From: an uncultured Clostridia bacterium
GTDB lineage: Bacteria > Bacillota > Clostridia > Oscillospirales > Ruminococcaceae
Assembly (NCBI GenBank): GCA_947389015.1
Contig: CANDVA010000003.1
Coordinates: 1-64,000, forward strand
DNA length: 64,000 bases
Reading direction: 5' to 3'
The notes under the pieces were generated by a model that had not been told where the DNA came from, searched no databases, and was given only the letters and a program-made list of their open reading frames with translations. Numbering within the stretch: the stretch's first letter is position 1; every line of letters starts with the position of its first letter. Below, one piece after another: positions 1 through 64,000 of the stretch. The translations under genes were made by a program, and so were the position numbers.

Positions 1-1864
1 AGAACGCGAAGTTTACGCTGTCCTTGGTTCTTGCACCTGTCTGGAGAGTGAGGTTGTCGGTGTAAGTAAGAACGCCAGTGGAGTTCTTGAAGCTGTTAGC
101 TTCGGAAACGCCGGGAGTGGTAACCTGTGTAAGCATAGTTGCAGCCTTGGGAGTTGCAACGGAGTGAACGGACAGATCCTTCATATCAGCAAAGTTGAAA
201 GCGTCAACATTAGCACTGAATGTTACAGTACCATCTGCGCCATCTTTAGGTTCACCTGTTTTTGCAGAAGTTTTAGCAGTAAAGGTAACAGTAATAGCGT
301 TACCATTAGCAGCAGCACCAGGAGTTGCTACTGTCAAACCATAATCAGCCAACTGTGCATCGGTAATTGTACCAGTCAACCCAGCAGTTCCCGTTATAGC
401 CCAATTACCGCCGCCGTCAGATGTGAAAATAACGGTCGAATCACCTGCATCTTCAGCAGTTTTTGTAGCGTCGGTTATCTTACCTGCAAGCGTAGCTGTA
501 TCAACAGTTGTCGTGCCAACATTATTGTGTGCATTAACTGCAGAAGTAGCAGCCTGAGCAGGAACATCAGCAGTAATGGTGCCTGCTGTCAATGTACCAA
601 GGGTAAGTTTAGTACCAGCAGCAGTTTTATACTCAATCTTGTTATCGGTAACGGTAATCTTTGTAGGATTAGCATCCTGTGCCCAGTAACCGGGGTTCTT
701 AAGTTTCGCGTCTACAGCATTTGCCGCCTTTTTAGCAGCAACTGTTATAGCCTCACCATCAGCATAAGTAACAGTGAATTCAGCGTTATCAAGAGCAGTA
801 AGAGCCTCTTCAAGATCAGCGTTCATCGCTCCATCGGTAATGCTGTCATCAAGCTTAATCGAAATCTTGTCAGTCAAGTCGGCAGCTGTGATAGCTGTAC
901 CGGTGATCTTAAATGCCTTAGTAGTTCCGCCATAGTCCTCATCAAGACCAATATTCTTGGGAGCATAGGTCTTCTGAGCGGAGTTCTCAAATTTGATCGT
1001 AACGGTATCGCCCTTCTTAACAGGGGTCATCTCGTCGAAAATAGCGTTGGTAACAACGATATCTTCACCGGTCATCGGGTCTTTGCCCGCTATAACCTCA
1101 AAGCCGCCCTTGCCGCTTGCGTCTGCTCTGTCAACGGGACGAGCTTCGAGACGTGCCGCGTTAGCGCCCTTAACGATTTCGTCGTTCTTATCGGTTACGG
1201 TGTCGGCAACCCAGCGCTCGCCGTCGTACATAAAGGTAACGTTCAGTGTCTGCTCGTCGGCAACATCAACGCCGACAGCGTCCCAAACAGCATCAGCCTT
1301 TACCTTATCATAATTAGCCTGATCAACGATCGTGTGCTCCTGATCTGCGCTGATATCGGTAGCCTGCTTAGCTACAACGGTCTCGGTCAGACCCTCTGCA
1401 TATCTGAACTCACCATTCTTAGCAACAGTACCGTCAGCCATAACGCCGCCGTTGAGAACAACAGTGCCGTTGAAGTCGGTATCGGCGATCTGGTTCAGCT
1501 CGTCGTTGAGCTGATCGAACTCGAGCTGGATAGCAGCACGGTCGGTCGCGTTATCGTAAGTACCGTTAGCGGACTCAACAGCCAGCTCCTTCATTCTCTG
1601 CAGAATGGAGTGTGTCTCCTGAGCAGCACCCTCATAGGTCTGGATCATGTTGATACCGTCCTGAGAGTTACGAACTGCCTGGTTCAAGCCCTTGATCTGG
1701 GATCTCATCTTCTCGGAGATCGCGAGACCTGCAGCGTCGTCGCCCGCGCGGTTGATACGGTAGCCGGAAGCGAGCTTCTCGGAAGCCTTCTTAAGGCCTG
1801 CTACGTTAGCGTTCAGTCTGTTGTACGCGTTGATCGCGTTCATGTTGTGTTGTACTTGTGTCAT
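1..1864 (-). CDS. fliC: Flagellin, 3' end beyond the window
   Basis: This is the structural subunit of the flagellar filament, exported through the flagellar type III apparatus. Read on the minus strand from the ATG at 1864, it starts MTQVQHNMNAINAYNRLNAN and continues with the conserved D0/D1 coiled-coil segment (SGYRINRAGDDAAGLAISEK) over roughly residues 1-140. A long Ala/Thr/Asp-rich variable region follows, and the conserved C-terminal flank (NLTLQTGARTKDSVNFAF) is being entered when the window ends after about 620 codons, so this is a large flagellin with expanded surface domains. No good Shine-Dalgarno sequence precedes the ATG (TTTTCAGAG) and no sigma-28 promoter is evident on this strand, which is unusual for a highly expressed gene. 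It is divergent from the recombinase pair. Identity is firm; expression status is open. Confidence 0.95.
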   Translation of the reverse strand, partial: MTQVQHNMNAINAYNRLNANVAGLKKASEKLASGYRINRAGDDAAGLAISEKMRSQIKGLNQAVRNSQDGINMIQTYEGAAQETHSILQRMKELAVESANGTYDNATDRAAIQLEFDQLNDELNQIADTDFNGTVVLNGGVMADGTVAKNGEFRYAEGLTETVVAKQATDISADQEHTIVDQANYDKVKADAVWDAVGVDVADEQTLNVTFMYDGERWVADTVTDKNDEIVKGANAARLEARPVDRADASGKGGFEVIAGKDPMTGEDIVVTNAIFDEMTPVKKGDTVTIKFENSAQKTYAPKNIGLDEDYGGTTKAFKITGTAITAADLTDKISIKLDDSITDGAMNADLEEALTALDNAEFTVTYADGEAITVAAKKAANAVDAKLKNPGYWAQDANPTKITVTDNKIEYKTAAGTKLTLGTLTAGTITADVPAQAATSAVNAHNNVGTTTVDTATLAGKITDATKTAEDAGDSTVIFTSDGGGNWAITGTAGLTGTITDAQLADYGLTVATPGAAANGNAITVTFTAKTSAKTGEPKDGADGTVTFSANVDAFNFADMKDLSVHSVATPKAATMLTQVTTPGVSEANSFKNSTGVLTYTDNLTLQTGARTKDSVNFAF

Positions 1865-1993
1865 CTCTGAAAATAATACAAAAATTAGTAAAGATAACTA
1901 AAATATTGCACAAAAATCAACCCGATAAGTAAAAGAAGTTGTGTAAGTATACAATATATTTCACACATGAGGCAAAAACTGTTCAAAATTATC

Positions 1994-2022
1994 TTGACAA
2001 ATTATGTCAAATAAGTAATAAT
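1994..2022 (+). promoter_or_regulatory. Promoter of recombinase operon, with dyad over -35
   Basis: TTGACA (1994-1999) is followed 17 bases later by an AATAAT/TAATAA -10 region (about 2016-2022). The -35 is the left arm of a perfect dyad, TTGACA-AATTA-TGTCAA (1994-2010), a plausible operator or recombinase-binding site. Confidence 0.6.
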
Positions 2023-2044
2023 AAAAGAGAAAGGGGGACTGATT

Positions 2045-3280
2045 ATGTCAAAAATCAGCATAGTAACGCCGAAAATTACCGCGCGGACAAAACGCGTAGC
2101 GGCGTATGCGCGCGTCTCAACGGAGGACGAGTGCATGGTAAATTCGCTTGCCGCCCAGACAAGCTGGTTCAGCGGACTTATCCGCAATACGCCCGATTGG
2201 GAATTCGCTGGCGTTTATTCCGACGAGGGTATCTCGGGCACGTCGGAAAAGCGCCGCAAGGGCTTTGCCCGAATGCTGGAGGATTGCGAACAGGGGAAGA
2301 TCGACATTATCCTCACAAAGTCGATCTCGCGTTTCGCGCGCAACACCGTGACCCTCCTCGAGACCGTCCGCCGCCTGAAAAGCATAGGCGTGGAGGTGCG
2401 CTTCGAGCGCGAGAACCTTAGCACGTTCGACTCGTCGGGCGAGCTTATGCTCACGGTGCTTACGTCGTTCGCGCAGGAGGAGAGCCGAAGCACGTCGGAA
2501 AACGTCAAGTGGGGAATTCGCCGCGGCTTTGAGGCAGGTCAGATGAACGCGTTCGTGCTTTACGGTTACCGTTCGGTCAACGGTCAATTGCGGGTAGTTC
2601 CCGAGGAGGCGGCGGTCGTCCGCTTGATATTCGAGAACTATCTGAACGGCTTTACCGCCGCAAAAACGGAAAAGCAGCTTGAGGAAATGGGGGTAAAGTC
2701 CTATCGCGGCAAGCACTTCTCCAAGGACGCGATACGCAAGATACTCAAGCAGGAGAAATACACGGGCAACGCAATGCTTCAGAAGTATTACATTGAGAAC
2801 CACATCACCCACCGAAAGCGAAAAAACCGCGGCGAGCTCCCGAAGTATTTCGTCGAGAATTCCCACGAGCCGATAATCTCCGTCGAGATTTTCGAGCGTG
2901 TTCAGCAGGAGATAAAACGCCGCCGCGAGCAGGGGATATTCGCAAGCGGAGCGGTCGAGACCAATTGCTTCACAAGCAAGATACGCTGCGGTCTGTGCGG
3001 AAAAAATTACCGCCGTCACAAGCGGACAAGCAAAAACGGCACGGAGACGGTGCGCTGGCGCTGCTCGCTCAAAAAGACGTGCGGCTGTAACGCGTGTATC
3101 GGCGAGGATATCCCCGAGGACGACCTGAAATACGCCTGCGCGCTTGCAATGGGCAGAGAAGAATTTGACGAAGAGGAATTCCGCGAGAATGTAACGGGGA
3201 TATCGGTAACGCGCGGCAGCGTGCTCGAGTTTACCCTCGCGGACAAAAGACGGCTGATAATAAATTGGAGGTGCTTATAA
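2045..3280 (+). CDS. Large serine recombinase, first of a pair
   Basis: This is a site-specific DNA recombinase of the resolvase/large serine family, 411 aa. The N-terminal resolvase domain has the nucleophile in YARVS (Ser25), the DEGISGTS segment and the arginines of SRFARN (about Arg96 and Arg99). The recombinase domain occupies roughly residues 150-270. A zinc-ribbon region with paired cysteines (CGLC, then CGCNAC) lies at about 307-356. All catalytic residues visible in the family are present, so it looks intact. AAAGGGGGA precedes the ATG. The stop codon overlaps the start of the second recombinase (TAATG), indicating translational coupling. It is shorter than typical phage integrases of the class (450-550 aa). 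Family assignment is secure; whether it excises an element, inverts DNA or is a remnant cannot be told from sequence alone. Confidence 0.9.
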   Translation: MSKISIVTPKITARTKRVAAYARVSTEDECMVNSLAAQTSWFSGLIRNTPDWEFAGVYSDEGISGTSEKRRKGFARMLEDCEQGKIDIILTKSISRFARNTVTLLETVRRLKSIGVEVRFERENLSTFDSSGELMLTVLTSFAQEESRSTSENVKWGIRRGFEAGQMNAFVLYGYRSVNGQLRVVPEEAAVVRLIFENYLNGFTAAKTEKQLEEMGVKSYRGKHFSKDAIRKILKQEKYTGNAMLQKYYIENHITHRKRKNRGELPKYFVENSHEPIISVEIFERVQQEIKRRREQGIFASGAVETNCFTSKIRCGLCGKNYRRHKRTSKNGTETVRWRCSLKKTCGCNACIGEDIPEDDLKYACALAMGREEFDEEEFRENVTGISVTRGSVLEFTLADKRRLIINWRCL

Positions 3281-4542
3281 TGGACGAGAGAAAAATAACG
3301 ATAATTCCCGCGCATAAGGAAATGCCCTCGGAGTTCGACCCCGCGGCGCTCAGGCGCAAGGTGGCGGGCTACGCGAGAGTATCCACTGAGTTCGAGGAGC
3401 AGCAGACGAGCTACGCCGCGCAGATAGAATATTACACGCGCTACATAACGAGCCGCTGCGATTGGGAGCTTGTCGGCATATATACGGACGAGGGAATATC
3501 CGCGACAAACACGCGCCGCCGCGACGGCTTCAACCGAATGATACAAGACGCGCTCGACGGACGTATCGACCTGATAATCACAAAATCCGTAAGCCGTTTC
3601 GCGCGAAACACGGTAGACTGCCTTTCCACGATACGAACCCTAAAAGACAGGGGAATAGAGGTCTATTTCGAGAAAGAGAATATACACACCCTTGACAGCA
3701 AGGGCGAACTTTTGATAACGATAATGTCCAGCCTAGCGCAGGAGGAGAGCCGCAGTATCTCGGAAAACGTCACATGGGGGCATAGAAAGCGTTTCGCCGA
3801 GGGAAAATTCAGTCTCGCGTACAGCAGATTTCTCGGCTACGATATGGGAATGGTCGTAAACGCCGGAGAGGCGGAGATAGTGCGGCTGATATACAGTCTT
3901 TATCTGCAAGGCTTTTCCGATTATTATATAGCGGGCTACCTCACCAACTGCGGATACGCTACCCCCTACAATAAGCCGAAATGGTGCGTATCAACAGTGC
4001 GGAGCATTCTGCGGAACGAGAAATACAAGGGCGACGCATTGCTGCAAAAGGTATTCACGGTCGATTACCTCACCAAAAAGAAAAAGAAGAACGAGGGAGA
4101 GGTGCCGCAGTATTACGTCAAGGGAAGTCACGAGGCGATAATCCCCCCGCTCGTTTTCGACAAGGCGCAGCAGGAAAGAAACCGCCGCGCGGAGCTGCTT
4201 AAAGAAACAACGCTTGGACGTTACAGCGGACTGAGCATTTTCTCTACAAGAATAAAATGCGGAGAGTGCGGATGCTGGTACGGACCGAAAACATGGCACG
4301 CTGGCACGCCGTATCAGAAAACGGTATTTCAGTGCAATCACAAATACAAGGGCACACATATATGCCGCTCGCCGAACCTGTTCGAGTACAGCGTAAAAAC
4401 CTTATTTGTCAAGGCGGCACATCTGAGCGAGTGGAACGAGGAGTTCTGGTGCGACTTCGTAGACCACATAACGGCGTACCAAAGCGGAAAGATAATCTTT
4501 CTGTTCAAGAACGGAAAAGAAACTGAGCTGGAGCTGAAATAA
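3280..4542 (+). CDS. Large serine recombinase, second of a pair
   Basis: This is a second serine recombinase, 420 aa, homologous to but clearly diverged from its upstream neighbour. The nucleophile is Ser35 in YARVS, and SRFARN supplies the catalytic arginines. The central recombinase domain is followed by a cysteine motif (CGECGCWYG...CNHKYKGTHIC, about 326-367). I chose the ATG at 3280, which shares its A with the TAA of the first gene and has GGAGGTG seven bases upstream. A TTG start at 3265 is possible but has no ribosome binding site. Tandem, coupled serine recombinases occur in clostridial conjugative or mobilisable elements, where both may be needed for excision. Here no other mobility or cargo gene accompanies them, and they lie between flagellin and ppdK. 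Confidence 0.9.
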   Translation: MDERKITIIPAHKEMPSEFDPAALRRKVAGYARVSTEFEEQQTSYAAQIEYYTRYITSRCDWELVGIYTDEGISATNTRRRDGFNRMIQDALDGRIDLIITKSVSRFARNTVDCLSTIRTLKDRGIEVYFEKENIHTLDSKGELLITIMSSLAQEESRSISENVTWGHRKRFAEGKFSLAYSRFLGYDMGMVVNAGEAEIVRLIYSLYLQGFSDYYIAGYLTNCGYATPYNKPKWCVSTVRSILRNEKYKGDALLQKVFTVDYLTKKKKKNEGEVPQYYVKGSHEAIIPPLVFDKAQQERNRRAELLKETTLGRYSGLSIFSTRIKCGECGCWYGPKTWHAGTPYQKTVFQCNHKYKGTHICRSPNLFEYSVKTLFVKAAHLSEWNEEFWCDFVDHITAYQSGKIIFLFKNGKETELELK

Positions 4543-4627
4543 CCGAAATAATGTATTATAATAGTATAATTGAACGCGTTCTTGGACATATCGTCCGAGG
4601 GCATTTTTATTATACGGATAAAATAAA

Positions 4628-4658
4628 CCCCGAGTGAAAAAGGGGAATTCACTCGGGG
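4628..4658 (-). terminator. Rho-independent terminator of ppdK
   Basis: CCCCGAGTGAA and TTCACTCGGGG form an 11-bp stem. Read on the minus strand it is followed by TTTATTTTAT, matching the end of ppdK at 4692. It may also stop leftover recombinase transcription from the other side. Confidence 0.8.
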
Positions 4659-4691
4659 CAGATATTTGATTTATGATCGGATCAAAAGCGA

Positions 4692-7322
4692 TTACTTCTT
4701 ATTCGCGATAGCCGCCTGAGCCGCCGCAAGTCTTGCGATCGGAACACGGAACGGCGAGCAGGAAACGTAAGTCAGACCGATCTTGTGGCAGAACTCAACG
4801 GACGAAGGATCGCCGCCGTGCTCGCCGCAGATGCCGACGTGCATATCGGGTCTGGTCTTCTTGCCCAGTGTGATAGCCATTTCCATCAGCTTGCCGACGC
4901 CTGTCTGGTCGAGCTTTGCGAACGGATCGTTCTCGAAGATCTTAGCGTCGTAGTAAGCGTTCAGGAACTTGCCCGCGTCGTCGCGCGAGAAGCCGTAGGT
5001 CATCTGTGTCAGGTCGTTTGTACCGAAGCAGAAGAACTCGGCCTCCTTGGCGATCTCGTCGGCGGTGAGAGCCGCGCGCGGGATCTCGATCATGGTGCCT
5101 ACCTCGTACTTCATGTTAGAGCCGGCAGCCTTGATCTCCTCGTCGGCAACCTCGACAACTACGTTCTTAACGTACTTCAGCTCCTTGATGTCGCCGATAA
5201 GCGGGATCATGATCTCGGGAACGATATTCCAGTCTGCGTGCTTCTTCTGAACGTTGATAGCAGCGCGGATAACCGCCCTTGTCTGCATCTTCGCGATTTC
5301 GGGGTAAGTTACAGCCAAGCGGCAGCCTCTGTGACCCATCATCGGGTTGAACTCGTGCAGACTTGCGATAATGGTCTTGATCTGCTCGACGGTCTTGCCC
5401 TGAGCGTCAGCCAGCTTCTTGATATCGGCTTCTTCCGTGGGAACGAACTCGTGCAGAGGCGGGTCAAGGAAACGAATGGTAACGGGGCAGCCCTCCAGAG
5501 CCTCGTACAGCTGCTCGAAGTCGCTCTGCTGATACGGGAGTATCTTGTCGAGAGCCTTCTCGCGCTCCTCAACGGTATCGGAGCAGATCATCTCACGGAA
5601 CGCCGCGATTCTGTCCTCCGCGAAGAACATATGCTCGGTACGGCACAGACCGATACCCTCCGCGCCCAGCTCGCGCGCTTTCTTTGCGTCGGCGGGAGTA
5701 TCCGCGTTGGTGCGAACCTTCAGTACTCTGTACTTGTCAGCCCAAGCCATGATACGACCGAATTCGCCCGCGATAGTAGCGTCAACGGTCGGGATAATAC
5801 CGTCGTAAATGTTACCGGTAGAACCGTCGATGGAAATCGGGTCGCCCTCGCCGTAGGTCTTGCCCGCAAGCGTGAACTTTTTGTTAGCCTCGTCCATAGC
5901 GATGTCGCCGCAGCCCGATACGCAGCAGGTGCCCATACCGCGCGCAACAACGGCAGCGTGAGAGGTCATACCGCCGCGAACCGTCAGGATACCCTGAGCC
6001 GCTTTCATACCGGTGATATCCTCGGGAGAAGTTTCCAGACGAACCAGAACTACCTTTTCGCCGCGGGACTTCCACTCAACAGCGTCCTCTGCGGAGAATA
6101 CGATCTTACCGCAGGCAGCTCCGGGAGAAGCGCCCAGACCCTTTCCAACGGGCTTTGCAGCCTTAAGAGCGGCAGCGTCGAACTGCGGGTGCAGCAGAGT
6201 GTCGAGGTTACGCGGGTCGATCATCGCGACAGCTTCTTCCTCGGTCCTCATGCCCTCGTCAACGAGGTCGCACGCGATCTTCAGAGCAGCCTGCGCGGTT
6301 CTCTTACCGTTACGTGTCTGAAGCATATAGAGCTTACCGTGCTCAACGGTGAACTCCATATCCTGCATATCGCGGTAGTGTTCTTCGAGCTTTGCGCAAA
6401 CGTCCTTGAACTGAGCGAACGCCTCGGGGAACTTCTGCTCCATCTCGTTGATGTGCATAGGAGTACGAACGCCCGCAACAACGTCCTCGCCCTGCGCGTT
6501 GGTCAAAAACTCGCCGAACAGACCCTTAGCGCCGGTAGCGGGATCGCGCGTGAACGCAACGCCCGTGCCGCAGTCGTCGCCCATGTTGCCGAACGCCATT
6601 GACTGTACGTTGACCGCGGTACCCCAGCTGTACGGGATATCATTGTCGCGGCGGTATACGTTCGCTCTGGGGTTGTCCCATGAACGGAATACTGCCTTGA
6701 TAGCGCCCATAAGCTGCTGCTTGGGATCGGACGGGAAGTCCTCGCCGATCTTGGACTTATATTCAGCCTTAAACTGCTCAGCCAGCTCCTTGAGATCCTC
6801 GGCGGTAAGCTCGATATCCTGCTTTACGCCGCGCTTTTCCTTCATCTCGTCGATAAGCTGTTCGAAGTATTTCTTGCCGACCTCCATAACGACGTCGGAG
6901 TACATCTGAATAAATCTTCTGTAGCAGTCGTAAGCCCAGCGGGGATTGCCGGACTGCTTTGCCATAACCTCTACGACGGTCTCGTTAAGACCGAGGTTAA
7001 GAATAGTGTCCATCATACCGGGCATGGAAGCGCGCGCGCCGGAACGAACGGAAACGAGCAGCGGGTTTTCGCTGTCGCCGAACTTCTTGCCTGTTATACC
7101 CTCCATCTTAACGATATACTCGTTGATCTCCGCCATTATCTCGTCGTTGATCTGTCTGCCGTCCTCGTAGTACTGAGTACAAGCCTCGGTGGTGATGGTA
7201 AAGCCCTGAGGTACGGGCATACCGATGTTGGTCATTTCGGCAAGGTTAGCGCCCTTACCGCCGAGCAGCTCGCGCATATTCGCGTTTCCCTCGGAAAACA
7301 GATAACAATACTTCTTAGCCAT
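4692..7322 (-). CDS. ppdK: Pyruvate, phosphate dikinase
   Basis: It interconverts pyruvate, ATP and Pi with PEP, AMP and PPi; in anaerobes it usually works in glycolysis or gluconeogenesis with PPi economy. The 876-aa protein has the full family length. The N-terminal ATP-grasp nucleotide-binding domain begins MAKKYCYLFSEGNANMRELL. The swivelling phosphohistidine domain contains GGMTSHAAVVARGMG with the catalytic His near residue 453. The C-terminal PEP/pyruvate TIM barrel ends with CGEHGGDP, whose Cys near 832 is the acid/base residue. AGGAGG lies before the ATG at 7322. A TATAAT hexamer (minus strand, 7425-7430) is the best promoter candidate but its -35 is weak. No PDRP-type regulatory protein is encoded nearby. 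The gene is single and terminated by the hairpin at 4628-4658. Confidence 0.97.
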   Translation of the reverse strand: MAKKYCYLFSEGNANMRELLGGKGANLAEMTNIGMPVPQGFTITTEACTQYYEDGRQINDEIMAEINEYIVKMEGITGKKFGDSENPLLVSVRSGARASMPGMMDTILNLGLNETVVEVMAKQSGNPRWAYDCYRRFIQMYSDVVMEVGKKYFEQLIDEMKEKRGVKQDIELTAEDLKELAEQFKAEYKSKIGEDFPSDPKQQLMGAIKAVFRSWDNPRANVYRRDNDIPYSWGTAVNVQSMAFGNMGDDCGTGVAFTRDPATGAKGLFGEFLTNAQGEDVVAGVRTPMHINEMEQKFPEAFAQFKDVCAKLEEHYRDMQDMEFTVEHGKLYMLQTRNGKRTAQAALKIACDLVDEGMRTEEEAVAMIDPRNLDTLLHPQFDAAALKAAKPVGKGLGASPGAACGKIVFSAEDAVEWKSRGEKVVLVRLETSPEDITGMKAAQGILTVRGGMTSHAAVVARGMGTCCVSGCGDIAMDEANKKFTLAGKTYGEGDPISIDGSTGNIYDGIIPTVDATIAGEFGRIMAWADKYRVLKVRTNADTPADAKKARELGAEGIGLCRTEHMFFAEDRIAAFREMICSDTVEEREKALDKILPYQQSDFEQLYEALEGCPVTIRFLDPPLHEFVPTEEADIKKLADAQGKTVEQIKTIIASLHEFNPMMGHRGCRLAVTYPEIAKMQTRAVIRAAINVQKKHADWNIVPEIMIPLIGDIKELKYVKNVVVEVADEEIKAAGSNMKYEVGTMIEIPRAALTADEIAKEAEFFCFGTNDLTQMTYGFSRDDAGKFLNAYYDAKIFENDPFAKLDQTGVGKLMEMAITLGKKTRPDMHVGICGEHGGDPSSVEFCHKIGLTYVSCSPFRVPIARLAAAQAAIANKK

Positions 7323-7608
7323 TGGAATATTCCTCCTGATTTTTAAATTAACACTCCGAGCCGTGCACGGTTCTCAAAGCGCCATTTTGACGACCGCGGT
7401 TATCGCAGTCACTGTCTAACTACTATTATAACAGAAAACGGAAAAAATTGCTATATGTTTTTTGAAATTTTTTCGATTTTTTTACAAATTATACAACACC
7501 TTTAATCATAACAGTCACAAAAACCGCATTTTTATGCACTTTTCGGTCATTAAAACACTTTCGAGGATAACGAAAAAACCGCCCTGAGAGAAGCTTTTCT
7601 TGGAGCGG

Positions 7609-7690
7609 AAAAAAAACGGCGCACCCCGAACGGAGAGCGCCAAAAAACTTGGAAGATTTATTTTTTCTATTGAGCACGTTCCGTGCTCTT
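7609..7690 (-). ncRNA. Candidate small RNA 1 (about 80 nt)
   Basis: A consensus minus-strand promoter (7697-7725) starts transcription near 7690. The predicted RNA begins with a stem (GAGCACG/CGTGCTC around a 3-nt loop, 7672-7688). An A/U-rich linker follows, and the RNA ends with a hairpin (GGCGC/GCGCC outer stem with inner CTCC/GGGG, 7618-7641) followed by eight U (7609-7616), a canonical intrinsic terminator. There is no open frame with a ribosome binding site inside. It lies upstream of and in the same direction as ppdK, 180 bp before that gene's own likely -10, so a terminated leader is an alternative. I recognise no known family (not 6S, SRP or tmRNA). Confidence 0.6.
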
Positions 7691-7696
7691 TTAGTA

Positions 7697-7725
7697 ATTA
7701 TATCACACTTTTTTTGATTTGTCAA
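7697..7725 (-). promoter_or_regulatory. Consensus promoter of small RNA 1
   Basis: On the minus strand this is TTGACA (7725-7720), a 17-bp spacer and TATAAT (7702-7697). It matches the sigma-A consensus exactly, like the tRNA promoters in this window. Confidence 0.8.
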
Positions 7726-7788
7726 GTATTTTAATCGTTTTTGTCAAATAATATATCAAAAAAAGATGTACAAACTTCTATACAATAA

Positions 7789-7806
7789 ATGATAAGATTA
7801 TATCAT
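7789..7806. promoter_or_regulatory. Candidate operator ATGATA-N6-TATCAT
   Basis: A perfect 6-bp inverted repeat lies 26 bp before the XRE-type regulator at 7833, a plausible autoregulatory site. This is sequence evidence only. Confidence 0.35.
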
Positions 7807-7832
7807 AAAAAACAATATAAAAGGAGGACGGT

Positions 7833-8135
7833 ATGGATTACAATCTTTGTCAGCGTATAGGCGAGGTAAGAACGCAGTTCGGAATGACGCAGACCGAGCT
7901 TGCAAAACGGCTCGGAGTTACCCGCAGCTCCGTAAACGCGTGGGAGCTGGGCTTCGCGACCCCGCAGTTAAAGCATGTAGTGGAGATTGCAAAGATATTC
8001 GGTACTACGGTGGACGGAATATTAAACGTTTCACCAAAGGTCGTAGTTGATATAAGCGACCTGTCCGAAAAGGAGCGGCAAGCGGTTTTCGATATAGTAG
8101 ACTGCCTGAAAGCACAGCATCAAGAAAATATATGA
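7833..8135 (+). CDS. XRE-family HTH regulator 1
   Basis: This is a small DNA-binding protein of 100 aa with one Cro/C1-type helix-turn-helix at about residues 8-62 (RIGEVRTQFGMTQTELAKRL then GVTRSSVNAWELG). The short C-terminal tail (LSEKERQAVFDIVDCLKAQ) probably dimerises. AAAAGGAGGACGGT precedes the ATG. It is transcribed divergently from candidate small RNA 1, with an ATGATA-N6-TATCAT dyad in its leader. Candidate small RNA 2 ends just beyond its stop codon. The target genes are unknown; autoregulation and control of the adjacent RNA are inference from position. Confidence 0.85.
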   Translation: MDYNLCQRIGEVRTQFGMTQTELAKRLGVTRSSVNAWELGFATPQLKHVVEIAKIFGTTVDGILNVSPKVVVDISDLSEKERQAVFDIVDCLKAQHQENI

Positions 8136-8153
8136 TACGAATGCCGTTTTACG

Positions 8154-8295
8154 AAAAAAGCCGCCTCGAAGAGGTGCGCTTCGGGGCGGCGGTGATAAGG
8201 TAAACGGCGAATGCTGCAACAGCCGTTTGCTGCGGAGTATCGGTCTTTGTGACAAATGCATCCGTTACATGACACGTCACATCACAATACTCCCC
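8154..8295 (-). ncRNA. Candidate small RNA 2 (about 142 nt)
   Basis: The minus-strand promoter at 8302-8330 would start transcription near 8295. The RNA begins with a long stem, GGAGTAT/ATACTCC (8287-8293 with 8234-8240), enclosing TGTGAC/GTCACA (8276-8281 with 8248-8253). A second hairpin is AAACGGC/GCCGTTT (8202-8228). It ends with a strong terminator, GCCGCC-CGAAG/CTTCG-GGCGGC (8160-8190), followed by six U (8154-8159). No ribosome binding site or coding frame is apparent. It is divergent from the XRE regulator at 8393 and its promoter is bracketed by a dyad. No known RNA family is recognised. Confidence 0.65.
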
Positions 8296-8301
8296 ATTAA
8301 C

Positions 8302-8330
8302 ATTATAACACAATAGTTGCTGTTTGTCAA
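8302..8330 (-). promoter_or_regulatory. Consensus promoter of small RNA 2
   Basis: On the minus strand this is TTGACA (8330-8325), a 17-bp spacer and TATAAT (8307-8302), an exact consensus. Confidence 0.8.
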
Positions 8331-8340
8331 TATCTATTGT
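8310..8340. promoter_or_regulatory. Dyad ACAATAG...CTATTGT over small RNA 2 promoter
   Basis: ACAATAG (8310-8316) and CTATTGT (8334-8340) bracket the -35 of the minus-strand promoter. A related dyad lies at 8360-8375, so both may be sites for the adjacent XRE regulator. Confidence 0.4.
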
Positions 8341-8359
8341 TGGTTTTTTATTTCTTTAG

Positions 8360-8375
8360 AATAGGTTATACTATT
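8360..8375. promoter_or_regulatory. Dyad AATAG-GTTATA-CTATT over regulator 2 -10
   Basis: The inverted repeat covers a TATACT hexamer (8367-8372), the likely -10 of the regulator gene at 8393. The half-site resembles that at 8310-8340, suggesting autorepression plus control of the divergent RNA. Confidence 0.4.
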
Positions 8376-8392
8376 ACTAAAGGAGTGGTAAT

Positions 8393-8716
8393 ATGGACGC
8401 AAACAGCGAATTCGTAGGACAAAGGATAACCGACACAAGGAAACGCCGCGGCTACTCGCGCGAAAAGCTTGCGGAAAAGGCGGATATCTCCGTGCAGTTT
8501 CTTGCCGACATCGAAAAAGGGCGCAAATCAATGACGGTAAACACTCTGCGCCGCATAGCCGCCGCCCTGAGCGTGACCACCGATTACATCGTAAACGGTA
8601 CGGAAACCTCGGAGACCGACCGCGTCACCGCCATGCTCGCCTCGCTTAACGCCTATCACAGGACGCAGGCGGAAAAGCTGCTCGCGGTGTTCGTCGAGAC
8701 AATAAACCAAAAATAA
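8393..8716 (+). CDS. XRE-family HTH regulator 2
   Basis: The 107-aa protein carries a Cro/C1-type HTH at about residues 8-65 (ITDTRKRRGYSREKLAEKAD, then ISVQFLADIEKGRKSMTVNT). A helical tail follows (VTAMLASLNAYHRTQAEKLL). AAAGGAGTGGTAAT precedes the ATG. The gene is divergent from candidate small RNA 2, and similar AATAG/CTATT half-sites lie over its own -10 and over the RNA promoter. That arrangement fits a repressor controlling itself and a neighbouring RNA. It is followed by the tRNA promoter at 8756 with no clear terminator between. The regulator family is certain; the regulon is inference. Confidence 0.85.
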   Translation: MDANSEFVGQRITDTRKRRGYSREKLAEKADISVQFLADIEKGRKSMTVNTLRRIAAALSVTTDYIVNGTETSETDRVTAMLASLNAYHRTQAEKLLAVFVETINQK

Positions 8717-8755
8717 CCGTTTCCCCACAACCGCGAAAAAAATCAAAAAAAGTAC

Positions 8756-8784
8756 TTGACAAACCTGGAAAGCTGTGATATAAT
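8756..8784 (+). promoter_or_regulatory. Promoter of tRNA-Thr/tRNA-Tyr
   Basis: TTGACA (8756-8761), a 17-bp spacer and TATAAT (8779-8784) form an exact sigma-A consensus. Confidence 0.9.
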
Positions 8785-8815
8785 ATATAAGTCGCCGAGG
8801 ATTTGGCGGCAGTAC

Positions 8816-8891
8816 GCTGGTGTAGCTCAGTTGGTAGAGCAGCTGATTTGTAATCAGCAGGTCAGGGGTTCGAGTCCGTTCACCAGCTCCA
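8816..8891 (+). tRNA. tRNA-Thr (anticodon TGT)
   Basis: This is a complete cloverleaf with acceptor GCTGGTG/CACCAGC, anticodon stem GCTGA/TCAGC, a 7-nt loop with TGT, a GTTCGAG T-arm and encoded CCA (8889-8891). It is the first gene of a two-tRNA unit. Confidence 0.96.
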
Positions 8892-8899
8892 AATAATAT

Positions 8900-8984
8900 G
8901 GGCGTGTTCCCGAGTGGCCAAAGGGGGCAGACTGTAAATCTGTTGCGTTTCGCTTCGGTGGTCCGAATCCACCCGCGCCCACCA
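8900..8984 (+). tRNA. tRNA-Tyr (anticodon GTA)
   Basis: This 85-nt class II tRNA has a long variable arm, acceptor GGGCGTG/CGCGCCC, anticodon GTA in loop CTGTAAA, and encoded CCA (8982-8984). It is co-transcribed with tRNA-Thr. Confidence 0.96.
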
Positions 8985-9003
8985 GCGCCGAGTTGGCGCT
9001 CTT

Positions 9004-9040
9004 AATCCCAATGAAGTCTTTCATTGGGATTGTTTTTTTC
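9004..9040 (+). terminator. Terminator of the tRNA unit
   Basis: A 12-bp perfect stem, AATCCCAATGAA/TTCATTGGGATT, with a 4-nt loop is followed by a seven-T run. A smaller hairpin (AGCGCC/GGCGCT) separates it from tRNA-Tyr. Confidence 0.9.
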
Positions 9041-9052
9041 TCTGTAAGGTTT
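9036..9052 (+). repeat. Left copy of 17-bp direct repeat
   Basis: TTTTCTCTGTAAGGTTT occurs here and at 10353-10369, bracketing the AT-rich serine hydrolase gene. Confidence 0.75.
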
Positions 9053-9175
9053 ATGTAACTTTTTTATCAGAACATAACACAAGCCGCATTATAGAGCCGC
9101 TTGAGATTTGTGAGGCTTTTTGGGATTGTACGTCTCATTATATGCTTCTCGAGTGCTGAAACGGTAATTTTAAAG

Positions 9176-9207
9176 CACGCCCTGTTTTGTGGGCGAGTTT
9201 TTTTTTT
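9176..9207 (+). terminator. Orphan terminator before serine hydrolase
   Basis: The short stem CGCCC/GGGCG around TGTTTTGT is followed by about ten T. No gene ends just before it. It may be the 3' remnant of a lost gene or of an insertion. Confidence 0.55.
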
Positions 9208-9256
9208 CTGACACGCGAAGATAAATACGATTACAATTTTTCAAGGGGTTTTAATA

Positions 9257-10264
9257 ATGAATTTAAAAGAAATAATTGACAGTAACTTTAGGGGAAACAT
9301 ATATGTTGTTCAAGATGATAAAATTCTATGTGAAAATGTAACCGGATTTGCTGATTTGCCTAATGAGGTTCCTAATTCATTGGAAACAAAATTTGCAAGC
9401 GCGTCGGCAGGAAAAGTATTTGTTGCAGTAGGAATATTGCAGATGATTGAACAAGAAAAAATAAAGTTTGATGATACATTAGAAATGCTGTTGGATATTC
9501 CGTTAAATGACATTGATAAAGACGTTACGGTCAGACAGCTTTTGAACCATACATCGGGTGTTCCGGATTATTTTGATGAAAGCGTTATGGACGAATATGA
9601 AGAATTATGGGTCGATTATCCTAATTATAAAATCAGGCATAACAGCGATTTACTTCCGTTATTTATAAATAAGCCTATGATGTACCCCAAAGGAGAAAGA
9701 TTTCAATATAATAATTCAGGGTATGTATTACTTGCAATGATCATAGAAAAAGTTTCGGGAATGTTTTTTGATCAATACCTTAAAAAGAATGTTTTTGATG
9801 TGTGCGGTATGAAATCAACGGGTTATTATGAACTGGACAGGCTGCTGGCAAAATGTGCCGATAATTATATTTATTGTAATGACACAAATGATTATCGCAC
9901 AAATATATTTTCTGTTGATGTAAAGGACACCGGCGCAGGCGGGGCATTTATAACGGTCAAAGATATTGTTTGTTTTTGGACTGATTTACTTGAGGGAAAT
10001 TTGATCTCAAAAGCACTTGTTTCTGAAATGCTTAGCAAGCAGAGCGGCGACGGGGCCGATCCTGAAGAAGGGTATTACGGCTACGGTGTGTGGATAATTG
10101 ATAACCCCAAAGGTAAAGATTTTGCGTATTTTCAAGGCTGTGATCCAGGAGCGAGCTTTATATCGGAATATAATCCGAATAACGGTATAATTTCTGTTTT
10201 GGTGAGCAATTATGGCGATAATGTTTGGAGGATAATGAGAAAAATAAGAGAACGATTATATTAG
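9257..10264 (+). CDS. Serine hydrolase, class C beta-lactamase/DD-peptidase fold
   Basis: This 335-aa protein is of the penicillin-binding-like serine hydrolase family (beta-lactamase class C/EstB/PBP4*-like). It has the SxxK nucleophile motif (Ser50-Ala-Gly-Lys53), a YNN motif near residue 150 (QYNNSGY) and QGCDPG near residue 295, where HxG or KTG would be expected. There is no signal peptide or membrane segment, so it is probably cytoplasmic. A CTGACA-N18-TACAAT promoter and AAGGGG precede it. Its DNA is much more AT-rich and its codon use differs from neighbours. It is bracketed by a 17-bp direct repeat, both suggesting recent acquisition. The substrate is unknown; calling it a resistance enzyme would be unsupported. 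Confidence 0.8.
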   Translation: MNLKEIIDSNFRGNIYVVQDDKILCENVTGFADLPNEVPNSLETKFASASAGKVFVAVGILQMIEQEKIKFDDTLEMLLDIPLNDIDKDVTVRQLLNHTSGVPDYFDESVMDEYEELWVDYPNYKIRHNSDLLPLFINKPMMYPKGERFQYNNSGYVLLAMIIEKVSGMFFDQYLKKNVFDVCGMKSTGYYELDRLLAKCADNYIYCNDTNDYRTNIFSVDVKDTGAGGAFITVKDIVCFWTDLLEGNLISKALVSEMLSKQSGDGADPEEGYYGYGVWIIDNPKGKDFAYFQGCDPGASFISEYNPNNGIISVLVSNYGDNVWRIMRKIRERLY

Positions 10265-10352
10265 ACTTTATTGGATAACGGGGAATTATTGTATGACACA
10301 GCCCAAAATTTGGACATCCAATTCCCATTGAAACGCTGATTTTACTGGTGTG

Positions 10353-10369
10353 TTTTCTCTGTAAGGTTT
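10353..10369 (+). repeat. Right copy of 17-bp direct repeat
   Basis: This is an exact copy of 9036-9052, about 90 bp after the serine hydrolase stop codon. Confidence 0.75.
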
Positions 10370-10460
10370 TTAAAGGACTTCACGGTTTAATAAACGCTCC
10401 ATAGCTTGCGTCATTTTTGCGCTGTGCCGCTCTTTCCGGACAGCCGATATGTAAAAAAAT

Positions 10461-10503
10461 AACATTGCCGCGGCTCGGGGTATTGACCGCGGCAATGTTT
10501 TAT
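10461..10503. terminator. Bidirectional terminator hairpin
   Basis: AACATTGCCGCGG and CCGCGGCAATGTT form a 13-bp stem flanked by A-rich and T-rich sequence, able to terminate in either direction. The loop and right arm contain the -35 of the next promoter. Confidence 0.7.
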
Positions 10504-10511
10504 GCTATAAT
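10483..10511 (+). promoter_or_regulatory. Promoter of the HD-GYP gene
   Basis: TTGACC (10483-10488), a 17-bp spacer and TATAAT (10506-10511). The -35 starts in the loop of the terminator hairpin and the spacer covers its right arm. Confidence 0.75.
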
Positions 10512-10566
10512 AAAGTTAATATATGCGCAAAAACTAAAACCGTACCGTTGAAAGGAAGATGCAGCT

Positions 10567-13560
10567 ATGAGATATATAGGATACGTTCGGCTGATCGCTG
10601 CCGTATTGACTGCGGCGCTGTTATTAACTTTGCATATCCCCGTAACGGCAAAGGCGGCATCGTCCGAGATCATTCAGTCGGGTTATTCGGCGATGCTGTA
10701 CAACAATTCCAACGGCCTGCCCACTTCCGAGGCGAACGCGATAGTTCAGTCGGACAACGGCTTTATCTATATCGGAAGTTACAGCGGGCTTATTCGCTAC
10801 GACGGCGTAAATTTTACGCGCTTCGACTCCTCCACGGGAATAACCAGCGTGGTGAGCCTGTTCGTCGACAGCCGTTCCCGTCTCTGGGTCGGTACCAACG
10901 ACAGCGGCATAGCGCTTTACGAGAACGGCGAATTCACCTTTTTCAACAAGAGCGCGGGCTTGACCTCGCTCTCCATTCGCTCGATAACCGAGGATAAAGC
11001 CGGCAATATAGTTTTCGGCACGACCGAGGGATTAGCCTATATCGACAATGAAAATTCCCTGCATATGCTGGGCGATTCGGCTATCGAGACCAAGTACTTG
11101 AAGCAGATGACCCGCAGCGCGGACGGCGCGATATACGGCTGTACTCTTGACGGCATATGCTTTCGTCTCGAGGACCTTAAAATAACCCATTCGTTTGAGC
11201 TCGGCGCGGGTCGCGCGACCTGTATCACGCCCGACCCCGACGACCCCGACACGGTATGGATAGGCACCGACGAGTCCTCGGTAGTGTGCGGCAGCCTCTC
11301 GGGGAATATGATCAACGCTTCGTCGTTCTCCGTACTGCCCAACGTCAATATCAACAGCGTGTGCGCGGACAGCGGCGAGTTCTGGATATGCTCCGACAAC
11401 GGCATAGGCGTTCTCGACAGAAACGGCGGCTACACCGCTATGGATATGCTTCCGATGAATAATTCCGTCGAGGATATGATGACGGATTACGAGGGCAACA
11501 GGTGGTTCGTTTCCTCCCGTCTCGGCGTTATGAAGGTAGTCCGCAATGAGTTTGACGATATCAGCCGCGCGGCGGGTCTCGACAACCGCGTAGTAAACAC
11601 GACCTGTCTTTACGGCGGCGACCTGTACATAGGCACCGACACGGGGCTTCTGGTGGTCGACAGCGGCTACAGGAAAAAGACCACCCGCCTTACCGAGCTG
11701 CTGGAGGGCATTCGCATACGCTGCATCAAAACCGACAGCCAAAACCGTCTCTGGCTTTGCACTTACAGCGAAAAGGGCTTGATATGCTATTCGGGCGGCG
11801 AGGACTGCGCCTATTATAATACGCATACGGGCTTGAAGTCCGACCGCGTACGCGCGATGACCGAGCTTTCCGACGGGACGGTAGCCGCCGCGACGAGCGC
11901 GGGAGTGGCGTTTATCAAGGACGGCAGAATAACGGGACATTTCGGCGAGGAAAACGGCATAGGCAACACCGAGATACTTACCGTCTGCGAAGGTGAAAAC
12001 AACGAGATATATCTCGGCAGCGACGGAGGCGGTATCTTCGTTGTGGACCGCGGCGGCGTAATAAATCATTTCGGTCTCGAGGACGGACTTCGCTCCGAAG
12101 TTATAATGCGCATCAAAAAAGACCCGTCACGGAGCGGCTACTGGGTAATAACGGGCAACTCTCTCGCGTATATGGAGAACAACACCGTCCGCACTCTGAG
12201 CAACTTCCCGTATTCCAATAACTTCGACCTGTTCTTTGATAATATCGGCAGGGTATGGATACTCAGCAGCAGCGGCATTTACGCCGTAAGTATTGATAAT
12301 CTACTCGCGGGGGGCGAGATAGAATATTCATTTTATGATGTTAAATGCGGTCTGCCCAGCGTTGCAACCGCCAACTCGCGCAGCTGCCTGTCCGACGACG
12401 GTATGCTGTACATAGCGGGAATGACGGGCGTTTCCGCGATAAATATCAACAAGGAGCAGACGGACCGCGGCGATATGAAGCTTTCCGTTCCGTTTGTCGA
12501 GCTGGACGACAAGATCGTACCGGTAAAGGACGGCGAGACCGTAACCATCCCCGCGGACTGCAAGCGTCTTACGATATACGGCTACGCCCTGACGTTCGGG
12601 CTGTCCAACCCCCGCCTTTCGTACACTCTCGAGGGCTTTGACGACCGCAAGATATCCGTATCCCGACAGGATATGCAGCCCGTCAGCTATACCAACCTCG
12701 ACCACGGCGAATATACCTTTCATCTTGCTGTCATCAATACCATGACGGGAAATGAGACTCGCTCTATTTCCGTAAATTTCATAAAGAAAAAAGCGTTTTT
12801 CGAGGAGATATGGTTCTGGGGACTTATGGCACTCCTCGCGGTAGCCGCGGCGCTTACGGCGCTGCTCCTGCACTCGCGCATCAAGAACCGCCGCCTTATC
12901 AGAAAGCAGGAGGAAAACCGCATTTTTATGAACCAGATCATAAGAGCGTTTGCGAAGTGTATCGACTTCAAGGACAAATACACCAACGGTCACTCCTTCC
13001 GTGTCGCGAAATACGCCGCGCTGATAGCCGAGAAAATGGGGTATATCGGACAGCAGGTGACGGATATCTACAATATCGGACTTCTCCACGATATAGGCAA
13101 GATCGCCGTACCCGACAGTATTCTCGGCAAACCCGGCAGGCTCACCAAGGAGGAGTTCGAGATAATCAGCAAACACCCCGAGCACGGTTATAAGATACTG
13201 AAGGAGATCGAGATACGCCCCGAGCTTGCGATAGGCGCGGGCTATCACCACGAGCACATAGACGGCACGGGTTACCCGTTCGGCAAAAAAGGCGGCGAGA
13301 TCCCCGAGGTAGCGCAGATAATCGCGGTAGCCGACACGTTTGACGCGATGAATTCCACGCGCCCCTACCGCAAGCAGATGAAAATGGAGGATATAATCAA
13401 CGAAATGCGCCGCATAGCGGGAACGCAGTTAAACGCGGATATCGTCGACGTATTCCTCGAGATAGTTTCCGAGGGTCATATCGACGACGATATCGCTCTC
13501 GCCGACATAGTCCTCCCCGACGAGCCCGAGGAACAACCCGCCGAAACGGCAAGCAATTAA
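10567..13560 (+). CDS. Membrane receptor with beta-propeller sensor and HD-GYP domain
   Basis: This predicted signalling protein of 997 aa degrades cyclic di-GMP. It has a signal peptide or anchor (about 1-32). A long extracytoplasmic region of two-component-regulator propeller repeats follows (such as NAIVQSDNGFIYIGSYSGL and RSRLWVGTNDSGIALYENG, about 50-640), then a Y_Y_Y-like immunoglobulin fold (about 680-740). One transmembrane helix (about 748-770) leads to a cytoplasmic HD-GYP domain with LLHDIGKIAVP near 838 and HHEHIDGTGYP near 893. All HD-GYP signature residues are present. The layout is that of hybrid sensor kinases with the kinase replaced by HD-GYP. GGAAG precedes the ATG. The next strongly promoted gene is a hemerythrin protein, and the flagellin gene lies in the same window, so a motility role is plausible but inferred. 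The ligand is unknown. Confidence 0.9.
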   Translation: MRYIGYVRLIAAVLTAALLLTLHIPVTAKAASSEIIQSGYSAMLYNNSNGLPTSEANAIVQSDNGFIYIGSYSGLIRYDGVNFTRFDSSTGITSVVSLFVDSRSRLWVGTNDSGIALYENGEFTFFNKSAGLTSLSIRSITEDKAGNIVFGTTEGLAYIDNENSLHMLGDSAIETKYLKQMTRSADGAIYGCTLDGICFRLEDLKITHSFELGAGRATCITPDPDDPDTVWIGTDESSVVCGSLSGNMINASSFSVLPNVNINSVCADSGEFWICSDNGIGVLDRNGGYTAMDMLPMNNSVEDMMTDYEGNRWFVSSRLGVMKVVRNEFDDISRAAGLDNRVVNTTCLYGGDLYIGTDTGLLVVDSGYRKKTTRLTELLEGIRIRCIKTDSQNRLWLCTYSEKGLICYSGGEDCAYYNTHTGLKSDRVRAMTELSDGTVAAATSAGVAFIKDGRITGHFGEENGIGNTEILTVCEGENNEIYLGSDGGGIFVVDRGGVINHFGLEDGLRSEVIMRIKKDPSRSGYWVITGNSLAYMENNTVRTLSNFPYSNNFDLFFDNIGRVWILSSSGIYAVSIDNLLAGGEIEYSFYDVKCGLPSVATANSRSCLSDDGMLYIAGMTGVSAININKEQTDRGDMKLSVPFVELDDKIVPVKDGETVTIPADCKRLTIYGYALTFGLSNPRLSYTLEGFDDRKISVSRQDMQPVSYTNLDHGEYTFHLAVINTMTGNETRSISVNFIKKKAFFEEIWFWGLMALLAVAAALTALLLHSRIKNRRLIRKQEENRIFMNQIIRAFAKCIDFKDKYTNGHSFRVAKYAALIAEKMGYIGQQVTDIYNIGLLHDIGKIAVPDSILGKPGRLTKEEFEIISKHPEHGYKILKEIEIRPELAIGAGYHHEHIDGTGYPFGKKGGEIPEVAQIIAVADTFDAMNSTRPYRKQMKMEDIINEMRRIAGTQLNADIVDVFLEIVSEGHIDDDIALADIVLPDEPEEQPAETASN

Positions 13561-13570
13561 GATATGCTTC

Positions 13571-13596
13571 AAGAGCCCGTCCTCAAACGGGCTCTT
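13571..13596 (+). terminator. Hairpin after the HD-GYP gene
   Basis: AAGAGCCCGT and ACGGGCTCTT form a 10-bp stem right after the stop. The T-run is weak (GAATTGTT). Its right arm abuts the -35 of the lipoprotein promoter. Confidence 0.55.
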
Positions 13597-13623
13597 GAAT
13601 TGTTATCCAAATTATGTTATAAT
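13595..13623 (+). promoter_or_regulatory. Promoter of the AT-rich lipoprotein gene
   Basis: TTGAAT (13595-13600), a 17-bp spacer and TATAAT (13618-13623). It is nearly identical to the promoter at 14911-14939. Confidence 0.75.
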
Positions 13624-13634
13624 AAATACAATTA
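13611..13634 (+). repeat. Left copy of 24-bp direct repeat (promoter region)
   Basis: The 24 bases containing the -10 region recur exactly at 14927-14950. Weaker identity extends upstream through GGCTCTTGA and TCCAA. The two copies bracket the lipoprotein gene. Confidence 0.8.
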
Positions 13635-13662
13635 AAGTAATTACTTTCAAAGGTGTGATCAA

Positions 13663-14790
13663 ATGAAAAACAAAAGAATTTGGAACGGCAAAAAATTGCT
13701 CTTTTTTATATTAATTATGATTATAATTTTAAGTGTTGCTGCTTGCAAGTCAAGAGAGCTTTCAACTAATCCGACAGCATATTATATTGTTTATAGCGGT
13801 CTTAGTGATAATAAGGGCAGAATTGAAGGAATTGATGCAGATGGAAATCCCACTGTCATACACGACATTGAAGCGATAAATATTTCCAAGAGTGCTCTGG
13901 TCGGAGAGGAATTTGTTGCGGGAGGACATCGCGCAAATAACCACTTGATTATTCAGCAAGATGGTAGTTTTGAGGAATTTTACTTGTTAGATAATCCGCA
14001 ATATTCCGGAGTATGGAGCATTACACTGGACAATAATAACATTGTTTCTGTCATGAATGGTAATGTTGATAAAGAGAAAAATATGTATCTTAACTTACTT
14101 GTAATTGAAGACAGGAGCCGAAATGTTCTTGTGAAGGAGGAAATAGGCATAACCTCCAACGCTTTGTTGACTGATGGTGATTATTTGTATATGGGAGGCT
14201 GTTTTTGGCAGTATGATGCAAATCCTATTTATTGTGGAGCCTCGGTTGCAAAGTACAATATGAAAACGGGTGAATATGAAGAAAAACATTTCCCCTACGA
14301 TGAAAATATAGTGGCAACAGACTATAAATTTTTGACCGAACGCGGCGATTATCTTTATGGTATTCTTAATGAAAGCCTGATGGATAAGGATATAGTAGAC
14401 CGCCAAAATAAAATTGACATCATTGATAAAGAAACGCTCGAACGTGTCGGTATCATAACATTTGACAAGAAAATTAGCGAGATGTGTTTTGTTGACGAAG
14501 ATTTATATATTGTCATTGGGGATAAACTTTGCAAATATGATGTGGAAACACGGAACACAGAAGAACTATATACCTTCCCCGAAAATACAAATGTTGAAAG
14601 TTCGCACATGAGAAACGGTCATATATATTATAGCGCAAGATATTTTCCCGCTTCCAAAGAGGGGAATATGTGGAATATTGGCTATATTATTGACTTTAAC
14701 ATCAATGATAAAAGTACAAAACAAACTCCGCTTACAACCGATGCTAAGAACATAGAAAGCATGGTATTTTTTCCGGTTGTCGGTTCGTAA
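13663..14790 (+). CDS. Predicted lipoprotein, unknown function
   Basis: The 375-aa protein has a lipoprotein signal: positive N terminus, hydrophobic stretch, then lipobox SVAAC with Cys28. The mature part resembles a beta-propeller-like repeat protein, with recurring pieces such as GDYLYMGGCFWQYDAN, GDYLYGILNES and EDLYIVIGDKLCKYDVETRN, but no family is recognised with certainty. The region is AT-rich with codon use unlike its neighbours. It is bracketed by 24-bp direct repeats that include its promoter, consistent with insertion into the space before the hemerythrin gene. AAAGGTG precedes the ATG. An extracytoplasmic, membrane-anchored location is likely; binding partner and role are unknown. 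Confidence 0.75.
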   Translation: MKNKRIWNGKKLLFFILIMIIILSVAACKSRELSTNPTAYYIVYSGLSDNKGRIEGIDADGNPTVIHDIEAINISKSALVGEEFVAGGHRANNHLIIQQDGSFEEFYLLDNPQYSGVWSITLDNNNIVSVMNGNVDKEKNMYLNLLVIEDRSRNVLVKEEIGITSNALLTDGDYLYMGGCFWQYDANPIYCGASVAKYNMKTGEYEEKHFPYDENIVATDYKFLTERGDYLYGILNESLMDKDIVDRQNKIDIIDKETLERVGIITFDKKISEMCFVDEDLYIVIGDKLCKYDVETRNTEELYTFPENTNVESSHMRNGHIYYSARYFPASKEGNMWNIGYIIDFNINDKSTKQTPLTTDAKNIESMVFFPVVGS

Positions 14791-14791
14791 A

Positions 14792-14827
14792 ATACAGGGT
14801 AGCTGTTATAATTTAGTCACCCTGTAT
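14792..14827 (+). terminator. Weak hairpin after the lipoprotein gene
   Basis: ATACAGGGT and ACCCTGTAT form a 9-bp stem with an 18-nt loop. It has no proper T-run, so its strength is doubtful. Confidence 0.4.
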
Positions 14828-14910
14828 ACTTCATTCGGAGTTTTAACGAAGAATATGAAAAATTGAATATTAGCAACACCGATCTGAAAAGGGAGTCCGC
14901 AAACAGGCTC

Positions 14911-14939
14911 TTGACTTTTTTCCAAAATTATGTTATAAT
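14911..14939 (+). promoter_or_regulatory. Promoter of the hemerythrin gene
   Basis: TTGACT (14911-14916), a 17-bp spacer and TATAAT (14934-14939), duplicated from or to 13595-13623. Confidence 0.8.
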
Positions 14940-14950
14940 AAATACAATTA
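14927..14950 (+). repeat. Right copy of 24-bp direct repeat
   Basis: An exact copy of 13611-13634, now driving the hemerythrin gene. Confidence 0.8.
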
Positions 14951-14972
14951 TCAGAGTAAGGGTGTGATCGTT

Positions 14973-15878
14973 TTGGAGCAAGAGGTTTTTGAATGGAAGG
15001 AAGAATACGAGATTGGCGTCGCCGAGATAGACAGGGCGCATAAACAGCTTTTTTCGATAGTCAACCGCATCATCAATAACTTCATGGAAATGGACTTTGA
15101 AAAAAATAAAATGACCTGTATGGAAGCGATCAAGTATCTGAAAAGCTACACCATAAAGCACTTCGCGGAGGAGGAAGCTTATCAGCGCTCGATAAATTAC
15201 GGCGGCTACAAGGTACATAAAAAGATACACGATAATATGCGCGATGTGGTCATCCCCGCACTTGAAAAGGAAGTTACCGCCAAGAGCTATTCCAAGGATG
15301 CGCTTGAGCATTTTGTGGGCGCGTGCGCGGGCTGGCTCGCGGCGCACGTTCTCGTTGAGGATCAGGCTATAACGGGCAAAACGAGAAGCAAATGGACTGA
15401 CACCGTAGCCGATGAGGATAACCGCGAGGACTATCTCGACAACATAGTCAAGAGCTATATAATAAGTCTGTTCCGTATGAGCGCGCAGACCGTCAGCATG
15501 ACCTACCAAGGCTATGAGCTCACAAAGCCGTTCTGCTATACGGATACGTTTGCCGCGCCAAACGGCGACATATTTTCCGTAGTATCGGCGGTCGAGGAGA
15601 GCGTATTGCAGGTAATCGCGCTGAAATTCTTCAAGGAATCGGTTTTTGTTATGGATGGAGTGATGTCGTCCATGCTTGCCGAGATGCTCAAGTCCTTTAA
15701 TATGGAGATCATGATGGCGTTTCTTAACAATTCGCTGTCGAACACGCAAAGCAGGATAATGTCGACCGCCGACTTCTACAAGCTTTTCGAGACGGTCTAC
15801 CCCGATTACACCATGCTGTGGCGCACCGAGTACGGCTATATTGCGTTCTGCATAAAGAAAAGACCCGCGCAGCAGTAA
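14973..15878 (+). CDS. Bacteriohemerythrin with unknown C-terminal domain
   Basis: Residues 1-130 are a hemerythrin fold that binds a di-iron centre and O2. They show His23 in IDRAHKQLF, HFAEEE near 62-67 and HKKIHDNM near 84-91. Residues about 135-301 form a second domain (YLDNIVKSYIISLFRMSAQT...MDGVMSSMLAEML), loosely reminiscent of CheC/CheX-like or methyl-accepting partners, but I cannot assign it. I chose TTG at 14973, with AAGGGTG upstream. GTG at 14964 would add three residues but has a poorly spaced ribosome binding site. In anaerobes such proteins sense or store oxygen, often linked to aerotaxis. It shares a duplicated promoter with the lipoprotein gene upstream. Confidence 0.85.
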   Translation: MEQEVFEWKEEYEIGVAEIDRAHKQLFSIVNRIINNFMEMDFEKNKMTCMEAIKYLKSYTIKHFAEEEAYQRSINYGGYKVHKKIHDNMRDVVIPALEKEVTAKSYSKDALEHFVGACAGWLAAHVLVEDQAITGKTRSKWTDTVADEDNREDYLDNIVKSYIISLFRMSAQTVSMTYQGYELTKPFCYTDTFAAPNGDIFSVVSAVEESVLQVIALKFFKESVFVMDGVMSSMLAEMLKSFNMEIMMAFLNNSLSNTQSRIMSTADFYKLFETVYPDYTMLWRTEYGYIAFCIKKRPAQQ

Positions 15879-15893
15879 AGGAAAATAAAATAA

Positions 15894-15919
15894 AAAGCCG
15901 CGGTTTGATCCGCGGCTTT
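15894..15919. terminator. Bidirectional terminator between hemerythrin gene and rpsR
   Basis: AAAGCCGCGG/CCGCGGCTTT is a 10-bp stem with A-rich left flank and T-rich right flank, serving the convergent genes on both sides. Confidence 0.8.
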
Positions 15920-15934
15920 CGTTTAACTTATCAA

Positions 15935-16183
15935 TCAATCGGCTACATAAGGGATCAAAGCGAGCTGTCTTGCTCTCTTGATCGCGGTCGTCAGCTCTCT
16001 CTGATGATATGCGCAGCAGCCTGTAACTCTGCGGGGCAGAATTTTAGCGCGCTCTGTCATATACTTCTTGAGCTTGGCGATATCCTTATAGTCAATGAAC
16101 TCCGTCCTGTCAGCGCAGAACTGGCAAACCTTTTTGCGTGTGCGCTTAACGGGATGAGCAGATCTTTCTGTCTTTTCGGCCAT
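15935..16183 (-). CDS. rpsR: 30S ribosomal protein S18
   Basis: This 82-aa protein binds S6 on the platform of the small subunit. The diagnostic segments are [51 protein letters not shown] and [11 protein letters not shown]. The cysteines (VCQFC, GCCAYH) mark the zinc-ribbon form. AGGAGGTAAC precedes the ATG. It is the last gene of the rpsF-ssb-rpsR operon and ends at the bidirectional hairpin 15894-15919. Confidence 0.98.
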
Positions 16184-16249
16184 GATACGTTACCTCCTGT
16201 TAAAATTCGGAAAATCATTCGCGGCAGTGTAAGCCGCCTGTTTTCTCGG

Positions 16250-16753
16250 TCAGAACGGATAGTCGTCGCTGTCCGCGGACGAAAAGTCCGCCGCGGGAGC
16301 GCTCGGAGCGCTGCTTTGCGGCTGCGGTACGGGATTGCTTTGCGGAGCGGAATAACCTCCGCCGTAGCCCGCCGGCTCGTCGGGAATAGGGGGAGCGCCG
16401 TAGCCTCCGCCATATCCTCCGTTTCCGCCGTTCGCCTTTTCGCCCGTAAAGCTGAGCCTGTCGGCAGCTATTTCATACCATGTATTCGGGTTGCCGTTTT
16501 TATCGGTATACTGTCTCGTGGTGAGCTCGCCCTCGACAAGTATCATCTTGCCCTTTGAAAAGAACCTTGTCAGGAATTCCGCCTGCTGTCGCCATGCGAC
16601 GACGTTGAAGAAATCCGACTTTCTCTCCTCGCCCTTCGTCTGAAAACGTCTGTCTACCGCAATGCGGAACGAACAAACGCTTACGCCGCTGGGGGTAGTC
16701 TTGAGCTCAAGATCGTTAACGATGCGACCCATCATAATGACCTTATTATACAT
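16250..16753 (-). CDS. ssb: Single-stranded DNA-binding protein
   Basis: It protects single-stranded DNA and recruits replication and repair partners. The OB fold covers about residues 1-110 (MYNKVIMMGRIVNDLELKTT, VDRRFQTKGEERKSDFFNVV). A Gly/Tyr/Pro-rich linker follows, and the acidic tip DSDDYPF closely matches the DDDIPF-type partner-binding tail. The ATG at 16753 follows GGAGG by the usual distance; an earlier in-frame ATG at 16780 lacks a ribosome binding site and would add nine residues absent from the family. Length is 167 aa, typical. It sits between rpsF and rpsR as in most Firmicutes. Confidence 0.97.
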   Translation of the reverse strand: MYNKVIMMGRIVNDLELKTTPSGVSVCSFRIAVDRRFQTKGEERKSDFFNVVAWRQQAEFLTRFFSKGKMILVEGELTTRQYTDKNGNPNTWYEIAADRLSFTGEKANGGNGGYGGGYGAPPIPDEPAGYGGGYSAPQSNPVPQPQSSAPSAPAADFSSADSDDYPF

Positions 16754-16817
16754 GGAAAAACCTCCGTTCAAACCATTCAATACGCTTCATCTTAATCTTC
16801 TTGCTGCAACCTGTTCA

Positions 16818-17111
16818 TTACTTCGCGAGAACCACTACCGAACGCAGAACGCCGTCGGTAATGTTGATAACGCGCTCGAGCTCTGCGGGGAAATCGGGCT
16901 TGGACTCGAAATTGTAGAGAACGTAGTAACCCTCGCTCTCATAGTTGATCTCGTAAGCCAGCTTTCTCTTGCCCCACTCGTCGATGTTGGTAAGAGTACC
17001 GTTAGCCTTGATAAGCTCCGAGAACTTTTCTGTCAGCGCCTTGATCTGCTCCTCGTCCTTTTTAAGGGAGAAAACGATGACTGCCTCGTACTTTTCACTG
17101 AGCTTTGCCAT
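16818..17111 (-). CDS. rpsF: 30S ribosomal protein S6
   Basis: The 97-aa platform protein forms a heterodimer with S18. Characteristic segments are YEAVIVFSLKKDEEQIKALT, WGKRKLAYEINYESEGYYVL and PAELERVINITDGVLRSVVV. AAGGAGGTG precedes the ATG. It heads the rpsF-ssb-rpsR operon behind a consensus promoter. The untranslated leader of about 80 nt contains a CCCG/CGGG hairpin (about 17139-17160), a place where S6:S18 feedback control is known in other bacteria. Confidence 0.98.
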   Translation of the reverse strand: MAKLSEKYEAVIVFSLKKDEEQIKALTEKFSELIKANGTLTNIDEWGKRKLAYEINYESEGYYVLYNFESKPDFPAELERVINITDGVLRSVVVLAK

Positions 17112-17196
17112 TTATAAGCACCTCCTTATGGATATATATCCCGCAGTTTTTCGTACGGGAAAGGGGTTATCGTCAAAATTAACGATTAACTTAATT

Positions 17197-17225
17197 ATTA
17201 TAGCAGATTTTGGAGAGGTTGTCAA
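17197..17225 (-). promoter_or_regulatory. Promoter of rpsF-ssb-rpsR
   Basis: On the minus strand, TTGACA (17225-17220), a 17-bp spacer and TATAAT (17202-17197): exact consensus. The -35 overlaps the last codons of the upstream carboxypeptidase gene. Confidence 0.9.
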
Positions 17226-18112
17226 GGGCTTTTTGAATTTTTTTCAACGTATTTCCCGTAATATTCCAAGGTGTACGAGTATCTCTCGCTGTCCGAAGAA
17301 CAGCCCGTCACCACCGAAATATATGTTCCGCCGTTGACCTCAAACGCCGCAATAAGGCAGCAGCCCGCCTTCGGAGTGGTTCCCGTTTTCAGCCCGACGG
17401 CGGTTTCACAGTAGAATTCGTCGTCGGGGTCAAGCAGCCTGTTGGAGTTTCTCCATGTAATATTCTCCCCAGACTCGAAGACGACATAGCGCTCCCGCTC
17501 CGATACTATCTCCCGTATCTCCGGAACAGACAGCGCATATTCCGTCAGTATGCGCAGATCGTTTGCGGTGGTGTACTGTCCCGCGCTGTCGCTGCCGTCG
17601 GGAGTGTTGAAACGGCTGTCTTTCATTCCGAGCCTGCCCGCGAATTTGTACATAAGTCCGCAGAAATACTCTATCGCGTCGTGATCCGACATAGCTTCTC
17701 CTCCGATCCGCCTTGCCGTTGACGCTGCCACAGTGTAAGCTGCGTCGTTGCCCGAGACCATAAGCATACCCGTTATGAGGTCATAAAGCGTCAGTCTCTG
17801 CCCCTCCGATATCAGACACACGCTTGAGCCGGACGGCAGCAGCTCCTGCTCCGTGCCCACGGTAAACACCTCGTCGGAGCTTATGTAACACAGCGCGGCG
17901 CAGGCGGTCAGAAGCTTTGTCAGACTTGCGGGAGCAACGCGCGCGTCTGCGTTTTCGCAAAATAATTCCGTTTCGTCTCCGACGCGGAATACGACCGCCG
18001 ACGTTTCGGCCGGCGGTGTTTTCTCCCCGCGAATGTTCGGCAATATTGCGAGCAAGCTTGCGGTAAGTATTACCGGCACGGCATACCGAATCTCCCTGCG
18101 GATCTTTTTCAT
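17222..18112 (-). CDS. D-Ala-D-Ala carboxypeptidase (serine-type, S11)
   Basis: This 296-aa low-molecular-weight penicillin-binding protein trims the terminal D-alanine of peptidoglycan stem peptides outside the membrane. The N terminus is a signal anchor (about 9-26). Catalytic motifs are SxxK (Ser63-Leu-Thr-Lys66), SGN (120-122) and KTG (242-244). It lacks the extra C-terminal PBP5 domain seen in the second enzyme at 21306, so it is a short, single-domain form. The ATG at 18112 follows GGGAGGGG; a longer in-frame start at 18163 has none. A TATAAT lies about 30 bp upstream but without a good -35. It is separated from the upstream permease gene by the structured non-coding region. Confidence 0.9.
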   Translation of the reverse strand: MKKIRREIRYAVPVILTASLLAILPNIRGEKTPPAETSAVVFRVGDETELFCENADARVAPASLTKLLTACAALCYISSDEVFTVGTEQELLPSGSSVCLISEGQRLTLYDLITGMLMVSGNDAAYTVAASTARRIGGEAMSDHDAIEYFCGLMYKFAGRLGMKDSRFNTPDGSDSAGQYTTANDLRILTEYALSVPEIREIVSERERYVVFESGENITWRNSNRLLDPDDEFYCETAVGLKTGTTPKAGCCLIAAFEVNGGTYISVVTGCSSDSERYSYTLEYYGKYVEKNSKSP

Positions 18113-18185
18113 ATTTTCCCCTCCCGTGGTTTTTGTAAATATTATAGCACGGCGGAAAAACATTTTGTTGAAGAACGCCTTGCAT

Positions 18186-18219
18186 TTTTCTTACGATTTT
18201 CTTAAGATTTTCTTATTTT
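18186..18219 (+). repeat. Short 11-bp-period T-rich repeat
   Basis: TTTTCTTAC, GATTTTCTTAA and GATTTTCTTAT follow each other with an 11-base period, one helical turn, just upstream of the carboxypeptidase promoter. Confidence 0.45.
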
Positions 18220-18289
18220 TTCGATTTAAAGCCGAGAATACCATTATGCGCGGAAAACCGCAGCTCATTATGAACCGCGGCAAAAGTTA

Positions 18290-18318
18290 TTGCATCCGTT
18301 AAAACCTTGCAGTAAAAT
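18290..18318 (+). promoter_or_regulatory. Possible promoter into structured non-coding region
   Basis: TTGCAT (18290-18295), a 17-bp spacer and TAAAAT (18313-18318) point into the structured region on the plus strand. A similar promoter (TTGCAT-N17-TATAAT) drives rpsT. Confidence 0.4.
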
Positions 18319-18319
18319 G

Positions 18320-18655
18320 CACTTCTCTCAGTGCTAAACTTTACCCAACATCAAGTAAGCGGCAAAAGGAAACCGCAAAGGCTACCGATCTCGAATCGGC
18401 GGCCTTGCCGTGATTCGGATGTGAGAGTAAGCTCGGACAGAACCCCCTTGCGTAACCGCAGTATACCGCTGCATTTTGGCAAGAAAGCGTCAACGGGTCT
18501 CACCAATCGCGGCACGCCTGTGAACCTCGCACAAACGAGGGGGAAAGTCTTTGCGGATACATTTCACCTCAGCGTTATAAACCCTTCGGGGATCGTCTCG
18601 GTGAGAAGTTTAAAACAAATTGCGCTGACGGCAGTGGGAAAAGCTCCTTGAAAAT
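18320..18655 (+). ncRNA. Candidate large structured RNA, unknown class
   Basis: About 335 bases between convergent-side coding regions carry no credible gene but many complementary segments. They include ACATC/GATGT (18348-18422) enclosing GCGG/CCGC and AAGGC-CCGAT/ATCGG-GCCTT (18378-18406). Others are CTTGC-GCAG/CTGC-GCAAG (18447-18482), CCTCG/CGAGG (18525-18540), TCAGCG/CGCTGA (18568-18628) around a CCC-TTCG-GGG tetraloop, and a long-range TCTCACC/GGTGAGA pair (18497-18606). The cUUCGg loop and a TTGCAT-N17-TAAAAT hexamer pair favour the plus strand. It matches neither RNase P, tmRNA, SRP nor 6S RNA as I know them. Orientation and ends are uncertain. Confidence 0.45.
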
Positions 18656-18661
18656 TGAATA

Positions 18662-19843
18662 TCAATTCGCCCTTAACGCTTCCGCGGGCTTGAGCTTAGC
18701 CGCCTTAGCGGCGGGATACGCGCCGAACACCGCGCCTATCGCCGCCGATGCGACCGCCGAGACCGCCAGCGAACCGACGTTCAAGGCAAACGGCACAGCC
18801 GCGATAAGACACCCGACAAACGAGGCGAGCAGCCCGAACGCGATTCCGGCGGCACTTCCGAGCAAGGTCAGTATAACGCTCTCGGTGAGGAATTCCAGAC
18901 AGATATCGGAGCTTTTGGCGCCGATAGCCTTCTTGATACCGATCTCGCGTGTGCGCTCGCCGACGCTCATCATCATAGTGGTCATCACGGATATCCCCGA
19001 CACCACCAGCGATATTCCCGCGACCAGCGAAAGCGCTGTCGTGACGATATTCAGTATATCGTCCAGTTGCCCTTTCTGCGACAGCAGATTGTTGCATACA
19101 TACCCGTCCGTAAAGCCGTTTCTGCGGTTCAGCTCGTCGGTCACGCGATTGACGATAGCGGTATCGGAATTCATATCGATGAGCTTGACCGCTATCTTGT
19201 CATAGGTAGTCCGCCCGCACAGCCCCTGCATGGTGCTGATCGGTATATACATAAACCCTGGCATAATATTCGTGAGCATACCCTGCAGCGACGACAGCCC
19301 CGACTGCGCTACCCCGATGATCTCAAAGTTATGGTACTTCCCCCCGAGGAACATCGAAAGAGTTTTCCCGACGACGTTGCTTCTTCCGTAGCTCGCCAAA
19401 GCGAACTGCTCGTCGATAACGCAAACATTGGAGCGCGCGGCGGTATCCGAGTTGTTTATCAGCCGTCCGTGCTTTGCCTCAAGCGATATAAGCTTGTCGG
19501 CAGATTTGTCAACGCCCCAGACGTAGCAATCCAGACGGCGGTTTATCATTTTCGCTTCGGTAACGCTCGCCATAAGCGGCATGACGTCGCTCACCCCGTC
19601 GATATTTCGGACGGCTGAAACGTCGTTGTCGGTGAGCGTCACGGAGACGGAATTTTTCGCTGATTGGATAAGCAGCGTATCAACGCCCATAGTTACGAGC
19701 GTTTTGCTTACCTCCGAGGTGCCGACTGCGCCGACTGTTGATATCAGCACTACGGAAAACACCCCCACGGCGATCCCCGCCATTGTAAGCAGCGAGCGCG
19801 TCCTGCTCCTGAATATGTTTACAAGTAATCTGGTAATCGTCAT
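18662..19843 (-). CDS. MacB/FtsX-type ABC transporter permease
   Basis: This 393-aa membrane protein has one N-terminal helix (LLTMAGIAVGVFSVVLISTV, about 17-37), a large extracytoplasmic domain (about 45-260) and three C-terminal helices (ALSLVAGISLVVSGISVMTT onward). That is the MacB core plus FtsX topology. It ends with the typical AAKLKPAEALRAN tail. AGAGG precedes the ATG. It lies 9 bp downstream of a MacA-like adaptor and is clearly in one operon with it. No ATP-binding subunit is present in the operon, so the partner ATPase must come from elsewhere in the genome. Such systems export peptides, toxins or lipoproteins, or drive mechanotransmission; the substrate here is unknown. Confidence 0.9.
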   Translation of the reverse strand: MTITRLLVNIFRSRTRSLLTMAGIAVGVFSVVLISTVGAVGTSEVSKTLVTMGVDTLLIQSAKNSVSVTLTDNDVSAVRNIDGVSDVMPLMASVTEAKMINRRLDCYVWGVDKSADKLISLEAKHGRLINNSDTAARSNVCVIDEQFALASYGRSNVVGKTLSMFLGGKYHNFEIIGVAQSGLSSLQGMLTNIMPGFMYIPISTMQGLCGRTTYDKIAVKLIDMNSDTAIVNRVTDELNRRNGFTDGYVCNNLLSQKGQLDDILNIVTTALSLVAGISLVVSGISVMTTMMMSVGERTREIGIKKAIGAKSSDICLEFLTESVILTLLGSAAGIAFGLLASFVGCLIAAVPFALNVGSLAVSAVASAAIGAVFGAYPAAKAAKLKPAEALRAN

Positions 19844-19852
19844 TTTGACCTC

Positions 19853-20797
19853 TTAACTTTCGGCAACTCTTATATAGCTTCTGTCGGCGATCTCCTGCGG
19901 ATCCTGAAAGATAACGTCGCTCGCGGAAACGCCTTTTCTGATCTCCGTACCGTCCGCAAATTCCGCGCCCGTAAAAACGTCGCGGCGGACGGCCTTTCCG
20001 TTTTCGTATACGTAAACGTACTCGCCCGTATCGTCCTGCGCTATCGCGGAGTATGGCAGAACGCAGATGCTTCTCGGCTCGGAGAGCTGGATTTCGACTT
20101 CCGCGGACAGTCCCGATTTAAGACGTTCGTCGGGAACGTCGGGAGTTACCGTAACGTCGACGACCGTTTCAAGTACGGCGCCGTTATACTGGCTCCGAGC
20201 GGCTTGCGAGATCGCCGAGACCGTGCCGAAAAACACCTCGTCGGGATAAGCCGCGAGATAGAACCGCACGTTCTGCCCGACCTCGACTTTCGCGATATCG
20301 AGCTCGCTTATCGCCGCCGTCACCGCAAGCTCTTCGGTCTGCGCGACGGTTGCGACGCTGTATCCGCTTTGCACCGCCTGTCCGCTGTTCGCGGCGGAGA
20401 TGACCCGTCCCGAGCAGTCGGAGGTGATCTTCTCGGGCAGAAGCGCGACAGCCGTCGACAGATTAGTAGCCGAGATCGCCAGCGCGGAGACCTGACCCAG
20501 GCTTTCGATAAGCGCGGCGGAGGAATCCCTGTCGATAGTCGCGACAGTATCTCCGACCTCCACTATATCGCCCTCCCGCACGAGCAGCTTTTCGATCACC
20601 AGCGGCAGGGAGGAGGTGATCTCGTGCTGTCCGAGGTAGGTCAGCTCACCCGTTCCCGCCACACATTCGTTGTAATCCCGTATGCTCGCCCTGATCGTTT
20701 CGGAGACGGGCGTTGCGCTCTCGACCGCGCGGGGAACCGCCCCGACGACTACCGCCAGAATTGTTCCTATCCCCAGCACCGCGACTGTTTTTTTCAT
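19853..20797 (-). CDS. HlyD/MacA-family adaptor protein
   Basis: The 314-aa periplasmic-adaptor-like protein is anchored by an N-terminal helix (VAVLGIGTILAVVVGAV). It has the biotinyl-lipoyl half-motifs (VEVGDTVATIDRD and SGQAVQSGYSVATV). The coiled-coil hairpin between them is very short (about 30 residues), as in Gram-positive versions. A beta-barrel (VGQNVRFYLAAYPDEVFFGT) and membrane-proximal domain (YVYVYENGKAVRRDVFTGAE) follow. AAAGGATTG precedes the ATG. It pairs with the MacB-like permease directly downstream. The gene is divergent from dacF across the hairpin array. Confidence 0.88.
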   Translation of the reverse strand: MKKTVAVLGIGTILAVVVGAVPRAVESATPVSETIRASIRDYNECVAGTGELTYLGQHEITSSLPLVIEKLLVREGDIVEVGDTVATIDRDSSAALIESLGQVSALAISATNLSTAVALLPEKITSDCSGRVISAANSGQAVQSGYSVATVAQTEELAVTAAISELDIAKVEVGQNVRFYLAAYPDEVFFGTVSAISQAARSQYNGAVLETVVDVTVTPDVPDERLKSGLSAEVEIQLSEPRSICVLPYSAIAQDDTGEYVYVYENGKAVRRDVFTGAEFADGTEIRKGVSASDVIFQDPQEIADRSYIRVAES

Positions 20798-20944
20798 CTA
20801 TATCAATCCTTTCGTAATTCGTAACAAATATATTGTTGCGGTATTGAGGGAAAATATTCCGCGAGAGGAGGGAAAATTTTTAGGTATTTTGCAGTGTAAA
20901 ATCACAATTTAGCGCAGAAACGCTATGACCAAAAAATTGGGATT

Positions 20945-21151
20945 CCAAAGGGACTGGTCCCTTTGGCGGGATGCAAGGGCAGAGCCCTTGCCGGGTTCGG
21001 GCAGAGCCCGAAATGCCGCGTAGCGGCAAAAACAAAAAAGCGCTAAAAGGGCTTGGGGAAAAACAAGAGTTTTTCCCCAAATCGGTGATTTTGCCTGTTG
21101 GCAAAATCACCGATAAATCACTTTTTTCTGCCGGTGGCAGAAAAAAGTGAT
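20945..21151. repeat. Array of seven consecutive perfect hairpins
   Basis: Seven self-complementary units follow almost without spacers: 20945-20966 (10-bp stem), 20973-20991 (8 bp), 20998-21010 (5 bp, loop AGA), 21014-21028 (TGCCGC/GCGGCA), 21053-21080 (12 bp), 21081-21114 (15 bp) and 21117-21151 (16 bp, ATCACTTTTTTCTGCC with loop GGT). The units differ in sequence, so this is not a CRISPR or simple tandem repeat. Loops are 2-4 nt and stems lengthen from the third unit to the last. It lies in the 508-bp space between the divergent adaptor gene and dacF, with no coding frame of its own. The last units could act as terminators only weakly, since T-runs are internal. Confidence 0.85.
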
Positions 21152-21305
21152 CCACGCTCCGATCAACACCCTGCTGATATAAATTCTGATTTACTATTAT
21201 TTAAAACGGATTTACGCTGCATGGACTTTTTACATATTTTTCCTTAGAGAATAGCACGACAGCTTTTGGAAAAACTAAATTTCAATAACGTCTAAGGAGA
21301 TTTTT

Positions 21306-22442
21306 ATGAAAAAGCTTGTATGTATTTTATCGTGCTTTACATTATGGGCGGCGGCGTTTCTTCTGCCGTCAGAGACGGTGTACGCGGCTTCGGCAAAGGC
21401 GGAGATACTCGTTGAAGCGGAGACGGGGCAGGTGCTGTTTTCACAGAACTGCGACAAAAAGCTGCCCATGGCTTCGATAACCAAAACCATGTCGCTGCTT
21501 ATCTGCGCGGAGGAGATCGAGGCGGGAAAGCTCGCGCTCGAGGACAAGATAAAGGCAAGCTCCTACGCCTCAAGCGCGGAGGGCTCGGTTATCTGGCTGA
21601 ACGCCGGCGAGGAGATGACTGCCGCGGAGCTGCTCGAGGCGGTGATAGTAAGCTCGGCGAACGACGCGTGTATCGCTCTCGCCGAGCATATTTCGGGAAG
21701 CGAGGAGGCGTTTGTCAAGCGTATGAACGAGCGTGCCAAGGAGCTCGGAATGACCGATACGCGTTACGCGAATTGCGTAGGCTATGACGATAATCTGCAC
21801 TATTCGACAGCGCGCGATATCGCGGTAGTCACCGCCGAGCTTATGAAGCACGAGGTGTTCCGCGGCTGGATGCTGACGTGGCTTGACTATCTGCGCGGCG
21901 GTGAAACTCAGTTGGTCAATACCAACAAGCTTATCCGCACCTACAACGGTATCCTAGGCGGTAAAACGGGTACGACCGACAACGCGGGCTGCTGTCTGAC
22001 GGTGTGTGCGGAACGCGGCGATATGCGGCTGGTCGCGGTAACGCTGGGCTGCGCGGACGACGACGAGCGCTTTTCCACGGCAAAGGAGCTGCTGGATTAC
22101 GGGTTCGGCGGGTTTGAAAAATTCACTCCCGAGACCGATTACACTAAGATAAAGCCGATCAAGGTAACGCACGGAACCGAACAGGAGATCGATCCCGTTA
22201 TCAAGACACAGGGTGGGGAATGCGTTATCAAAAAAGGACGCTCCGCCGACGTTAAGTACGAGTACACGTTCGTCGAGCAGTGCGAGGCTCCCGTTGAGGT
22301 CGGACAGTTCCTCGGCGAATATCTGGTAACATTGGACGGCGCGGAGGTGTTCCGTTCGGAAATAATCGCGACCAAGGAAATACCGAGAATGAACTTCTGG
22401 AAATGCTTGTGGCTGATAGTTTCGGAAATGACTTCGTTCTGA
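21306..22442 (+). CDS. dacF: D-Ala-D-Ala carboxypeptidase, DacF/PBP5-like
   Basis: This secreted DD-carboxypeptidase of 378 aa has a signal peptide ending near AYA (about 1-28). Catalytic motifs are SxxK (Ser57-Ile-Thr-Lys60), SxN (Ser117-Ala-Asn119) and KTG (220-222). A C-terminal PBP5-type beta domain follows (about 275-355), and a C-terminal helix (MNFWKCLWLIVSEMTSF) probably serves as amphipathic membrane anchor. CTAAGGAG precedes the ATG. In spore formers DacF homologues adjust cortex or vegetative cross-linking; the neighbouring spore protease gene makes a sporulation link attractive, but no forespore promoter is evident. Confidence 0.9.
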   Translation: MKKLVCILSCFTLWAAAFLLPSETVYAASAKAEILVEAETGQVLFSQNCDKKLPMASITKTMSLLICAEEIEAGKLALEDKIKASSYASSAEGSVIWLNAGEEMTAAELLEAVIVSSANDACIALAEHISGSEEAFVKRMNERAKELGMTDTRYANCVGYDDNLHYSTARDIAVVTAELMKHEVFRGWMLTWLDYLRGGETQLVNTNKLIRTYNGILGGKTGTTDNAGCCLTVCAERGDMRLVAVTLGCADDDERFSTAKELLDYGFGGFEKFTPETDYTKIKPIKVTHGTEQEIDPVIKTQGGECVIKKGRSADVKYEYTFVEQCEAPVEVGQFLGEYLVTLDGAEVFRSEIIATKEIPRMNFWKCLWLIVSEMTSF

Positions 22443-22473
22443 TAAAATCGTATCTGCCCATATTTTAAATGTA

Positions 22474-23205
22474 TTACTTCGCAAGCGAACCGATCCCTCC
22501 TCCGATCACCTCCGCCCACATCTTAACTACGGCGTCGACGTCTCCCGTGGTGACCAAGAAGGCTTTGTCCTCCAATTTGCCCGTTAAGGAGGACAGCGCG
22601 GTGACGGTCGGCACGCCCACAGCCGCGATCGGCATACCCAATCTGCCGCGCGACAGCTCTTCGCGGGCTTCGGCTGTTCCGCCGCCCGGGATTATCCCCG
22701 CGTCGCTGATCTGCACTGTTTTTCCGATATAGCGCGGATCGTGACAGGCAAGCGCGTCAACGGCGATCACGCAGTCCGCGTTCAGCTCGCGGGCAGCTGC
22801 CTTGATGAGCCGCGCGGTATCGAGACCTGTTTTTACGGCGACGTCGGTCTCGATAGCCGAAAGCGAGTATCGCCGCCCGTTCCGCGCCGTTATAGCCCGC
22901 ACGGTCGCCGCGCCGAGGCTGTCCTGCGTTATATCGGGATTGCCGAGCCCCGCCGCGAACAGCCGTCCGCGCGGCGGTATCACCTGCATGAGCGCGCGGC
23001 AGAACAGCGCGGTCATTCCCGCTGCCGACGGCTCGCCCTCGAGCGTTATATAACGCCCCGCGCGTTTTCCGACGCGCGCTGCCGCGGCGGACGTTATCCG
23101 CACGTCGGTGATCTTAACGTCTCCGATAGTCCTTGTCACCGCGCGAATGCCGTCCTTTCGCGTGAGTATTTCCGCCGCTTCAAAGGCAAGTCCGCTGTTA
23201 TCCAT
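22474..23205 (-). CDS. gpr: GPR-family spore protease, short form
   Basis: GPR degrades small acid-soluble spore proteins during germination. Family signatures are RYITLEGEP, AAGLGNPDITQDSLGAATV, CVIAVDALACHDPRYIGKTV, QISDAGIIPGGGTAEAREEL and GMPIAAVGVPTVTALSSL. The two aspartates corresponding to the catalytic pair of the Bacillus enzyme (in PDITQD and VIAVDAL) are present. At 243 aa it is far shorter than Bacillus GPR (about 370 aa) because it stops soon after the GVPTV segment and has a reduced propeptide (the usual RTDLA is SGLA). The ATG at 23205 follows AGGGAGAG. It is convergent with dacF (31 bp apart). It indicates a spore-forming lineage; whether the short form is active is open. Confidence 0.85.
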   Translation of the reverse strand: MDNSGLAFEAAEILTRKDGIRAVTRTIGDVKITDVRITSAAAARVGKRAGRYITLEGEPSAAGMTALFCRALMQVIPPRGRLFAAGLGNPDITQDSLGAATVRAITARNGRRYSLSAIETDVAVKTGLDTARLIKAAARELNADCVIAVDALACHDPRYIGKTVQISDAGIIPGGGTAEAREELSRGRLGMPIAAVGVPTVTALSSLTGKLEDKAFLVTTGDVDAVVKMWAEVIGGGIGSLAK

Positions 23206-23247
23206 AACCGAATTCTCTCCCTGCAATAAAAAATTTTCAAAAACCCC

Positions 23248-23276
23248 TTGCATTTTGTTGACCTATGTGCTATAAT
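23248..23276 (+). promoter_or_regulatory. Promoter of rpsT
   Basis: TTGCAT (23248-23253), a 17-bp spacer and TATAAT (23271-23276), leaving a leader of about 140 nt before the S20 start. Confidence 0.75.
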
Positions 23277-23419
23277 TAAATGTACTATGAGAAAAAATAA
23301 ATCGAAATCACAATAAAATGTAATTCTGTGGGGATATTTTTGGTGAATATAAATAAATCTTGCCCGAAATATCCCGCAAAATACCGACTTTCGATTAAAA
23401 ACATACGGAGGTGAAAATA

Positions 23420-23659
23420 ATGCCGAATATAAAGTCTGCCAAGAAGAGAGTTCTCATCTCTGAGGCGAGAACCGAAGCTAACAAGAGCGCAAAGTCCGCA
23501 CTCAGGACCTCGATCAAAAAGGCTCGTGCAGAGGGCGCCGACGCGGCTGCTATCAAGGCTGCAAGCATTAGCGTTGACAAGGCTGCGGGCAAGGGTCTTA
23601 TTCACAAGAATAAGGCGGCTCGTCTGAAGTCTCAGCTTGCCAAGAAGGCTAACGCATAA
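23420..23659 (+). CDS. rpsT: 30S ribosomal protein S20
   Basis: This 79-aa basic, helical protein binds 16S rRNA. It starts MPNIKSAKKRVLISEARTEA and ends HKNKAARLKSQLAKKANA, typical for the family. The ATG at 23420 has GGAGGTG seven bases upstream. The gene has its own promoter and a terminator right after it, so it is monocistronic. Confidence 0.97.
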   Translation: MPNIKSAKKRVLISEARTEANKSAKSALRTSIKKARAEGADAAAIKAASISVDKAAGKGLIHKNKAARLKSQLAKKANA

Positions 23660-23673
23660 TCGCAAGGTTTCCG

Positions 23674-23707
23674 CCCGCAGACATCATGGTTTGCGGGTGA
23701 TTTTTTA
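23674..23707 (+). terminator. Terminator of rpsT
   Basis: CCCGCA/TGCGGG with a 12-nt loop is followed by TGATTTTTT. Confidence 0.75.
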
Positions 23708-23732
23708 CATTGACAAGAAAGGGGAAAACATC

Positions 23733-24218
23733 ATGACAGGTATAGAAAGAGAAATTACCGACATAAACGAAATAGACAATATTTTAAGCTCGGCAAGAGT
23801 TTGCCGCATAGCGCTCATCGACGGCGGATATCCTTACATAATCCCTCTGTGCTTCGGGTATAACCTCACGGGTGGAAAGCTTGAGATATATTTCCGCTGT
23901 GAGGAAAAGGGCAAGAAAATGGATCTTATCAAGGCGAATGGCAACGCCGCGTTCGAGATCGACAAGCTCCACGATATAGTGAAAACCGACTCCGCCTGCG
24001 GATTTACCGCCAACTATCACAGTATAACGGGCACGGGTATCATTGAGAACATCACGGGCATTGAAAAGATAACGGGTCTCAATCTTCTTATGAAAAAGTA
24101 TTTCGGCGGCACTCCCGAAAGCAAATATCCCGAGACCATGCTCAACAGCTTTGCCATACTGAAATTCACCGCAAACGAATTCTGCTGTAAGGAGCATAAT
24201 CCCGCCCTTGAGGAATAG
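23733..24218 (+). CDS. Pyridoxamine-phosphate-oxidase-like flavoprotein
   Basis: The 161-aa protein has the split-barrel FMN-binding fold of the PNPOx/NimA-like family. Visible signatures are ARVCRIALIDGGYPYIIPLC (N-terminal strands), LEIYFRCEEKGKKMDLIKAN and AAFEID. Members reduce or bind small molecules with FMN, F420 or haem; nitroimidazole reductase is one known activity, which cannot be claimed here. ATG 23733 follows AAAGGGG; upstream in-frame starts overlap the rpsT terminator and are unlikely. It is 48 bp from the following large gene and could be co-transcribed. Confidence 0.8.
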   Translation: MTGIEREITDINEIDNILSSARVCRIALIDGGYPYIIPLCFGYNLTGGKLEIYFRCEEKGKKMDLIKANGNAAFEIDKLHDIVKTDSACGFTANYHSITGTGIIENITGIEKITGLNLLMKKYFGGTPESKYPETMLNSFAILKFTANEFCCKEHNPALEE

Positions 24219-24265
24219 ATCGCGGTGCGGTTTTCCGAAAAATACATATTTATATAGGAGCAGAT

Positions 24266-26329
24266 ATGAAGAAACGCGAACTTATTGAATTGTTTGAGGA
24301 CTGGCGCGAGGACGGGGACAACGAAAAGATCGTCGAGGCGATCCTTGTGCTCCCCGACAGCGCTCTCGACGACGATATCCTTGACTGGCTCGCTGAGGCG
24401 TATATAGATATCGGCGAGTATAAGAAAGCTATCGCCGTTCTGGAAAGCCAGCGCGAGCGCCTTGATGACGATTATAAGTGGCATTTCCGTATGGGTCTCG
24501 CGCTTTACCGCGCGACCGCGGACGAGGAGTGCGAGGACGACGACGGTCTGCGGCGAAATATCCTCGAACGCGCTAAGATAGCCCTTGCGCGCGGAATGAA
24601 TATGAACCCGCCCGAGTCCGCGCTCGAGACTGCCGACCGCTATATGGAGCGTATCGAGGACGAGCTTGACGAGCTCCGCGGCGACGATGACGAGGACGAT
24701 ACCGACGAGGACGACGATGAGGCGGAGCTGTACGAGGAAGAAGAAATAGACGCGATAGAAGAGCATATCAAGGAGTACTTCGGCGACTTCCCGACGGTGT
24801 TCCACGAGATAGTATCGCCCGACATCCACTGCGATATCTGTATCGTTCCCCCGAGCGGGGAGCGTAACTATTACACCCTGCTTACCATGGGAATGGGCGC
24901 GCATATCATGGATATCCCCGAGGAGCTTTCCGTTGAAGAATACGGCAGAGCCGAGCTTCTTATCTGTCTGCCTCCCGACTGGAAGGTCGGAGAGAACAGC
25001 GAGGAATGGTTCTGGCCTATCTCTTTGCTGAAAAATCTCGCGCGTCTGCCTATCAATTGCGATACATGGCTCGGCTGGGGGCACTCGGTGGACAATCAGC
25101 GGCCGTTCGCGGAGAATACCGAGCTGGCGGGCTCTCTGCTCATTTATCCCGAGAACGTCGACGACGGTGCGGAGACCTGCGTGCTCCCCAACGGCGATAC
25201 CGTAAACTTCTTCGAGGTCGTTCCGCTTTACCGCGAGGAAATGGACTTCAAGATCGACAACGATACCAAGTCGCTGCTTGAAAAAATGCGGGACGTGAGC
25301 CATATCGTCGACATTGGCCGTCCGAATACGCTCGAGGGCTACCGTTCGCAGAAGCGTCCGCCAATCGACAGCGTGAACGACCACAGCAGGAAGATATACG
25401 ATAAAAAGCTGCCGCTCGATCCGATAAACGGCTGTAACCATATCGCGATATTTATGCGTTGGTGTATCGAGCACGACCTTGTCGCGCCCGAATTTTACCG
25501 CGACTGCCCCGAGATAATAGAGGGAGTGAAGAGCGGGAAGTCGACCGATATCCGCGAGTTTATTCTGGACTTTTTCGGCGGCGATCTCGAGATATATCAG
25601 CTTAATTTCCTCGGCGCGGGCTTTGCTCACAACTACTACAACTGGGACCGCGACGACGCTCCGCACTTCTATCCCGCCGACGTTGACGACTATGCCGAGC
25701 ATTATTTCGGCACGGAGAAATACAACAGCGAGGAATTCCGGGACGAGGCGTATATGTTCGTGCCGTTCGACGAGGAATACTACCAAGGTATGAGCAAGTA
25801 CATAGAACGCGCGTTTCTGGAGTTTTATCCGGGCTTTGCGGACTATCAGCACAGGTGCGGAGCGAATACGTTTGAAGTGGTCTCCGCGGCGTTTGGTTTT
25901 GACGGGAGCGTTCCGCGTCACTTCGATCAGATAGGGCAGGAGTACAAGCTCGCCGTGAAAGAGGCGAAGGGCAAAAAGTACGTGCCTATGCTTATGGTCA
26001 TTGACAGCGGAGGGGCGGTCACGATACGTGAGGAATTTACGGAGATACTAGAGGACTCGCTCAACCCGTTTCTCGAGACGGTCGCGATAGCGAATATTCC
26101 TTCGCGCGACCTTATGAAGTGGGCGGAGAAAAGCTTTGACCGCGCTTCACCCGAGATAATCAAGGGCGACGGGTATATTTCCGAGCTTCAGCGGCAGACG
26201 GCGGAGAAGTTTGGTTCAATCCCCGCGATACTTACGTTTGACGGCGACCGCTCGACCCTGTTTATGCCGCTCGAGGACGGACAGTACGTCCGCTTTACGG
26301 GCGGAGGGGTCATCGCCTCGGAGGACTAA
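24266..26329 (+). CDS. Large acidic TPR / SUFU-domain protein
   Basis: The 687-aa, very acidic cytoplasmic protein is unusual. Residues 1-130 are TPR-like helices (LAEAYIDIGEYKKAIAVLES). An Asp/Glu-rich linker (about 135-165) follows. Residues about 170-350 match the suppressor-of-fused (SUFU) fold, with YYTLLTMGMGAHIMDIPEEL then ELLICLPPDWK and WPISLLKNLARLP. The remainder (about 390-687) is unassigned, including a Tyr/Asp-rich stretch (YYNWDRDDAPHFYPADVDDY) and a C-terminal DUF1444-like alpha/beta segment that I cannot name with confidence. SUFU domains in bacteria are known as immunity proteins of polymorphic toxins. No toxin gene is adjacent. TAGGAGCAGAT precedes the ATG. Confidence 0.7.
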   Translation: MKKRELIELFEDWREDGDNEKIVEAILVLPDSALDDDILDWLAEAYIDIGEYKKAIAVLESQRERLDDDYKWHFRMGLALYRATADEECEDDDGLRRNILERAKIALARGMNMNPPESALETADRYMERIEDELDELRGDDDEDDTDEDDDEAELYEEEEIDAIEEHIKEYFGDFPTVFHEIVSPDIHCDICIVPPSGERNYYTLLTMGMGAHIMDIPEELSVEEYGRAELLICLPPDWKVGENSEEWFWPISLLKNLARLPINCDTWLGWGHSVDNQRPFAENTELAGSLLIYPENVDDGAETCVLPNGDTVNFFEVVPLYREEMDFKIDNDTKSLLEKMRDVSHIVDIGRPNTLEGYRSQKRPPIDSVNDHSRKIYDKKLPLDPINGCNHIAIFMRWCIEHDLVAPEFYRDCPEIIEGVKSGKSTDIREFILDFFGGDLEIYQLNFLGAGFAHNYYNWDRDDAPHFYPADVDDYAEHYFGTEKYNSEEFRDEAYMFVPFDEEYYQGMSKYIERAFLEFYPGFADYQHRCGANTFEVVSAAFGFDGSVPRHFDQIGQEYKLAVKEAKGKKYVPMLMVIDSGGAVTIREEFTEILEDSLNPFLETVAIANIPSRDLMKWAEKSFDRASPEIIKGDGYISELQRQTAEKFGSIPAILTFDGDRSTLFMPLEDGQYVRFTGGGVIASED

Positions 26330-26395
26330 TAACCCCTTTATTCGTCCGCGTTTTCTCTGAAAAGACATACCTCGCAGCAAAATTTGTAACCTGTA

Positions 26396-26424
26396 TTGCC
26401 ATTTGGAAAAATTTGGATTATAAT
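26396..26424 (+). promoter_or_regulatory. Promoter of the lipoprotein/HD operon
   Basis: TTGCCA (26396-26401), a 17-bp spacer and TATAAT (26419-26424), 31 bp before the lipoprotein start. Confidence 0.75.
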
Positions 26425-26455
26425 TACAGTTACAATATTACGGAGGTGTGTTTTT

Positions 26456-27316
26456 ATGAGAAATATCTTTCTGAAATTTTTACTGATGTCGGCAATGCTT
26501 ATCGGTACGGTCGTTCTCGGTTCCTGTAATAACGTTGAGGAGAATTATCTTCCCGATTATTACGGCGAGGAGATATCCGCGGTCACGGACGAAACGGCGG
26601 AGGCGGTCGGGATCTCCGAGCCGCCCGTTTCCGTTCCTCCCGTCGTTTCGGCGGTCAGTCAGCGCGCGAAGACCGCGGCATACGCCGACGTGCCCGAAAT
26701 GACGAGCTTTTCCGAGACGGACGGCGGCAGGCTTGCGTTTACCGTTGAGAATATATTTTCGCAGGGCGGATATTACACGGTAAGCGTCATCGGTGAAAAA
26801 CTTGCTGACAACGCGTCGGGTACATATGTAAACGGAGAGCTGTACGGAGACTTCCGTCTTGTGCTCGGGAAGGACGGCAGGGAGCTTGACAGTATTGATA
26901 TTACGGTTCCCGGTGATGACAGATTTCTGATAATGGAGAGCGTTCTCGGTGATCTGTCCTACGGCTGTGCGGTGATCTCGAACAAGCGCGATTTCTCCGC
27001 GGACGAGTTCCCCGACATTATCCAGCTTGATTTTTACAAGGCGGACGAATTGGAGGTTCCGCAGTACGGAAGATATTTCGCGGTGTTCGGCGGCAGGCTG
27101 ACGGAGCTTCCCGTATACGAAAACGGCGTTGAGACCGCGCCGCACGGTACGCATCTCGAGCCGCGCGCGGAGGGGCGAATGGTGCAGCATCTCTGCGTAT
27201 ATACTCCCTCGGGCAAGTCGCTTATGGTGGAAAAGTATGAGTACATCTTCGACATTGAACAGCGGCGTCTGAATAAGCGCGAGGTGGATTTTCTCGGGTG
27301 GAATGTGGATAACTGA
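26456..27316 (+). CDS. Predicted lipoprotein, unknown function
   Basis: The 286-aa protein starts MRNIFLKFLLMSAMLIGTVV with lipobox VLGSC. A low-complexity Pro/Val/Thr linker follows, then a beta-rich globular domain (about 80-286) with no family I recognise (FTVENIFSQGGYYTVSVIGE, ELDSIDITVPGDDRFLIMES). The ATG at 26456 follows CGGAGGTG; an earlier in-frame ATG at 26396 lies inside the promoter. The HD-domain gene follows after 29 bp, so the two probably form an operon. It is anchored outside the membrane. Confidence 0.8.
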   Translation: MRNIFLKFLLMSAMLIGTVVLGSCNNVEENYLPDYYGEEISAVTDETAEAVGISEPPVSVPPVVSAVSQRAKTAAYADVPEMTSFSETDGGRLAFTVENIFSQGGYYTVSVIGEKLADNASGTYVNGELYGDFRLVLGKDGRELDSIDITVPGDDRFLIMESVLGDLSYGCAVISNKRDFSADEFPDIIQLDFYKADELEVPQYGRYFAVFGGRLTELPVYENGVETAPHGTHLEPRAEGRMVQHLCVYTPSGKSLMVEKYEYIFDIEQRRLNKREVDFLGWNVDN

Positions 27317-27345
27317 ACTCCGATCTGCCTTATTAAGGAGACTTT

Positions 27346-27933
27346 ATGACGGACAAAGAGCAGTTTCTGGATATTTATAGAAAAAACATAAACCGCGACG
27401 GTGCGGATAAGCTGCTGGACTTTCTGGAAAATAAGAGCGATTTCTTTACCGCGCCCGCTTCGACGCGTTTTCACGGAGCGTATGAGGGCGGTCTGCTGCG
27501 CCACTCGCTGAACGTTTATGAGTGTCTTGTGCAGTATCTTGCGCGTGAGCGCGTCAAGGATACATACAAACTGAACGTGTCGGACGAAACGGCGGCGGTC
27601 GTCGCGCTTCTTCACGACGTGTGCAAGGTCAACTTCTACACCGTATCCTACCGCAACTCAAAGAACGAGCAGACGGGACAATGGGAAAAGGTTCCGTATT
27701 ACTCTATAAACGACACGCTCCCCTACGGTCACGGGGAGAAGAGTGTTTATATGGTCAGCGGATTTATGCGGCTTTCGCGCGAGGAGGCTATGGCTATTCG
27801 CTGGCACATGGGCTTTTCGGGGATAGAGGACAAGAATACTATCGGCAGGGCGCTGGAGAAGTACCCGCTGGCGTTCGCGCTGTCGGTGGCGGATATGGAA
27901 GCGAGCTACTTCCTCGAGGGCAGCGAGGGATAA
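27346..27933 (+). CDS. HD-domain phosphohydrolase
   Basis: The 195-aa metal-dependent phosphohydrolase has HD-superfamily ligands: His in GGLLRHSLNVYE (about 51), HD in ALLHDVCKV (about 90-91), His in YGHGEKSV and IRWHMGF. The fold resembles the HD part of YhaM-like nucleases, without an OB domain. Substrate is not predictable; nucleotides or RNA ends are possible. TAAGGAGAC precedes the ATG. The last 28 bases overlap the end of the convergent SLOG-like gene. Confidence 0.85.
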   Translation: MTDKEQFLDIYRKNINRDGADKLLDFLENKSDFFTAPASTRFHGAYEGGLLRHSLNVYECLVQYLARERVKDTYKLNVSDETAAVVALLHDVCKVNFYTVSYRNSKNEQTGQWEKVPYYSINDTLPYGHGEKSVYMVSGFMRLSREEAMAIRWHMGFSGIEDKNTIGRALEKYPLAFALSVADMEASYFLEGSEG

Positions 27934-28394
27934 CCGACATTTTTGACGGGCTTTTTCTGCTTTATCGCGTATTCTACCGTCTGATACGCGCCGCCGCTCT
28001 CGTGTTCGACGGCGCATATCACAAAATCGGAGCGGTCAACCATTGTACGGTTGCATATCTGATACGCGCCCTTGAAGTGAGCGGCGGAGGATCGTTCGCA
28101 TATCTCCACCTCGTCGTAATATTTTTCAAAGCTTTCCTTGTTTTTCCGGTACTCGGAGGTTGAGTAGGGCAGAACGAGAACGAGCGAGACATTGCCATAG
28201 CCGAGAGCGCGATTGACGGTGCGTATCACGGAGGCGGCGAGAATATCGAAATCTCCTTTTCGCCCGACGAGGAATTCAACGTATTCTTTTGATTTTATAA
28301 GCTCTCGGACTGTCCGTTCGAGAGCTTGTTCTATATATACCGAGTTAGACAGTCTGCTGTGACCGAAGAGACTGACTGTGTAAACGTCCAACAT
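27906..28394 (-). CDS. SLOG-family protein (YpsA/DUF1273-like)
   Basis: The 162-aa Rossmann-like protein has an N-terminal motif VSLFGHSRLSN and late segments MVDRSDFVICAVEHESGGAY and TVEYAIKQKKPVKNVGY, typical of the SLOG superfamily that binds nucleotide-derived ligands. Some SLOG proteins sense signals in anti-phage or stress systems, others are housekeeping. CGGAGGTAA precedes the ATG. It is divergent from an XRE regulator over about 140 bp of AT-rich DNA with several dyads, and convergent with the HD gene. Confidence 0.75.
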   Translation of the reverse strand: MLDVYTVSLFGHSRLSNSVYIEQALERTVRELIKSKEYVEFLVGRKGDFDILAASVIRTVNRALGYGNVSLVLVLPYSTSEYRKNKESFEKYYDEVEICERSSAAHFKGAYQICNRTMVDRSDFVICAVEHESGGAYQTVEYAIKQKKPVKNVGYPSLPSRK

Positions 28395-28483
28395 AATATT
28401 TACCTCCGTGCAATATTAAAACATATATTTTATACAGTATACCATATTTATTCCTGCAAGTCAATAGGTGAAAAGGAATATTT

Positions 28484-28515
28484 ATTGTATGAGACCCCTT
28501 TGTGTATTATACAAT
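28484..28515 (+). promoter_or_regulatory. Promoter within an inverted repeat
   Basis: The -35 TTGTAT (28485-28490) and -10 TATACA (28508-28513), 17 bp apart, lie within the two arms of the dyad ATTGTAT...ATACAAT. That fits autorepression by the XRE regulator downstream. Confidence 0.55.
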
Positions 28516-28533
28516 ATAACAGAGGTGATCATA

Positions 28534-28857
28534 ATGGAACTGGAGGATATTGATAAGCGCTTTGCAAAGCGGCTGGCACATCTGCGAAAAATAAAAGGCG
28601 TTTCTGCGCGGGAAATGAGCCTTGCCATAGGTCAAAATAACGCATATATAAATAGTATTGAAAACGGAAAAAACTTTCCCACAATGACAGGCTTCTTCTA
28701 TATTTGTGAATATCTGGGTATTGAACCGAGAGAATTTTTTGATTTCGATAACCGTAACCCCCAAGAGACCAACGAGCTTATCGCGGGATTTCGGCGGCTC
28801 AACCTTAAACAGCAGGAGCTGGTGCTCGCGCTGATAAAGGAGATCAAGCCGCGGTGA
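28534..28857 (+). CDS. XRE-family HTH regulator 3
   Basis: The 107-aa protein has a Cro/C1-type HTH at about 9-64 (RLAHLRKIKGVSAREMSLAI, then GQNNAYINSIENGKNFPTMT). A C-terminal helix (ELIAGFRRLNLKQQELVLAL) probably dimerises. ATG 28534 follows AGAGGTGATC; a start at 28468 would include the promoter. It is divergent from the SLOG-like gene, whose control is a reasonable guess. A strong hairpin follows the stop. Confidence 0.85.
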   Translation: MELEDIDKRFAKRLAHLRKIKGVSAREMSLAIGQNNAYINSIENGKNFPTMTGFFYICEYLGIEPREFFDFDNRNPQETNELIAGFRRLNLKQQELVLALIKEIKPR

Positions 28858-28874
28858 CGTGCGTCCCCATATTT

Positions 28875-28905
28875 TAGCCCGATAAACGCGTGTGTTATCG
28901 GGCTA
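28875..28905 (+). terminator. Hairpin after XRE regulator 3
   Basis: TAGCCCGATAA/TTATCGGGCTA is an 11-bp stem; a seven-T run follows after a further 11 bases. It separates the regulator from the ribosomal supercluster. Confidence 0.6.
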
Positions 28906-29074
28906 ATGGGCGCTGCATTTTTTTATGGGATAAATTCCGATTTATGCGGTCTATCACATTATAAAGCCGCACTTTTTGTATGAAACAGCAGCTTTTTGTG
29001 CAGATTGCCCAAAAAATTGCGAAAATATCTCGAAAAATTCTCCGGCAAGGCGGAATATTATTTTACTTTGGTGG

Positions 29075-29103
29075 TTGAAAATGGCGGCCGTTTGTGGTAA
29101 AAT
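29075..29103 (+). promoter_or_regulatory. Promoter of the S10-spc-alpha supercluster
   Basis: TTGAAA (29075-29080), a 17-bp spacer and TAAAAT (29098-29103). Confidence 0.7.
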
Positions 29104-29109
29104 AATTAA

Positions 29110-29441
29110 CGGCGGTTTGTAAAAGAGTGCCGCCGTGGCGATGAAGTCGGAGGTTGCGCGAGCGTGAAACGCGTCCGCGGTAATTTCGACGGAGTATGTC
29201 CGGATTGAATTCGGGCGAAAAGTTTTCGGGACGTCGGTTCGTTCCCGATATGCCGTTAAAGTGTCCGAGAGAACTCGGGTAACTAACAGGTGTGTCGCGG
29301 AAAATGAAACACACGGCTCGGTGGATTTTTCAGAAAGCCTTCGCCGGCTATTTGTTCCCCCACTTGCGCAAAAGGAGGAACGAAAAGACAAGCGGAAAGT
29401 TACTCGTCCGCAAAACATCACGAAGAAAGGTTGAAAAATCA
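29110..29441 (+). promoter_or_regulatory. Long untranslated leader of the S10 operon
   Basis: About 330 nt lie between the predicted start of transcription and rpsJ. The leader has several GC-rich complementary segments (CGGCGG...CCGCCG near 29115-29135, GTGTGTCGCGG...ACACAC near 29291-29315) and no credible gene. An autogenous or attenuation control region is plausible, but no known r-protein motif is recognised. Confidence 0.45.
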
Positions 29442-29753
29442 ATGGCATCTAATGAGAAAGTAAGAATCAAGGTCAAGGGTTACGAGCACAGCGTTGTCGA
29501 CGCGGCTGCCGCTAAGATCGTTGACGCTGCAAAGCGCAGCGGCGCGAGAGTTGCGGGTCCCATTCCGCTCCCCACAGACAAGCAGGTCGTAACTATCCTG
29601 AGAGCGGTCCACAAGTATAAGGATTCCCGCGAGCAGTTCGAGATGAGAACTCATAAGCGCCTTATCGACGTTATCCGTCCGTCCCAGAAGACCATCGAGG
29701 CTCTCCAGTCGCTGGAGCTGCCCGCAGGTGTAGAGATTTCAATGGATATCTGA
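29442..29753 (+). CDS. rpsJ: 30S ribosomal protein S10
   Basis: The 103-aa head protein of the small subunit also acts with NusB in antitermination. It contains [38 protein letters not shown] and [21 protein letters not shown] chose the ATG at 29442 (AAAGG 11 bases upstream) because it gives the family N terminus; upstream in-frame codons encode no family sequence. It is the first gene of the S10-spc-alpha supercluster. Confidence 0.98.
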
Positions 29754-29886
29754 TTATAGATTCGATTGGAGTTATGTTGGCGGTCTTTCGCTCACGATTG
29801 TACAAGCCAACCACTAACCGAACGCCTTAAAGGCGCAAGGTCACGTTGAGGAAACTCAACCAATAACCAAAGGAGGAAAAGCCGAA

Positions 29887-30519
29887 ATGAAAAAAGCTAT
29901 CATCGGCAAGAAGATCGGCATGACGCAGGTCTTCGACGAAGCAGGCAAGGTCGTTCCCGTTACCGTTATCGAAGCGGGTCCCTGCGTAGTAGTTCAGAAG
30001 AAAACGAACGAAAACGACGGCTACGAGGCTGTTCAGCTGGGCTTTGGCGAGGTGTCGGCAAAGCACGTAAACAAGCCCGAGCAGGGTCATTTCAAGAAGA
30101 ATGACGTTGCGTTCAAGAAAACCCTTAAGGAGTTCCGTTTTGACGACATCAGCGGCTTCAACACCGGAGACGTTATCAAGGCTGACGTATTCGCCGAGGG
30201 CGACGTTATCGACGTTGCGGGCGTATCCAAGGGCAAGGGCTACGCGGGCGCTATCAAGCGTCACAATCAGCACAGACTGAGAGAATCTCACGGTACGGGT
30301 CCCGTTGCGAGAGAAGCGGGCTCTATGGGCGCTTGCTCAAGCCCGTCGAGAATTTTCAAGGGCAAGAAGATGGCAGGTCACCTGGGTGCGGAGAACGTTA
30401 CCGTTCAGAACCTTATCGTCGTTAAGGTCGATGTTGAAAACAACCTTATCGCGGTTAAGGGCGCGGTTCCCGGACCTAAGGGCGGCGTTGTAACTATCTG
30501 CGACGCGGTTAAGGCATAA
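29887..30519 (+). CDS. rplC: 50S ribosomal protein L3
   Basis: The 210-aa protein is needed early in large-subunit assembly, with a loop reaching the peptidyl-transferase centre. It starts [20 protein letters not shown]. The central loop [20 protein letters not shown] and [20 protein letters not shown] is diagnostic. AAAGGAGG precedes the ATG. A 133-bp gap with hairpin potential separates it from rpsJ. Confidence 0.98.
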
Positions 30520-30536
30520 GAGGGGAGGACGATACT

Positions 30537-31160
30537 ATGTCAAAGATAAATGTAGTTGATATGGCGGGTAAAGTCGTTTCCGAGCTTGAGCTTAACGACG
30601 CGGTTTTCGGCATCGAGCCGAACAAGACCGCAATGCATTCCGCAGTTGTAAACTATCTCGCAAATCAGCGTCAGGGCACGCAGTCCACACTTACCCGTAC
30701 AGAGGTAAGAGGCGGCGGCAAGAAGCCGTGGCGTCAGAAGGGCACGGGTCACGCAAGACAGGGCTCGACAAGAGCTCCGCAGTGGAGACACGGCGGTATC
30801 GCGCTGGGTCCGAAGCCCCGTTCTTACAGATTTTCGCTGAACAAGAAGGTAAGACAGCTCGCTATCAAGTCGGCGCTGTCTAGCAAGGTTCTGGAAAATG
30901 AGATGATCGTTGTCGATACGATCACCGCCGACGAGTTCAAGACCAAGAATATGGTCAATATGCTCAAGGCTATCGGCGCGGACGCCAAGACCCTTATCGT
31001 TCTTGATTCCGCCGACAAGAAGGTCATCAAGTCTGCGAGCAACATCGAGGACGTAAAGACCACGCAGGTAAACACGCTCAACGTTTACGATATACTCAAC
31101 TGCGACAAGTTCGTTATCGTAAAGGGCGCTGTTGAGAAGCTTGAGGAGGTGTACGCATAA
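30537..31160 (+). CDS. rplD: 50S ribosomal protein L4
   Basis: The 207-aa protein's extended loop lines the exit tunnel. The loop motif RTEVRGGGKKPWRQKGTGHA and RQGSTRAPQWRHGG is present. AGGGGAGGACG precedes the ATG. In E. coli L4 represses this operon; no equivalent site is recognised here. Its TAA overlaps the ATG of rplW (TAATG). Confidence 0.98.
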   Translation: MSKINVVDMAGKVVSELELNDAVFGIEPNKTAMHSAVVNYLANQRQGTQSTLTRTEVRGGGKKPWRQKGTGHARQGSTRAPQWRHGGIALGPKPRSYRFSLNKKVRQLAIKSALSSKVLENEMIVVDTITADEFKTKNMVNMLKAIGADAKTLIVLDSADKKVIKSASNIEDVKTTQVNTLNVYDILNCDKFVIVKGAVEKLEEVYA

Positions 31161-31459
31161 TGGAAAAGGTTGCACAGGACATTATCATCAAGCCCATTAT
31201 CACCGAGCATTCCATGGATTGCCTCGCACAGGGAAAGTACACCTTTAAGGTTGCGAAGTCCGCTAACAAGATCGAGATCGCCAAGGCTGTCGAGCAGCTT
31301 TTTAAGGGCGTTAAGGTCGCTAAGGTAAACACCGTGAGCGTTCGCGGAAGAAAGAAGAGAATGGGCAGAAACGAGGGCTATACTTCCGACTGGAAGAAGG
31401 CTGTCGTAACTCTTAAAGAGGGTTCTAAGACTATTGAATTCTTCGACGGAATGATTTGA
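31160..31459 (+). CDS. rplW: 50S ribosomal protein L23
   Basis: The 99-aa protein at the tunnel exit is the docking site of trigger factor and SRP. Signatures are IIIKPIITEHSMDCLAQGKY, VAKSANKIEIAKAVEQLFKG and VNTVSVRGRKKRMGR. The start codon overlaps the rplD stop; GAGGAGGTG lies upstream. Confidence 0.98.
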   Translation: MEKVAQDIIIKPIITEHSMDCLAQGKYTFKVAKSANKIEIAKAVEQLFKGVKVAKVNTVSVRGRKKRMGRNEGYTSDWKKAVVTLKEGSKTIEFFDGMI

Positions 31460-31476
31460 TTAAGGAGTGAAAGAAC

Positions 31477-32310
31477 ATGGCTATTAAGGCATACAAGCCC
31501 GTCAATAACAGCCGCCGCGGCATGACCGTTACGGATTACAGCGGGTTATCAAAGGTAGCTCCCGAAAAAAGCCTTCTGGAGCCCGTTAAAAAGACTGCCG
31601 GCAGAAACAGCTACGGTCGTATCACCGTAAGACACATTGGCGGCGGCAACAGAAAGAAGTACCGCGTTATCGACTTCAAGAGAAACAAGAGAGGCATGAA
31701 CGCCACTGTCAATACTCTTGAGTACGATCCCAACAGAAGCGCGTTTATCGCTCTGGTCCAGTACGAGGACGGTGAGAAGAGATATATCATCGCTCCCGAC
31801 GGTCTGAAGGTAGGCGACACCGTTCGCGCGGGTTCGGACGCGGATATCAAGCCCGGCAACGCTCTGGCGCTTGCGGATATCCCCGTTGGTACTATTATTC
31901 ACAATATCGAGCTTTATCCCGGCAAGGGCGGTCAGCTTGTCCGCTCCGCGGGCAACATGGCTCAGCTGATGGCTAAGGAGAACGGCTACGCGCTGCTCCG
32001 TCTGCCCTCCGGCGAGCTGAGAAACGTTTCCGTAAACTGCTACGCGTCTATCGGAACGGTATCCAATCTCGACCACGAGAACGTAAACAGAGGCAAGGCG
32101 GGTAAGACGCGTCACCTCGGTATCAGACCTACCGTCCGCGGTTCCGTTATGAACCCGAACGACCACCCGCACGGCGGCGGCGAGGGTAAATCTCCTGTCG
32201 GACGTCCCGGACCCGTTACTCCGTGGGGCAAGCCCGCTCTGGGCTACAAGACGCGTTCCACGAAGAAGGCGTCCAATAAGTTTATCGTTAAGAGAAGAAA
32301 CGGTAAGTAA
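31477..32310 (+). CDS. rplB: 50S ribosomal protein L2
   Basis: The 277-aa protein is central to subunit association and the peptidyl-transferase region. It starts [18 protein letters not shown] and has [20 protein letters not shown] and the conserved C-terminal [20 protein letters not shown] with the functionally important His. AAGGAGTG precedes the ATG. It is followed by a 150-bp space before rpsS. Confidence 0.98.
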
Positions 32311-32460
32311 TCAACTATTTATTCTGAGGTTGCTGTTAATAAGAACGGCGTTGCGTATTCGGAGCGCGGGGGCGATAGTCCTCGCGGACGCTCCCTCAAG
32401 CGCGTAAAAACGCTTTCCGCTGCTCGTTAACTTGCAGCTCAACTGAAAGGAATTTTTACA

Positions 32461-32739
32461 ATGGGAAGAAGCATTAAGAAGGGACCTTTCGTGCAGGAAG
32501 CTCTGATGAAGAGAGTTCTTGACATGAACGAAAAGGGCGAGAAGAAGGTTCTGAAAACATGGAGCCGCGCTTCGACGATTTTCCCCGATTTCGTAGGTCA
32601 TACGTTTGCCGTTCATGACGGCAGAAAGCATGTTCCGGTATACGTTACCGAGGATATGGTAGGACACAAGCTCGGCGAGTTTGCTCCCACGAGAACCTAT
32701 AAGGGTCACGCTGGAAGCAAGACCACAGGCAAGAAGTAA
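32461..32739 (+). CDS. rpsS: 30S ribosomal protein S19
   Basis: The 92-aa small-subunit head protein starts [20 protein letters not shown] and has [20 protein letters not shown] and [20 protein letters not shown] precedes the ATG. The 150-bp region before it holds complementary GC-rich pieces (GGAGCG...CGCTCC near 32360-32393), a possible internal control point. Confidence 0.98.
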
Positions 32740-32751
32740 GGAGGAGGAAAT

Positions 32752-33087
32752 ATGGAAGCTAAAGCCATTCTGACGCAGGTTCGTATTTCTCCGAGAAAGG
32801 TCGGCATTGTGCTCGATCTTATCAGAAACAAGCCTGTGGAGGTCGCTATGGCGATACTCAACAACACGCCCAAGTCGGCGAGCGAGCCGCTTGCGAAGCT
32901 GCTCAAGAGCGCTGTTGCCAACGCGGAGAACAACCACAATATGGATACCTCCAGATTGTATGTTTCGGAAGCTCACGTTGGTCCCGGCATTACGCTCAAG
33001 CGTATTAGAGCAAAGGATCACGGGCGCGCTCACAGAATTTTGAAGAGAACGTCCAACATCACGCTGGTTGTTAAAGAAGCTGAATAA
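32752..33087 (+). CDS. rplV: 50S ribosomal protein L22
   Basis: The 111-aa protein lines the exit tunnel and interacts with macrolides and arrest peptides. It has [40 protein letters not shown] and the hairpin-loop segment [28 protein letters not shown] precedes the ATG. Confidence 0.98.
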
Positions 33088-33101
33088 GGAGGAGAATTAC
33101 A

Positions 33102-33914
33102 ATGGGACAGAAGGTTAATCCACACGGTCTCAGAGTGGGTGTAATCAAGGATTGGGATTCTCGCTGGTTCGCGGGCAAAGCAACCTTCGGTGATACACTT
33201 GTTGAGGACTATAACATCCGCGACTACCTGATGAACAAGAGAATGTTCAATAAGGCTAACGGAGAAAAGACCGCGCAGCAGCTCTCGAGAGCTGTCGGAA
33301 TTGCCAAGGTCGAGATCGAGCGCACGGGCGCGGACAAGATCAAGGTCTATATCCACGCGGCAAAGCCCGGTATGCTTATCGGCGTTAAGGGTGCGGAGAT
33401 CGAGAAGCTCCGCGCGGAGATCGAGAAGATCGTCGGCGGTAAGAGCGTTTCGCTCGATATCGTCGAGATAAAGAATCCCGACGCGAACGCTCAGCTCGTT
33501 GCCGACAATATCGCAATGCAGCTGGAGGGTCGTGTATCGTTCAGACGTGCTATGAAGCAGGTTATCGGCAGAACCATGAAGAGCGGCGCTAAGGGTATCA
33601 AGACCATGGTAAGCGGTCGTCTCGGCGGCGCCGAGATCGCGCGCTCGGAAAGCTACCACGAGGGTACGATCCCGCTTCAGACGTTGCGCGCGGACATTGA
33701 CTACGGCGTAGCGAGAGCAAACACCACCTACGGCGTTATCGGCGTTAAGGTATGGATCTATAACGGCGAAGTGCTCAAGGGCGAGATCCCCGCACAGAGA
33801 GCGGAGCGCCCCGACAGACGCCGCAACGATAGAAACAACGGTGGCAGAGGACGCGACGATCGCCGTCCCCGCAGACCGAGAGAAGCTAAGAAAACAGAAG
33901 GAGGTAACGAATAA
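33102..33914 (+). CDS. rpsC: 30S ribosomal protein S3 with charged tail
   Basis: This is a KH-domain protein of the mRNA entry site. Conserved parts are [40 protein letters not shown] (GxxG-like loop) and [20 protein letters not shown]. At 270 aa it exceeds the usual 210-230 aa because of a C-terminal Arg/Asp/Asn-rich low-complexity tail (from about 230, [18 protein letters not shown]). AAGGAGG precedes the ATG; the stop overlaps rplP by one base (TAATG). Confidence 0.97.
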
Positions 33915-34336
33915 TGCTGCTTCCTAAGAGAGTAAAGTACAGAAGAGTGCAGAGAGGCCGCCGCAAGGGCGTGGCTACAAGAGGCAATACCGTATCCAAC
34001 GGACAGTACGGCTTGCAGGCACTCGAAGCCGCATGGATAAAGTCCAACCAGATCGAGGCTGCTCGTATCGCCATGACGCGTTACATCAAGCGCGGCGGTC
34101 AGGTTTGGATAAAGATTTTCCCCGATAAGCCCGTTACGACCAAGCCGCTTGGCACTCGTATGGGTTCCGGAAAGGGTTCTCCCGAATACTGGGTAGCCGT
34201 TGTGAAGCCCGGACGCGTTATGTTCGAGATCGCGGGCGTATCCGAGGAGACCGCAAGAGAGGCTATGCGTCTCGCGATGCATAAGCTGCCTATCAAGTGT
34301 AAATTTGTTAAGAAGGAAGACGGAGGTGAGCTTTAA
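33914..34336 (+). CDS. rplP: 50S ribosomal protein L16
   Basis: The 140-aa protein organises the A-site tRNA corridor. It starts [20 protein letters not shown] and has [20 protein letters not shown] and [20 protein letters not shown]. The start overlaps the rpsC stop, and its own stop overlaps the rpmC start (TAATG), showing tight coupling. Confidence 0.98.
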
Positions 34337-34536
34337 TGAAGGCTTCGGAAATTAAATATCTCTCGGAAACAGAGCTTGAAACTAAGCTCGCCGAACTCAA
34401 AGCAGAGCTCTTTAATCTTCGCTTCCAGCTTGCCGTAAATCAGCTTGACAATCCTACAAGGATCAAGGCTGTCAAGAAGGATATCGCCCGCATCAAGACA
34501 ATTCAGCGCGAGCGCGAGCTTACGGCACAGAATTAA
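34336..34536 (+). CDS. rpmC: 50S ribosomal protein L29
   Basis: The 66-aa coiled-coil protein at the exit tunnel starts [20 protein letters not shown] with the [20 protein letters not shown] signature. GGAGGTGAG precedes the overlapping start. Confidence 0.97.
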
Positions 34537-34558
34537 GGAAGGAGGATAAGAACTAAAC

Positions 34559-34813
34559 ATGGAAAGAGCTTTAAGAAAGACAAGAATCGGCAGAGTAGTC
34601 AGCAACAAGATGGACAAGACGATCGTCGTTGCCATCGAAGACAATGTTCGTCATCCTCTTTACAAGAAAATCGTAAAGCGCACCATTAAGCTCAAGGCTC
34701 ACGACGAGCAGAACACCTGCAACATCGGCGACAGAGTTGAGATAATGGAAACTCGTCCGCTTTCCAAGGACAAGAGATGGCGCCTTGTAAATGTAATAGA
34801 GCGCGCTAAGTAA
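34559..34813 (+). CDS. rpsQ: 30S ribosomal protein S17
   Basis: The 84-aa OB-fold protein binds 16S rRNA early in assembly. Signatures are [20 protein letters not shown] and [31 protein letters not shown] precedes the ATG. Confidence 0.97.
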
Positions 34814-34855
34814 TAGCGGACAGTATTTGAATTTTACGAAAGGAGAAGTAATGCC

Positions 34856-35224
34856 ATGATCCAGATGCAGACATTGCTTAAGGTTGCCGACAACACCGGC
34901 GCCAAGGAGCTTATGTGTATCAGAGTGCTGGGCGGTACCCGCAGAAGATACGCAAATATCGGCGACGTAATAGTTGCTTCGGTCAAAAAAGCTACACCCG
35001 GCGGCGTTGTTAAAAAGGGCGACGTTGTAAAGTGCGTTGTCGTTCGCTCCGCTAAGGGCTTGAGACGCGACGACGGCACATATATCCGCTTTGACGAAAA
35101 CGCGGCGGTAATTATTAAGGAGGACAAAAATCCGAGAGGTACTCGTATTTTTGGGCCGGTTGCCAGAGAGCTTAGAGATAAGGACTTTATGAAGATCCTG
35201 TCCCTCGCTCCCGAAGTACTGTAA
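34856..35224 (+). CDS. rplN: 50S ribosomal protein L14
   Basis: The 122-aa protein sits at the subunit interface and binds RsfS. It begins [20 protein letters not shown] and has [27 protein letters not shown] precedes the ATG at 34856; an ATG five bases earlier opens a two-codon minigene (ATG CCA TGA) that ends on the true start, a small oddity. Confidence 0.97.
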
Positions 35225-35239
35225 TGGAGGTGTACCGAT

Positions 35240-35569
35240 ATGAATAAGCTTCATGTTAAAGTAGGCGACACCGTAATGCTTATGGTAGGCGACAAGAAGG
35301 GCGACAGAGGCAAGACCGGCAAGGTTCTCACCGTTTCGCCCAAGGAGGGTAAGGTCATCGTTGAGGGTATCAATATGGTGACCAAGCACGTAAAGCCCCG
35401 TCAGCAGGGTCAGCTCGGCGGAAGAGTTCAGGCGGAGAGCCCGATCTACGCTTGTAAGGTAATGCCCGTCTGCCCCAAGTGCAGCAAGCCTACCAGAGTT
35501 GGTCACAAGATCGAGGACGGAAAGAAGATTAGAATTTGCAAGCACTGCGGCGCAGAGCTGAAATACTAA
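35240..35569 (+). CDS. rplX: 50S ribosomal protein L24
   Basis: This 109-aa assembly initiator of the large subunit has an N-terminal KOW motif ([20 protein letters not shown]) and a C-terminal [14 protein letters not shown]...CKHCG zinc-ribbon-like segment with paired cysteines. GGAGGTG precedes the ATG. Confidence 0.97.
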
Positions 35570-35669
35570 TGATCACAACTTGTCGGATATAAGGAGTTCC
35601 GCGGGATAACGGCGAAACGGGTTCGCGCGTTCCCACGGGCTAAAATCCGGCAGATAGGAGAAAGTAACA

Positions 35670-36209
35670 ATGGCTAGAATGAAGGATTTCTACAAGGAAA
35701 CCGTAGCTCCCGCCCTGTTTAAAAAGTTTGGCTATAAGTCTGTTATGCAGACACCGAAGATCGATAAGATCGTAGTCAACGTTGGCTGCGGCGAGGCTAA
35801 GGAAAACGCGAAGATCATTGAGAACGTAATGGCGGAGCTTGCTGCTATCACGGGTCAGAAGCCCGTTGCGTGCCGCTCCAAGAAGTCCGTTGCGAACTTC
35901 AAGCTCAGAGAGGGTCAGATCATCGGCGTTAAGGTTACACTGCGCGGCGATATCATGTACGAGTTCCTCGACAGACTGTTTAACGTGGCTCTGCCCCGTG
36001 TACGCGACTTCAGAGGCATCAACCCCAACTCCTTCGACGGACGCGGCAATTACTCGTTCGGTCTGAAAGAGCAGCTGATCTTCCCCGAAATTGAATACGA
36101 CAAGATCGACGCGGTTCGCGGTATGGATATCAACTTTATCACCACCGCAAAGACCGATGAAGAAGCAAGGGAGCTGCTCACGCTTATGGGCGCTCCGTTT
36201 GAGAAGTAA
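35670..36209 (+). CDS. rplE: 50S ribosomal protein L5
   Basis: The 179-aa protein binds 5S rRNA and contacts P-site tRNA. It has [40 protein letters not shown] and [26 protein letters not shown] precedes the ATG. A 100-bp space upstream has hairpin potential (CGGGAT..., 35598-35640). Confidence 0.98.
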
Positions 36210-36234
36210 TCCAGTTTCACTTAGGAGGAATAAG

Positions 36235-36420
36235 ATGGCAAAAACGTCTTTAAAGCAGAAGCAGCAGAGAACGCCCAAGTTCTCCACTCGTGCTTACAAC
36301 AGATGCAAGATCTGCGGCAGACCTCACGCTTATCTGCGTAAGTTCGGCATTTGCAGAATCTGCTTCAGAGAGCTTGCGTACAAGGGTCAGATTCCCGGTG
36401 TGAAGAAGGCAAGCTGGTAA
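36235..36420 (+). CDS. rpsZ: 30S ribosomal protein S14, zinc type
   Basis: The 61-aa short S14 has two CxxC pairs (CKIC and CRIC) that hold zinc, as in Firmicutes type Z. It begins [23 protein letters not shown] 36235 follows TTAGGAGG; longer in-frame starts lie inside rplE. Confidence 0.98.
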
Positions 36421-36570
36421 GAACCAATTAGCAAATCGGAATTTTTACCTCATCGGGCAAACAATTCGTTCAAGCCCGATCAAGAGGAAAATCAAGTAGG
36501 TACGACGGGTATAAAACGCCAGGGCGTTTTTAATGGCTCCCGTAACGGCTTACGTTTAGGAGGTAAATGA

Positions 36571-36969
36571 ATGCAGATCACTGATACTATTGCGGATATG
36601 CTGACAAGAATTCGTAACGCTAACTCCGCAAAGCACCCCACTGTTGACATTCCCGCTTCCAACCTCAAAAAGCAGATCGCTCAGATACTGCTGGACGAGG
36701 GCTACATCAAGGCTTTTAAGGTCATTGATGACAGCAAGCAGGGCGTTATCAGAGTAACACTTAAGTATACCGACAGCAGAGCGCAGGTTATTACGGGGCT
36801 CCGCCGCGTATCTAAACCCGGTCTTAGAATTTACTCGAACTGCAAGGATATGCCGAAGGTTATGAAAGGTCTCGGAATTGCGATCGTATCCACTTCCAAG
36901 GGCATCATGACCGATAAGAAGGCTCGCGAGATGAACGTCGGCGGCGAAGTTCTTGCGTTCGTATGGTAA
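36571..36969 (+). CDS. rpsH: 30S ribosomal protein S8
   Basis: The 132-aa primary 16S rRNA-binding protein controls the spc operon in E. coli. It starts [20 protein letters not shown] and ends with [20 protein letters not shown] and VLAFVW. TTAGGAGG precedes the ATG. The 150-bp space before it contains a CGGGC...GCCCG pair (36454-36479) and an AAAACGCC...GGCGTTTT hairpin (36513-36531), candidate processing or control structures. Confidence 0.98.
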
Positions 36970-36985
36970 TAGGAGGAATAGTAAT

Positions 36986-37531
36986 ATGTCAAGAATTGGT
37001 AGAATGCCTGTTACTGTTCCCGCAGGCGTCGACGTAAAGATCGACGGACCGGTCGTAACAGTAAAGGGTCCTAAGGGAACTCTTACCAAGGAGTTCAATC
37101 ACCTGATGAAGATATCTCAGGAGGGTACGGAGATAATCGTTTCCCGTCCCGATGACGAGAACCTTTCCAAGTCGCTCCACGGTCTGACAAGAACGCTTAT
37201 CCACAATATGGTGGTAGGCGTTACGGAGGGCTTCAAGAAGGAGCTGGAGATCAACGGCGTTGGTTTCAGATGTGAAAAGCAGGGCAAGAAGGTCGTTATG
37301 AACCTCGGCTTCTCCCACAAGGTAGAGGTTTCGGATACCGACGACATCAAGCTTGAGGTTCCCGCTCCCAACAAGATAGTTGTAACGGGTATCGACAAGC
37401 AGAAGGTCGGACAGATGGCTTCCGAGATCAGAGGCAAGCGTCCTCCCGAGCCTTACAAGGGCAAGGGCATCAAGTACGTCGATGAGGTTATCCGCCGCAA
37501 GGAAGGTAAAGCCGGCAAGGGTAAGAAGTAA
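36986..37531 (+). CDS. rplF: 50S ribosomal protein L6
   Basis: This 181-aa two-domain protein near the factor-binding site has [34 protein letters not shown] and [22 protein letters not shown] 36986 follows AGGAGGAATAG. Confidence 0.98.
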
Positions 37532-37549
37532 GGAAAGGACTGAAAGAAA

Positions 37550-37909
37550 ATGGTTAAAGCTATTGATAAGAATAAGAGCAGACTTCGCCGTCATAAGCGC
37601 GTCCGCTCTAAGATCACAGGCACTCCCGAGTGCCCGAGACTTAATGTTTTCCGTTCTTCCATGCACATTTACGCTCAGATCATTGACGACGTAAACGGCA
37701 AGACCTTAGCTTCCGCTTCTTCGGCGGTAAAGGGCTTCGGACAGTACGGCGGAAACGTTGAGGCGGCTAAGAAGGTCGGTCTTGCGATCGCCGAAGCGGC
37801 AAAGGCTGCGGGTATCACGGACGTCGTTTTCGACAGAGGCGGCTATGTATACCACGGAAGAGTTGCGGCTCTCGCCGAGGGCGCAAGAGAAGGCGGACTT
37901 AATTTCTGA
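37550..37909 (+). CDS. rplR: 50S ribosomal protein L18
   Basis: The 119-aa 5S rRNA-binding protein has [20 protein letters not shown] and [29 protein letters not shown] precedes the ATG. Confidence 0.98.
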
Positions 37910-37926
37910 TAAGGAGGGAAACAGAC

Positions 37927-38421
37927 TTGGCTAATTTTGAAAATACAGAAAACGAGCTCTCCGAGAAGGTAGTTGCTATCAACCGTGTTTCTAAGACAGT
38001 AAAGGGCGGACGCATCATGAAGTTCTCCGCGCTGGTAGTCGTAGGCGACGGAAACGGCACAGTAGGTTTCGGTATGGGCAAATCCAACGAGGTTCCCGAC
38101 GCTATCCGCAAGGGAATTGACGACGCGAAGAAGAATCTTCATAAGATCGCTCTCAAGGGCACTACGATACCCCATGAGATCACAGGCAAATTCGGCGCAG
38201 GCGCGGTTCTGATGCGTCCCGCTCCCGAGGGTACCGGCGTTATCGCGGGCGGTCCCGTTCGTGCCGTTATCGAGATGGCGGGCATTAAGAATATCCGTAC
38301 AAAGTCGCTGCGTTCCAACAACCCTTGCAACGTCGTAAGAGCTACCATGCAGGGTCTTACAAGCTTGAGAACGGCAGAGGAGGTCGCTGCGCTCAGAGGC
38401 AAGAGCGTTAAGGATCTCTAA
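37927..38421 (+). CDS. rpsE: 30S ribosomal protein S5
   Basis: This 164-aa protein at the mRNA entry has helicase and fidelity roles. It has [40 protein letters not shown] and [20 protein letters not shown]-like residues. The start is TTG at 37927 with AAGGAGGGAAAC upstream; no ATG is suitably placed. Confidence 0.97.
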
Positions 38422-38445
38422 TTGCGTAAAGATAGGAGAATAGAA

Positions 38446-38622
38446 ATGGCATTGAAAATAACGCTTGTACGCTCGCTCAACAGCTGCAAGAAGAATCAGA
38501 TCGCCACCGCGTATTCCCTTGGACTGCGCAAGGTGAACTCTGTAACAACTCAGCCCGATAACGAGGCTACAAAAGGTAAAATCAAGACTATCGCTCACCT
38601 GGTAAAGGTTGAAGAGGTTTGA
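38446..38622 (+). CDS. rpmD: 50S ribosomal protein L30
   Basis: This 58-aa protein (MALKITLVRSLNSCKKNQIA, TAYSLGLRKVNSVTTQPDN) is typical in length. ATG 38446 follows ATAGGAG; a TTG at 38422 directly after the rpsE stop is less likely. Confidence 0.97.
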   Translation: MALKITLVRSLNSCKKNQIATAYSLGLRKVNSVTTQPDNEATKGKIKTIAHLVKVEEV

Positions 38623-38665
38623 TTATACAAGAACATCTAATTTTTACTAGGGGGTGCAAAGCAAT

Positions 38666-39109
38666 ATGAAGCTTCACGAATTACAGCCGGCGGCAGGTTC
38701 GGTCAAGGACGTAAAGCGCATTGGACGCGGTCACGGTTCCGGTCAGGGCAAGACCGCGGGCAAGGGTCATAAGGGTCAGAAGGCACGTTCCGGCGGCTCT
38801 ATCAGACCGGGCTTCGAGGGCGGTCAGATGCCGCTTCAGAGAAGAATGCCGAAGAGAGGCTTTAACAACATCTTCGCAAAGGAGTTTGCGACTGTTAACG
38901 TGTCCGAGCTCGAGAAGAGATTCGAGAGCGGCGCTGTCGTTGACGCGAACGCTCTTATCGAGAGCGGCGCTATTAAGGACGCTAAGGACGGCGTGAAAAT
39001 TCTCGGCAACGGCGAGCTCACCAAGAGCCTCACCGTAAAGGCGGTAAAGTTCACCGCTGCCGCTCAGGAAAAAATTGAAAAGGCAGGCGGAAAGGCTGAG
39101 GTGATGTAA
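38666..39109 (+). CDS. rplO: 50S ribosomal protein L15
   Basis: The 147-aa assembly protein has a Gly/Lys-rich N-terminal extension ([20 protein letters not shown]) and a globular part with [21 protein letters not shown] 38666 follows AGGGGGTGC. It directly abuts secY. Confidence 0.98.
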
Positions 39110-40471
39110 TTGAACGGAATGCTTACAGTCTTTCGTAACGCGTGGGTCGATACTCAGCTGCGTAAGAAGATCTTGTATACGCTGTTTATACTCCTCTTGT
39201 TCCGCTTGGGTTCATGCATTTTCGTTCCGTTCCTCGATAACTCCGCGATAACGCAGATGATATCGGGAGCGTCGCTGCTCAATTACCTCGATGTAATGAC
39301 AGGCGGTGCGCTCGGAAAGGGCACGCTGCTGGCGATGTCCATTACTCCGTATATCAACGCGTCGATTATTATTCAGCTTCTGACTGTTGCGATACCGCCG
39401 CTCGAAAGGCTGTCCAAAGAGGGCGAAGAGGGCAGGAAGAAGATCAATACGATCACAAAGTTCACCTCGCTCGGTATAGCGATATTCCAGGCGACGGCGT
39501 TCTACTTCTCGTTGAGAAACGGTACGACGGATTCAAATGATAACCATGTTGCGATTTTGAAGTTCGGCGACGTTCTGGATACTACGAGCAACACGTTCTC
39601 CGTGGTGCTTTCGGCTATAACGATAATCGCCTGTTTCGTTGCGGGCGCGTCGGTCATTATCTGGCTGGGCGACCGCATCAATGAAAAGGGTATCGGAAAC
39701 GGTATCTCCATGATTTTGTTTGCGGGTATCGTGGCAAGAGTTCCCGAAACGATCGGAAACTTTATCGGCATTATTTCGTCCGATCCTGACAATATCGGCG
39801 TAAACCTTGTGTTTATTATCGCTACGGTAATTATTTTTGTTGCGATGATATGGTTCGTTATTTTTATGACGAACGCGGAGAGACGTATTCCCGTTCAGTA
39901 CGCTAAGCGAGTTGTGGGACGGAAAATGTACGGCGGTCAGTCGACGCATATCCCGATCAAGGTAGCAATGAGCGGCGTTATGCCTATCATCTTCGCGATG
40001 TCGCTTATGAGCCTTCCGCAGACCATTTGTTTCTTCTTCGGAATAGACGGCAAGGGCGAGGGCTTCTGGCACGGCTTCGTGAGATTTTTCTCACAGCAGT
40101 CCGCCGCGTACGCGGTTATCTACTTCGTGCTGATTATCGCGTTCAACTACTTCTACGTGGCAATCACGTACAATCCCGTTGAGATAGCGAACAATCTGAA
40201 AAAGAACAACGGCGCGATACCGGGCTATCGTCCGGGCAAGCCTACGTCCGATTTCATTTACAACTCGCTCAACAAGATAACGCTTATCGGCGCTATCTTC
40301 CTCGGAGTTATCGCGATATTCCCGATCATTCTCTCGTGGATCAACCCGAGCTTCTCCGCCGTATCGCTTGGCGGTACTACGATGCTGATCATCGTCGGCG
40401 TTGCGCTCGAAACGGTTCGTACTCTCGAGAGCCAGATCATGATGCGTCATCACCCGGGCTTTTTGGACTAA
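39110..40471 (+). CDS. secY: Protein translocase subunit SecY
   Basis: This is the ten-helix channel of the Sec translocon, 453 aa. Signatures are ILYTLFILLLFRLGSCIFVP, MSITPYINASIIIQLLTVAI (helix 2), ERRIPVQYAKRVVGRKMYGG in the cytosolic loop for SecA/ribosome contact, and NPVEIANNLKKNNGAIPGYR. The start is TTG at 39110, immediately after the rplO stop with GAGGTG six bases before; ATG at 39119 is possible but poorly spaced. Confidence 0.98.
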   Translation: MNGMLTVFRNAWVDTQLRKKILYTLFILLLFRLGSCIFVPFLDNSAITQMISGASLLNYLDVMTGGALGKGTLLAMSITPYINASIIIQLLTVAIPPLERLSKEGEEGRKKINTITKFTSLGIAIFQATAFYFSLRNGTTDSNDNHVAILKFGDVLDTTSNTFSVVLSAITIIACFVAGASVIIWLGDRINEKGIGNGISMILFAGIVARVPETIGNFIGIISSDPDNIGVNLVFIIATVIIFVAMIWFVIFMTNAERRIPVQYAKRVVGRKMYGGQSTHIPIKVAMSGVMPIIFAMSLMSLPQTICFFFGIDGKGEGFWHGFVRFFSQQSAAYAVIYFVLIIAFNYFYVAITYNPVEIANNLKKNNGAIPGYRPGKPTSDFIYNSLNKITLIGAIFLGVIAIFPIILSWINPSFSAVSLGGTTMLIIVGVALETVRTLESQIMMRHHPGFLD

Positions 40472-40495
40472 TAGTTATGCAAGAGGAGCTTGATT

Positions 40496-41128
40496 ATGAA
40501 TATGATTTTTTTGGGCGCTCCCGGCGCCGGCAAAGGAACACAGGCAGAGGTCGTCTGCAAGGAGCTGAATATTCCCGCGGTCTCGACGGGTAATATGCTT
40601 CGCGAGGCTGTTAAGAACGGCACCGACGCAGGTCTTGCGGCAAAGAAGTTTATGGACGCGGGCGAGTTGGTTCCCGATGAGGTCGTTATCGGCATTCTGA
40701 AGGACAGAATAGCTCAGGACGACGCCAAGAACGGCTTTATCCTCGACGGCTTCCCCAGAACGGTGGCTCAGGCGGAGGCGCTTGAGAGCATGGGTGTAAA
40801 GATTGACAAGGTAGTCGAGATCGACGTTTCGGACGAGGCTATCACGGCAAGAATGAGCGGCAGACGCGTTTGCGAGGGCTGCGGCAATTCTTACCATATC
40901 GAGTACAAGCCCACTAAGGTCGAGGGCGTTTGCGACGCTTGCGGCGCGAAGGTCGTGCAGAGAATAGACGACAAGCCCGAGACGGTTCAGGCTCGCCTGA
41001 AGACCTATCATGAAAAGACGGCTCCTCTCAAGGACTACTATCAGTCAAGAGGAAAGCTTGTTACAGTTCAGGGACAGAACGATATCGCGGAGACCTCAAA
41101 GCTGGTTCTCGCGGCTATCAAGGGCTGA
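40496..41128 (+). CDS. adk: Adenylate kinase, zinc LID type
   Basis: It catalyses ATP + AMP to 2 ADP. The 210-aa protein has P-loop GAPGAGKGT (residues 7-15), FILDGFPRTVAQAEAL and a LID with four cysteines (126, 129, 146, 149) for zinc, as in Gram-positive long forms. ATG 40496 follows AGAGGAGC. It lies in the conserved secY-adk-map order. Confidence 0.98.
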   Translation: MNMIFLGAPGAGKGTQAEVVCKELNIPAVSTGNMLREAVKNGTDAGLAAKKFMDAGELVPDEVVIGILKDRIAQDDAKNGFILDGFPRTVAQAEALESMGVKIDKVVEIDVSDEAITARMSGRRVCEGCGNSYHIEYKPTKVEGVCDACGAKVVQRIDDKPETVQARLKTYHEKTAPLKDYYQSRGKLVTVQGQNDIAETSKLVLAAIKG

Positions 41129-41153
41129 TCCCGTTAGAAAGCGTACAGGCACA

Positions 41154-41909
41154 ATGATACAGATCAAAAATCCAAACGAGCTTAAGGCTATGATGAAAGC
41201 GGGCGAGCTTGCCGCGCAGGCGCTCGCACTCGCGGGGAGGCATGCGGTTCCGGGAATTTCGACGTGGGAGCTTGACAAGATCGTCGACGAGTTCGTTCGT
41301 TCCAAGGGTGGACATTCTCCCTGCAAAGGTTTCGAGGATTTCCCGGGACACAACTGCTATTCGGTAAACGAGGAGCTTATCCACAGTATCCCTTCCAAAA
41401 AGAAGATACTCAGAGAGGGCGATATCGTGTCCTGCGACATCGTAGCCGAGCTTAACGGCTTTATGGGCGACAATACCAGAACTTTCAAGGTCGGAAAGGT
41501 GTCCGAGGAAGCGGAACGGTTACTGAAATACACCGAAGAGGCTTTGTACAAGGGCATTGAAAAGGCTGTCGCGGGCAACCGCATAGGCGACATTTCCCAC
41601 GCGATCCAAACTCACGTGGAAAGCGGGGGGTATGCCTGCGCCGAGAAGTTTATCGGACACGGTATCGGACGCGATATGCACGAGGATCCCGAGGTCCCGA
41701 ACGAGGGTAAAGCGGGGCACGGTCCCAGGCTTATGCCCGGTATGACGATCGCTATCGAGCCGATGGTCAATTCCCATTCGCGGCGGGTTCGGATATTAAG
41801 CGACAAGTGGACGGTGGTTACCACCGACGGAAGTCTTTCCTGCCACTTTGAGCATACCGTCGCCATCACGAACGGCGAACCCGTGATACTGACACTGGAG
41901 AGCCACTGA
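41154..41909 (+). CDS. map: Methionine aminopeptidase, type I
   Basis: It removes the initiator methionine. The 251-aa pita-bread fold enzyme has metal ligands in DIVAELNGFMGDNTRTF (two Asp), the His of GHGIGRDMHEDPEVPN, the Glu of AIEPM and the Glu in CHFEHTVAI. ATG 41154 has only a weak ribosome binding site (ACAGGC), 25 bp after adk. The stop overlaps the next gene (TGATG). Confidence 0.97.
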   Translation: MIQIKNPNELKAMMKAGELAAQALALAGRHAVPGISTWELDKIVDEFVRSKGGHSPCKGFEDFPGHNCYSVNEELIHSIPSKKKILREGDIVSCDIVAELNGFMGDNTRTFKVGKVSEEAERLLKYTEEALYKGIEKAVAGNRIGDISHAIQTHVESGGYACAEKFIGHGIGRDMHEDPEVPNEGKAGHGPRLMPGMTIAIEPMVNSHSRRVRILSDKWTVVTTDGSLSCHFEHTVAITNGEPVILTLESH

Positions 41910-42169
41910 TGGAGATTAAAGCCGGAAGAGTGGTCATAAGCTCCGCGGGGCACGACAGCGGTCGACGCATGGTCGTGACAGGAGCTGACGGCGGATTTGT
42001 TTTCGTCGCAGACGGAAAAGAGCGAAGGCTCGCAACCCCGAAAAAGAAGAATATAAAGCACGTCCGCGTTACCTCGTGTTCGATAGAGCTCGAGGGTATG
42101 ACGGACAAAAGGCTGCGGCAGACGCTTAGAGCGTTGAGCCCCGAATGCACGTTACAGGAGAGTGAATAG
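41909..42169 (+). CDS. KOW-domain RNA-binding protein
   Basis: The 86-aa protein resembles the small KOW/L14e-like proteins encoded between map and infA in Firmicutes. It starts [20 protein letters not shown] with a KOW-like beta barrel, has a basic [10 protein letters not shown] patch and ends in a charged helix. The start overlaps the map stop. A ribosome-associated role is assumed from family and location. Confidence 0.85.
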
Positions 42170-42170
42170 C

Positions 42171-42389
42171 TTGTCTAAGGAAGATGTATTGGAAGTAGAA
42201 GGAACAATTCTTGAGGCGCTCCCGAACGCACAGTTCAAGGTGGAGCTGTCAAACGGTCACCAGATTTTAGCGCACATCAGCGGCAAGCTGAGGATGAATT
42301 ATATCCGTATCCTGCCGGGCGATAAGGTCACCGTTGAGATGTCTCCCTACGACCTTACTAAGGGCAGAATCACATGGCGTGCCAAGTAA
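42171..42389 (+). CDS. infA: Translation initiation factor IF-1
   Basis: This 72-aa OB-fold factor binds the 30S A site. It has [20 protein letters not shown] and [20 protein letters not shown] and exactly the family length. The TTG start at 42171 follows AGGAGAGTG; a GTG at 42162 would overlap the upstream gene. Confidence 0.97.
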
Positions 42390-42460
42390 TCACGTCGATA
42401 AAGCGACGTTATCACCAATGATGCTGCCGCAAACAGTGAACCTTTAAGGAGGGTATTACG

Positions 42461-42574
42461 ATGAAAGTTAGACCTTCGGTAAAGCCCATGTGCGATAAGT
42501 GCAAGGTCATAAAGCGCAAGGGCAAAGTTATGGTTATTTGTGTTGAACCCAAGCACAAACAGAGACAGGGTTGA
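42461..42574 (+). CDS. rpmJ: 50S ribosomal protein L36
   Basis: The 37-aa protein reads [20 protein letters not shown] and ends with [11 protein letters not shown]. Cys11, Cys14 and Cys27 with a C-terminal His form the zinc ribbon of the C+ paralogue. AAGGAGG precedes the ATG. Confidence 0.97.
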
Positions 42575-42599
42575 TTCCCTATTTTAAGGAGGAAATGCT

Positions 42600-42971
42600 A
42601 TGGCAAGAATTGCCGGTGTGGATCTGCCTAAGGAGAAACGCGTAGAGATCGGCTTGACCTATGTCTACGGAATCGGCAGAAAGTCCGCTAACGATATTCT
42701 GGCAAAGGCGGGTGTTAATCCCGACACACGCGTTAAGGATCTGACCGATGATGAAGAGGCTAAGATCCGCGAGGTCATCGACAAGGACGGCTATGTTGTG
42801 GAGGGCGATCTGAGAAGAATGGTCGCGCTTAACATCAAGCGTCTGGTTGAGATCAACTGTTATCGCGGAATGCGTCACCGCAAGGGTCTGCCCGTCCGCG
42901 GTCAGCGCACCAAGACAAACGCCAGAACACGCAAGGGTCCCAAGAAGACAATTGCAAACAAGAAGAAGTAA
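42600..42971 (+). CDS. rpsM: 30S ribosomal protein S13
   Basis: This 123-aa head protein contacts the P-site tRNA and the large subunit. It has [39 protein letters not shown] and [27 protein letters not shown] precedes the ATG. Confidence 0.98.
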
Positions 42972-42990
42972 TAGGAAAGGCGGTAAATAA

Positions 42991-43386
42991 ATGGCACAGG
43001 CTAAAAAACAGGTTATACGCAGACGTCGTGAGCGCAAGAATATTGAAAACGGCGCAGCTCACATTCAGTCGTCTTTTAATAACACTATTGTGACTATCAC
43101 CGACCTTCAGGGAAATGCTCTTTCATGGGCTTCCGCAGGCGGCTTGGGCTTCCGCGGCTCGAGAAAGTCTACTCCGTATGCGGCGCAGACCGCTGCCGAC
43201 GTTGCGGCTAAGGCTGCTATGGAGCACGGACTGAAGACCGTTGAGGTTTTCGTAAAGGGTCCCGGTCAGGGTCGTGAGGCGGCTATCCGCGCGCTTCAGG
43301 CTGCGGGTCTTGAGGTAAAGCTCATTAAGGACGTAACCCCCATTCCCCACAACGGATGCCGTCCCCCCAAGAGAAGACGCGTCTGA
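42991..43386 (+). CDS. rpsK: 30S ribosomal protein S11
   Basis: The 131-aa platform protein near the E site has [40 protein letters not shown] and [13 protein letters not shown] at the C terminus. GGAAAGG precedes the ATG. Confidence 0.98.
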
Positions 43387-43501
43387 TCGAGGATACGAGG
43401 TCAATAATGGTAAAAACAACAGCATAAGAACCGAGCGCAACGTTTGCTCGGCGTCGGCTGTAAAGCCGATATGTAATTAGATTAACGGAGGATTTTATAT
43501 T

Positions 43502-44107
43502 ATGGCAGTAAATCGCGACCCGATTTTGAAAAAGTGCAGAAGTCTTGACATCAGCCCCGCTGTACTGGGCTATTCCGAGAACAAGAAGTCCAAGAGATTC
43601 CAGAAAGACGGCGCTCGCCGCAAAAAGGTATCCGAGTACGGACAGCAGCTCAAGGAGAAGCAGAAGCTGAAATTCGTTTACGGCGTTCTTGAAAAGCAGT
43701 TCTATCACTACTATGAGCTGGCTACCAAGGAAGAGGGTATCGCCGGTGAAAACCTGATCAGACTTCTCGAGAGCAGACTTGACAACATCGTTTTCAGAAT
43801 GGGTATGGCTACGACACGCCGCGAGGCTCGTCAGCTTGTAACTCACGGTCATTTCTGTGTGAACGGCAAGAGAGTTGATATCCCCTCTTACAGAGTTAAG
43901 GTAGGCGACACCGTTTCTCTCCGCGATAAGAGCAAGAAGAGCAAGAAGTTTGAGCAGATCGCAGAGGTTGCGGGCGGCAGACTTACTCCTATGTGGCTTG
44001 ACGTGGACAAGGAAAAGCAGGCGGCTAAGGTAACACGTTCTTTCCAGCGTGAGGATCTCGACTTCGAGATCGCAGAACACTTAATTATCGAGCTGTATTC
44101 TAAATAA
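43502..44107 (+). CDS. rpsD: 30S ribosomal protein S4
   Basis: This 201-aa primary 16S-binding protein has an S4 domain (LESRLDNIVFRMGMATTRRE, ARQLVTHGHFCVNGKRVDIP). The N terminus has a single cysteine instead of the zinc motif, so it is the zinc-free form. It lies between rpsK and rpoA as in Clostridia and proteobacteria, unlike Bacillus. ACGGAGG precedes the ATG. Confidence 0.98.
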   Translation: MAVNRDPILKKCRSLDISPAVLGYSENKKSKRFQKDGARRKKVSEYGQQLKEKQKLKFVYGVLEKQFYHYYELATKEEGIAGENLIRLLESRLDNIVFRMGMATTRREARQLVTHGHFCVNGKRVDIPSYRVKVGDTVSLRDKSKKSKKFEQIAEVAGGRLTPMWLDVDKEKQAAKVTRSFQREDLDFEIAEHLIIELYSK

Positions 44108-44209
44108 TAGCAGGCGGTCGTTCCCCGAGGTGCGGGCAAAGTCGATTTGCTTCGGAGTAATACGGGAGCGCTGTGATGCATACAGATATTTAGTGCAGTT
44201 ATTTTTAAT

Positions 44210-44240
44210 TCACGCACGGCGCGGTGTTTGCGCCGCGTGA
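44210..44240 (+). other. Strong hairpin in the rpsD-rpoA spacer
   Basis: TCACG-CGGCGC/GCGCCG-CGTGA encloses a 7-nt loop in the 287-bp spacer. A second hairpin (GGCAG/CTGCC, 44351-44365) precedes the rpoA ribosome binding site. No promoter is evident. This may be an attenuator or processing site. Confidence 0.5.
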
Positions 44241-44394
44241 TTTGCGTCAATACTTTATTGTATAAGACGCGGAGCGTGATTTAAAATTAACAGTGAATAC
44301 GGCGGGCTTGCGGCGTAAGCACAAGTCAATGCACAGGATAATTAACTAAAGGCAGTATCACTGCCGACGGAAAAGCTGGTGGGAGGGTTACCAA

Positions 44395-45354
44395 ATGCTT
44401 GAAAAAATCGAAAAGCTCAACATAGAGACCTCAAAGCTGAGGTCGGACGGAACTTATGGAATGTTCGTTCTGGATCCTCTCCAGAGCGGATATGGAAACA
44501 CTTTGGGCAACAGCCTGAGACGTGTGTTACTCTCCTCATTGCCGGGAGTTGCGGCGACGTCGGTGAAGATCGACGGCGTTCAGCACGAGTTTTCCACCAT
44601 TCCCGGTGTTAAAGAAGACGTTACTGAAATAATTCTTAATATCAAGGGACTGAGAGCGAAGATGTACGGCGAGGCTCCCAAGACCATCTACATCGAGGCC
44701 GAGGGCGAATGCGAGGTCACCGCGGGCGATATCAAGACCGATTCCGAGGTCGAGATACTTGATCCGGGCATGCACATCGCGACGCTCGGCGCGGGCGCTA
44801 AGCTGTATATGGACATCACGCTCGACAGGGGCAGAGGCTATGTTGCGGCGGAGCAGAATAAATCTCAGCTCCAGCCCGTGATCGGCGTCATACCGATCGA
44901 CAGCATTTATACTCCCGTTCTGAAGTGCAACTACACCGTTGAAAATACGCGTGTGGGTCAGAGGACAGACTACGAAAAGCTCATCATAGAAATATGGACA
45001 GACGGTACGATCTCCGCTAAGGAAGCCGTTTCCTATGCGGCGAAGATCCTTATTGAAAGACTTCAGCTTTTTGCGGAGCTCTCCGACGAGACAAATCCGC
45101 AGGAGCTTATGGAGACAAAGGAAGAAAGCCGCAAGGACAAGGTTCTCGAGATGACTATCGAGGAGCTCGAGCTGTCGGTGCGTTCGTTCAACTGCTTAAA
45201 GAGAGCGGGAATAAACACCGTCGAGGATCTCGTAAACAAGTCGCCTGAGGATATGATGAAGGTGAGAAACCTCGGTAAGAAATCCTTTGACGAGGTCAAG
45301 GCTAAGCTTCAGTCACTCGGCTGCGACCTTATGAGTTCTGAGGAAAACAATTGA
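44395..45354 (+). CDS. rpoA: RNA polymerase subunit alpha
   Basis: The 319-aa protein has an N-terminal dimerisation domain ([39 protein letters not shown]) and a C-terminal domain binding UP elements and activators ([40 protein letters not shown]). GGGAGGG precedes the ATG. It follows rpsD after a structured spacer and precedes rplQ. Confidence 0.98.
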
Positions 45355-45424
45355 TCGGCGCAGTCTCCCTTGCTCGGGGGACGGGCGCAATGTAAGATAA
45401 ATTCTACCGAAAGGAGAAAATAAA

Positions 45425-45775
45425 ATGCCAGGTTCAAGAAAGCTGGGCAGATCCAGCGACCACAGAAAAGCAATGCTCAGAGGCATGGTCACTTTTCTGT
45501 TTGAAAACGGAAAGATCGAAACTACCGTGACCCGCGCTAAGGAAGTTCGCGCGGAGGCGGAGAAAATGATCACCTTAAGTAAGGTAAACACGCTTCACAC
45601 AAAGCGTCAGGTGTTCTCATACATCACCAAGGAGGATGTTGCGAAGAAGCTGTTTGACGATACCGCGGAGGGCAAGTACGCTTCCCGAAACAGCGGTTAC
45701 ACCAGAATTTACAAGCTCGGTCCGCGCCGCGGTGATGCTGCGGAAATGGCGATCATTGAGCTTATCCGCGATTGA
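45425..45775 (+). CDS. rplQ: 50S ribosomal protein L17
   Basis: This 116-aa protein at the tunnel exit starts with [20 protein letters not shown] and ends [28 protein letters not shown]. It is the last gene of the supercluster. AAAGGAG precedes the ATG and a terminator follows. Confidence 0.98.
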
Positions 45776-45789
45776 TCTTTATAACATTT

Positions 45790-45818
45790 TCCCTCCCGCT
45801 TTCGGGAGGGATTTTTAT
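45790..45818 (+). terminator. Terminator of the S10-spc-alpha supercluster
   Basis: CCCTCCCG/CGGGAGGG with a CTTT loop is followed by ATTTTTATT. Confidence 0.9.
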
Positions 45819-45849
45819 TCGTAACTTGTCCGCTTTTTTCAAAAACCCC

Positions 45850-45878
45850 TTGACAAATTTCGGTGAATGTGATATAAT
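45850..45878 (+). promoter_or_regulatory. Promoter of tRNA-Ala
   Basis: TTGACA (45850-45855), a 17-bp spacer and TATAAT (45873-45878): exact consensus. Confidence 0.9.
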
Positions 45879-45904
45879 TGTAACGTTGAAAGTACATTTG
45901 TTAT

Positions 45905-45980
45905 GGGGGTATAGCTCAGTTGGGAGAGCGCTTGCTTCGCATGTAAGAGGTCAGGGGTTCGAATCCCCTTATCTCCACCA
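45905..45980 (+). tRNA. tRNA-Ala (anticodon CGC)
   Basis: This 76-nt cloverleaf has a GGGGGTA/TATCTCC acceptor with two G-T pairs, anticodon loop TTCGCAT giving CGC (codon GCG), GGTTCGAATCC T-arm and encoded CCA. The CGC anticodon is a rarer alanine isoacceptor. Its CCA end is part of the following long hairpin. Confidence 0.93.
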
Positions 45981-46023
45981 TACAAAACTCCCCTTGCTCT
46001 GGCAAGGGGAGTTTTGTATGGTG
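45976..46023 (+). terminator. 22-bp perfect hairpin including the tRNA CCA end
   Basis: Bases 45976-45997 are perfectly complementary to 46002-46023 around a TCTG loop. The left arm begins inside the tRNA-Ala 3' end (CACCA). The right arm contains TTTTG but no long T-run, so it is a terminator or processing structure of unusual length. Confidence 0.75.
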
Positions 46024-46135
46024 CGATTTTTTCTCATGAATTGCCTTGATGGAAATTCGATTTTGTTCGCTTTGCGGTCAAAGTTTCCGAGAAATCGCGC
46101 CGCGCTCCTTTCGTATAATGTGGTCAGGAGGAAAA

Positions 46136-46627
46136 ATGAAACGTATAGCGAAATTTGAAAAAGTGTCATTAAATCAATGGCGTCGGGGATATTCTGGAGC
46201 AGACGCGGAGCGTGTTTATGAGAATATTGTCTTGCCGAAACGGGCAACGTCGGGTTCGGCGGGGTATGACTTTTTCGCGCCGTTCGATATAGAGCTTAAG
46301 GCGGGCGAGACTGTAAAAGTGCCGACGGGTGTGCGTGTTAAAATAGCCGACGGGTGGCTCTTGTCGCTTTATCCACGCAGCGGATTGGGCTTCAAGTTCC
46401 GTTTGCAGCTCGACAATACCGTCGGGATAATCGACAGCGACTACTATTTCTCCGACAATGAGGGGCACATCTTCGCCAAGCTCACCAACGACAGTAAGGA
46501 GGGCAAGACGGTCACGATCTCCGCGGGTACGGGATTTATGCAGGGAATATTTACCGAGTACGGCATTACCGAGGACGATGACGCGGACGGCGTCCGCAAC
46601 GGCGGTTTCGGAAGCACCACGAAATAA
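46136..46627 (+). CDS. dut: dUTP diphosphatase
   Basis: It hydrolyses dUTP to dUMP and PPi, keeping uracil out of DNA. The 163-aa protein shows the five trimeric dUTPase motifs: GSAGYDFFAP, PRSGLGFK, NTVGIIDSDYY, GTGFMQGIF and RNGGFGSTTK. ATG 46136 follows CAGGAGG. It is downstream of tRNA-Ala and may have its own promoter (TTGCGG...TATAAT, 46071-46118, poor spacing). Confidence 0.95.
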   Translation: MKRIAKFEKVSLNQWRRGYSGADAERVYENIVLPKRATSGSAGYDFFAPFDIELKAGETVKVPTGVRVKIADGWLLSLYPRSGLGFKFRLQLDNTVGIIDSDYYFSDNEGHIFAKLTNDSKEGKTVTISAGTGFMQGIFTEYGITEDDDADGVRNGGFGSTTK

Positions 46628-46634
46628 TAACGAG

Positions 46635-46664
46635 CCCCCGAATAAAATTTTCGGGGGTATTTAT
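46635..46664 (+). terminator. Terminator of dut
   Basis: CCCCCGAA/TTCGGGGG with a 7-nt loop is followed by TATTTAT. It lies between dut and the convergent nth. Confidence 0.75.
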
Positions 46665-46665
46665 G

Positions 46666-47307
46666 TTATTTCGGTTTATTTTTGCCGTATTCCGCGCAAA
46701 TTGCCGACAGCGTACATTCCGCGCACTTAGGAGATCTAGCGGTACATACTCCTCTGCCGTGCCATACGAGGCGGTGACAGAAGTATAAGCCCTCCTCGGG
46801 CGGAATTATCGCGCGGAGCTGCTTCTCCACCTGCGCCGCGTCCTTTCCCTGCGACAAGCCCAGCCTGTTCGTGAGTCGTATAACGTGCGTATCGCATACC
46901 ATTGCGGGCTTTCCGTACAGGTCGCCGACTATAAGATTCGCAGTCTTGCGCCCTACTCCGGGGAGCTTTACAAGCTCCGCGATAGTATCGGGGACTTTGC
47001 CGCCGTGAACGTCGCGCAGAACGCGGCACATCTCAACGATATCCTGCGCCTTGGTGTGGTACAGTCCGCAGGATTTTATGTACTCCTCCACCTCGGAGAC
47101 CTCCGCTTCGGCGAACGCGTCAACGCTCGGGAAACACTCAAACAGCGCGGGGGTCACAAGGTTTACGCGCTTGTCGGTACACTGTGCGGAGAGCCTTGTC
47201 GCGATAAGCAGCTCGTGCGGCTTGGCGTACAATAACGCGCACTTTACCTCGGGATATTCCTGTTTAAGCAGCTCGATCACTTGAGCTGCCTTTTGTTTTT
47301 TCGTCAT
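46666..47307 (-). CDS. nth: Endonuclease III
   Basis: This DNA glycosylase/AP lyase removes oxidised pyrimidines. The 213-aa protein has the helix-hairpin-helix LPGVGRKTANLI with catalytic Lys121, the catalytic Asp139 in VCDTHV and a [4Fe-4S] site C187-X6-C194-X2-C197-X5-C203. The start overlaps the upstream gene's stop (ATGA), so it is the last gene of the metG-to-nth operon. Confidence 0.96.
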   Translation of the reverse strand: MTKKQKAAQVIELLKQEYPEVKCALLYAKPHELLIATRLSAQCTDKRVNLVTPALFECFPSVDAFAEAEVSEVEEYIKSCGLYHTKAQDIVEMCRVLRDVHGGKVPDTIAELVKLPGVGRKTANLIVGDLYGKPAMVCDTHVIRLTNRLGLSQGKDAAQVEKQLRAIIPPEEGLYFCHRLVWHGRGVCTARSPKCAECTLSAICAEYGKNKPK

Positions 47308-48269
47308 TGGTTCTCATCGTCCTCTGTCGACTCGGGCAGTCTTGACGCCCGTATTTTCAGTATATTTCTGTCTTCGACCTGTAAAACGGCCAGCATTACG
47401 CCCTCGTATTCCACGGTGGGCGGCATCGGAGCCGTGCCCTCGGGAATATATCCGAGCTTGTCGGTTACAAAACCCGATATCGTCTCATACTCGTGATCCT
47501 CCGGCAATTCAATGCCGAACAATCCGAACACCTCTTCGGGATCCGCTTCACCCGCGGCGTCGTAAGTATCATCGTCGATTTTTGTGATAAGCTGCTTTTC
47601 GTCGTCGTATTCGTCCTGAATATTGCCCATTACCGCCTCGATGAGGTCCTCGAGCGTGACTATGCCCGCCGTTCCGCCGTACTCGTCGACTACCACTGCC
47701 ATTCCCGATTTCATCTCGGTGAGCGTCTTGAAAACGTCGGGGCAGGAGCAGGACTCGGGAACATAGCTAACGTCGCGCAGGAAGTCGCCGATCTTAAAAT
47801 CGGACAAATCGGTCTTTCCGATAAGGCATAACAAGTCTTTGACTATGATTATCCCAACGATCTTGTCAATGCTCTCTTCATATGCGGGTATTCTCGAAAA
47901 TCCCAGATCGAGCGCCAGATATATAAGATCGTCCAGCGTTATTGAATTTACATCCACGCCCACAATATTTGTGCGGTGGGTCATAACGTCAGCGGCGGTG
48001 AGGTTGTCGAACTCGAAGATGTTGTTTATCATCTGCGCCGAGTTCTCCTCGATGCCGTCCTCGTCGTCGTCACTGGCGAGCGCGTCCACAAGGTCGCGTA
48101 CCTCGTCCTCCGTAACGTCGGCGTAATTCGCGCCGAGCGCCGATTTCAACAGCGCCGTAAGCCCCTTGTTAAGCCAGATCAGCGGTGCCAAAAGCACCTT
48201 TCCGACCTTGTGGTCGTTATGATCGTTTTCCTGTTTTTCGCCAATACTTCGACTGCCGTCAGTATCCAT
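47304..48269 (-). CDS. CBS/CorC-HlyC domain protein lacking DUF21
   Basis: The 321-aa protein has two CBS repeats (VMTHRTNIVGVDVNSITLDD, FSRIPAYEESIDKIVGIIIV, then VDEYGGTAGIVTLEDLIEAV) and a C-terminal CorC_HlyC FAD-like domain (GFVTDKLGYIPEGT). It lacks the three-helix DUF21 membrane domain of classical hemolysin-C/CorC transporters; only a weakly hydrophobic N-terminal segment (KVLLAPLIWLNKGLTALLKS) is present. It may be a soluble or peripheral regulator of Mg/Co homeostasis; that is family inference. GGAGG precedes the ATG. Confidence 0.85.
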   Translation of the reverse strand: MDTDGSRSIGEKQENDHNDHKVGKVLLAPLIWLNKGLTALLKSALGANYADVTEDEVRDLVDALASDDDEDGIEENSAQMINNIFEFDNLTAADVMTHRTNIVGVDVNSITLDDLIYLALDLGFSRIPAYEESIDKIVGIIIVKDLLCLIGKTDLSDFKIGDFLRDVSYVPESCSCPDVFKTLTEMKSGMAVVVDEYGGTAGIVTLEDLIEAVMGNIQDEYDDEKQLITKIDDDTYDAAGEADPEEVFGLFGIELPEDHEYETISGFVTDKLGYIPEGTAPMPPTVEYEGVMLAVLQVEDRNILKIRASRLPESTEDDENQ

Positions 48270-48286
48270 AAATCCTCCGTTAAAAA

Positions 48287-48736
48287 TTATAAATTCAAGC
48301 CCATATTCTCGTCATTGGGAGCAAATCCCAGCGCCGTATAAAGCGGTCTGCCGTTTTCGGTCGCGTCGAGAGAAACGTAACTGACCTTGCGCTCCCTTGC
48401 CTCGTCGAGCAGCATTGTCACCATTTGCCGCGCGATACCCCGCCGGCGATAATCCGCTTTGGTGTAGACATTCATTATGTGAGCGCGCTTTCCTATCGGG
48501 TGATCGTATGTCGGCATAAGATTGATGTAGCAAATCGTTGCGCAGCCGACAGCCTTTTCGCCGTCAAACGCGAACACGGTGGTCTGGTCGCCGTTTTTGA
48601 AAAACTCCTCGGAAAGCCGCGTGAACTCTCCCTCAAACTCCGATTCGGGCTTGTTGTAAATTCCGCAAAGCAACTCAACGCGAAGCCTTATAAAGTCCCC
48701 AATGTGCTTTGGGGCTGCCTTTTCATATGTTATCAT
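48287..48736 (-). CDS. GNAT-family N-acetyltransferase
   Basis: The 149-aa acetyl-CoA-dependent acetyltransferase has motif A near HIMNVYTKADYRRRGIARQM (RRGIA for CoA pyrophosphate) and a C-terminal LDATENGRPLYTALGF segment. The acceptor substrate is unknown. AAAGGAACG precedes the ATG. It is part of the minus-strand operon with tatD and nth. Confidence 0.88.
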   Translation of the reverse strand: MITYEKAAPKHIGDFIRLRVELLCGIYNKPESEFEGEFTRLSEEFFKNGDQTTVFAFDGEKAVGCATICYINLMPTYDHPIGKRAHIMNVYTKADYRRRGIARQMVTMLLDEARERKVSYVSLDATENGRPLYTALGFAPNDENMGLNL

Positions 48737-48748
48737 TTGTCGTTCCTT

Positions 48749-49522
48749 TTATCCGAATTCCCGAAGAAATCTCATATATCTTATCAACAGAATCGATTTC
48801 CACCAATTTTCCGCCAAGGTAAATTCCTTATAATCGTTGTACCACGCCCATGGTACGGTATATGAGCCGTCGTCAAGCTGATTTTCGGCGAGCAGCCCGC
48901 ATTCCTTTTCCACAAGCTCCTTGTTGTCCTCATAGAACATACTCTCCCTGCTGTTGATAAACATAGAGGGACGGGATACATACTCGGTTTTCCACTTTTC
49001 GGTATCGCGACATATAACACTGTTGACGTTTTCTTTAAGCTTTTCCGCGAACTCGCGCATATCCACAAGCACCAAACCCGTTTCCGTGAGATATTCATAC
49101 AATCTCAAAAAACCGTGAGCGATATAATCGTCGTTGACGGGCGTTTTGGAAACAAACCAATCGTATGCTTGTTTCGCTATCTCCACCGCCTTTTTATGCA
49201 GCCCGCTGTCCTTATCCGCGAATTTCAGGATAAATCCCGCGAGATGGGCGGTCGGATTGTAGCTGAAGTCCTCCTCACGGTTTTCGGAGTAGCTCCACCA
49301 AACCGCGTGAGGGTGATCGTCGTTTGATTTTACGGTATTCAGCCATTGGTTATGCTTTTCCGAGAAATCCGCGCCGCTGTCAAGGTAGCGAAGGATCCCC
49401 CCGATGATCGGGTGAGAGCCGTCCTCAAAGTGATAGCGCCAAAGCGAAAGATCAACGGGACGCGCGTTGCGGTAAACGAACCCGCGCGCTTTCTCAAAAA
49501 TTTCGTCAAAACTGCTCATCAT
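48749..49522 (-). CDS. Unknown protein, alpha/alpha-toroid-like
   Basis: The 257-aa protein is rich in Trp and aromatic residues, with repeats of helix pairs (YLDSGADFSEKHNQWLNTVK, PTAHLAGFILKFADKDSGLH, GFLRLYEYLTETGLVLVDMR, LDDGSYTVPWAWYNDYKEFT). The pattern suggests an alpha/alpha-toroid of the prenyltransferase/terpene-cyclase or glycosidase type, without a DxDD motif that I can see. No function is assigned. It overlaps the end of tatD by 17 bases. Confidence 0.65.
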   Translation of the reverse strand: MMSSFDEIFEKARGFVYRNARPVDLSLWRYHFEDGSHPIIGGILRYLDSGADFSEKHNQWLNTVKSNDDHPHAVWWSYSENREEDFSYNPTAHLAGFILKFADKDSGLHKKAVEIAKQAYDWFVSKTPVNDDYIAHGFLRLYEYLTETGLVLVDMREFAEKLKENVNSVICRDTEKWKTEYVSRPSMFINSRESMFYEDNKELVEKECGLLAENQLDDGSYTVPWAWYNDYKEFTLAENWWKSILLIRYMRFLREFG

Positions 49523-50291
49523 AGTTTTCCTTTCCGAAAAACAGCCTTTCCCCGTTTCTTCTCGCGATATCTATCATTTCCTCCGTGGAAACGCCCTTTA
49601 TCTCCGCCATTTTTGCGGCGGTGAACGCGATCATTGAACTGTCGGAGCGCTCTCCCCTGTGAGGAACGGGCGCCATATACGGACAGTCGGTCTCAAGCAG
49701 CAGTCTGTCTATCGGCGTTTCCGCGCAGGCAGCCCAAGCCTTTTTGGAGTTCTTGAACGTGAGCACTCCCGTAAACCCGATATACATTCCGAGCTTTACG
49801 ACCTCCCGCGCGGTCTCGGCGCTGCCCGAAAAGCAGTGGAGCACTCCGCGCGGCTTATATTCTTTCAGTATCTCCATAGTATCCGCCGACGCGTCGCGCG
49901 AATGGATAATTACGGGCATATCGAACCTTTCCGCCATTTCGAGCTGTTTTACAAAGACTTCGCGCTGTATATCGCGCGGCGGCTCGGGATAATGATAGTC
50001 AAGACCTATCTCCCCCAGAGCGACCACTTTTTTATGTGTCAAAAGCTTCTCCAGCGAGCTCATCCAGTAGTCGGGAAGAGAGGCGGCGTGTTCGGGGTGG
50101 ATTCCCGCCGCCGCGTAAATATAGTCGTAACGCTCCGCAAGCTCGATCTCCTCTATACTTGACGGGATATCGCAGCCGACGGCGAGAACGCGTCCGACAT
50201 TTTTGCTCGGCAACTCGGCGAGAATTTTCTCCAGATCCTCGCCGAAGTCCTCTTTCATGTAATGAGCGTGCGTGTCAAATATATTGCCCAT
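49506..50291 (-). CDS. tatD: TatD-family metal-dependent nuclease
   Basis: The 261-aa TIM-barrel hydrolase has the metal ligands of the family: HAHY near the N terminus (FDTHAHYMKED), Glu in LGEIGLDYHYPEP, His in VIIHSRDAS, His in VLHCFSGSAE and Asp in LLETDCPYMAP. Members are 3'-5' DNA/RNA exonucleases or D-tyrosyl-tRNA hydrolase-like. Linkage to metG is common in Firmicutes. GGAGCGG precedes the ATG, which abuts the previous stop. Confidence 0.93.
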   Translation of the reverse strand: MGNIFDTHAHYMKEDFGEDLEKILAELPSKNVGRVLAVGCDIPSSIEEIELAERYDYIYAAAGIHPEHAASLPDYWMSSLEKLLTHKKVVALGEIGLDYHYPEPPRDIQREVFVKQLEMAERFDMPVIIHSRDASADTMEILKEYKPRGVLHCFSGSAETAREVVKLGMYIGFTGVLTFKNSKKAWAACAETPIDRLLLETDCPYMAPVPHRGERSDSSMIAFTAAKMAEIKGVSTEEMIDIARRNGERLFFGKENYDEQF

Positions 50292-50939
50292 TTACGCCGC
50301 TCCGTTAAAATACGCTTCGAGAACGAGCTGCTTGGTCTCGTAGCTCTCCAGCGGCAGACGGCCGCGTCCGCCGAACAGCTTTTCGGTGTCGCCGAACGCC
50401 GAAAGAAATGAACGCTCGAGCATTCCCGCCTTGTCCTCGCCATCAATGCTTACGCAGTCAAAGAACATCAGCAGACGCGCGGCGGTCTCGTCGGGCTGCC
50501 AGTATTCCGCGGTATTTTCCTCGGCGGCGGAGTTGCCGTATAACTGCCGCAATTGAGCGAGCAGCTCCTCGGCGTACATCTTCGCGCCTACGCTCGGTAC
50601 GTTCCCCGAAAGCACCTCGCCCTGCTTTACGAACATCGCACGGATAATGTGGCTCACTCCTTTAGTCATGCGTTCCTCAAGAGTTGCGGGCGCGCCCTGC
50701 TCATCTACCTTCGCGACCATATCCTCGGTGTTCTCTTTATGCGTGAGGTTATTGTCGGCGGTCTGCTTCTGCGCCGACTTCTTGGTATACGCGGGCGTAA
50801 AGGCGGCTTCGGATTTCACAAAGCTGTCGGTATGCTCCGTGGCGAGAGTACTGGTTTTCGTCTCCGTGCGCTGCGTCGACGTTTTGGTAAGCGTCGTTTG
50901 GTTTACCGAACCTATGTCAGCTATTCTTGAAATATCCAT
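50292..50939 (-). CDS. Unknown protein, Thr/Lys-rich N terminus
   Basis: The 215-aa protein has a disordered Thr/Ser/Lys-rich N-terminal third (TTLTKTSTQRTETKTSTLAT) and a helical C-terminal part (HIIRAMFVKQGEVLSGNVPS, FLSAFGDTEKLFGGRGRLPL, ESYETKQLVLEAYF). The ESYETKQLV ending resembles small proteins encoded near flagellar genes in other bacteria, but I cannot assign a family. No signal peptide. GGGGGAA precedes the ATG. Confidence 0.65.
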   Translation of the reverse strand: MDISRIADIGSVNQTTLTKTSTQRTETKTSTLATEHTDSFVKSEAAFTPAYTKKSAQKQTADNNLTHKENTEDMVAKVDEQGAPATLEERMTKGVSHIIRAMFVKQGEVLSGNVPSVGAKMYAEELLAQLRQLYGNSAAEENTAEYWQPDETAARLLMFFDCVSIDGEDKAGMLERSFLSAFGDTEKLFGGRGRLPLESYETKQLVLEAYFNGAA

Positions 50940-50974
50940 ACTTCTTTTCCCCCTTCCATGGGTAGCCGTATATC

Positions 50975-51397
50975 TTATACCATAAAGTGATCGTCATGAT
51001 CGTCGCTGCAAAGCTCGTCGTCGTGGTCGTGCGGCTGAAATCCCATAATATCTCTGCCGCGGGTGCCGTATCTGTCGCGCTGTGTATCAACGTATTTTTC
51101 GAGAATATCCATAAATTCCCGAGGCTTTTTGATCGACTTTATCTCTTTTACGGGAGTGTCAACGTCCTTGCAGTTGATTATCACCGTTCCGCAGCCGACT
51201 ATTCTCTGTCCGAGCGGCAGACGCAGACTTTTGTCGAGAACGCGGTATAGTTCCACCTCGTCCTCGGTAATGTTCAGAAAACCCTTGCGGGTTATCAGCT
51301 TCTTTTCCGTCAATATATATCGCGTGAACGACCACGGGAGACCCAGAAACGTCCGCTTCTTGTCCGTCCACACCTGTCCGGGAACAGGCTTCGCCAT
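50975..51397 (-). CDS. PH-like domain protein (bPH2 type)
   Basis: The 140-aa protein fits the short bacterial PH fold (RYILTEKKLITRKGFLNITE, DEVELYRVLDKSLRLPLGQR, GCGTVIINCKDVDTPVKEIK). It ends with a His/Asp-rich tail (QPHDHDDELCSDDHDDHFMV), possibly metal binding. Function unknown. It is 17 bp downstream of metG. AAAGGGGCG precedes the ATG. Confidence 0.75.
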   Translation of the reverse strand: MAKPVPGQVWTDKKRTFLGLPWSFTRYILTEKKLITRKGFLNITEDEVELYRVLDKSLRLPLGQRIVGCGTVIINCKDVDTPVKEIKSIKKPREFMDILEKYVDTQRDRYGTRGRDIMGFQPHDHDDELCSDDHDDHFMV

Positions 51398-51414
51398 ACT
51401 TTATCGCCCCTTTC

Positions 51415-53352
51415 TTATCTGATAGTTGAACCGTTCGGCACGTCCTTATCGAGGAACAGCACACGAACGTCGTCCTCGCCTGCGTCGCACGCGAGTATCA
51501 TACCCTCGGAAAGCTCTCCGCAGAGCTTGGCGGGCGCGAGATTTGCCACGAACACTATCTTCTTTCCGATCAAGTCCTCGGGCTTATACCACTTCGCGAT
51601 ACCCGAAACTATCTGTCTGCCGTTTCTGCCGTCGTCGACGGTGAGCTTGAGCAGTTTTTTCGCCTTGGGTATTTTCTCACACGCGATGATCTCGCCGCTG
51701 CGGAGCTTGACCTCGGCAAATTGGTCGATATTGATTATATTCGCCTTGTCTAAGTCCTCGTCCTCGCGGATAGTCTTTGCGGGTTTTATAAACGCGTTCA
51801 GTTCTTCGATCTCCTTGTCAACGTCTATTCTCGGGAACAATACGCCGCCTTTGTGAACGGTGACGTTTTCGGGCAGCTTTCCGAATTCTCCCAAAGTATC
51901 ATATGCTGCAAGGCTCTCGTCCGCGCCGATCTGCTCCCATATCGTGGGCATGGTGCGCGGCATAAATGCCGCAAGCAGTCCCGAGCAGATACGTATCGTC
52001 TCCAACAGGTTATACAGAACGCTTGCCAGACGCGCTTTTTTCTCTTCGCTCTTTCCGAGCACCCACGGTTCGGTCTCGTCGATATACTTGTTCGCGCGGG
52101 AAACTACCTTGAATATCTCCTCCAGCGCTTTGGAGAGCTGTGCCTCCTCGATAAGCGGGGTGACTGTTTCACGCAGCGACTTCGCCATACCGATAAGCTC
52201 GTTGTCGAGCGGTTCGGGTTGTCTGTCTGTCGGCAGCGTGCCGCCGAAATATTTGTCCGCCATTGCCACGGTACGGGAAACAAGGTTGCCCAGATCGTTC
52301 GCAAGGTCGGAATTTATGCGGTTTATCATTATTTCGTTCGAGAAATTGCTGTCCGAGCCGTAGGGCATATCGCGCAGTATCTGATAGCGCACAGCGTCCG
52401 AGCCGTAGCGCTGTGCGAGCACAAACGGGTCGATAACGTTGCCGATAGACTTGGACATCTTCTGCCCGTTAAAGTTTATCCAGCCGTGGCCGTACAGCTT
52501 TTTCGGAAGCGGCAGATCGAGCATCATCAGGATAGCCGGCCATACTATCGAGTGAAAACGTACTATCTCCTTTGCGGTCATATGCATATCGGCGGGCCAG
52601 TACTTGTCGTAATCGTCAAACGCGTCGTTTTCGTAGCCGAGAGCGGTTATATAGTTCGACAGAGCGTCGACCCAGACATATACGACGTGTTTCGTGTCGA
52701 AATCCACGGGAACGCCCCATGTGAACGAGGTGCGCGAAACGCACAGATCTTCAAGTCCCGGCTTTATGAAGTTGTTTATCATTTCGTTGACGCGGCTTTT
52801 CGGCGAGAGATAATCCGTTTCGGTGAGAAACTTCTCCACCTTGTCCGCGAATTCCGACAGCTTGAGGAAGTACGCATCCTCGTGAGCGTCGACGACCTCG
52901 CGTCCGCAATCGGGGCACTTTCCGTCCTTAAGCTGACTCTCCGTCCAGAAGCTCTCGCAGGGCGTGCAGTATTTGCCCTCGTACTGTCCCTTATAAATAT
53001 ATCCCTTATCGTAGAGCTTTCTGAAAATTTTCTGTACGCTTTTTACATGATAGTCGTCGGTGGTGCGGATATAGCGCGTGTAACTGATGTCCATAGTTTC
53101 CCAGAGCTTTTTGAACTTTTCGACGATATTGTCGACATATTCTTTCGGCGCAACGCCCGCGGATTTGGCTTTTTGCTCGATCTTCAGACCGTGTTCGTCA
53201 GTTCCCGTCAGAAACATTACGTCATAGCCCTGCATTCTTTTGAACCGCGCTATCGTGTCGCAGGCTACGGTCGTGTAGCAGTGACCCACGTGCGGTTTGT
53301 CCGACGGATAGTATATCGGAGTAGTTATATAATACTTATTTTTTTCGTTCAT
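51415..53352 (-). CDS. metG: Methionyl-tRNA synthetase
   Basis: It charges tRNA-Met. The 645-aa class I synthetase has HVGH (HIGH-like, 21-24), a zinc knuckle CTPCESFWTESQ...CPDCG, KMSKS in GQKMSKSIGN and a C-terminal EMAP/Trbp111 tRNA-binding domain (LRSGEIIACEKIPKAKKLLK, VDDGRNGRQIVSGIAKWY). It heads a minus-strand operon reaching nth. AAAAGGGGAAG precedes the ATG. Confidence 0.97.
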   Translation of the reverse strand: MNEKNKYYITTPIYYPSDKPHVGHCYTTVACDTIARFKRMQGYDVMFLTGTDEHGLKIEQKAKSAGVAPKEYVDNIVEKFKKLWETMDISYTRYIRTTDDYHVKSVQKIFRKLYDKGYIYKGQYEGKYCTPCESFWTESQLKDGKCPDCGREVVDAHEDAYFLKLSEFADKVEKFLTETDYLSPKSRVNEMINNFIKPGLEDLCVSRTSFTWGVPVDFDTKHVVYVWVDALSNYITALGYENDAFDDYDKYWPADMHMTAKEIVRFHSIVWPAILMMLDLPLPKKLYGHGWINFNGQKMSKSIGNVIDPFVLAQRYGSDAVRYQILRDMPYGSDSNFSNEIMINRINSDLANDLGNLVSRTVAMADKYFGGTLPTDRQPEPLDNELIGMAKSLRETVTPLIEEAQLSKALEEIFKVVSRANKYIDETEPWVLGKSEEKKARLASVLYNLLETIRICSGLLAAFMPRTMPTIWEQIGADESLAAYDTLGEFGKLPENVTVHKGGVLFPRIDVDKEIEELNAFIKPAKTIREDEDLDKANIINIDQFAEVKLRSGEIIACEKIPKAKKLLKLTVDDGRNGRQIVSGIAKWYKPEDLIGKKIVFVANLAPAKLCGELSEGMILACDAGEDDVRVLFLDKDVPNGSTIR

Positions 53353-53426
53353 TGGTATCTTCCCCTTTTCCGGATTTTGTTAAATTTGTAAATATTGCCC
53401 TAAAAAGCACATACTTATATAATTAT

Positions 53427-53455
53427 ATTATAGTACATTTTCACGCATTTTTCAA
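53427..53455 (-). promoter_or_regulatory. Promoter of the metG operon
   Basis: On the minus strand, TTGAAA (53455-53450), a 17-bp spacer and TATAAT (53432-53427). No T-box leader is visible in the remaining 75 bp. Confidence 0.75.
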
Positions 53456-53503
53456 GTATTGTCAAAAAAAACAAGAAATTTTTACATATTACATAAAAAA
53501 GAC

Positions 53504-53532
53504 TTGATTTTTTTTGCATTTTTTAGTACAAT
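53504..53532 (+). promoter_or_regulatory. Promoter of the CdaR/PucR-type regulator
   Basis: TTGATT (53504-53509), a 17-bp spacer and TACAAT (53527-53532). The region is strongly A/T-tracted, typical of UP elements. Confidence 0.7.
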
Positions 53533-53644
53533 AGAGATAGGCACAAATTTCGGGGGCTCGGACTGTGTATTTTTGACAAATCAAGGGGAAGGGTCTGCGC
53601 CGTGAAATTGGGAGAATAGCAAAATATTGGAAAGAGGTACACAA

Positions 53645-54730
53645 ATGTCAAACAGGCTATTTCAGGGAATTGTCCATCAGATGAAGGACACAGTCAACAG
53701 AGTTATCGGCGTTATTGACGAAAACGGAACCATCGTCGCGTGCAGCGATCTTACCAGAGTGGGCGGGGGAAACGATTTCTTCTCCATTGAGCTGGGAGAT
53801 TCGCACGAGGTGTTTATCCGCGACGGATATACCTACAAGCCGTTTGGCGTTCATATCAAGCCCGATTACGCGGTGTTTGTGGAGGGTACCGACGAGTCCG
53901 CTACAAAATACGCGGGCATTATCGCTATTTCTCTTTCCAGTATCAAACAATATTATGACGAAAAATACGACAGGAACAATTTTGTCAAGAATATCATTCT
54001 CGACAATGTTCTGCCGGGCGATATCAGTCTGAAGGCGCGCGAGCTGCACTTCAACGGCGATATCAGCCGCGTGGTGTTCCTGATAAGCGTTATAGCGTCA
54101 AACGATGTTTCGGCGTACGACGTTATTCAGAATTTGTTTCCGGACAAGAACAAGGACTTCGTTTTCAATATCACGGAAACGGATATCGTGCTTGTCAAGG
54201 AGGTCAAGAACAATATCGACGTGAAGGATCTTGAAAAGCTGGCGCGCAGCATTTCCGATACGCTGTCGAGCGAGTTCTTCACGAAGGTAAACGTCGGAAT
54301 AGGCACGCCCGTGCTCGGCGTTAAGGAGCTTGCGCGCTCGTTCAAGGAGGCGCAGACGGCGCTCGAGGTCGGAAAGGTTTTCGATACCGACAAGAATATC
54401 GTATCCTACGATAATCTGGGCATCGCGAGACTTATCTATCATCTGCCGACTACGCTCTGCGATACGTTCCTCAAGGAGGTTTTCAAGAAGAATTCAATAG
54501 AGAGCCTGGATCACGAGACGCTGTTCACCATTCAGAAGTTTTTTGAAAACAGCCTGAACGTTTCGGAGACGTCGAGAAAGCTGTTCGTTCACAGAAATAC
54601 GCTTGTGTACCGTCTGGACAAGATCAAGAAGCTGACGGGTCTCGATCTGCGTGAATTCGATCACGCTATCATTTTTAAGATCGCGCTTATGGTCAAGAAG
54701 TACCTCGCCGCAAATCCGACTAAGTTTTGA
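53645..54730 (+). CDS. CdaR/PucR-type transcriptional regulator
   Basis: The 361-aa protein starts with a sugar-diacid-recognition-like domain (GIVHQMKDTVNRVIGVIDEN, about 1-130). A GGDEF-like CdaR central region (about 150-280) follows, and it ends with a PucR-type HTH (TIQKFFENSLNVSETSRKLF, VHRNTLVYRLDKIKKLTGLD, about 295-350). Ligand and targets are unknown. ATG 53645 follows AAAGAGG. It lies upstream of ftsEX with a 170-bp gap and may or may not control it. Confidence 0.85.
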   Translation: MSNRLFQGIVHQMKDTVNRVIGVIDENGTIVACSDLTRVGGGNDFFSIELGDSHEVFIRDGYTYKPFGVHIKPDYAVFVEGTDESATKYAGIIAISLSSIKQYYDEKYDRNNFVKNIILDNVLPGDISLKARELHFNGDISRVVFLISVIASNDVSAYDVIQNLFPDKNKDFVFNITETDIVLVKEVKNNIDVKDLEKLARSISDTLSSEFFTKVNVGIGTPVLGVKELARSFKEAQTALEVGKVFDTDKNIVSYDNLGIARLIYHLPTTLCDTFLKEVFKKNSIESLDHETLFTIQKFFENSLNVSETSRKLFVHRNTLVYRLDKIKKLTGLDLREFDHAIIFKIALMVKKYLAANPTKF

Positions 54731-54900
54731 TAAAATCTGTAAATTACGGCTGTTTGAGCGGCTGAATTTCCGCTCGGGCAGCCTTGTGGTTTGTTACAGA
54801 ACGTTTTGTATTCTTAATGATTGTACAGAGATAATAGACAGAAAATATATAATTGGGAAATTTGACATTGCTTATTTTTATCGGGGGGAGTTTAAGTTTT

Positions 54901-55587
54901 ATGGTAGAAATGAAAAACGTCAATGTGCATTATTCGAGCGGCGTTGACGCTTTGGTCGACGTAAATCTCCGTATAAACGACGGGGAATTTGTGTTCATAG
55001 TGGGCGGAAACGGTGCGGGAAAATCCACGCTGCTGAAGCTGATGATGAGAGAACTGGTGCCGAGCTCGGGTCGCGTGTTTGTGAACGGGTATAATCTGTC
55101 CAAGCTCAAGGGCAACAAAATAGCGAAATTCCGCCGCTCTATCGGGGTGGTTTTTCAGGAGTTCCGTCTTATTCAGGATTTTACCGCATATGAGAACGTT
55201 TCGTTCGTGCTCAGGATCGCCGATCAGTCGGGAAAATACATACGCCAGAGGGTGCCGTATGTGCTGAACCTTGTCGAGCTTGGTCATAAAGCCAAGAGCA
55301 AGACGAGAGAGCTTTCGGGAGGAGAACAGCAGCGTGTGGCTATCGCCCGCGCCCTGGCTAACGACCCGGGACTGCTTATCGTCGACGAGCCTACGGGCAA
55401 CCTTGACCCCAAGCGTTCATATGAGCTAGTGGGTTTGCTCAAGGAGATCAACCGCTGCGGCACTACCGTGGTCATGATCACTCACGAGCACGAGCTGGTG
55501 CGTTATTACGGCGGCAGGATCATCAATATCGACAAGGGCTCGATAACGTTTGACGAGACGATCGGAGGCAACGATGAGGGCGAGTAA
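54901..55587 (+). CDS. ftsE: Cell-division ATPase FtsE
   Basis: This 228-aa ABC ATPase works with FtsX to activate peptidoglycan hydrolases at the septum or lateral wall. Walker A is GGNGAGKST (Lys41), the signature LSGGEQQR, Walker B LLIVDEPTGNLD and the switch His in MITHEHE. GGGGGGAG lies ten bases before the ATG. Its end overlaps ftsX by 14 bases. Confidence 0.96.
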   Translation: MVEMKNVNVHYSSGVDALVDVNLRINDGEFVFIVGGNGAGKSTLLKLMMRELVPSSGRVFVNGYNLSKLKGNKIAKFRRSIGVVFQEFRLIQDFTAYENVSFVLRIADQSGKYIRQRVPYVLNLVELGHKAKSKTRELSGGEQQRVAIARALANDPGLLIVDEPTGNLDPKRSYELVGLLKEINRCGTTVVMITHEHELVRYYGGRIINIDKGSITFDETIGGNDEGE

Positions 55588-56476
55588 TGTTAGTTACCTT
55601 GTTAAAAAGGGAATTTCCTCCGTCTGGAAAAATTTTATTATGTCATTCGCGAGCTTTTCGATACTTCTTGTAAGTCTGCTGCAAATAAGCATTTCGGTGC
55701 TTGTTATGGCGAATATTAACATAATAATGGGCAATATTGAAGATACGAACCAGATCGCTATCTTTATCGAGGAGGACGCGTCGGATGCGGCTGTTGAGCA
55801 TATCAGGCAGGTTCTCGACGGCAACGCAGATCTTACCGACGTTCAGTATATCTCTCCCGACATGGGTCTCGAGCATTTCAAGGAGGATCTGGGCGAGTAT
55901 TCGGAGTTGCTGGGGTATCTGGAGGAAAACCCCGTGCCGCACTCGTTTTTTGCGAGAGTTACCGATCTGGCGAAGATACGTCCCGTCGTTACGGCGGTGT
56001 CGAGTATCGAGGGCGTGGAGGAGGTAAGAGCGCCGTATGATTTCGCGAGTGCGCTCCAGAATATCCGAAGCACGTTTTCGGTGATCGTTATCGGGATACT
56101 GATCACGCTGGTGATCGTAAGCATTGTTATTATTTCAAATACCATACGTTCGAGTGTATTCTCGCGCCGTAATGAGATAACCATTATGAAGTACGTCGGG
56201 GCGACTAACGGCTTTATAAAGCTGCCGTTCTTCGTGGAGGGTATGTTCGTGGGAATTCTTGCGGGAGCGGCTTCGTGGGGTCTGGCGTGGTTTATCTACG
56301 ACTCTATTTTCTCGCTGTTTACCGATAATTTCACGCTTTGGGAGATGTTTGGGTTCTTTAACCTGATCCCGTTCGACAATGTGTGCTGGACGGTGCTCGG
56401 GATCAACTGCGCGGCGGGCGCTCTGCTCGGCGCGGCCGGTACCGTTATCAGTATGGGAAAATATTTGAAAGTATAA
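55574..56476 (+). CDS. ftsX: Cell-division protein FtsX
   Basis: The 300-aa membrane partner of FtsE has one N-terminal helix (FIMSFASFSILLVSLLQISI), a large extracellular loop (about 50-165) and three C-terminal helices (FSVIVIGILITLVIVSIVII, FFVEGMFVGILAGAASWGLA, VCWTVLGINCAAGALLGAAG). ATG 55574 follows TCGGAGG and overlaps ftsE. The downstream gene is a secreted PDZ-protease, a typical clostridial order. Confidence 0.95.
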   Translation: MRASNVSYLVKKGISSVWKNFIMSFASFSILLVSLLQISISVLVMANINIIMGNIEDTNQIAIFIEEDASDAAVEHIRQVLDGNADLTDVQYISPDMGLEHFKEDLGEYSELLGYLEENPVPHSFFARVTDLAKIRPVVTAVSSIEGVEEVRAPYDFASALQNIRSTFSVIVIGILITLVIVSIVIISNTIRSSVFSRRNEITIMKYVGATNGFIKLPFFVEGMFVGILAGAASWGLAWFIYDSIFSLFTDNFTLWEMFGFFNLIPFDNVCWTVLGINCAAGALLGAAGTVISMGKYLKV

Positions 56477-56536
56477 GGTTTTTCGGCTCAAGTGCCGCCT
56501 ATTGCGGAACTTGCCGATTCAAATAAGGAGAAGACT

Positions 56537-57748
56537 GTGAACAGGAAAATATCACTCGGTATTGCGATAAGTCTGGTCGCGATAGGCTGTGCGATAACGT
56601 TCGTGCTGACCTGGACGGTGTCGCTGAGCACCTACAACACAAAGATATCAAGCTCGGAGAAATACGATGGCGTATATCAAAAGTTACAGGAAATGGACGT
56701 TACCGTGCGCAACAATTTTATATACGCGGGAGCGATGAACAACGAGGCTCTTGAAACCGCCGTAATAAACGGATATGTTTCGGGTATCGGCGATAAATAC
56801 GCGACCTATATGCCCGCGCAGACGTATTACGAGCTTCAGCAGACGAGCAGCGGCGTTGTGAACGGCGCGGGCTTTGAGGCTGAGGCGGACGGAAGCGGCT
56901 ATCTCAGGATAACGAACGTTTACAAGGGTGGCTCGGCGGAGGCGAACGGCGTTGTCGCAGGCGACGTTATAACCGAGATCGACGGACGAAGTCTGCTGTC
57001 GATGGAGGAGGGCGCGGCTCTCGAGAGGATCGCGGGTGAGATTGGTACAAAGCTCACGCTGAGACTTGTGCGCAGCGGCGAGGAGCTTACGGTAAATCTT
57101 ATCCGTCAGCAGATAGATATCTCGTCGGTATCGGACGAGATGTTGAGCGATAATATAGGATATATCCGCATTACGTCGTTCAATGCCAAGACCTCGGAGC
57201 AGTTCTCGAATTCGCTGAACTCGCTCATCGCGGACGGCGCAAAGGCGCTGATAATAGACCTGAGACAGAACGGCGGCGGTATTATCTCGGCGCTGAAGCC
57301 TATGCTGAACAGAATACTTCCCGCGGCGGTCATAGCGACGGCGGAATATGCGGGCGGCGTAACGAAAACGCTTATTGAGACCGATTCGGAGGAATTTATT
57401 GATCTGCCGATCGCGGTGCTTGTGGACGGAGGTACCGCTTCGGCGGCGGAGCTGTTTGCGGTGGCTCTCCGCGACGTTCATAACGCGCGGCTGATAGGCA
57501 CGCAGACTTACGGAAAAGCCGTTATACAGACACAGTATGAATTCTCCGACGGAAGCGCGCTCAGCCTTACTACGGCTACGATAATACCGTATAAGTCAAA
57601 GCAGACTTATGACGGCGTGGGATTAAAGCCCGATTATCTTACGGAGCTGCCCTCGGGCGCGTCGATAGAGTATCTGCCGCACGAGACGGACAGCCAATTG
57701 CAGAAGGCTATCGAGATACTTTCTCCGCAGGCTAATCCGCAGCAGTAA
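56537..57748 (+). CDS. ctpA: C-terminal processing protease, S41
   Basis: The 403-aa membrane-anchored serine protease has an N-terminal signal anchor (ISLGIAISLVAIGCAITFVL), a PDZ domain (about 100-185, KGGSAEANGVVAGDVITEID) and the S41 catalytic core with Ser near 301 in GGTASAAELF and Lys near 326 in GTQTYGKAVIQ. It degrades or processes extracytoplasmic proteins, possibly wall hydrolase regulators of FtsEX. GTG 56537 follows AAGGAG; a longer ATG start at 56492 is less likely. Confidence 0.92.
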   Translation: MNRKISLGIAISLVAIGCAITFVLTWTVSLSTYNTKISSSEKYDGVYQKLQEMDVTVRNNFIYAGAMNNEALETAVINGYVSGIGDKYATYMPAQTYYELQQTSSGVVNGAGFEAEADGSGYLRITNVYKGGSAEANGVVAGDVITEIDGRSLLSMEEGAALERIAGEIGTKLTLRLVRSGEELTVNLIRQQIDISSVSDEMLSDNIGYIRITSFNAKTSEQFSNSLNSLIADGAKALIIDLRQNGGGIISALKPMLNRILPAAVIATAEYAGGVTKTLIETDSEEFIDLPIAVLVDGGTASAAELFAVALRDVHNARLIGTQTYGKAVIQTQYEFSDGSALSLTTATIIPYKSKQTYDGVGLKPDYLTELPSGASIEYLPHETDSQLQKAIEILSPQANPQQ

Positions 57749-57764
57749 ATATCGGGCGCTTGGG

Positions 57765-57846
57765 TGAAGGCTCTTTAAATTAAGAGCTGCACTATACACA
57801 CGCAGCAAAGGCTTTTTGAGTAAGAGCCGCGCAATATAGACACAGG
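57765..57846 (+). repeat. Two tandem imperfect hairpin repeats
   Basis: Units at 57767-57805 and 57807-57846 share a diverged ~40-nt sequence (AAGGCTCTTTAAATTAAGAG versus AAGGCTTTTTGAGTAAGAGC). Each folds on itself (GCTCTT/AAGAGC; GGCTT/AAGAGCC). Confidence 0.55.
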
Positions 57847-57928
57847 AAAATCCAAAAAGTGCCGGCAGGCGTAGCAGTCTGTTTTCGTCAGCGCGGAACG
57901 AGTATGCGGTGACGAGATTTTGGATTTT
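57847..57928 (+). promoter_or_regulatory. Structured leader of greA
   Basis: AAAATCCAAAA (57847-57857) pairs with TTTTGGATTTT (57918-57928), enclosing CGTCA/TGACG (57886-57914) and a GCCGGCAGGC segment. It ends just before the greA ribosome binding site. No riboswitch family is recognised. Confidence 0.5.
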
Positions 57929-57949
57929 CAAATCAAAGGAGGATAATAT

Positions 57950-58435
57950 ATGAATAAACCTATTACCGTATTGACCCGTAAGGGCGAGCAGAAGCTTAAA
58001 GAGGAACTGAACGAGCTGAAATCCGTTCGCCGCCGCGATATTGCGGAAAAGATCAAGGTGGCTCTTTCGTTCGGCGATTTGTCCGAGAACAGCGAATACG
58101 ACGAGGCGAAGAATGAACAGGGTATGATAGAGTCGAGGATCGCGGAGATCGAGCAGACGTTGGCTCACGCGCAGGTCATCGACGACGAGGACGTTTCCAC
58201 GGAAAAGGTCGGTATCGGTACTACGGTAAAGATACTCGATATGGAAATGAATGATGAAATGGAGTTTAAAATGGTCGGCACTAAGGAAGCCGATATAAGC
58301 AGCGGAAAGATGTCCGACGAGTCGCCTATCGGAGCGGCTATTATGGGTCACGAGGTCGGCGAGGAGGTAGAGGTCGAAACGCCGTCGGGTGTTGTAGGCT
58401 TCAAGATATTGGAGATCAGAAAAGACGACGAATAA
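57950..58435 (+). CDS. greA: Transcript cleavage factor GreA
   Basis: It rescues backtracked RNA polymerase. The 161-aa protein has an N-terminal coiled coil with the acidic tip residues (LSENSEYDEAKNEQGMIESR) and a C-terminal FKBP-like domain (ISSGKMSDESPIGAAIMGHE, VGEEVEVETPSGVVGFKIL). AAGGAGG precedes the ATG. It lies 16 bp upstream of lysS, a common Firmicutes pair. Confidence 0.97.
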   Translation: MNKPITVLTRKGEQKLKEELNELKSVRRRDIAEKIKVALSFGDLSENSEYDEAKNEQGMIESRIAEIEQTLAHAQVIDDEDVSTEKVGIGTTVKILDMEMNDEMEFKMVGTKEADISSGKMSDESPIGAAIMGHEVGEEVEVETPSGVVGFKILEIRKDDE

Positions 58436-58451
58436 CAGAGGAGAAATAAAA

Positions 58452-59954
58452 ATGGCAGAGAATGAAGAAGTAGTTGAGATGACGCAGGAGGAGCTTGACG
58501 AGCAGCACAGAGTGAGGCTTGAGAAGCTCAGGGGCTTGAAGGACGCGGGAAAGGATCCGTATACTATCACGAAATTCCCCGTGGATATATACAACAGCGA
58601 GATACGCGGTCGCTTTGAGGAGCTGGAGAACAAGGACGTCGTTATTGCGGGAAGAATGATGTCGCGCAGAATTATGGGCAAGGCAAGCTTTTTCGACGTT
58701 CGCGACAGTTCCGACAGAATGCAGGTCTACGTGCGTATAGACGGCGTGGGTGAGGATAAGTTTGCGGAGTTCAAGAAGTGGGACTTAGGAGATATTGTCG
58801 GCGTTAAGGGGTATGTTTTCAAGACGAAAACGGGCGAGATCTCCGTTCACGCAAAGGAGATCACGTTGCTGTCGAAGTCTCTGCTGCCGCTGCCCGAGAA
58901 GTGGCACGGTCTCAAGGACAAGGAAGAGCGTTACAGGAAGCGCTATCTTGACCTTATCGCTAATCCCGACGTAAAGGACGTTTTTGTAAAGCGTTCGAGG
59001 ATTTTGTCAGAAATTCGCAAGTTCCTTGACGGTCACGGGTATGTCGAGGTCGATACTCCCGTGCTTCTGCCGCTGGAGATAGGCGCGGCGGCGAGACCGT
59101 TCAAGACGCACCATAATGCGCTGGATATCGATATGTATCTGCGTATCGAGACGGAGCTGTACTTAAAGCGCCTGATAGTCGGCGGTTTTGACAAGGTTTA
59201 CGAGGTGGGACGTATCTTCCGCAACGAGGGCATGGACTCAACCCACAATCCCGAGTTTACTACGATCGAAATGTATCAGGCGTATATCAACTATTTCGAT
59301 ATGATGGATCTTATCGAGGACTTGTACAGAACGGTAACGCTCAACGTCTGCGGCACGGATACGGTAACGTATCAGGGCAAGGAGATCGCGGTCGGAAAGC
59401 CTTGGGAGCGCCTTACTATGATAGAGGCGGTCAAGAAGTACGCGGGCGTGGATTACAACGATTGGGCGACCGATGAGGACGCGCGGGCGTGCGCAAAGTC
59501 GAAGGGCATTGAGGATGAGATAAATGCGAATTCCACAAAGGGCGACGTGCTTATCGCGTTCTTTGAGGCGTTTGTTGAGGACAAGCTGATACAGCCTACG
59601 GTCATCTATGATTATCCCGTGGAAAACTCTCCGCTCGCAAAGCGAAAGCCCGAATTTCCCGCGTTTACGGAGCGTTTCGAGTACTTTATTAACGGAATGG
59701 AGTTCGGAAACGCGTTCTCGGAGCTGAACGACCCGCTCGATCAGAAGGAGCGCTTTGTGAAGCAGGTCGCGGCAAAGCGCGCTCAGGGCGGCAACGACGC
59801 GCAGGTGGACGAGGACTTCATTACCGCGCTGGAATACGGACTTCCCCCTACGGGCGGACTGGGCTTCGGGTTTGACAGACTGGTAATGCTGCTGACCGAT
59901 TCGGCAAGCATACGCGACGTTCTGCTGTTTCCGACGATGCGCCCGCAGGTATAA
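58452..59954 (+). CDS. lysS: Lysyl-tRNA synthetase, class II
   Basis: The 500-aa enzyme charges tRNA-Lys. It has an N-terminal OB anticodon-binding domain (VVIAGRMMSRRIMGKASFFD), motif 2 (YEVGRIFRNEGMDSTHNPEF) and motif 3 (GLPPTGGLGFGFDRLVMLLT). AGAGGAG precedes the ATG. It is co-transcribed with greA. Confidence 0.97.
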   Translation: MAENEEVVEMTQEELDEQHRVRLEKLRGLKDAGKDPYTITKFPVDIYNSEIRGRFEELENKDVVIAGRMMSRRIMGKASFFDVRDSSDRMQVYVRIDGVGEDKFAEFKKWDLGDIVGVKGYVFKTKTGEISVHAKEITLLSKSLLPLPEKWHGLKDKEERYRKRYLDLIANPDVKDVFVKRSRILSEIRKFLDGHGYVEVDTPVLLPLEIGAAARPFKTHHNALDIDMYLRIETELYLKRLIVGGFDKVYEVGRIFRNEGMDSTHNPEFTTIEMYQAYINYFDMMDLIEDLYRTVTLNVCGTDTVTYQGKEIAVGKPWERLTMIEAVKKYAGVDYNDWATDEDARACAKSKGIEDEINANSTKGDVLIAFFEAFVEDKLIQPTVIYDYPVENSPLAKRKPEFPAFTERFEYFINGMEFGNAFSELNDPLDQKERFVKQVAAKRAQGGNDAQVDEDFITALEYGLPPTGGLGFGFDRLVMLLTDSASIRDVLLFPTMRPQV

Positions 59955-60056
59955 GGGTCAAGAAAAAATTGGTTTGGTAGTCGGTTATGCGTAGACAGCG
60001 CCCTGCTTGGGCGTTTGTTTCGCGTGACCGACTGCCGTTTTGCAGAGGTGTGGAAT

Positions 60057-60851
60057 ATGTCAAAAAAGGAAGACGAGAGACAGCGCAAGGCTCACGAGGA
60101 GTATATAGAGCTTCTGAAAATGAAACAGGGGCTTATTGAGGAAAGCGAGCTTATTCCCGAAACGGGATACGTCAAAATGCCCGAGATGAACGCGTGGGAA
60201 AAGTTCAAAAACTATGTGTATCACAATAAGGTGTTTATATTGATCGGGGCTTTTTTCGTCGCGCTGTTTACCTTCCTTACGGTTCAGCTCGTCACGCGCA
60301 AGGTCAACGATTTGTATGTACTCGTGATCTCCACCTCCCCGGAGTCGGAGCTTGGGTGGAGATACGGCGATCTGGAGGAGGCGCTGACAAAATACTGTCC
60401 CGATTTCGACGGGAACGGATACGTCAAGGTCGGCGTAAATTATATCGATCTGTCGTTTGCGAGCGGCGCGTCGGATTACAACAGTGCGCAGTCGATGAAG
60501 TTCTCCGCGGAGGTATACACGGGAGACAGCCAGATGTATATCGCGGACGAGGGCTTCTGGGAACAGATGTATGAAGCGGAGGGACTGGAGGAAGAGCTTT
60601 TCGTGGACTTTTCGGAGTATTTCACCGACGATAAGCTTTTTAAGGGAGTCGGGCTGCACATAAACGCCACCGATCTGCATAAAGACGCGCGCTGGGATAC
60701 TTGTTCGGACAAGATAAACCTTTATTTGCGGTGCGAGTATCCCTCTGCGACAGGCAATCAAAAGGAAGCGGACGAGCAGCGCAAGCGCGCGCAGACAGTA
60801 TTGCGGAATATCGTTGACGGCAACGTCGTCAATCCCCCGACAGAGGAGTAA
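60057..60851 (+). CDS. Single-pass membrane protein, unknown function
   Basis: The 264-aa protein has a charged cytoplasmic N terminus, one transmembrane helix (VFILIGAFFVALFTFLTVQL, about 54-73) and an extracytoplasmic domain rich in acidic and aromatic residues (YGDLEEALTKYCPDFDGNGY, EGFWEQMYEAEGLEEELFVD). No family recognised. ATG 60057 follows AGAGGTG. It follows lysS by 102 bp. Confidence 0.75.
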   Translation: MSKKEDERQRKAHEEYIELLKMKQGLIEESELIPETGYVKMPEMNAWEKFKNYVYHNKVFILIGAFFVALFTFLTVQLVTRKVNDLYVLVISTSPESELGWRYGDLEEALTKYCPDFDGNGYVKVGVNYIDLSFASGASDYNSAQSMKFSAEVYTGDSQMYIADEGFWEQMYEAEGLEEELFVDFSEYFTDDKLFKGVGLHINATDLHKDARWDTCSDKINLYLRCEYPSATGNQKEADEQRKRAQTVLRNIVDGNVVNPPTEE

Positions 60852-60944
60852 ACGGCTTTTTCTCGCCGCAGTTCACGGGCGTATGGGCGGACTTCCCCTG
60901 CCCCGCGCGGATATCGCAGGGGATATGCTCCGAAAGCTGCCGTC

Positions 60945-61388
60945 TCACAGATACCTCTTGAGGTTCTCGCAGAAGTCCTGCTCGCGGTCGAGGAGGCGCT
61001 CCGCGCTCTCGCGTATGCGGCTTTCCGCGGCATGGGAGCGGTTGACGGCGTGCTGCATATCTATTATCCCCATGGTGGTGCCTTGCAGCATTATCCGCGC
61101 GAGATTTGCGCTGCTTTGATTTTTCGCGGTTTTCATGGCGATTCCCATTTTCGCCATTGTTTTTGCGTAGGAGGACGCTTCGTGAGCCGCTTCGCCGCGC
61201 CGTGCAAGCTCCTGACGCGCCTGTCCCGCGACGTTTTTATAGCGCGATACCTGTGCGGATATCTCCTGGCGGAGGGCGTTGTTTTTGCAGTGCTTCAGAA
61301 CGTCGGAGCCCGCTTCATACGCCATCTGGGCGTTGCGGTAAACGCTGTTCAATATCTCCGCGCTCTGCTTGTTTTTGAAGTTTGACAT
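60945..61388 (-). CDS. Unknown helical protein
   Basis: The 147-aa, nearly all-helical protein (SVYRNAQMAYEAGSDVLKHC, QVSRYKNVAGQARQELARRG, ESRIRESAERLLDREQDFCE) resembles small four-helix-bundle proteins of the DUF2383/ferritin-like sort, but lacks a clear iron-binding ExxH set. Function unknown. GCGAGG precedes the ATG. It is convergent with the preceding gene and divergent from the next. Confidence 0.65.
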   Translation of the reverse strand: MSNFKNKQSAEILNSVYRNAQMAYEAGSDVLKHCKNNALRQEISAQVSRYKNVAGQARQELARRGEAAHEASSYAKTMAKMGIAMKTAKNQSSANLARIMLQGTTMGIIDMQHAVNRSHAAESRIRESAERLLDREQDFCENLKRYL

Positions 61389-61472
61389 AAAAAATCCTCG
61401 CTTTCGTTTTTAACTATTGTGAGCAATTTCCGCGGAAATATTACTCCAAAAAAAATCCAAGAGGTGAAAGCT

Positions 61473-62039
61473 ATGAAGAGAGAGAGCTTCGGCGTTTTAA
61501 CGCTTAAAGGCATAGGCTATGTTATTCTGGGAAATATTCTTTGCCTGATAATGACTATGGCGATATTTATTTTCGGGAGCAATATGCTCGTAAAGGTGCT
61601 GGCGATCGCGTTTTCGGCAGTTATTTTCTTTTCGCTGGTATTTACGGCGGCGTGGAAGAACGGCGTAAAGGAACGCAGTCTGGTAAAGCTTAAACGCGTT
61701 GACAGCGCACCTAAATACCGCTGGATAGCGATAGGGCTGATAATGTTTGCGTTCGCGGCGGCGCCGACGGTCTACCTGCTGATTAACAAGCTACTTTTCC
61801 CCGAGCAGGACAATCTGCTGATATATCAGTTCATTTCGGGCAGCGCGTACCCGCTGGTGCTGACGTTCACTCCGCAGGCGGATGCGCTTGTTTCGCAGGC
61901 GAGCCGCGTCGAGGCTATGGACGTGACGTTCCCTGTGCTGATGATAGTCTACTACGCGCTAATTCCCGTTGTCACTCAGCTGGGGTATTGGGTCGGCTTT
62001 AATGATAAGTTGAATTCGGATAAGATCATGTATAAATAA
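61473..62039 (+). CDS. Small polytopic membrane protein, unknown function
   Basis: The 188-aa protein has four predicted helices (GYVILGNILCLIMTMAIFIF, VLAIAFSAVIFFSLVFTAAW, WIAIGLIMFAFAAAPTVYLL, LMIVYYALIPVVTQLGYWVG). No family recognised. ATG 61473 follows AAGAGGTG; an earlier GTG-type start at 61419 has no ribosome binding site. Confidence 0.75.
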   Translation: MKRESFGVLTLKGIGYVILGNILCLIMTMAIFIFGSNMLVKVLAIAFSAVIFFSLVFTAAWKNGVKERSLVKLKRVDSAPKYRWIAIGLIMFAFAAAPTVYLLINKLLFPEQDNLLIYQFISGSAYPLVLTFTPQADALVSQASRVEAMDVTFPVLMIVYYALIPVVTQLGYWVGFNDKLNSDKIMYK

Positions 62040-62082
62040 AATCTGTCCAAATTTTAGGGAGCGTTTTTGTTGTTTTATGATA

Positions 62083-62111
62083 TTGTTCTTTTTTGGCGTG
62101 TGTGATATAAT
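62083..62111 (+). promoter_or_regulatory. Promoter of tag
   Basis: TTGTTC (62083-62088), a 17-bp spacer and TATAAT (62106-62111). Confidence 0.7.
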
Positions 62112-62174
62112 ATAATGTAACATAAGACAAGGAAAGTGAAAAAACAAAAAAAGCAATTAATAGAAAGGAAAACA

Positions 62175-62759
62175 ATGGACTTACATAGGTGTGAATGGGC
62201 GGGCAGCGACCCCGTCTACATTGCTTACCACGACAACGAATGGGGCAGACCCGAGCACGACGATCGCAAGCTCTTTGAGATGCTGATACTCGAGGGTATG
62301 CAGGCGGGCTTGTCGTGGATAACGATACTGAAAAAGCGTGAAAATTTCCGCAGATCTTTCGACAACTTCAATCCGAAAAAGGTCGCGAAGTACGGCGACA
62401 AGAAGATAGCCGCGCTGCTCGAGGACGCGGGAATTATCCGCAACCGTCTGAAGATCAACGCCGCCGTCGCCAACGCCAAGGCTTTTCTTGAGATACAGCG
62501 CGAATTCGGCAGCTTTGACAAGTTCATCTGGAGCTATGTCGGCAACACCCCGATAGTCAACCGCCCGAAGACCCTCGCCGACGTTCCCGCGAGCACTCCG
62601 CTGTCCGATAAGATCAGTGCGGACTTGAAAAAGCGGGGCTTTAAATTCGTCGGTACGACGATAATCTACTCGTTTATGCAGGCGGTCGGAATGGTGGACG
62701 ATCATGTCGTTTCCTGTTCCTGTCACACCGACAACAGAAAAATGCACAAAAAGCCGTGA
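62175..62759 (+). CDS. tag: DNA-3-methyladenine glycosylase I
   Basis: It removes 3-methyladenine from alkylated DNA. The 194-aa helix-hairpin-helix enzyme has the N-terminal RCEWAGSDPVYIAYHDNEWG with the zinc-binding Cys6 and His19, the catalytic-pocket segment LILEGMQAGLSWITILKKRE, and a C-terminal CSCHTDN with the remaining zinc ligands. ATG 62175 follows AGAAAGGAA; a start at 62136 is unlikely. It is monocistronic. Confidence 0.95.
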   Translation: MDLHRCEWAGSDPVYIAYHDNEWGRPEHDDRKLFEMLILEGMQAGLSWITILKKRENFRRSFDNFNPKKVAKYGDKKIAALLEDAGIIRNRLKINAAVANAKAFLEIQREFGSFDKFIWSYVGNTPIVNRPKTLADVPASTPLSDKISADLKKRGFKFVGTTIIYSFMQAVGMVDDHVVSCSCHTDNRKMHKKP

Positions 62760-62778
62760 TAAACCGCGGTTTTTTTTG
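62742..62778 (+). terminator. Terminator of tag
   Basis: AAAAAGCCG pairs with CGCGGTTTTT (one bulge) across the stop codon and runs into eight T. Confidence 0.5.
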
Positions 62779-62791
62779 TTGATTTGTCACT

Positions 62792-62819
62792 TGATTTTTT
62801 CCTCAAATGGTGTATAATA
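62792..62819 (+). promoter_or_regulatory. Promoter of htpG
   Basis: TTGATT (62792-62797), a 16-bp spacer and TATAAT (62814-62819), directly upstream of the CIRCE operator. Confidence 0.75.
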
Positions 62820-62829
62820 TAATTATGAG

Positions 62830-62856
62830 TTAGCACTCTCGGGGGTAGAGTGCTAA
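62830..62856 (+). promoter_or_regulatory. CIRCE operator (HrcA site)
   Basis: TTAGCACTC-N9-GAGTGCTAA matches the CIRCE consensus without mismatch. It lies just after the -10 and before the ribosome binding site of htpG, so HrcA should repress transcription. Confidence 0.95.
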
Positions 62857-62876
62857 AAGCAGAGAGGAGAAAAATT

Positions 62877-64000
62877 ATGAGTGAAACAAAAGAATTCAAA
62901 GCCGAATCCAAGCGACTGCTTGAAATGATGATCAACTCGATCTACACGCACAAGGAAATATTTCTGCGTGAGCTGATCTCCAACGCTTCGGACGCGATGG
63001 ACAAGCTCTACTTCAAGTCTATGCAGGATAATTCCGCAGAGGCTGTAACGCGCTCGGATATGGCGATAACGCTTGAGCTTGACAAGGACGCGCGAAAGCT
63101 GACGATCTCAGACAACGGTATCGGAATGACCGCCGAGGAGCTTGAAAACAACCTCGGTACTATCGCGCAGAGCGGCTCGTTCGCGTTCAAAAAGGACAAC
63201 GAAAAGGCGGAGGACGTTGACATAATAGGTCAGTTCGGCGTGGGATTCTACTCCGCGTTTATGGTTGCCAAGCGCGTGACTGTTATCTCCAAGGCGTTCG
63301 GCACGGATACCGCGTTTATGTGGCAGAGCGAGGGTGTTGACGGCTATACCGTCTCCGAGGCGGAGAAGGACAGTCACGGCACGGTGATCACTCTTGAAAT
63401 AAAAGACAACACCGAGGACGAAAATTACGACGAATTCCTCACCCCGTACAAAATAAAGGAGCTTGTAAAGAAGTACTCCGACTATATTCGCTATCCCATT
63501 AAAATGGACGTAGAGCATGAAAAGCTCCGCGAGGGCACGGGTACGGACGGCAAAGAGCCTGAGTACGACAAGGAGATCGTCACGGAAACGCTCAATTCGC
63601 AGATACCTATCTGGAAGAAAGCCAAGTCGGAGCTTAAGGACGAGGATTACAATCAGTTCTACAAGGACAAGTTCTACGACTACACCGACCCGCTTCTGCA
63701 TATCCACTCCAAGACAGAGGGTACGGCGACTTATTCCGCGCTGCTGTATATCCCCGAAAAAGCGCCATACGATTACTACTCCAAGAACTTTGAAAAGGGC
63801 TTGCAGCTCTATTCGAGCGGCGTTATGATAATGGAGAAATGCGCCGACCTGCTTCCCGATTATTTCAGCTTTGTACGCGGTCTTGTGGACAGCGAGGATT
63901 TGTCGCTGAACATCTCGCGCGAAATGCTCCAGCACGACCGTCAGCTTAAAATTATCGCGAAAAGTATCGAAAAGTCGATAAAGAACGAGCTGAAAAAGTT
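62877..64000 (+). CDS. htpG: HtpG (Hsp90) chaperone, 3' end beyond the window
   Basis: This is the ATP-dependent chaperone Hsp90 of bacteria. Only the first 374 codons are in the window. The N-terminal GHKL ATPase has [32 protein letters not shown] (Asn for Mg), [11 protein letters not shown] and [19 protein letters not shown]. The middle domain follows, with [20 protein letters not shown] and [15 protein letters not shown] near the end. AGAGAGGAG precedes the ATG. Control by CIRCE/HrcA is directly visible, unlike Bacillus subtilis where htpG belongs to another heat-shock class. Confidence 0.97.

Follow-up and report, generated by a model that had tools for sequence, protein, structure and literature searches.

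A probable MITE-like element with an interior of different perfect hairpins in an uncultured Clostridia bacterium

Bacterial MITEs are described as short elements with inverted-repeat ends and no transposase gene, present in dozens of copies, mostly intergenic, and predicted to give stable stem-loop transcripts (PMC10969869). The pneumococcal BOX, RUP and SPRITE repeats are likewise interspersed and stem-loop forming; BOX is modular, being built of boxA, a variable number of boxB and boxC, and IS630-Spn1 is the presumed mobiliser of RUP (PMC3049150). BrickBuilt of Porphyromonas gingivalis is reported as a MITE with a repeat-array interior, a minisatellite of like units (PMC4596501). REP/BIME and REPIN sequences are high-copy extragenic palindromes, single or grouped, in which REPs are given as 20-40 bp copies of a like palindrome (PMC3733652, PMC2817692, PMC3116915).

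Here we analysed a 64-kb stretch of DNA from an uncultured Clostridia bacterium (called here the window) and the relatives of a hairpin array that it carries. The 296-bp unit containing this array is very probably a MITE-like, non-autonomous transposable element whose interior consists of different perfect hairpins. It has the traits of bacterial MITEs listed above, but its interior is a row of different perfect hairpins and no autonomous partner was found. As those repeats are described, and by description rather than by sequence, it is like BOX, RUP and SPRITE in being interspersed, modular and stem-loop forming; BOX, however, carries one boxB module in tandem whereas every hairpin of the present element is different. 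BrickBuilt, going by its description, is also a repeat-array MITE, with like units in place of different hairpins, and the published accounts of REP/BIME and REPIN share with our element the high-copy palindromes but not the seven unlike hairpins between inverted terminal repeats. A literature search, in which subscription journals are thinly covered, returned no paper on these arrays among the matches listed, which dealt with other repeats or with template switching.

The hairpin array and the element around it

The preliminary description had reported seven different perfect hairpins in a row between divergent genes. All seven were located, at 20945-21151 of the window (207 bp; stems of 6-16 bp, loops of 2-4 nt), and nowhere else in the 64 kb are such hairpins packed as densely. 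When perfect hairpins with a stem of at least 7 bp and a loop of 2-5 nt were counted, 6 of the 26 in the window fell in the array, and 155 of 220 bp lay inside such hairpins there compared with 48 in the next densest stretch, a difference of about threefold. The folding energy of the array was 11.8 standard deviations (+ strand) and 11.7 standard deviations (- strand) below that of dinucleotide shuffles, none of 200 being as stable. The shuffle folding energies and the hairpin density across the 64 kb rule out a chance cluster of hairpins. Clusters of at least four such hairpins were absent from 425,372 bases in 45 viral contig stretches, a control that is viral and not bacterial.

The features of the element are collected in Table 1. 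Because the terminal inverted repeats sit outside it, the interval first reported is too small and the true unit is the whole element. That each hairpin has its own sequence was borne out in that the stems are unlike, except that H2 and H3 have 11 bp in common (GGGCAGAGCCC). The genes on either side of the spacer are indeed divergent, one of the HlyD family (-) and the other for a D-Ala-D-Ala carboxypeptidase (+), but the gene-orientation counts given below make this no rule of the family. Three exclusions made from the first look at the sequence stood up: the direct repeats are merely 10-13 nt long and irregularly spaced, which does not describe a CRISPR; the stems within the array are unlike and not copies of one palindrome as in REP/BIME; and a terminator consensus scan found 3 sites in 2.5 kb where 3.0 were expected, with one terminator-like site in the array. 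Elsewhere in the window, positions 29133-29221 match the S10-Clostridia ribosomal protein leader slightly over the Rfam cut-off (37.2 vs 35.1 bits).

Table 1. Features of the element, in window coordinates
Feature	Position	Strand	Remark
Whole element, 296 bp	20898..21193	+ (orientation H1 to H7)	paired ends, here and in other copies
Left terminal inverted repeat	20898..20911	+	two mismatches vs TAAATCAGAATTTA
Hairpin H1	20945..20966	+	stem 10 / loop 2
Hairpin H2	20973..20991	+	stem 8 / loop 3
Hairpin H3	20996..21012	+	stem 7 / loop 3
Hairpin H4, TGCCGC-GTA-GCGGCA	21014..21028	+	stem 6 / loop 3; read from sequence, also in computed fold
Core box GCGCTAAAAGGGC	21040..21052	+	adjoins H5; conserved in arrays across the genus
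Hairpin H5	21053..21080	+	stem 12 / loop 4
Hairpin H6	21081..21114	+	stem 15 / loop 4; loop TGTT, the reverse complement of the usual AACA
Hairpin H7	21117..21151	+	stem 16 / loop 3
Right terminal inverted repeat	21180..21193	-	exact TAAATCAGAATTTA

Copies, spread and mobility

The genome to which the window belongs (G000) is a draft of 2,909,330 bases in 49 contigs, on which the copy counts rest. Searched with the array, it contained matches at 29 places (E up to 1e-17), the window copy included and some cut by contig ends; eight places besides the window copy are 92-95% identical across 218-236 bases. Likeness between copies reaches past the array as far as TAAATCAGAATTTA at the left end and the reverse complement of TAAATCAGAATTTA at the right end, and the flanks bear no relation to one another from copy to copy. 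Allowing up to 2 mismatches, the TAAATCAGAATTTA end had 101 matches in G000 compared with 18 for a reversed control, and a stricter end pattern had 53 compared with 0, and 3 in all 60 other genomes searched. As estimated from match positions, about 23 of the 98 contig ends of G000 lie in such elements or their kin. Among 26 stretches examined, the paired ends enclosed 291-300 bp (n=12, one boundary, that of L012, being assumed), 318 bp (n=2), 372-399 bp (n=6) and 446 bp (n=1); L025 is without a clear left end and L070 (137 bp) is without an array. The longer variants have additional and different hairpins on the H1 side. The family shows three of the features by which MITEs are recognised, namely terminal inverted repeats, many dispersed copies (291-446 bp) and no transposase gene inside according to Pfam; a reading frame across the array had no Pfam match.

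The same ends also enclose other interiors. A 368-bp element, called here L056-type (L056:1501-1868, G000:C16), has an unrelated interior with no hairpin array inside; G000 has it in full at L056 and L061 and in part at four contig ends, and its pattern matched 36 times in the relative G029, 15 times in G014, 7 times in G020 and 2 times in the own genome. In G029, L056-type stretches lie at the contig starts L400-L404 and L406 and at the contig ends L410 and L412. At L046:1154-1514 (G000:C7:85577-85937), 361 bp between two such ends hold an open frame of 103 aa, as if a gene had been picked up, and this small frame had no Pfam match. Several species of the genus carry in their spacers a third kind of short repeat, whose ends resemble CCGCACAATTATTG (L384:353-511, L304, L109).

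Related genomes answered the question of whether the array is unique or unconserved, and it is neither: of 150 genomes searched at the DNA level, 26 had matches, namely the own genome, 24 of the 42 others of the genus and one genome from another genus of the family. Matches longer than 200 bases were found only in G014 and G029, and most others span 33-100 bases and cover one or a few hairpins. The exact core pattern was present in 12 of 100 genomes, own included, all of the genus and with up to 43 copies in one; among the matches listed, the core-pattern records are uncultured Clostridia or Oscillospiraceae assemblies and one labelled uncultured Bacillus. G029 has arrays with other ends (GCAGCTAAAAAA), single-hairpin and double palindromic forms are also present, and double arrays of about 0.7 kb lie in CAMELR010000042.1 and in one further contig of that genome. 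A phage origin was rejected, with short phage matches only (E 0.8, 24 records), and so was a plasmid origin, with three weak plasmid matches only. The end pattern matched once each in 45 viral stretches, which we read as chance, and the sole viral match of the core pattern had no array in the stretch inspected. A small mobilisable plasmid of Bacillus altitudinis, NZ_CP040746.1, carries four perfect hairpins in 166 bp (L453 325-490); this cluster, weakly similar to the array, is possibly an unrelated parallel.

Nearly all copies in the own genome are intergenic or at gene ends; in L002 and L017 a called frame overlaps the element. Gene orientations were taken from codon-usage gene calls and not from a gene finder. 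The 25 own elements (22 arrays and 3 with other interiors) lie between divergent genes in 10 cases, tandem genes in 9 and convergent genes in 4, 2 being unassignable. For 92 arrays of the genus, own included, the counts were 44 tandem, 28 convergent and 17 divergent (3 unassignable), and for 178 control gene pairs 102, 25 and 51, respectively. As to location bias, proposed as a check, arrays of the genus are commoner between convergent genes than controls are; the own copies are about as often divergent as tandem. The genus-wide distribution fits avoidance of promoters as well as a role in termination.

The preliminary description had suggested a modular mobile repeat, and this agrees with the many copies, the terminal inverted repeats, the module variants and two empty sites. 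The joined flanks of 16 sites were searched in three close relatives, and in G029 DNA without the element bridges the sites of L007 and L003, as a check for empty sites had called for. At the L003 site the element of the own genome is preceded by TTTTTTTA and followed by TA, and G029 reads TTTTTTTACC; judged from the sequence of this junction, the single TA of the empty site is consistent with duplication of TA. At L007 the junction in G029 is too diverged to show a duplication, and the 22 usable end pairs taken together give no clear target-site duplication (the best z, 3.0, being for 2 bases situated two positions outside the ends). The element at L021 is inside the 3' end of a gene that continues in G014. 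The window site is not comparable as an empty site, the DNA upstream of the carboxypeptidase gene being different in G020 and G014. A rearrangement between L006 and L012, considered from the G029 and G014 flanks, was set aside as doubtful, one flank having a second, longer match (L406).

No autonomous partner was seen in the draft G000, in that no pair of TAAATCAGAATTTA ends lies more than about 450 bp apart. DDE_3 (IS630-type), the only transposase family searched, is absent from the own genome; it had matches in 4 of 61 genomes, above the cut-off in 1, and of five DDE_3 loci in relatives the three inspected had none of these ends.

Of 16 own sites queried in G029, 14 were readable, some on one side only (L004, L005, L006, L020, L025). 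Eleven of these 14 are occupied in G029, often with another interior: L009, L025 and L056 hold an array; L004, L021 and, on its left side, L018 hold a single hairpin; and L005, L006, L013, L020, L022 and, on its right side, L018 hold an L056-type element. L003 and L007 are empty, and neither family is at L012, where the third kind of short repeat is found. For the left end at L022 and the right end at L020 the first base is identical in position in both genomes, and the offset is no more than 2 bases for the right end at L022 and for an end at L013 and at L005; for L006 and L018 the end positions disagree between the own genome and G029. In G020 an L056-type stretch lies near the L018 flank, and no array was found in G020 or G014 at the L004, L005 and L018 sites read there. 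The H1 pattern had 67 matches in G029, single palindromes being counted twice. In a comparison over 20 kb of the window, G029 carries three additional stretches (165-200 bp) and one contig break bordered by L056-type matches at positions where the own genome has nothing, so the background of occupancy is not small. That the ends are long-lived sites whose contents (array, single hairpin or L056-type interior) are exchanged in place, which would make this an exchangeable cassette site and not only a jumping repeat, is a tentative reading that we consider rather unlikely. Either old insertions common to both species, with interiors since replaced, or strong hot spots of insertion would account for the shared sites.

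Two-sided stem changes and competing explanations

That structure rather than sequence is preserved was supported by stem changes on both sides across copies. In 24 arrays chosen for readability (12 own, 10 from G029, 2 from G014), 99.2% of cells pair and 20 of 68 pairs are changed on both sides; the covariation score is 0.195 compared with 0.079 for shuffles, none of 500 of which reached it. Further standard pair types were no more frequent than in shuffles (32 vs 32.7). It should be noted that, the arrays being related, their changes do not count as independent. H6 has 13 arm pairs and is perfect in 17 of 24 copies, H7 has 10 arm pairs and is perfect in 20 of 23, and across 159 arrays 200 of 269 distinct hairpins are perfect. 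The 69 stems with one mismatch carry G-T in 25 cases, A-C in 15 and others in 29, a distribution that does not decide for RNA. Loops were counted in 170 core regions, those occurring once being left out, and exact reverse complements of the usual loop were found for H5 (TCTT 2 vs AAGA 144), H6 (TGTT 2 vs AACA 22) and H1 (AA 1 vs TT 23); among the loops listed, no inverted loop of H7 or H2 was present. In the window H6 the inverted loop lies between arms identical to those of L004. Homogenisation of arms together with inversion of the spacer is a described footprint of template switching (PMC8604942, PMC8794818), although PMC8794818 calls its own evidence for stem maintenance by this route circumstantial. 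Since changes come in both arms of a stem at once and a few loops stand inverted, template switching is the most likely cause of the perfection of the stems, as read from this footprint.

The two-sided changes would also be expected of a functional RNA, or of an array of transcription terminators or attenuators, kept by the host for its folded transcript. The very stable fold, found on both strands, is also compatible with such a role, as are the excess of G-T over A-C and the position of genus arrays between convergent genes in 28 of 89 cases compared with 25 of 178 control pairs. We nevertheless hold this explanation to be distinctly unlikely: template switching gives paired changes without selection, the + and - strands fold equally well, the terminator scan was without excess, and the own copies are divergent as often as tandem (10 and 9 of 25). 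An RNA scaffold, another of the roles first suggested, was not upheld, no Rfam family reaching its cut-off and the small excess of G-T being not clearly above A-C. The candidate Clostridiales-2 RNA (RF02937) was rejected at 19.1 bits against a cut-off of 58.6, and in 20 related loci it had no match at E up to 0.01.

A spread without transposition, by recombination or gene conversion between spacers, would make the ends mere edges of a homologous stretch. The unclear target duplications and the shared G029 sites with other contents, suggestive of replacement in place, speak for it, but the ends are mutually inverted and also occur on elements of unrelated interior, the flanks differ between copies and two sites are empty in a relative, which leaves it highly improbable. 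That the array is an artefact of assembly is scarcely conceivable: although this is a draft genome with copies at the ends of many contigs, the same kind of array occurs in assemblies of other species, and misassembly yields neither two-sided stem changes nor paired ends.

Proposed history and meaning of the family

For the transposable element that we favour, the following history may be proposed. The interior array would predate the present element, because the genus also contains kindred arrays bounded by different ends, besides single-hairpin and double palindromic forms. The element would have been moved, probably by insertion into a TA dinucleotide as the single TA of one empty site suggests, by a transposase that recognises the TAAATCAGAATTTA ends and was not found in the searches. 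Copying of one arm from the other by template switching during DNA replication could then keep the hairpins perfect, with or without added selection, and copies would survive where the damage is smallest, between genes and at their ends.

The family also breaks the assemblies of its species, and its shared sites with different contents raise the question of how bacterial repeats turn over. Pairing stems with a changing sequence are usually taken as proof of a functional RNA. Here they belong to a dispersed family with no sign yet of RNA function, whose many copies allow two-sided changes and loop inversions to be tallied. The share of template switching in stem change thus becomes measurable, and the family offers a natural record of how perfect hairpins stay perfect.
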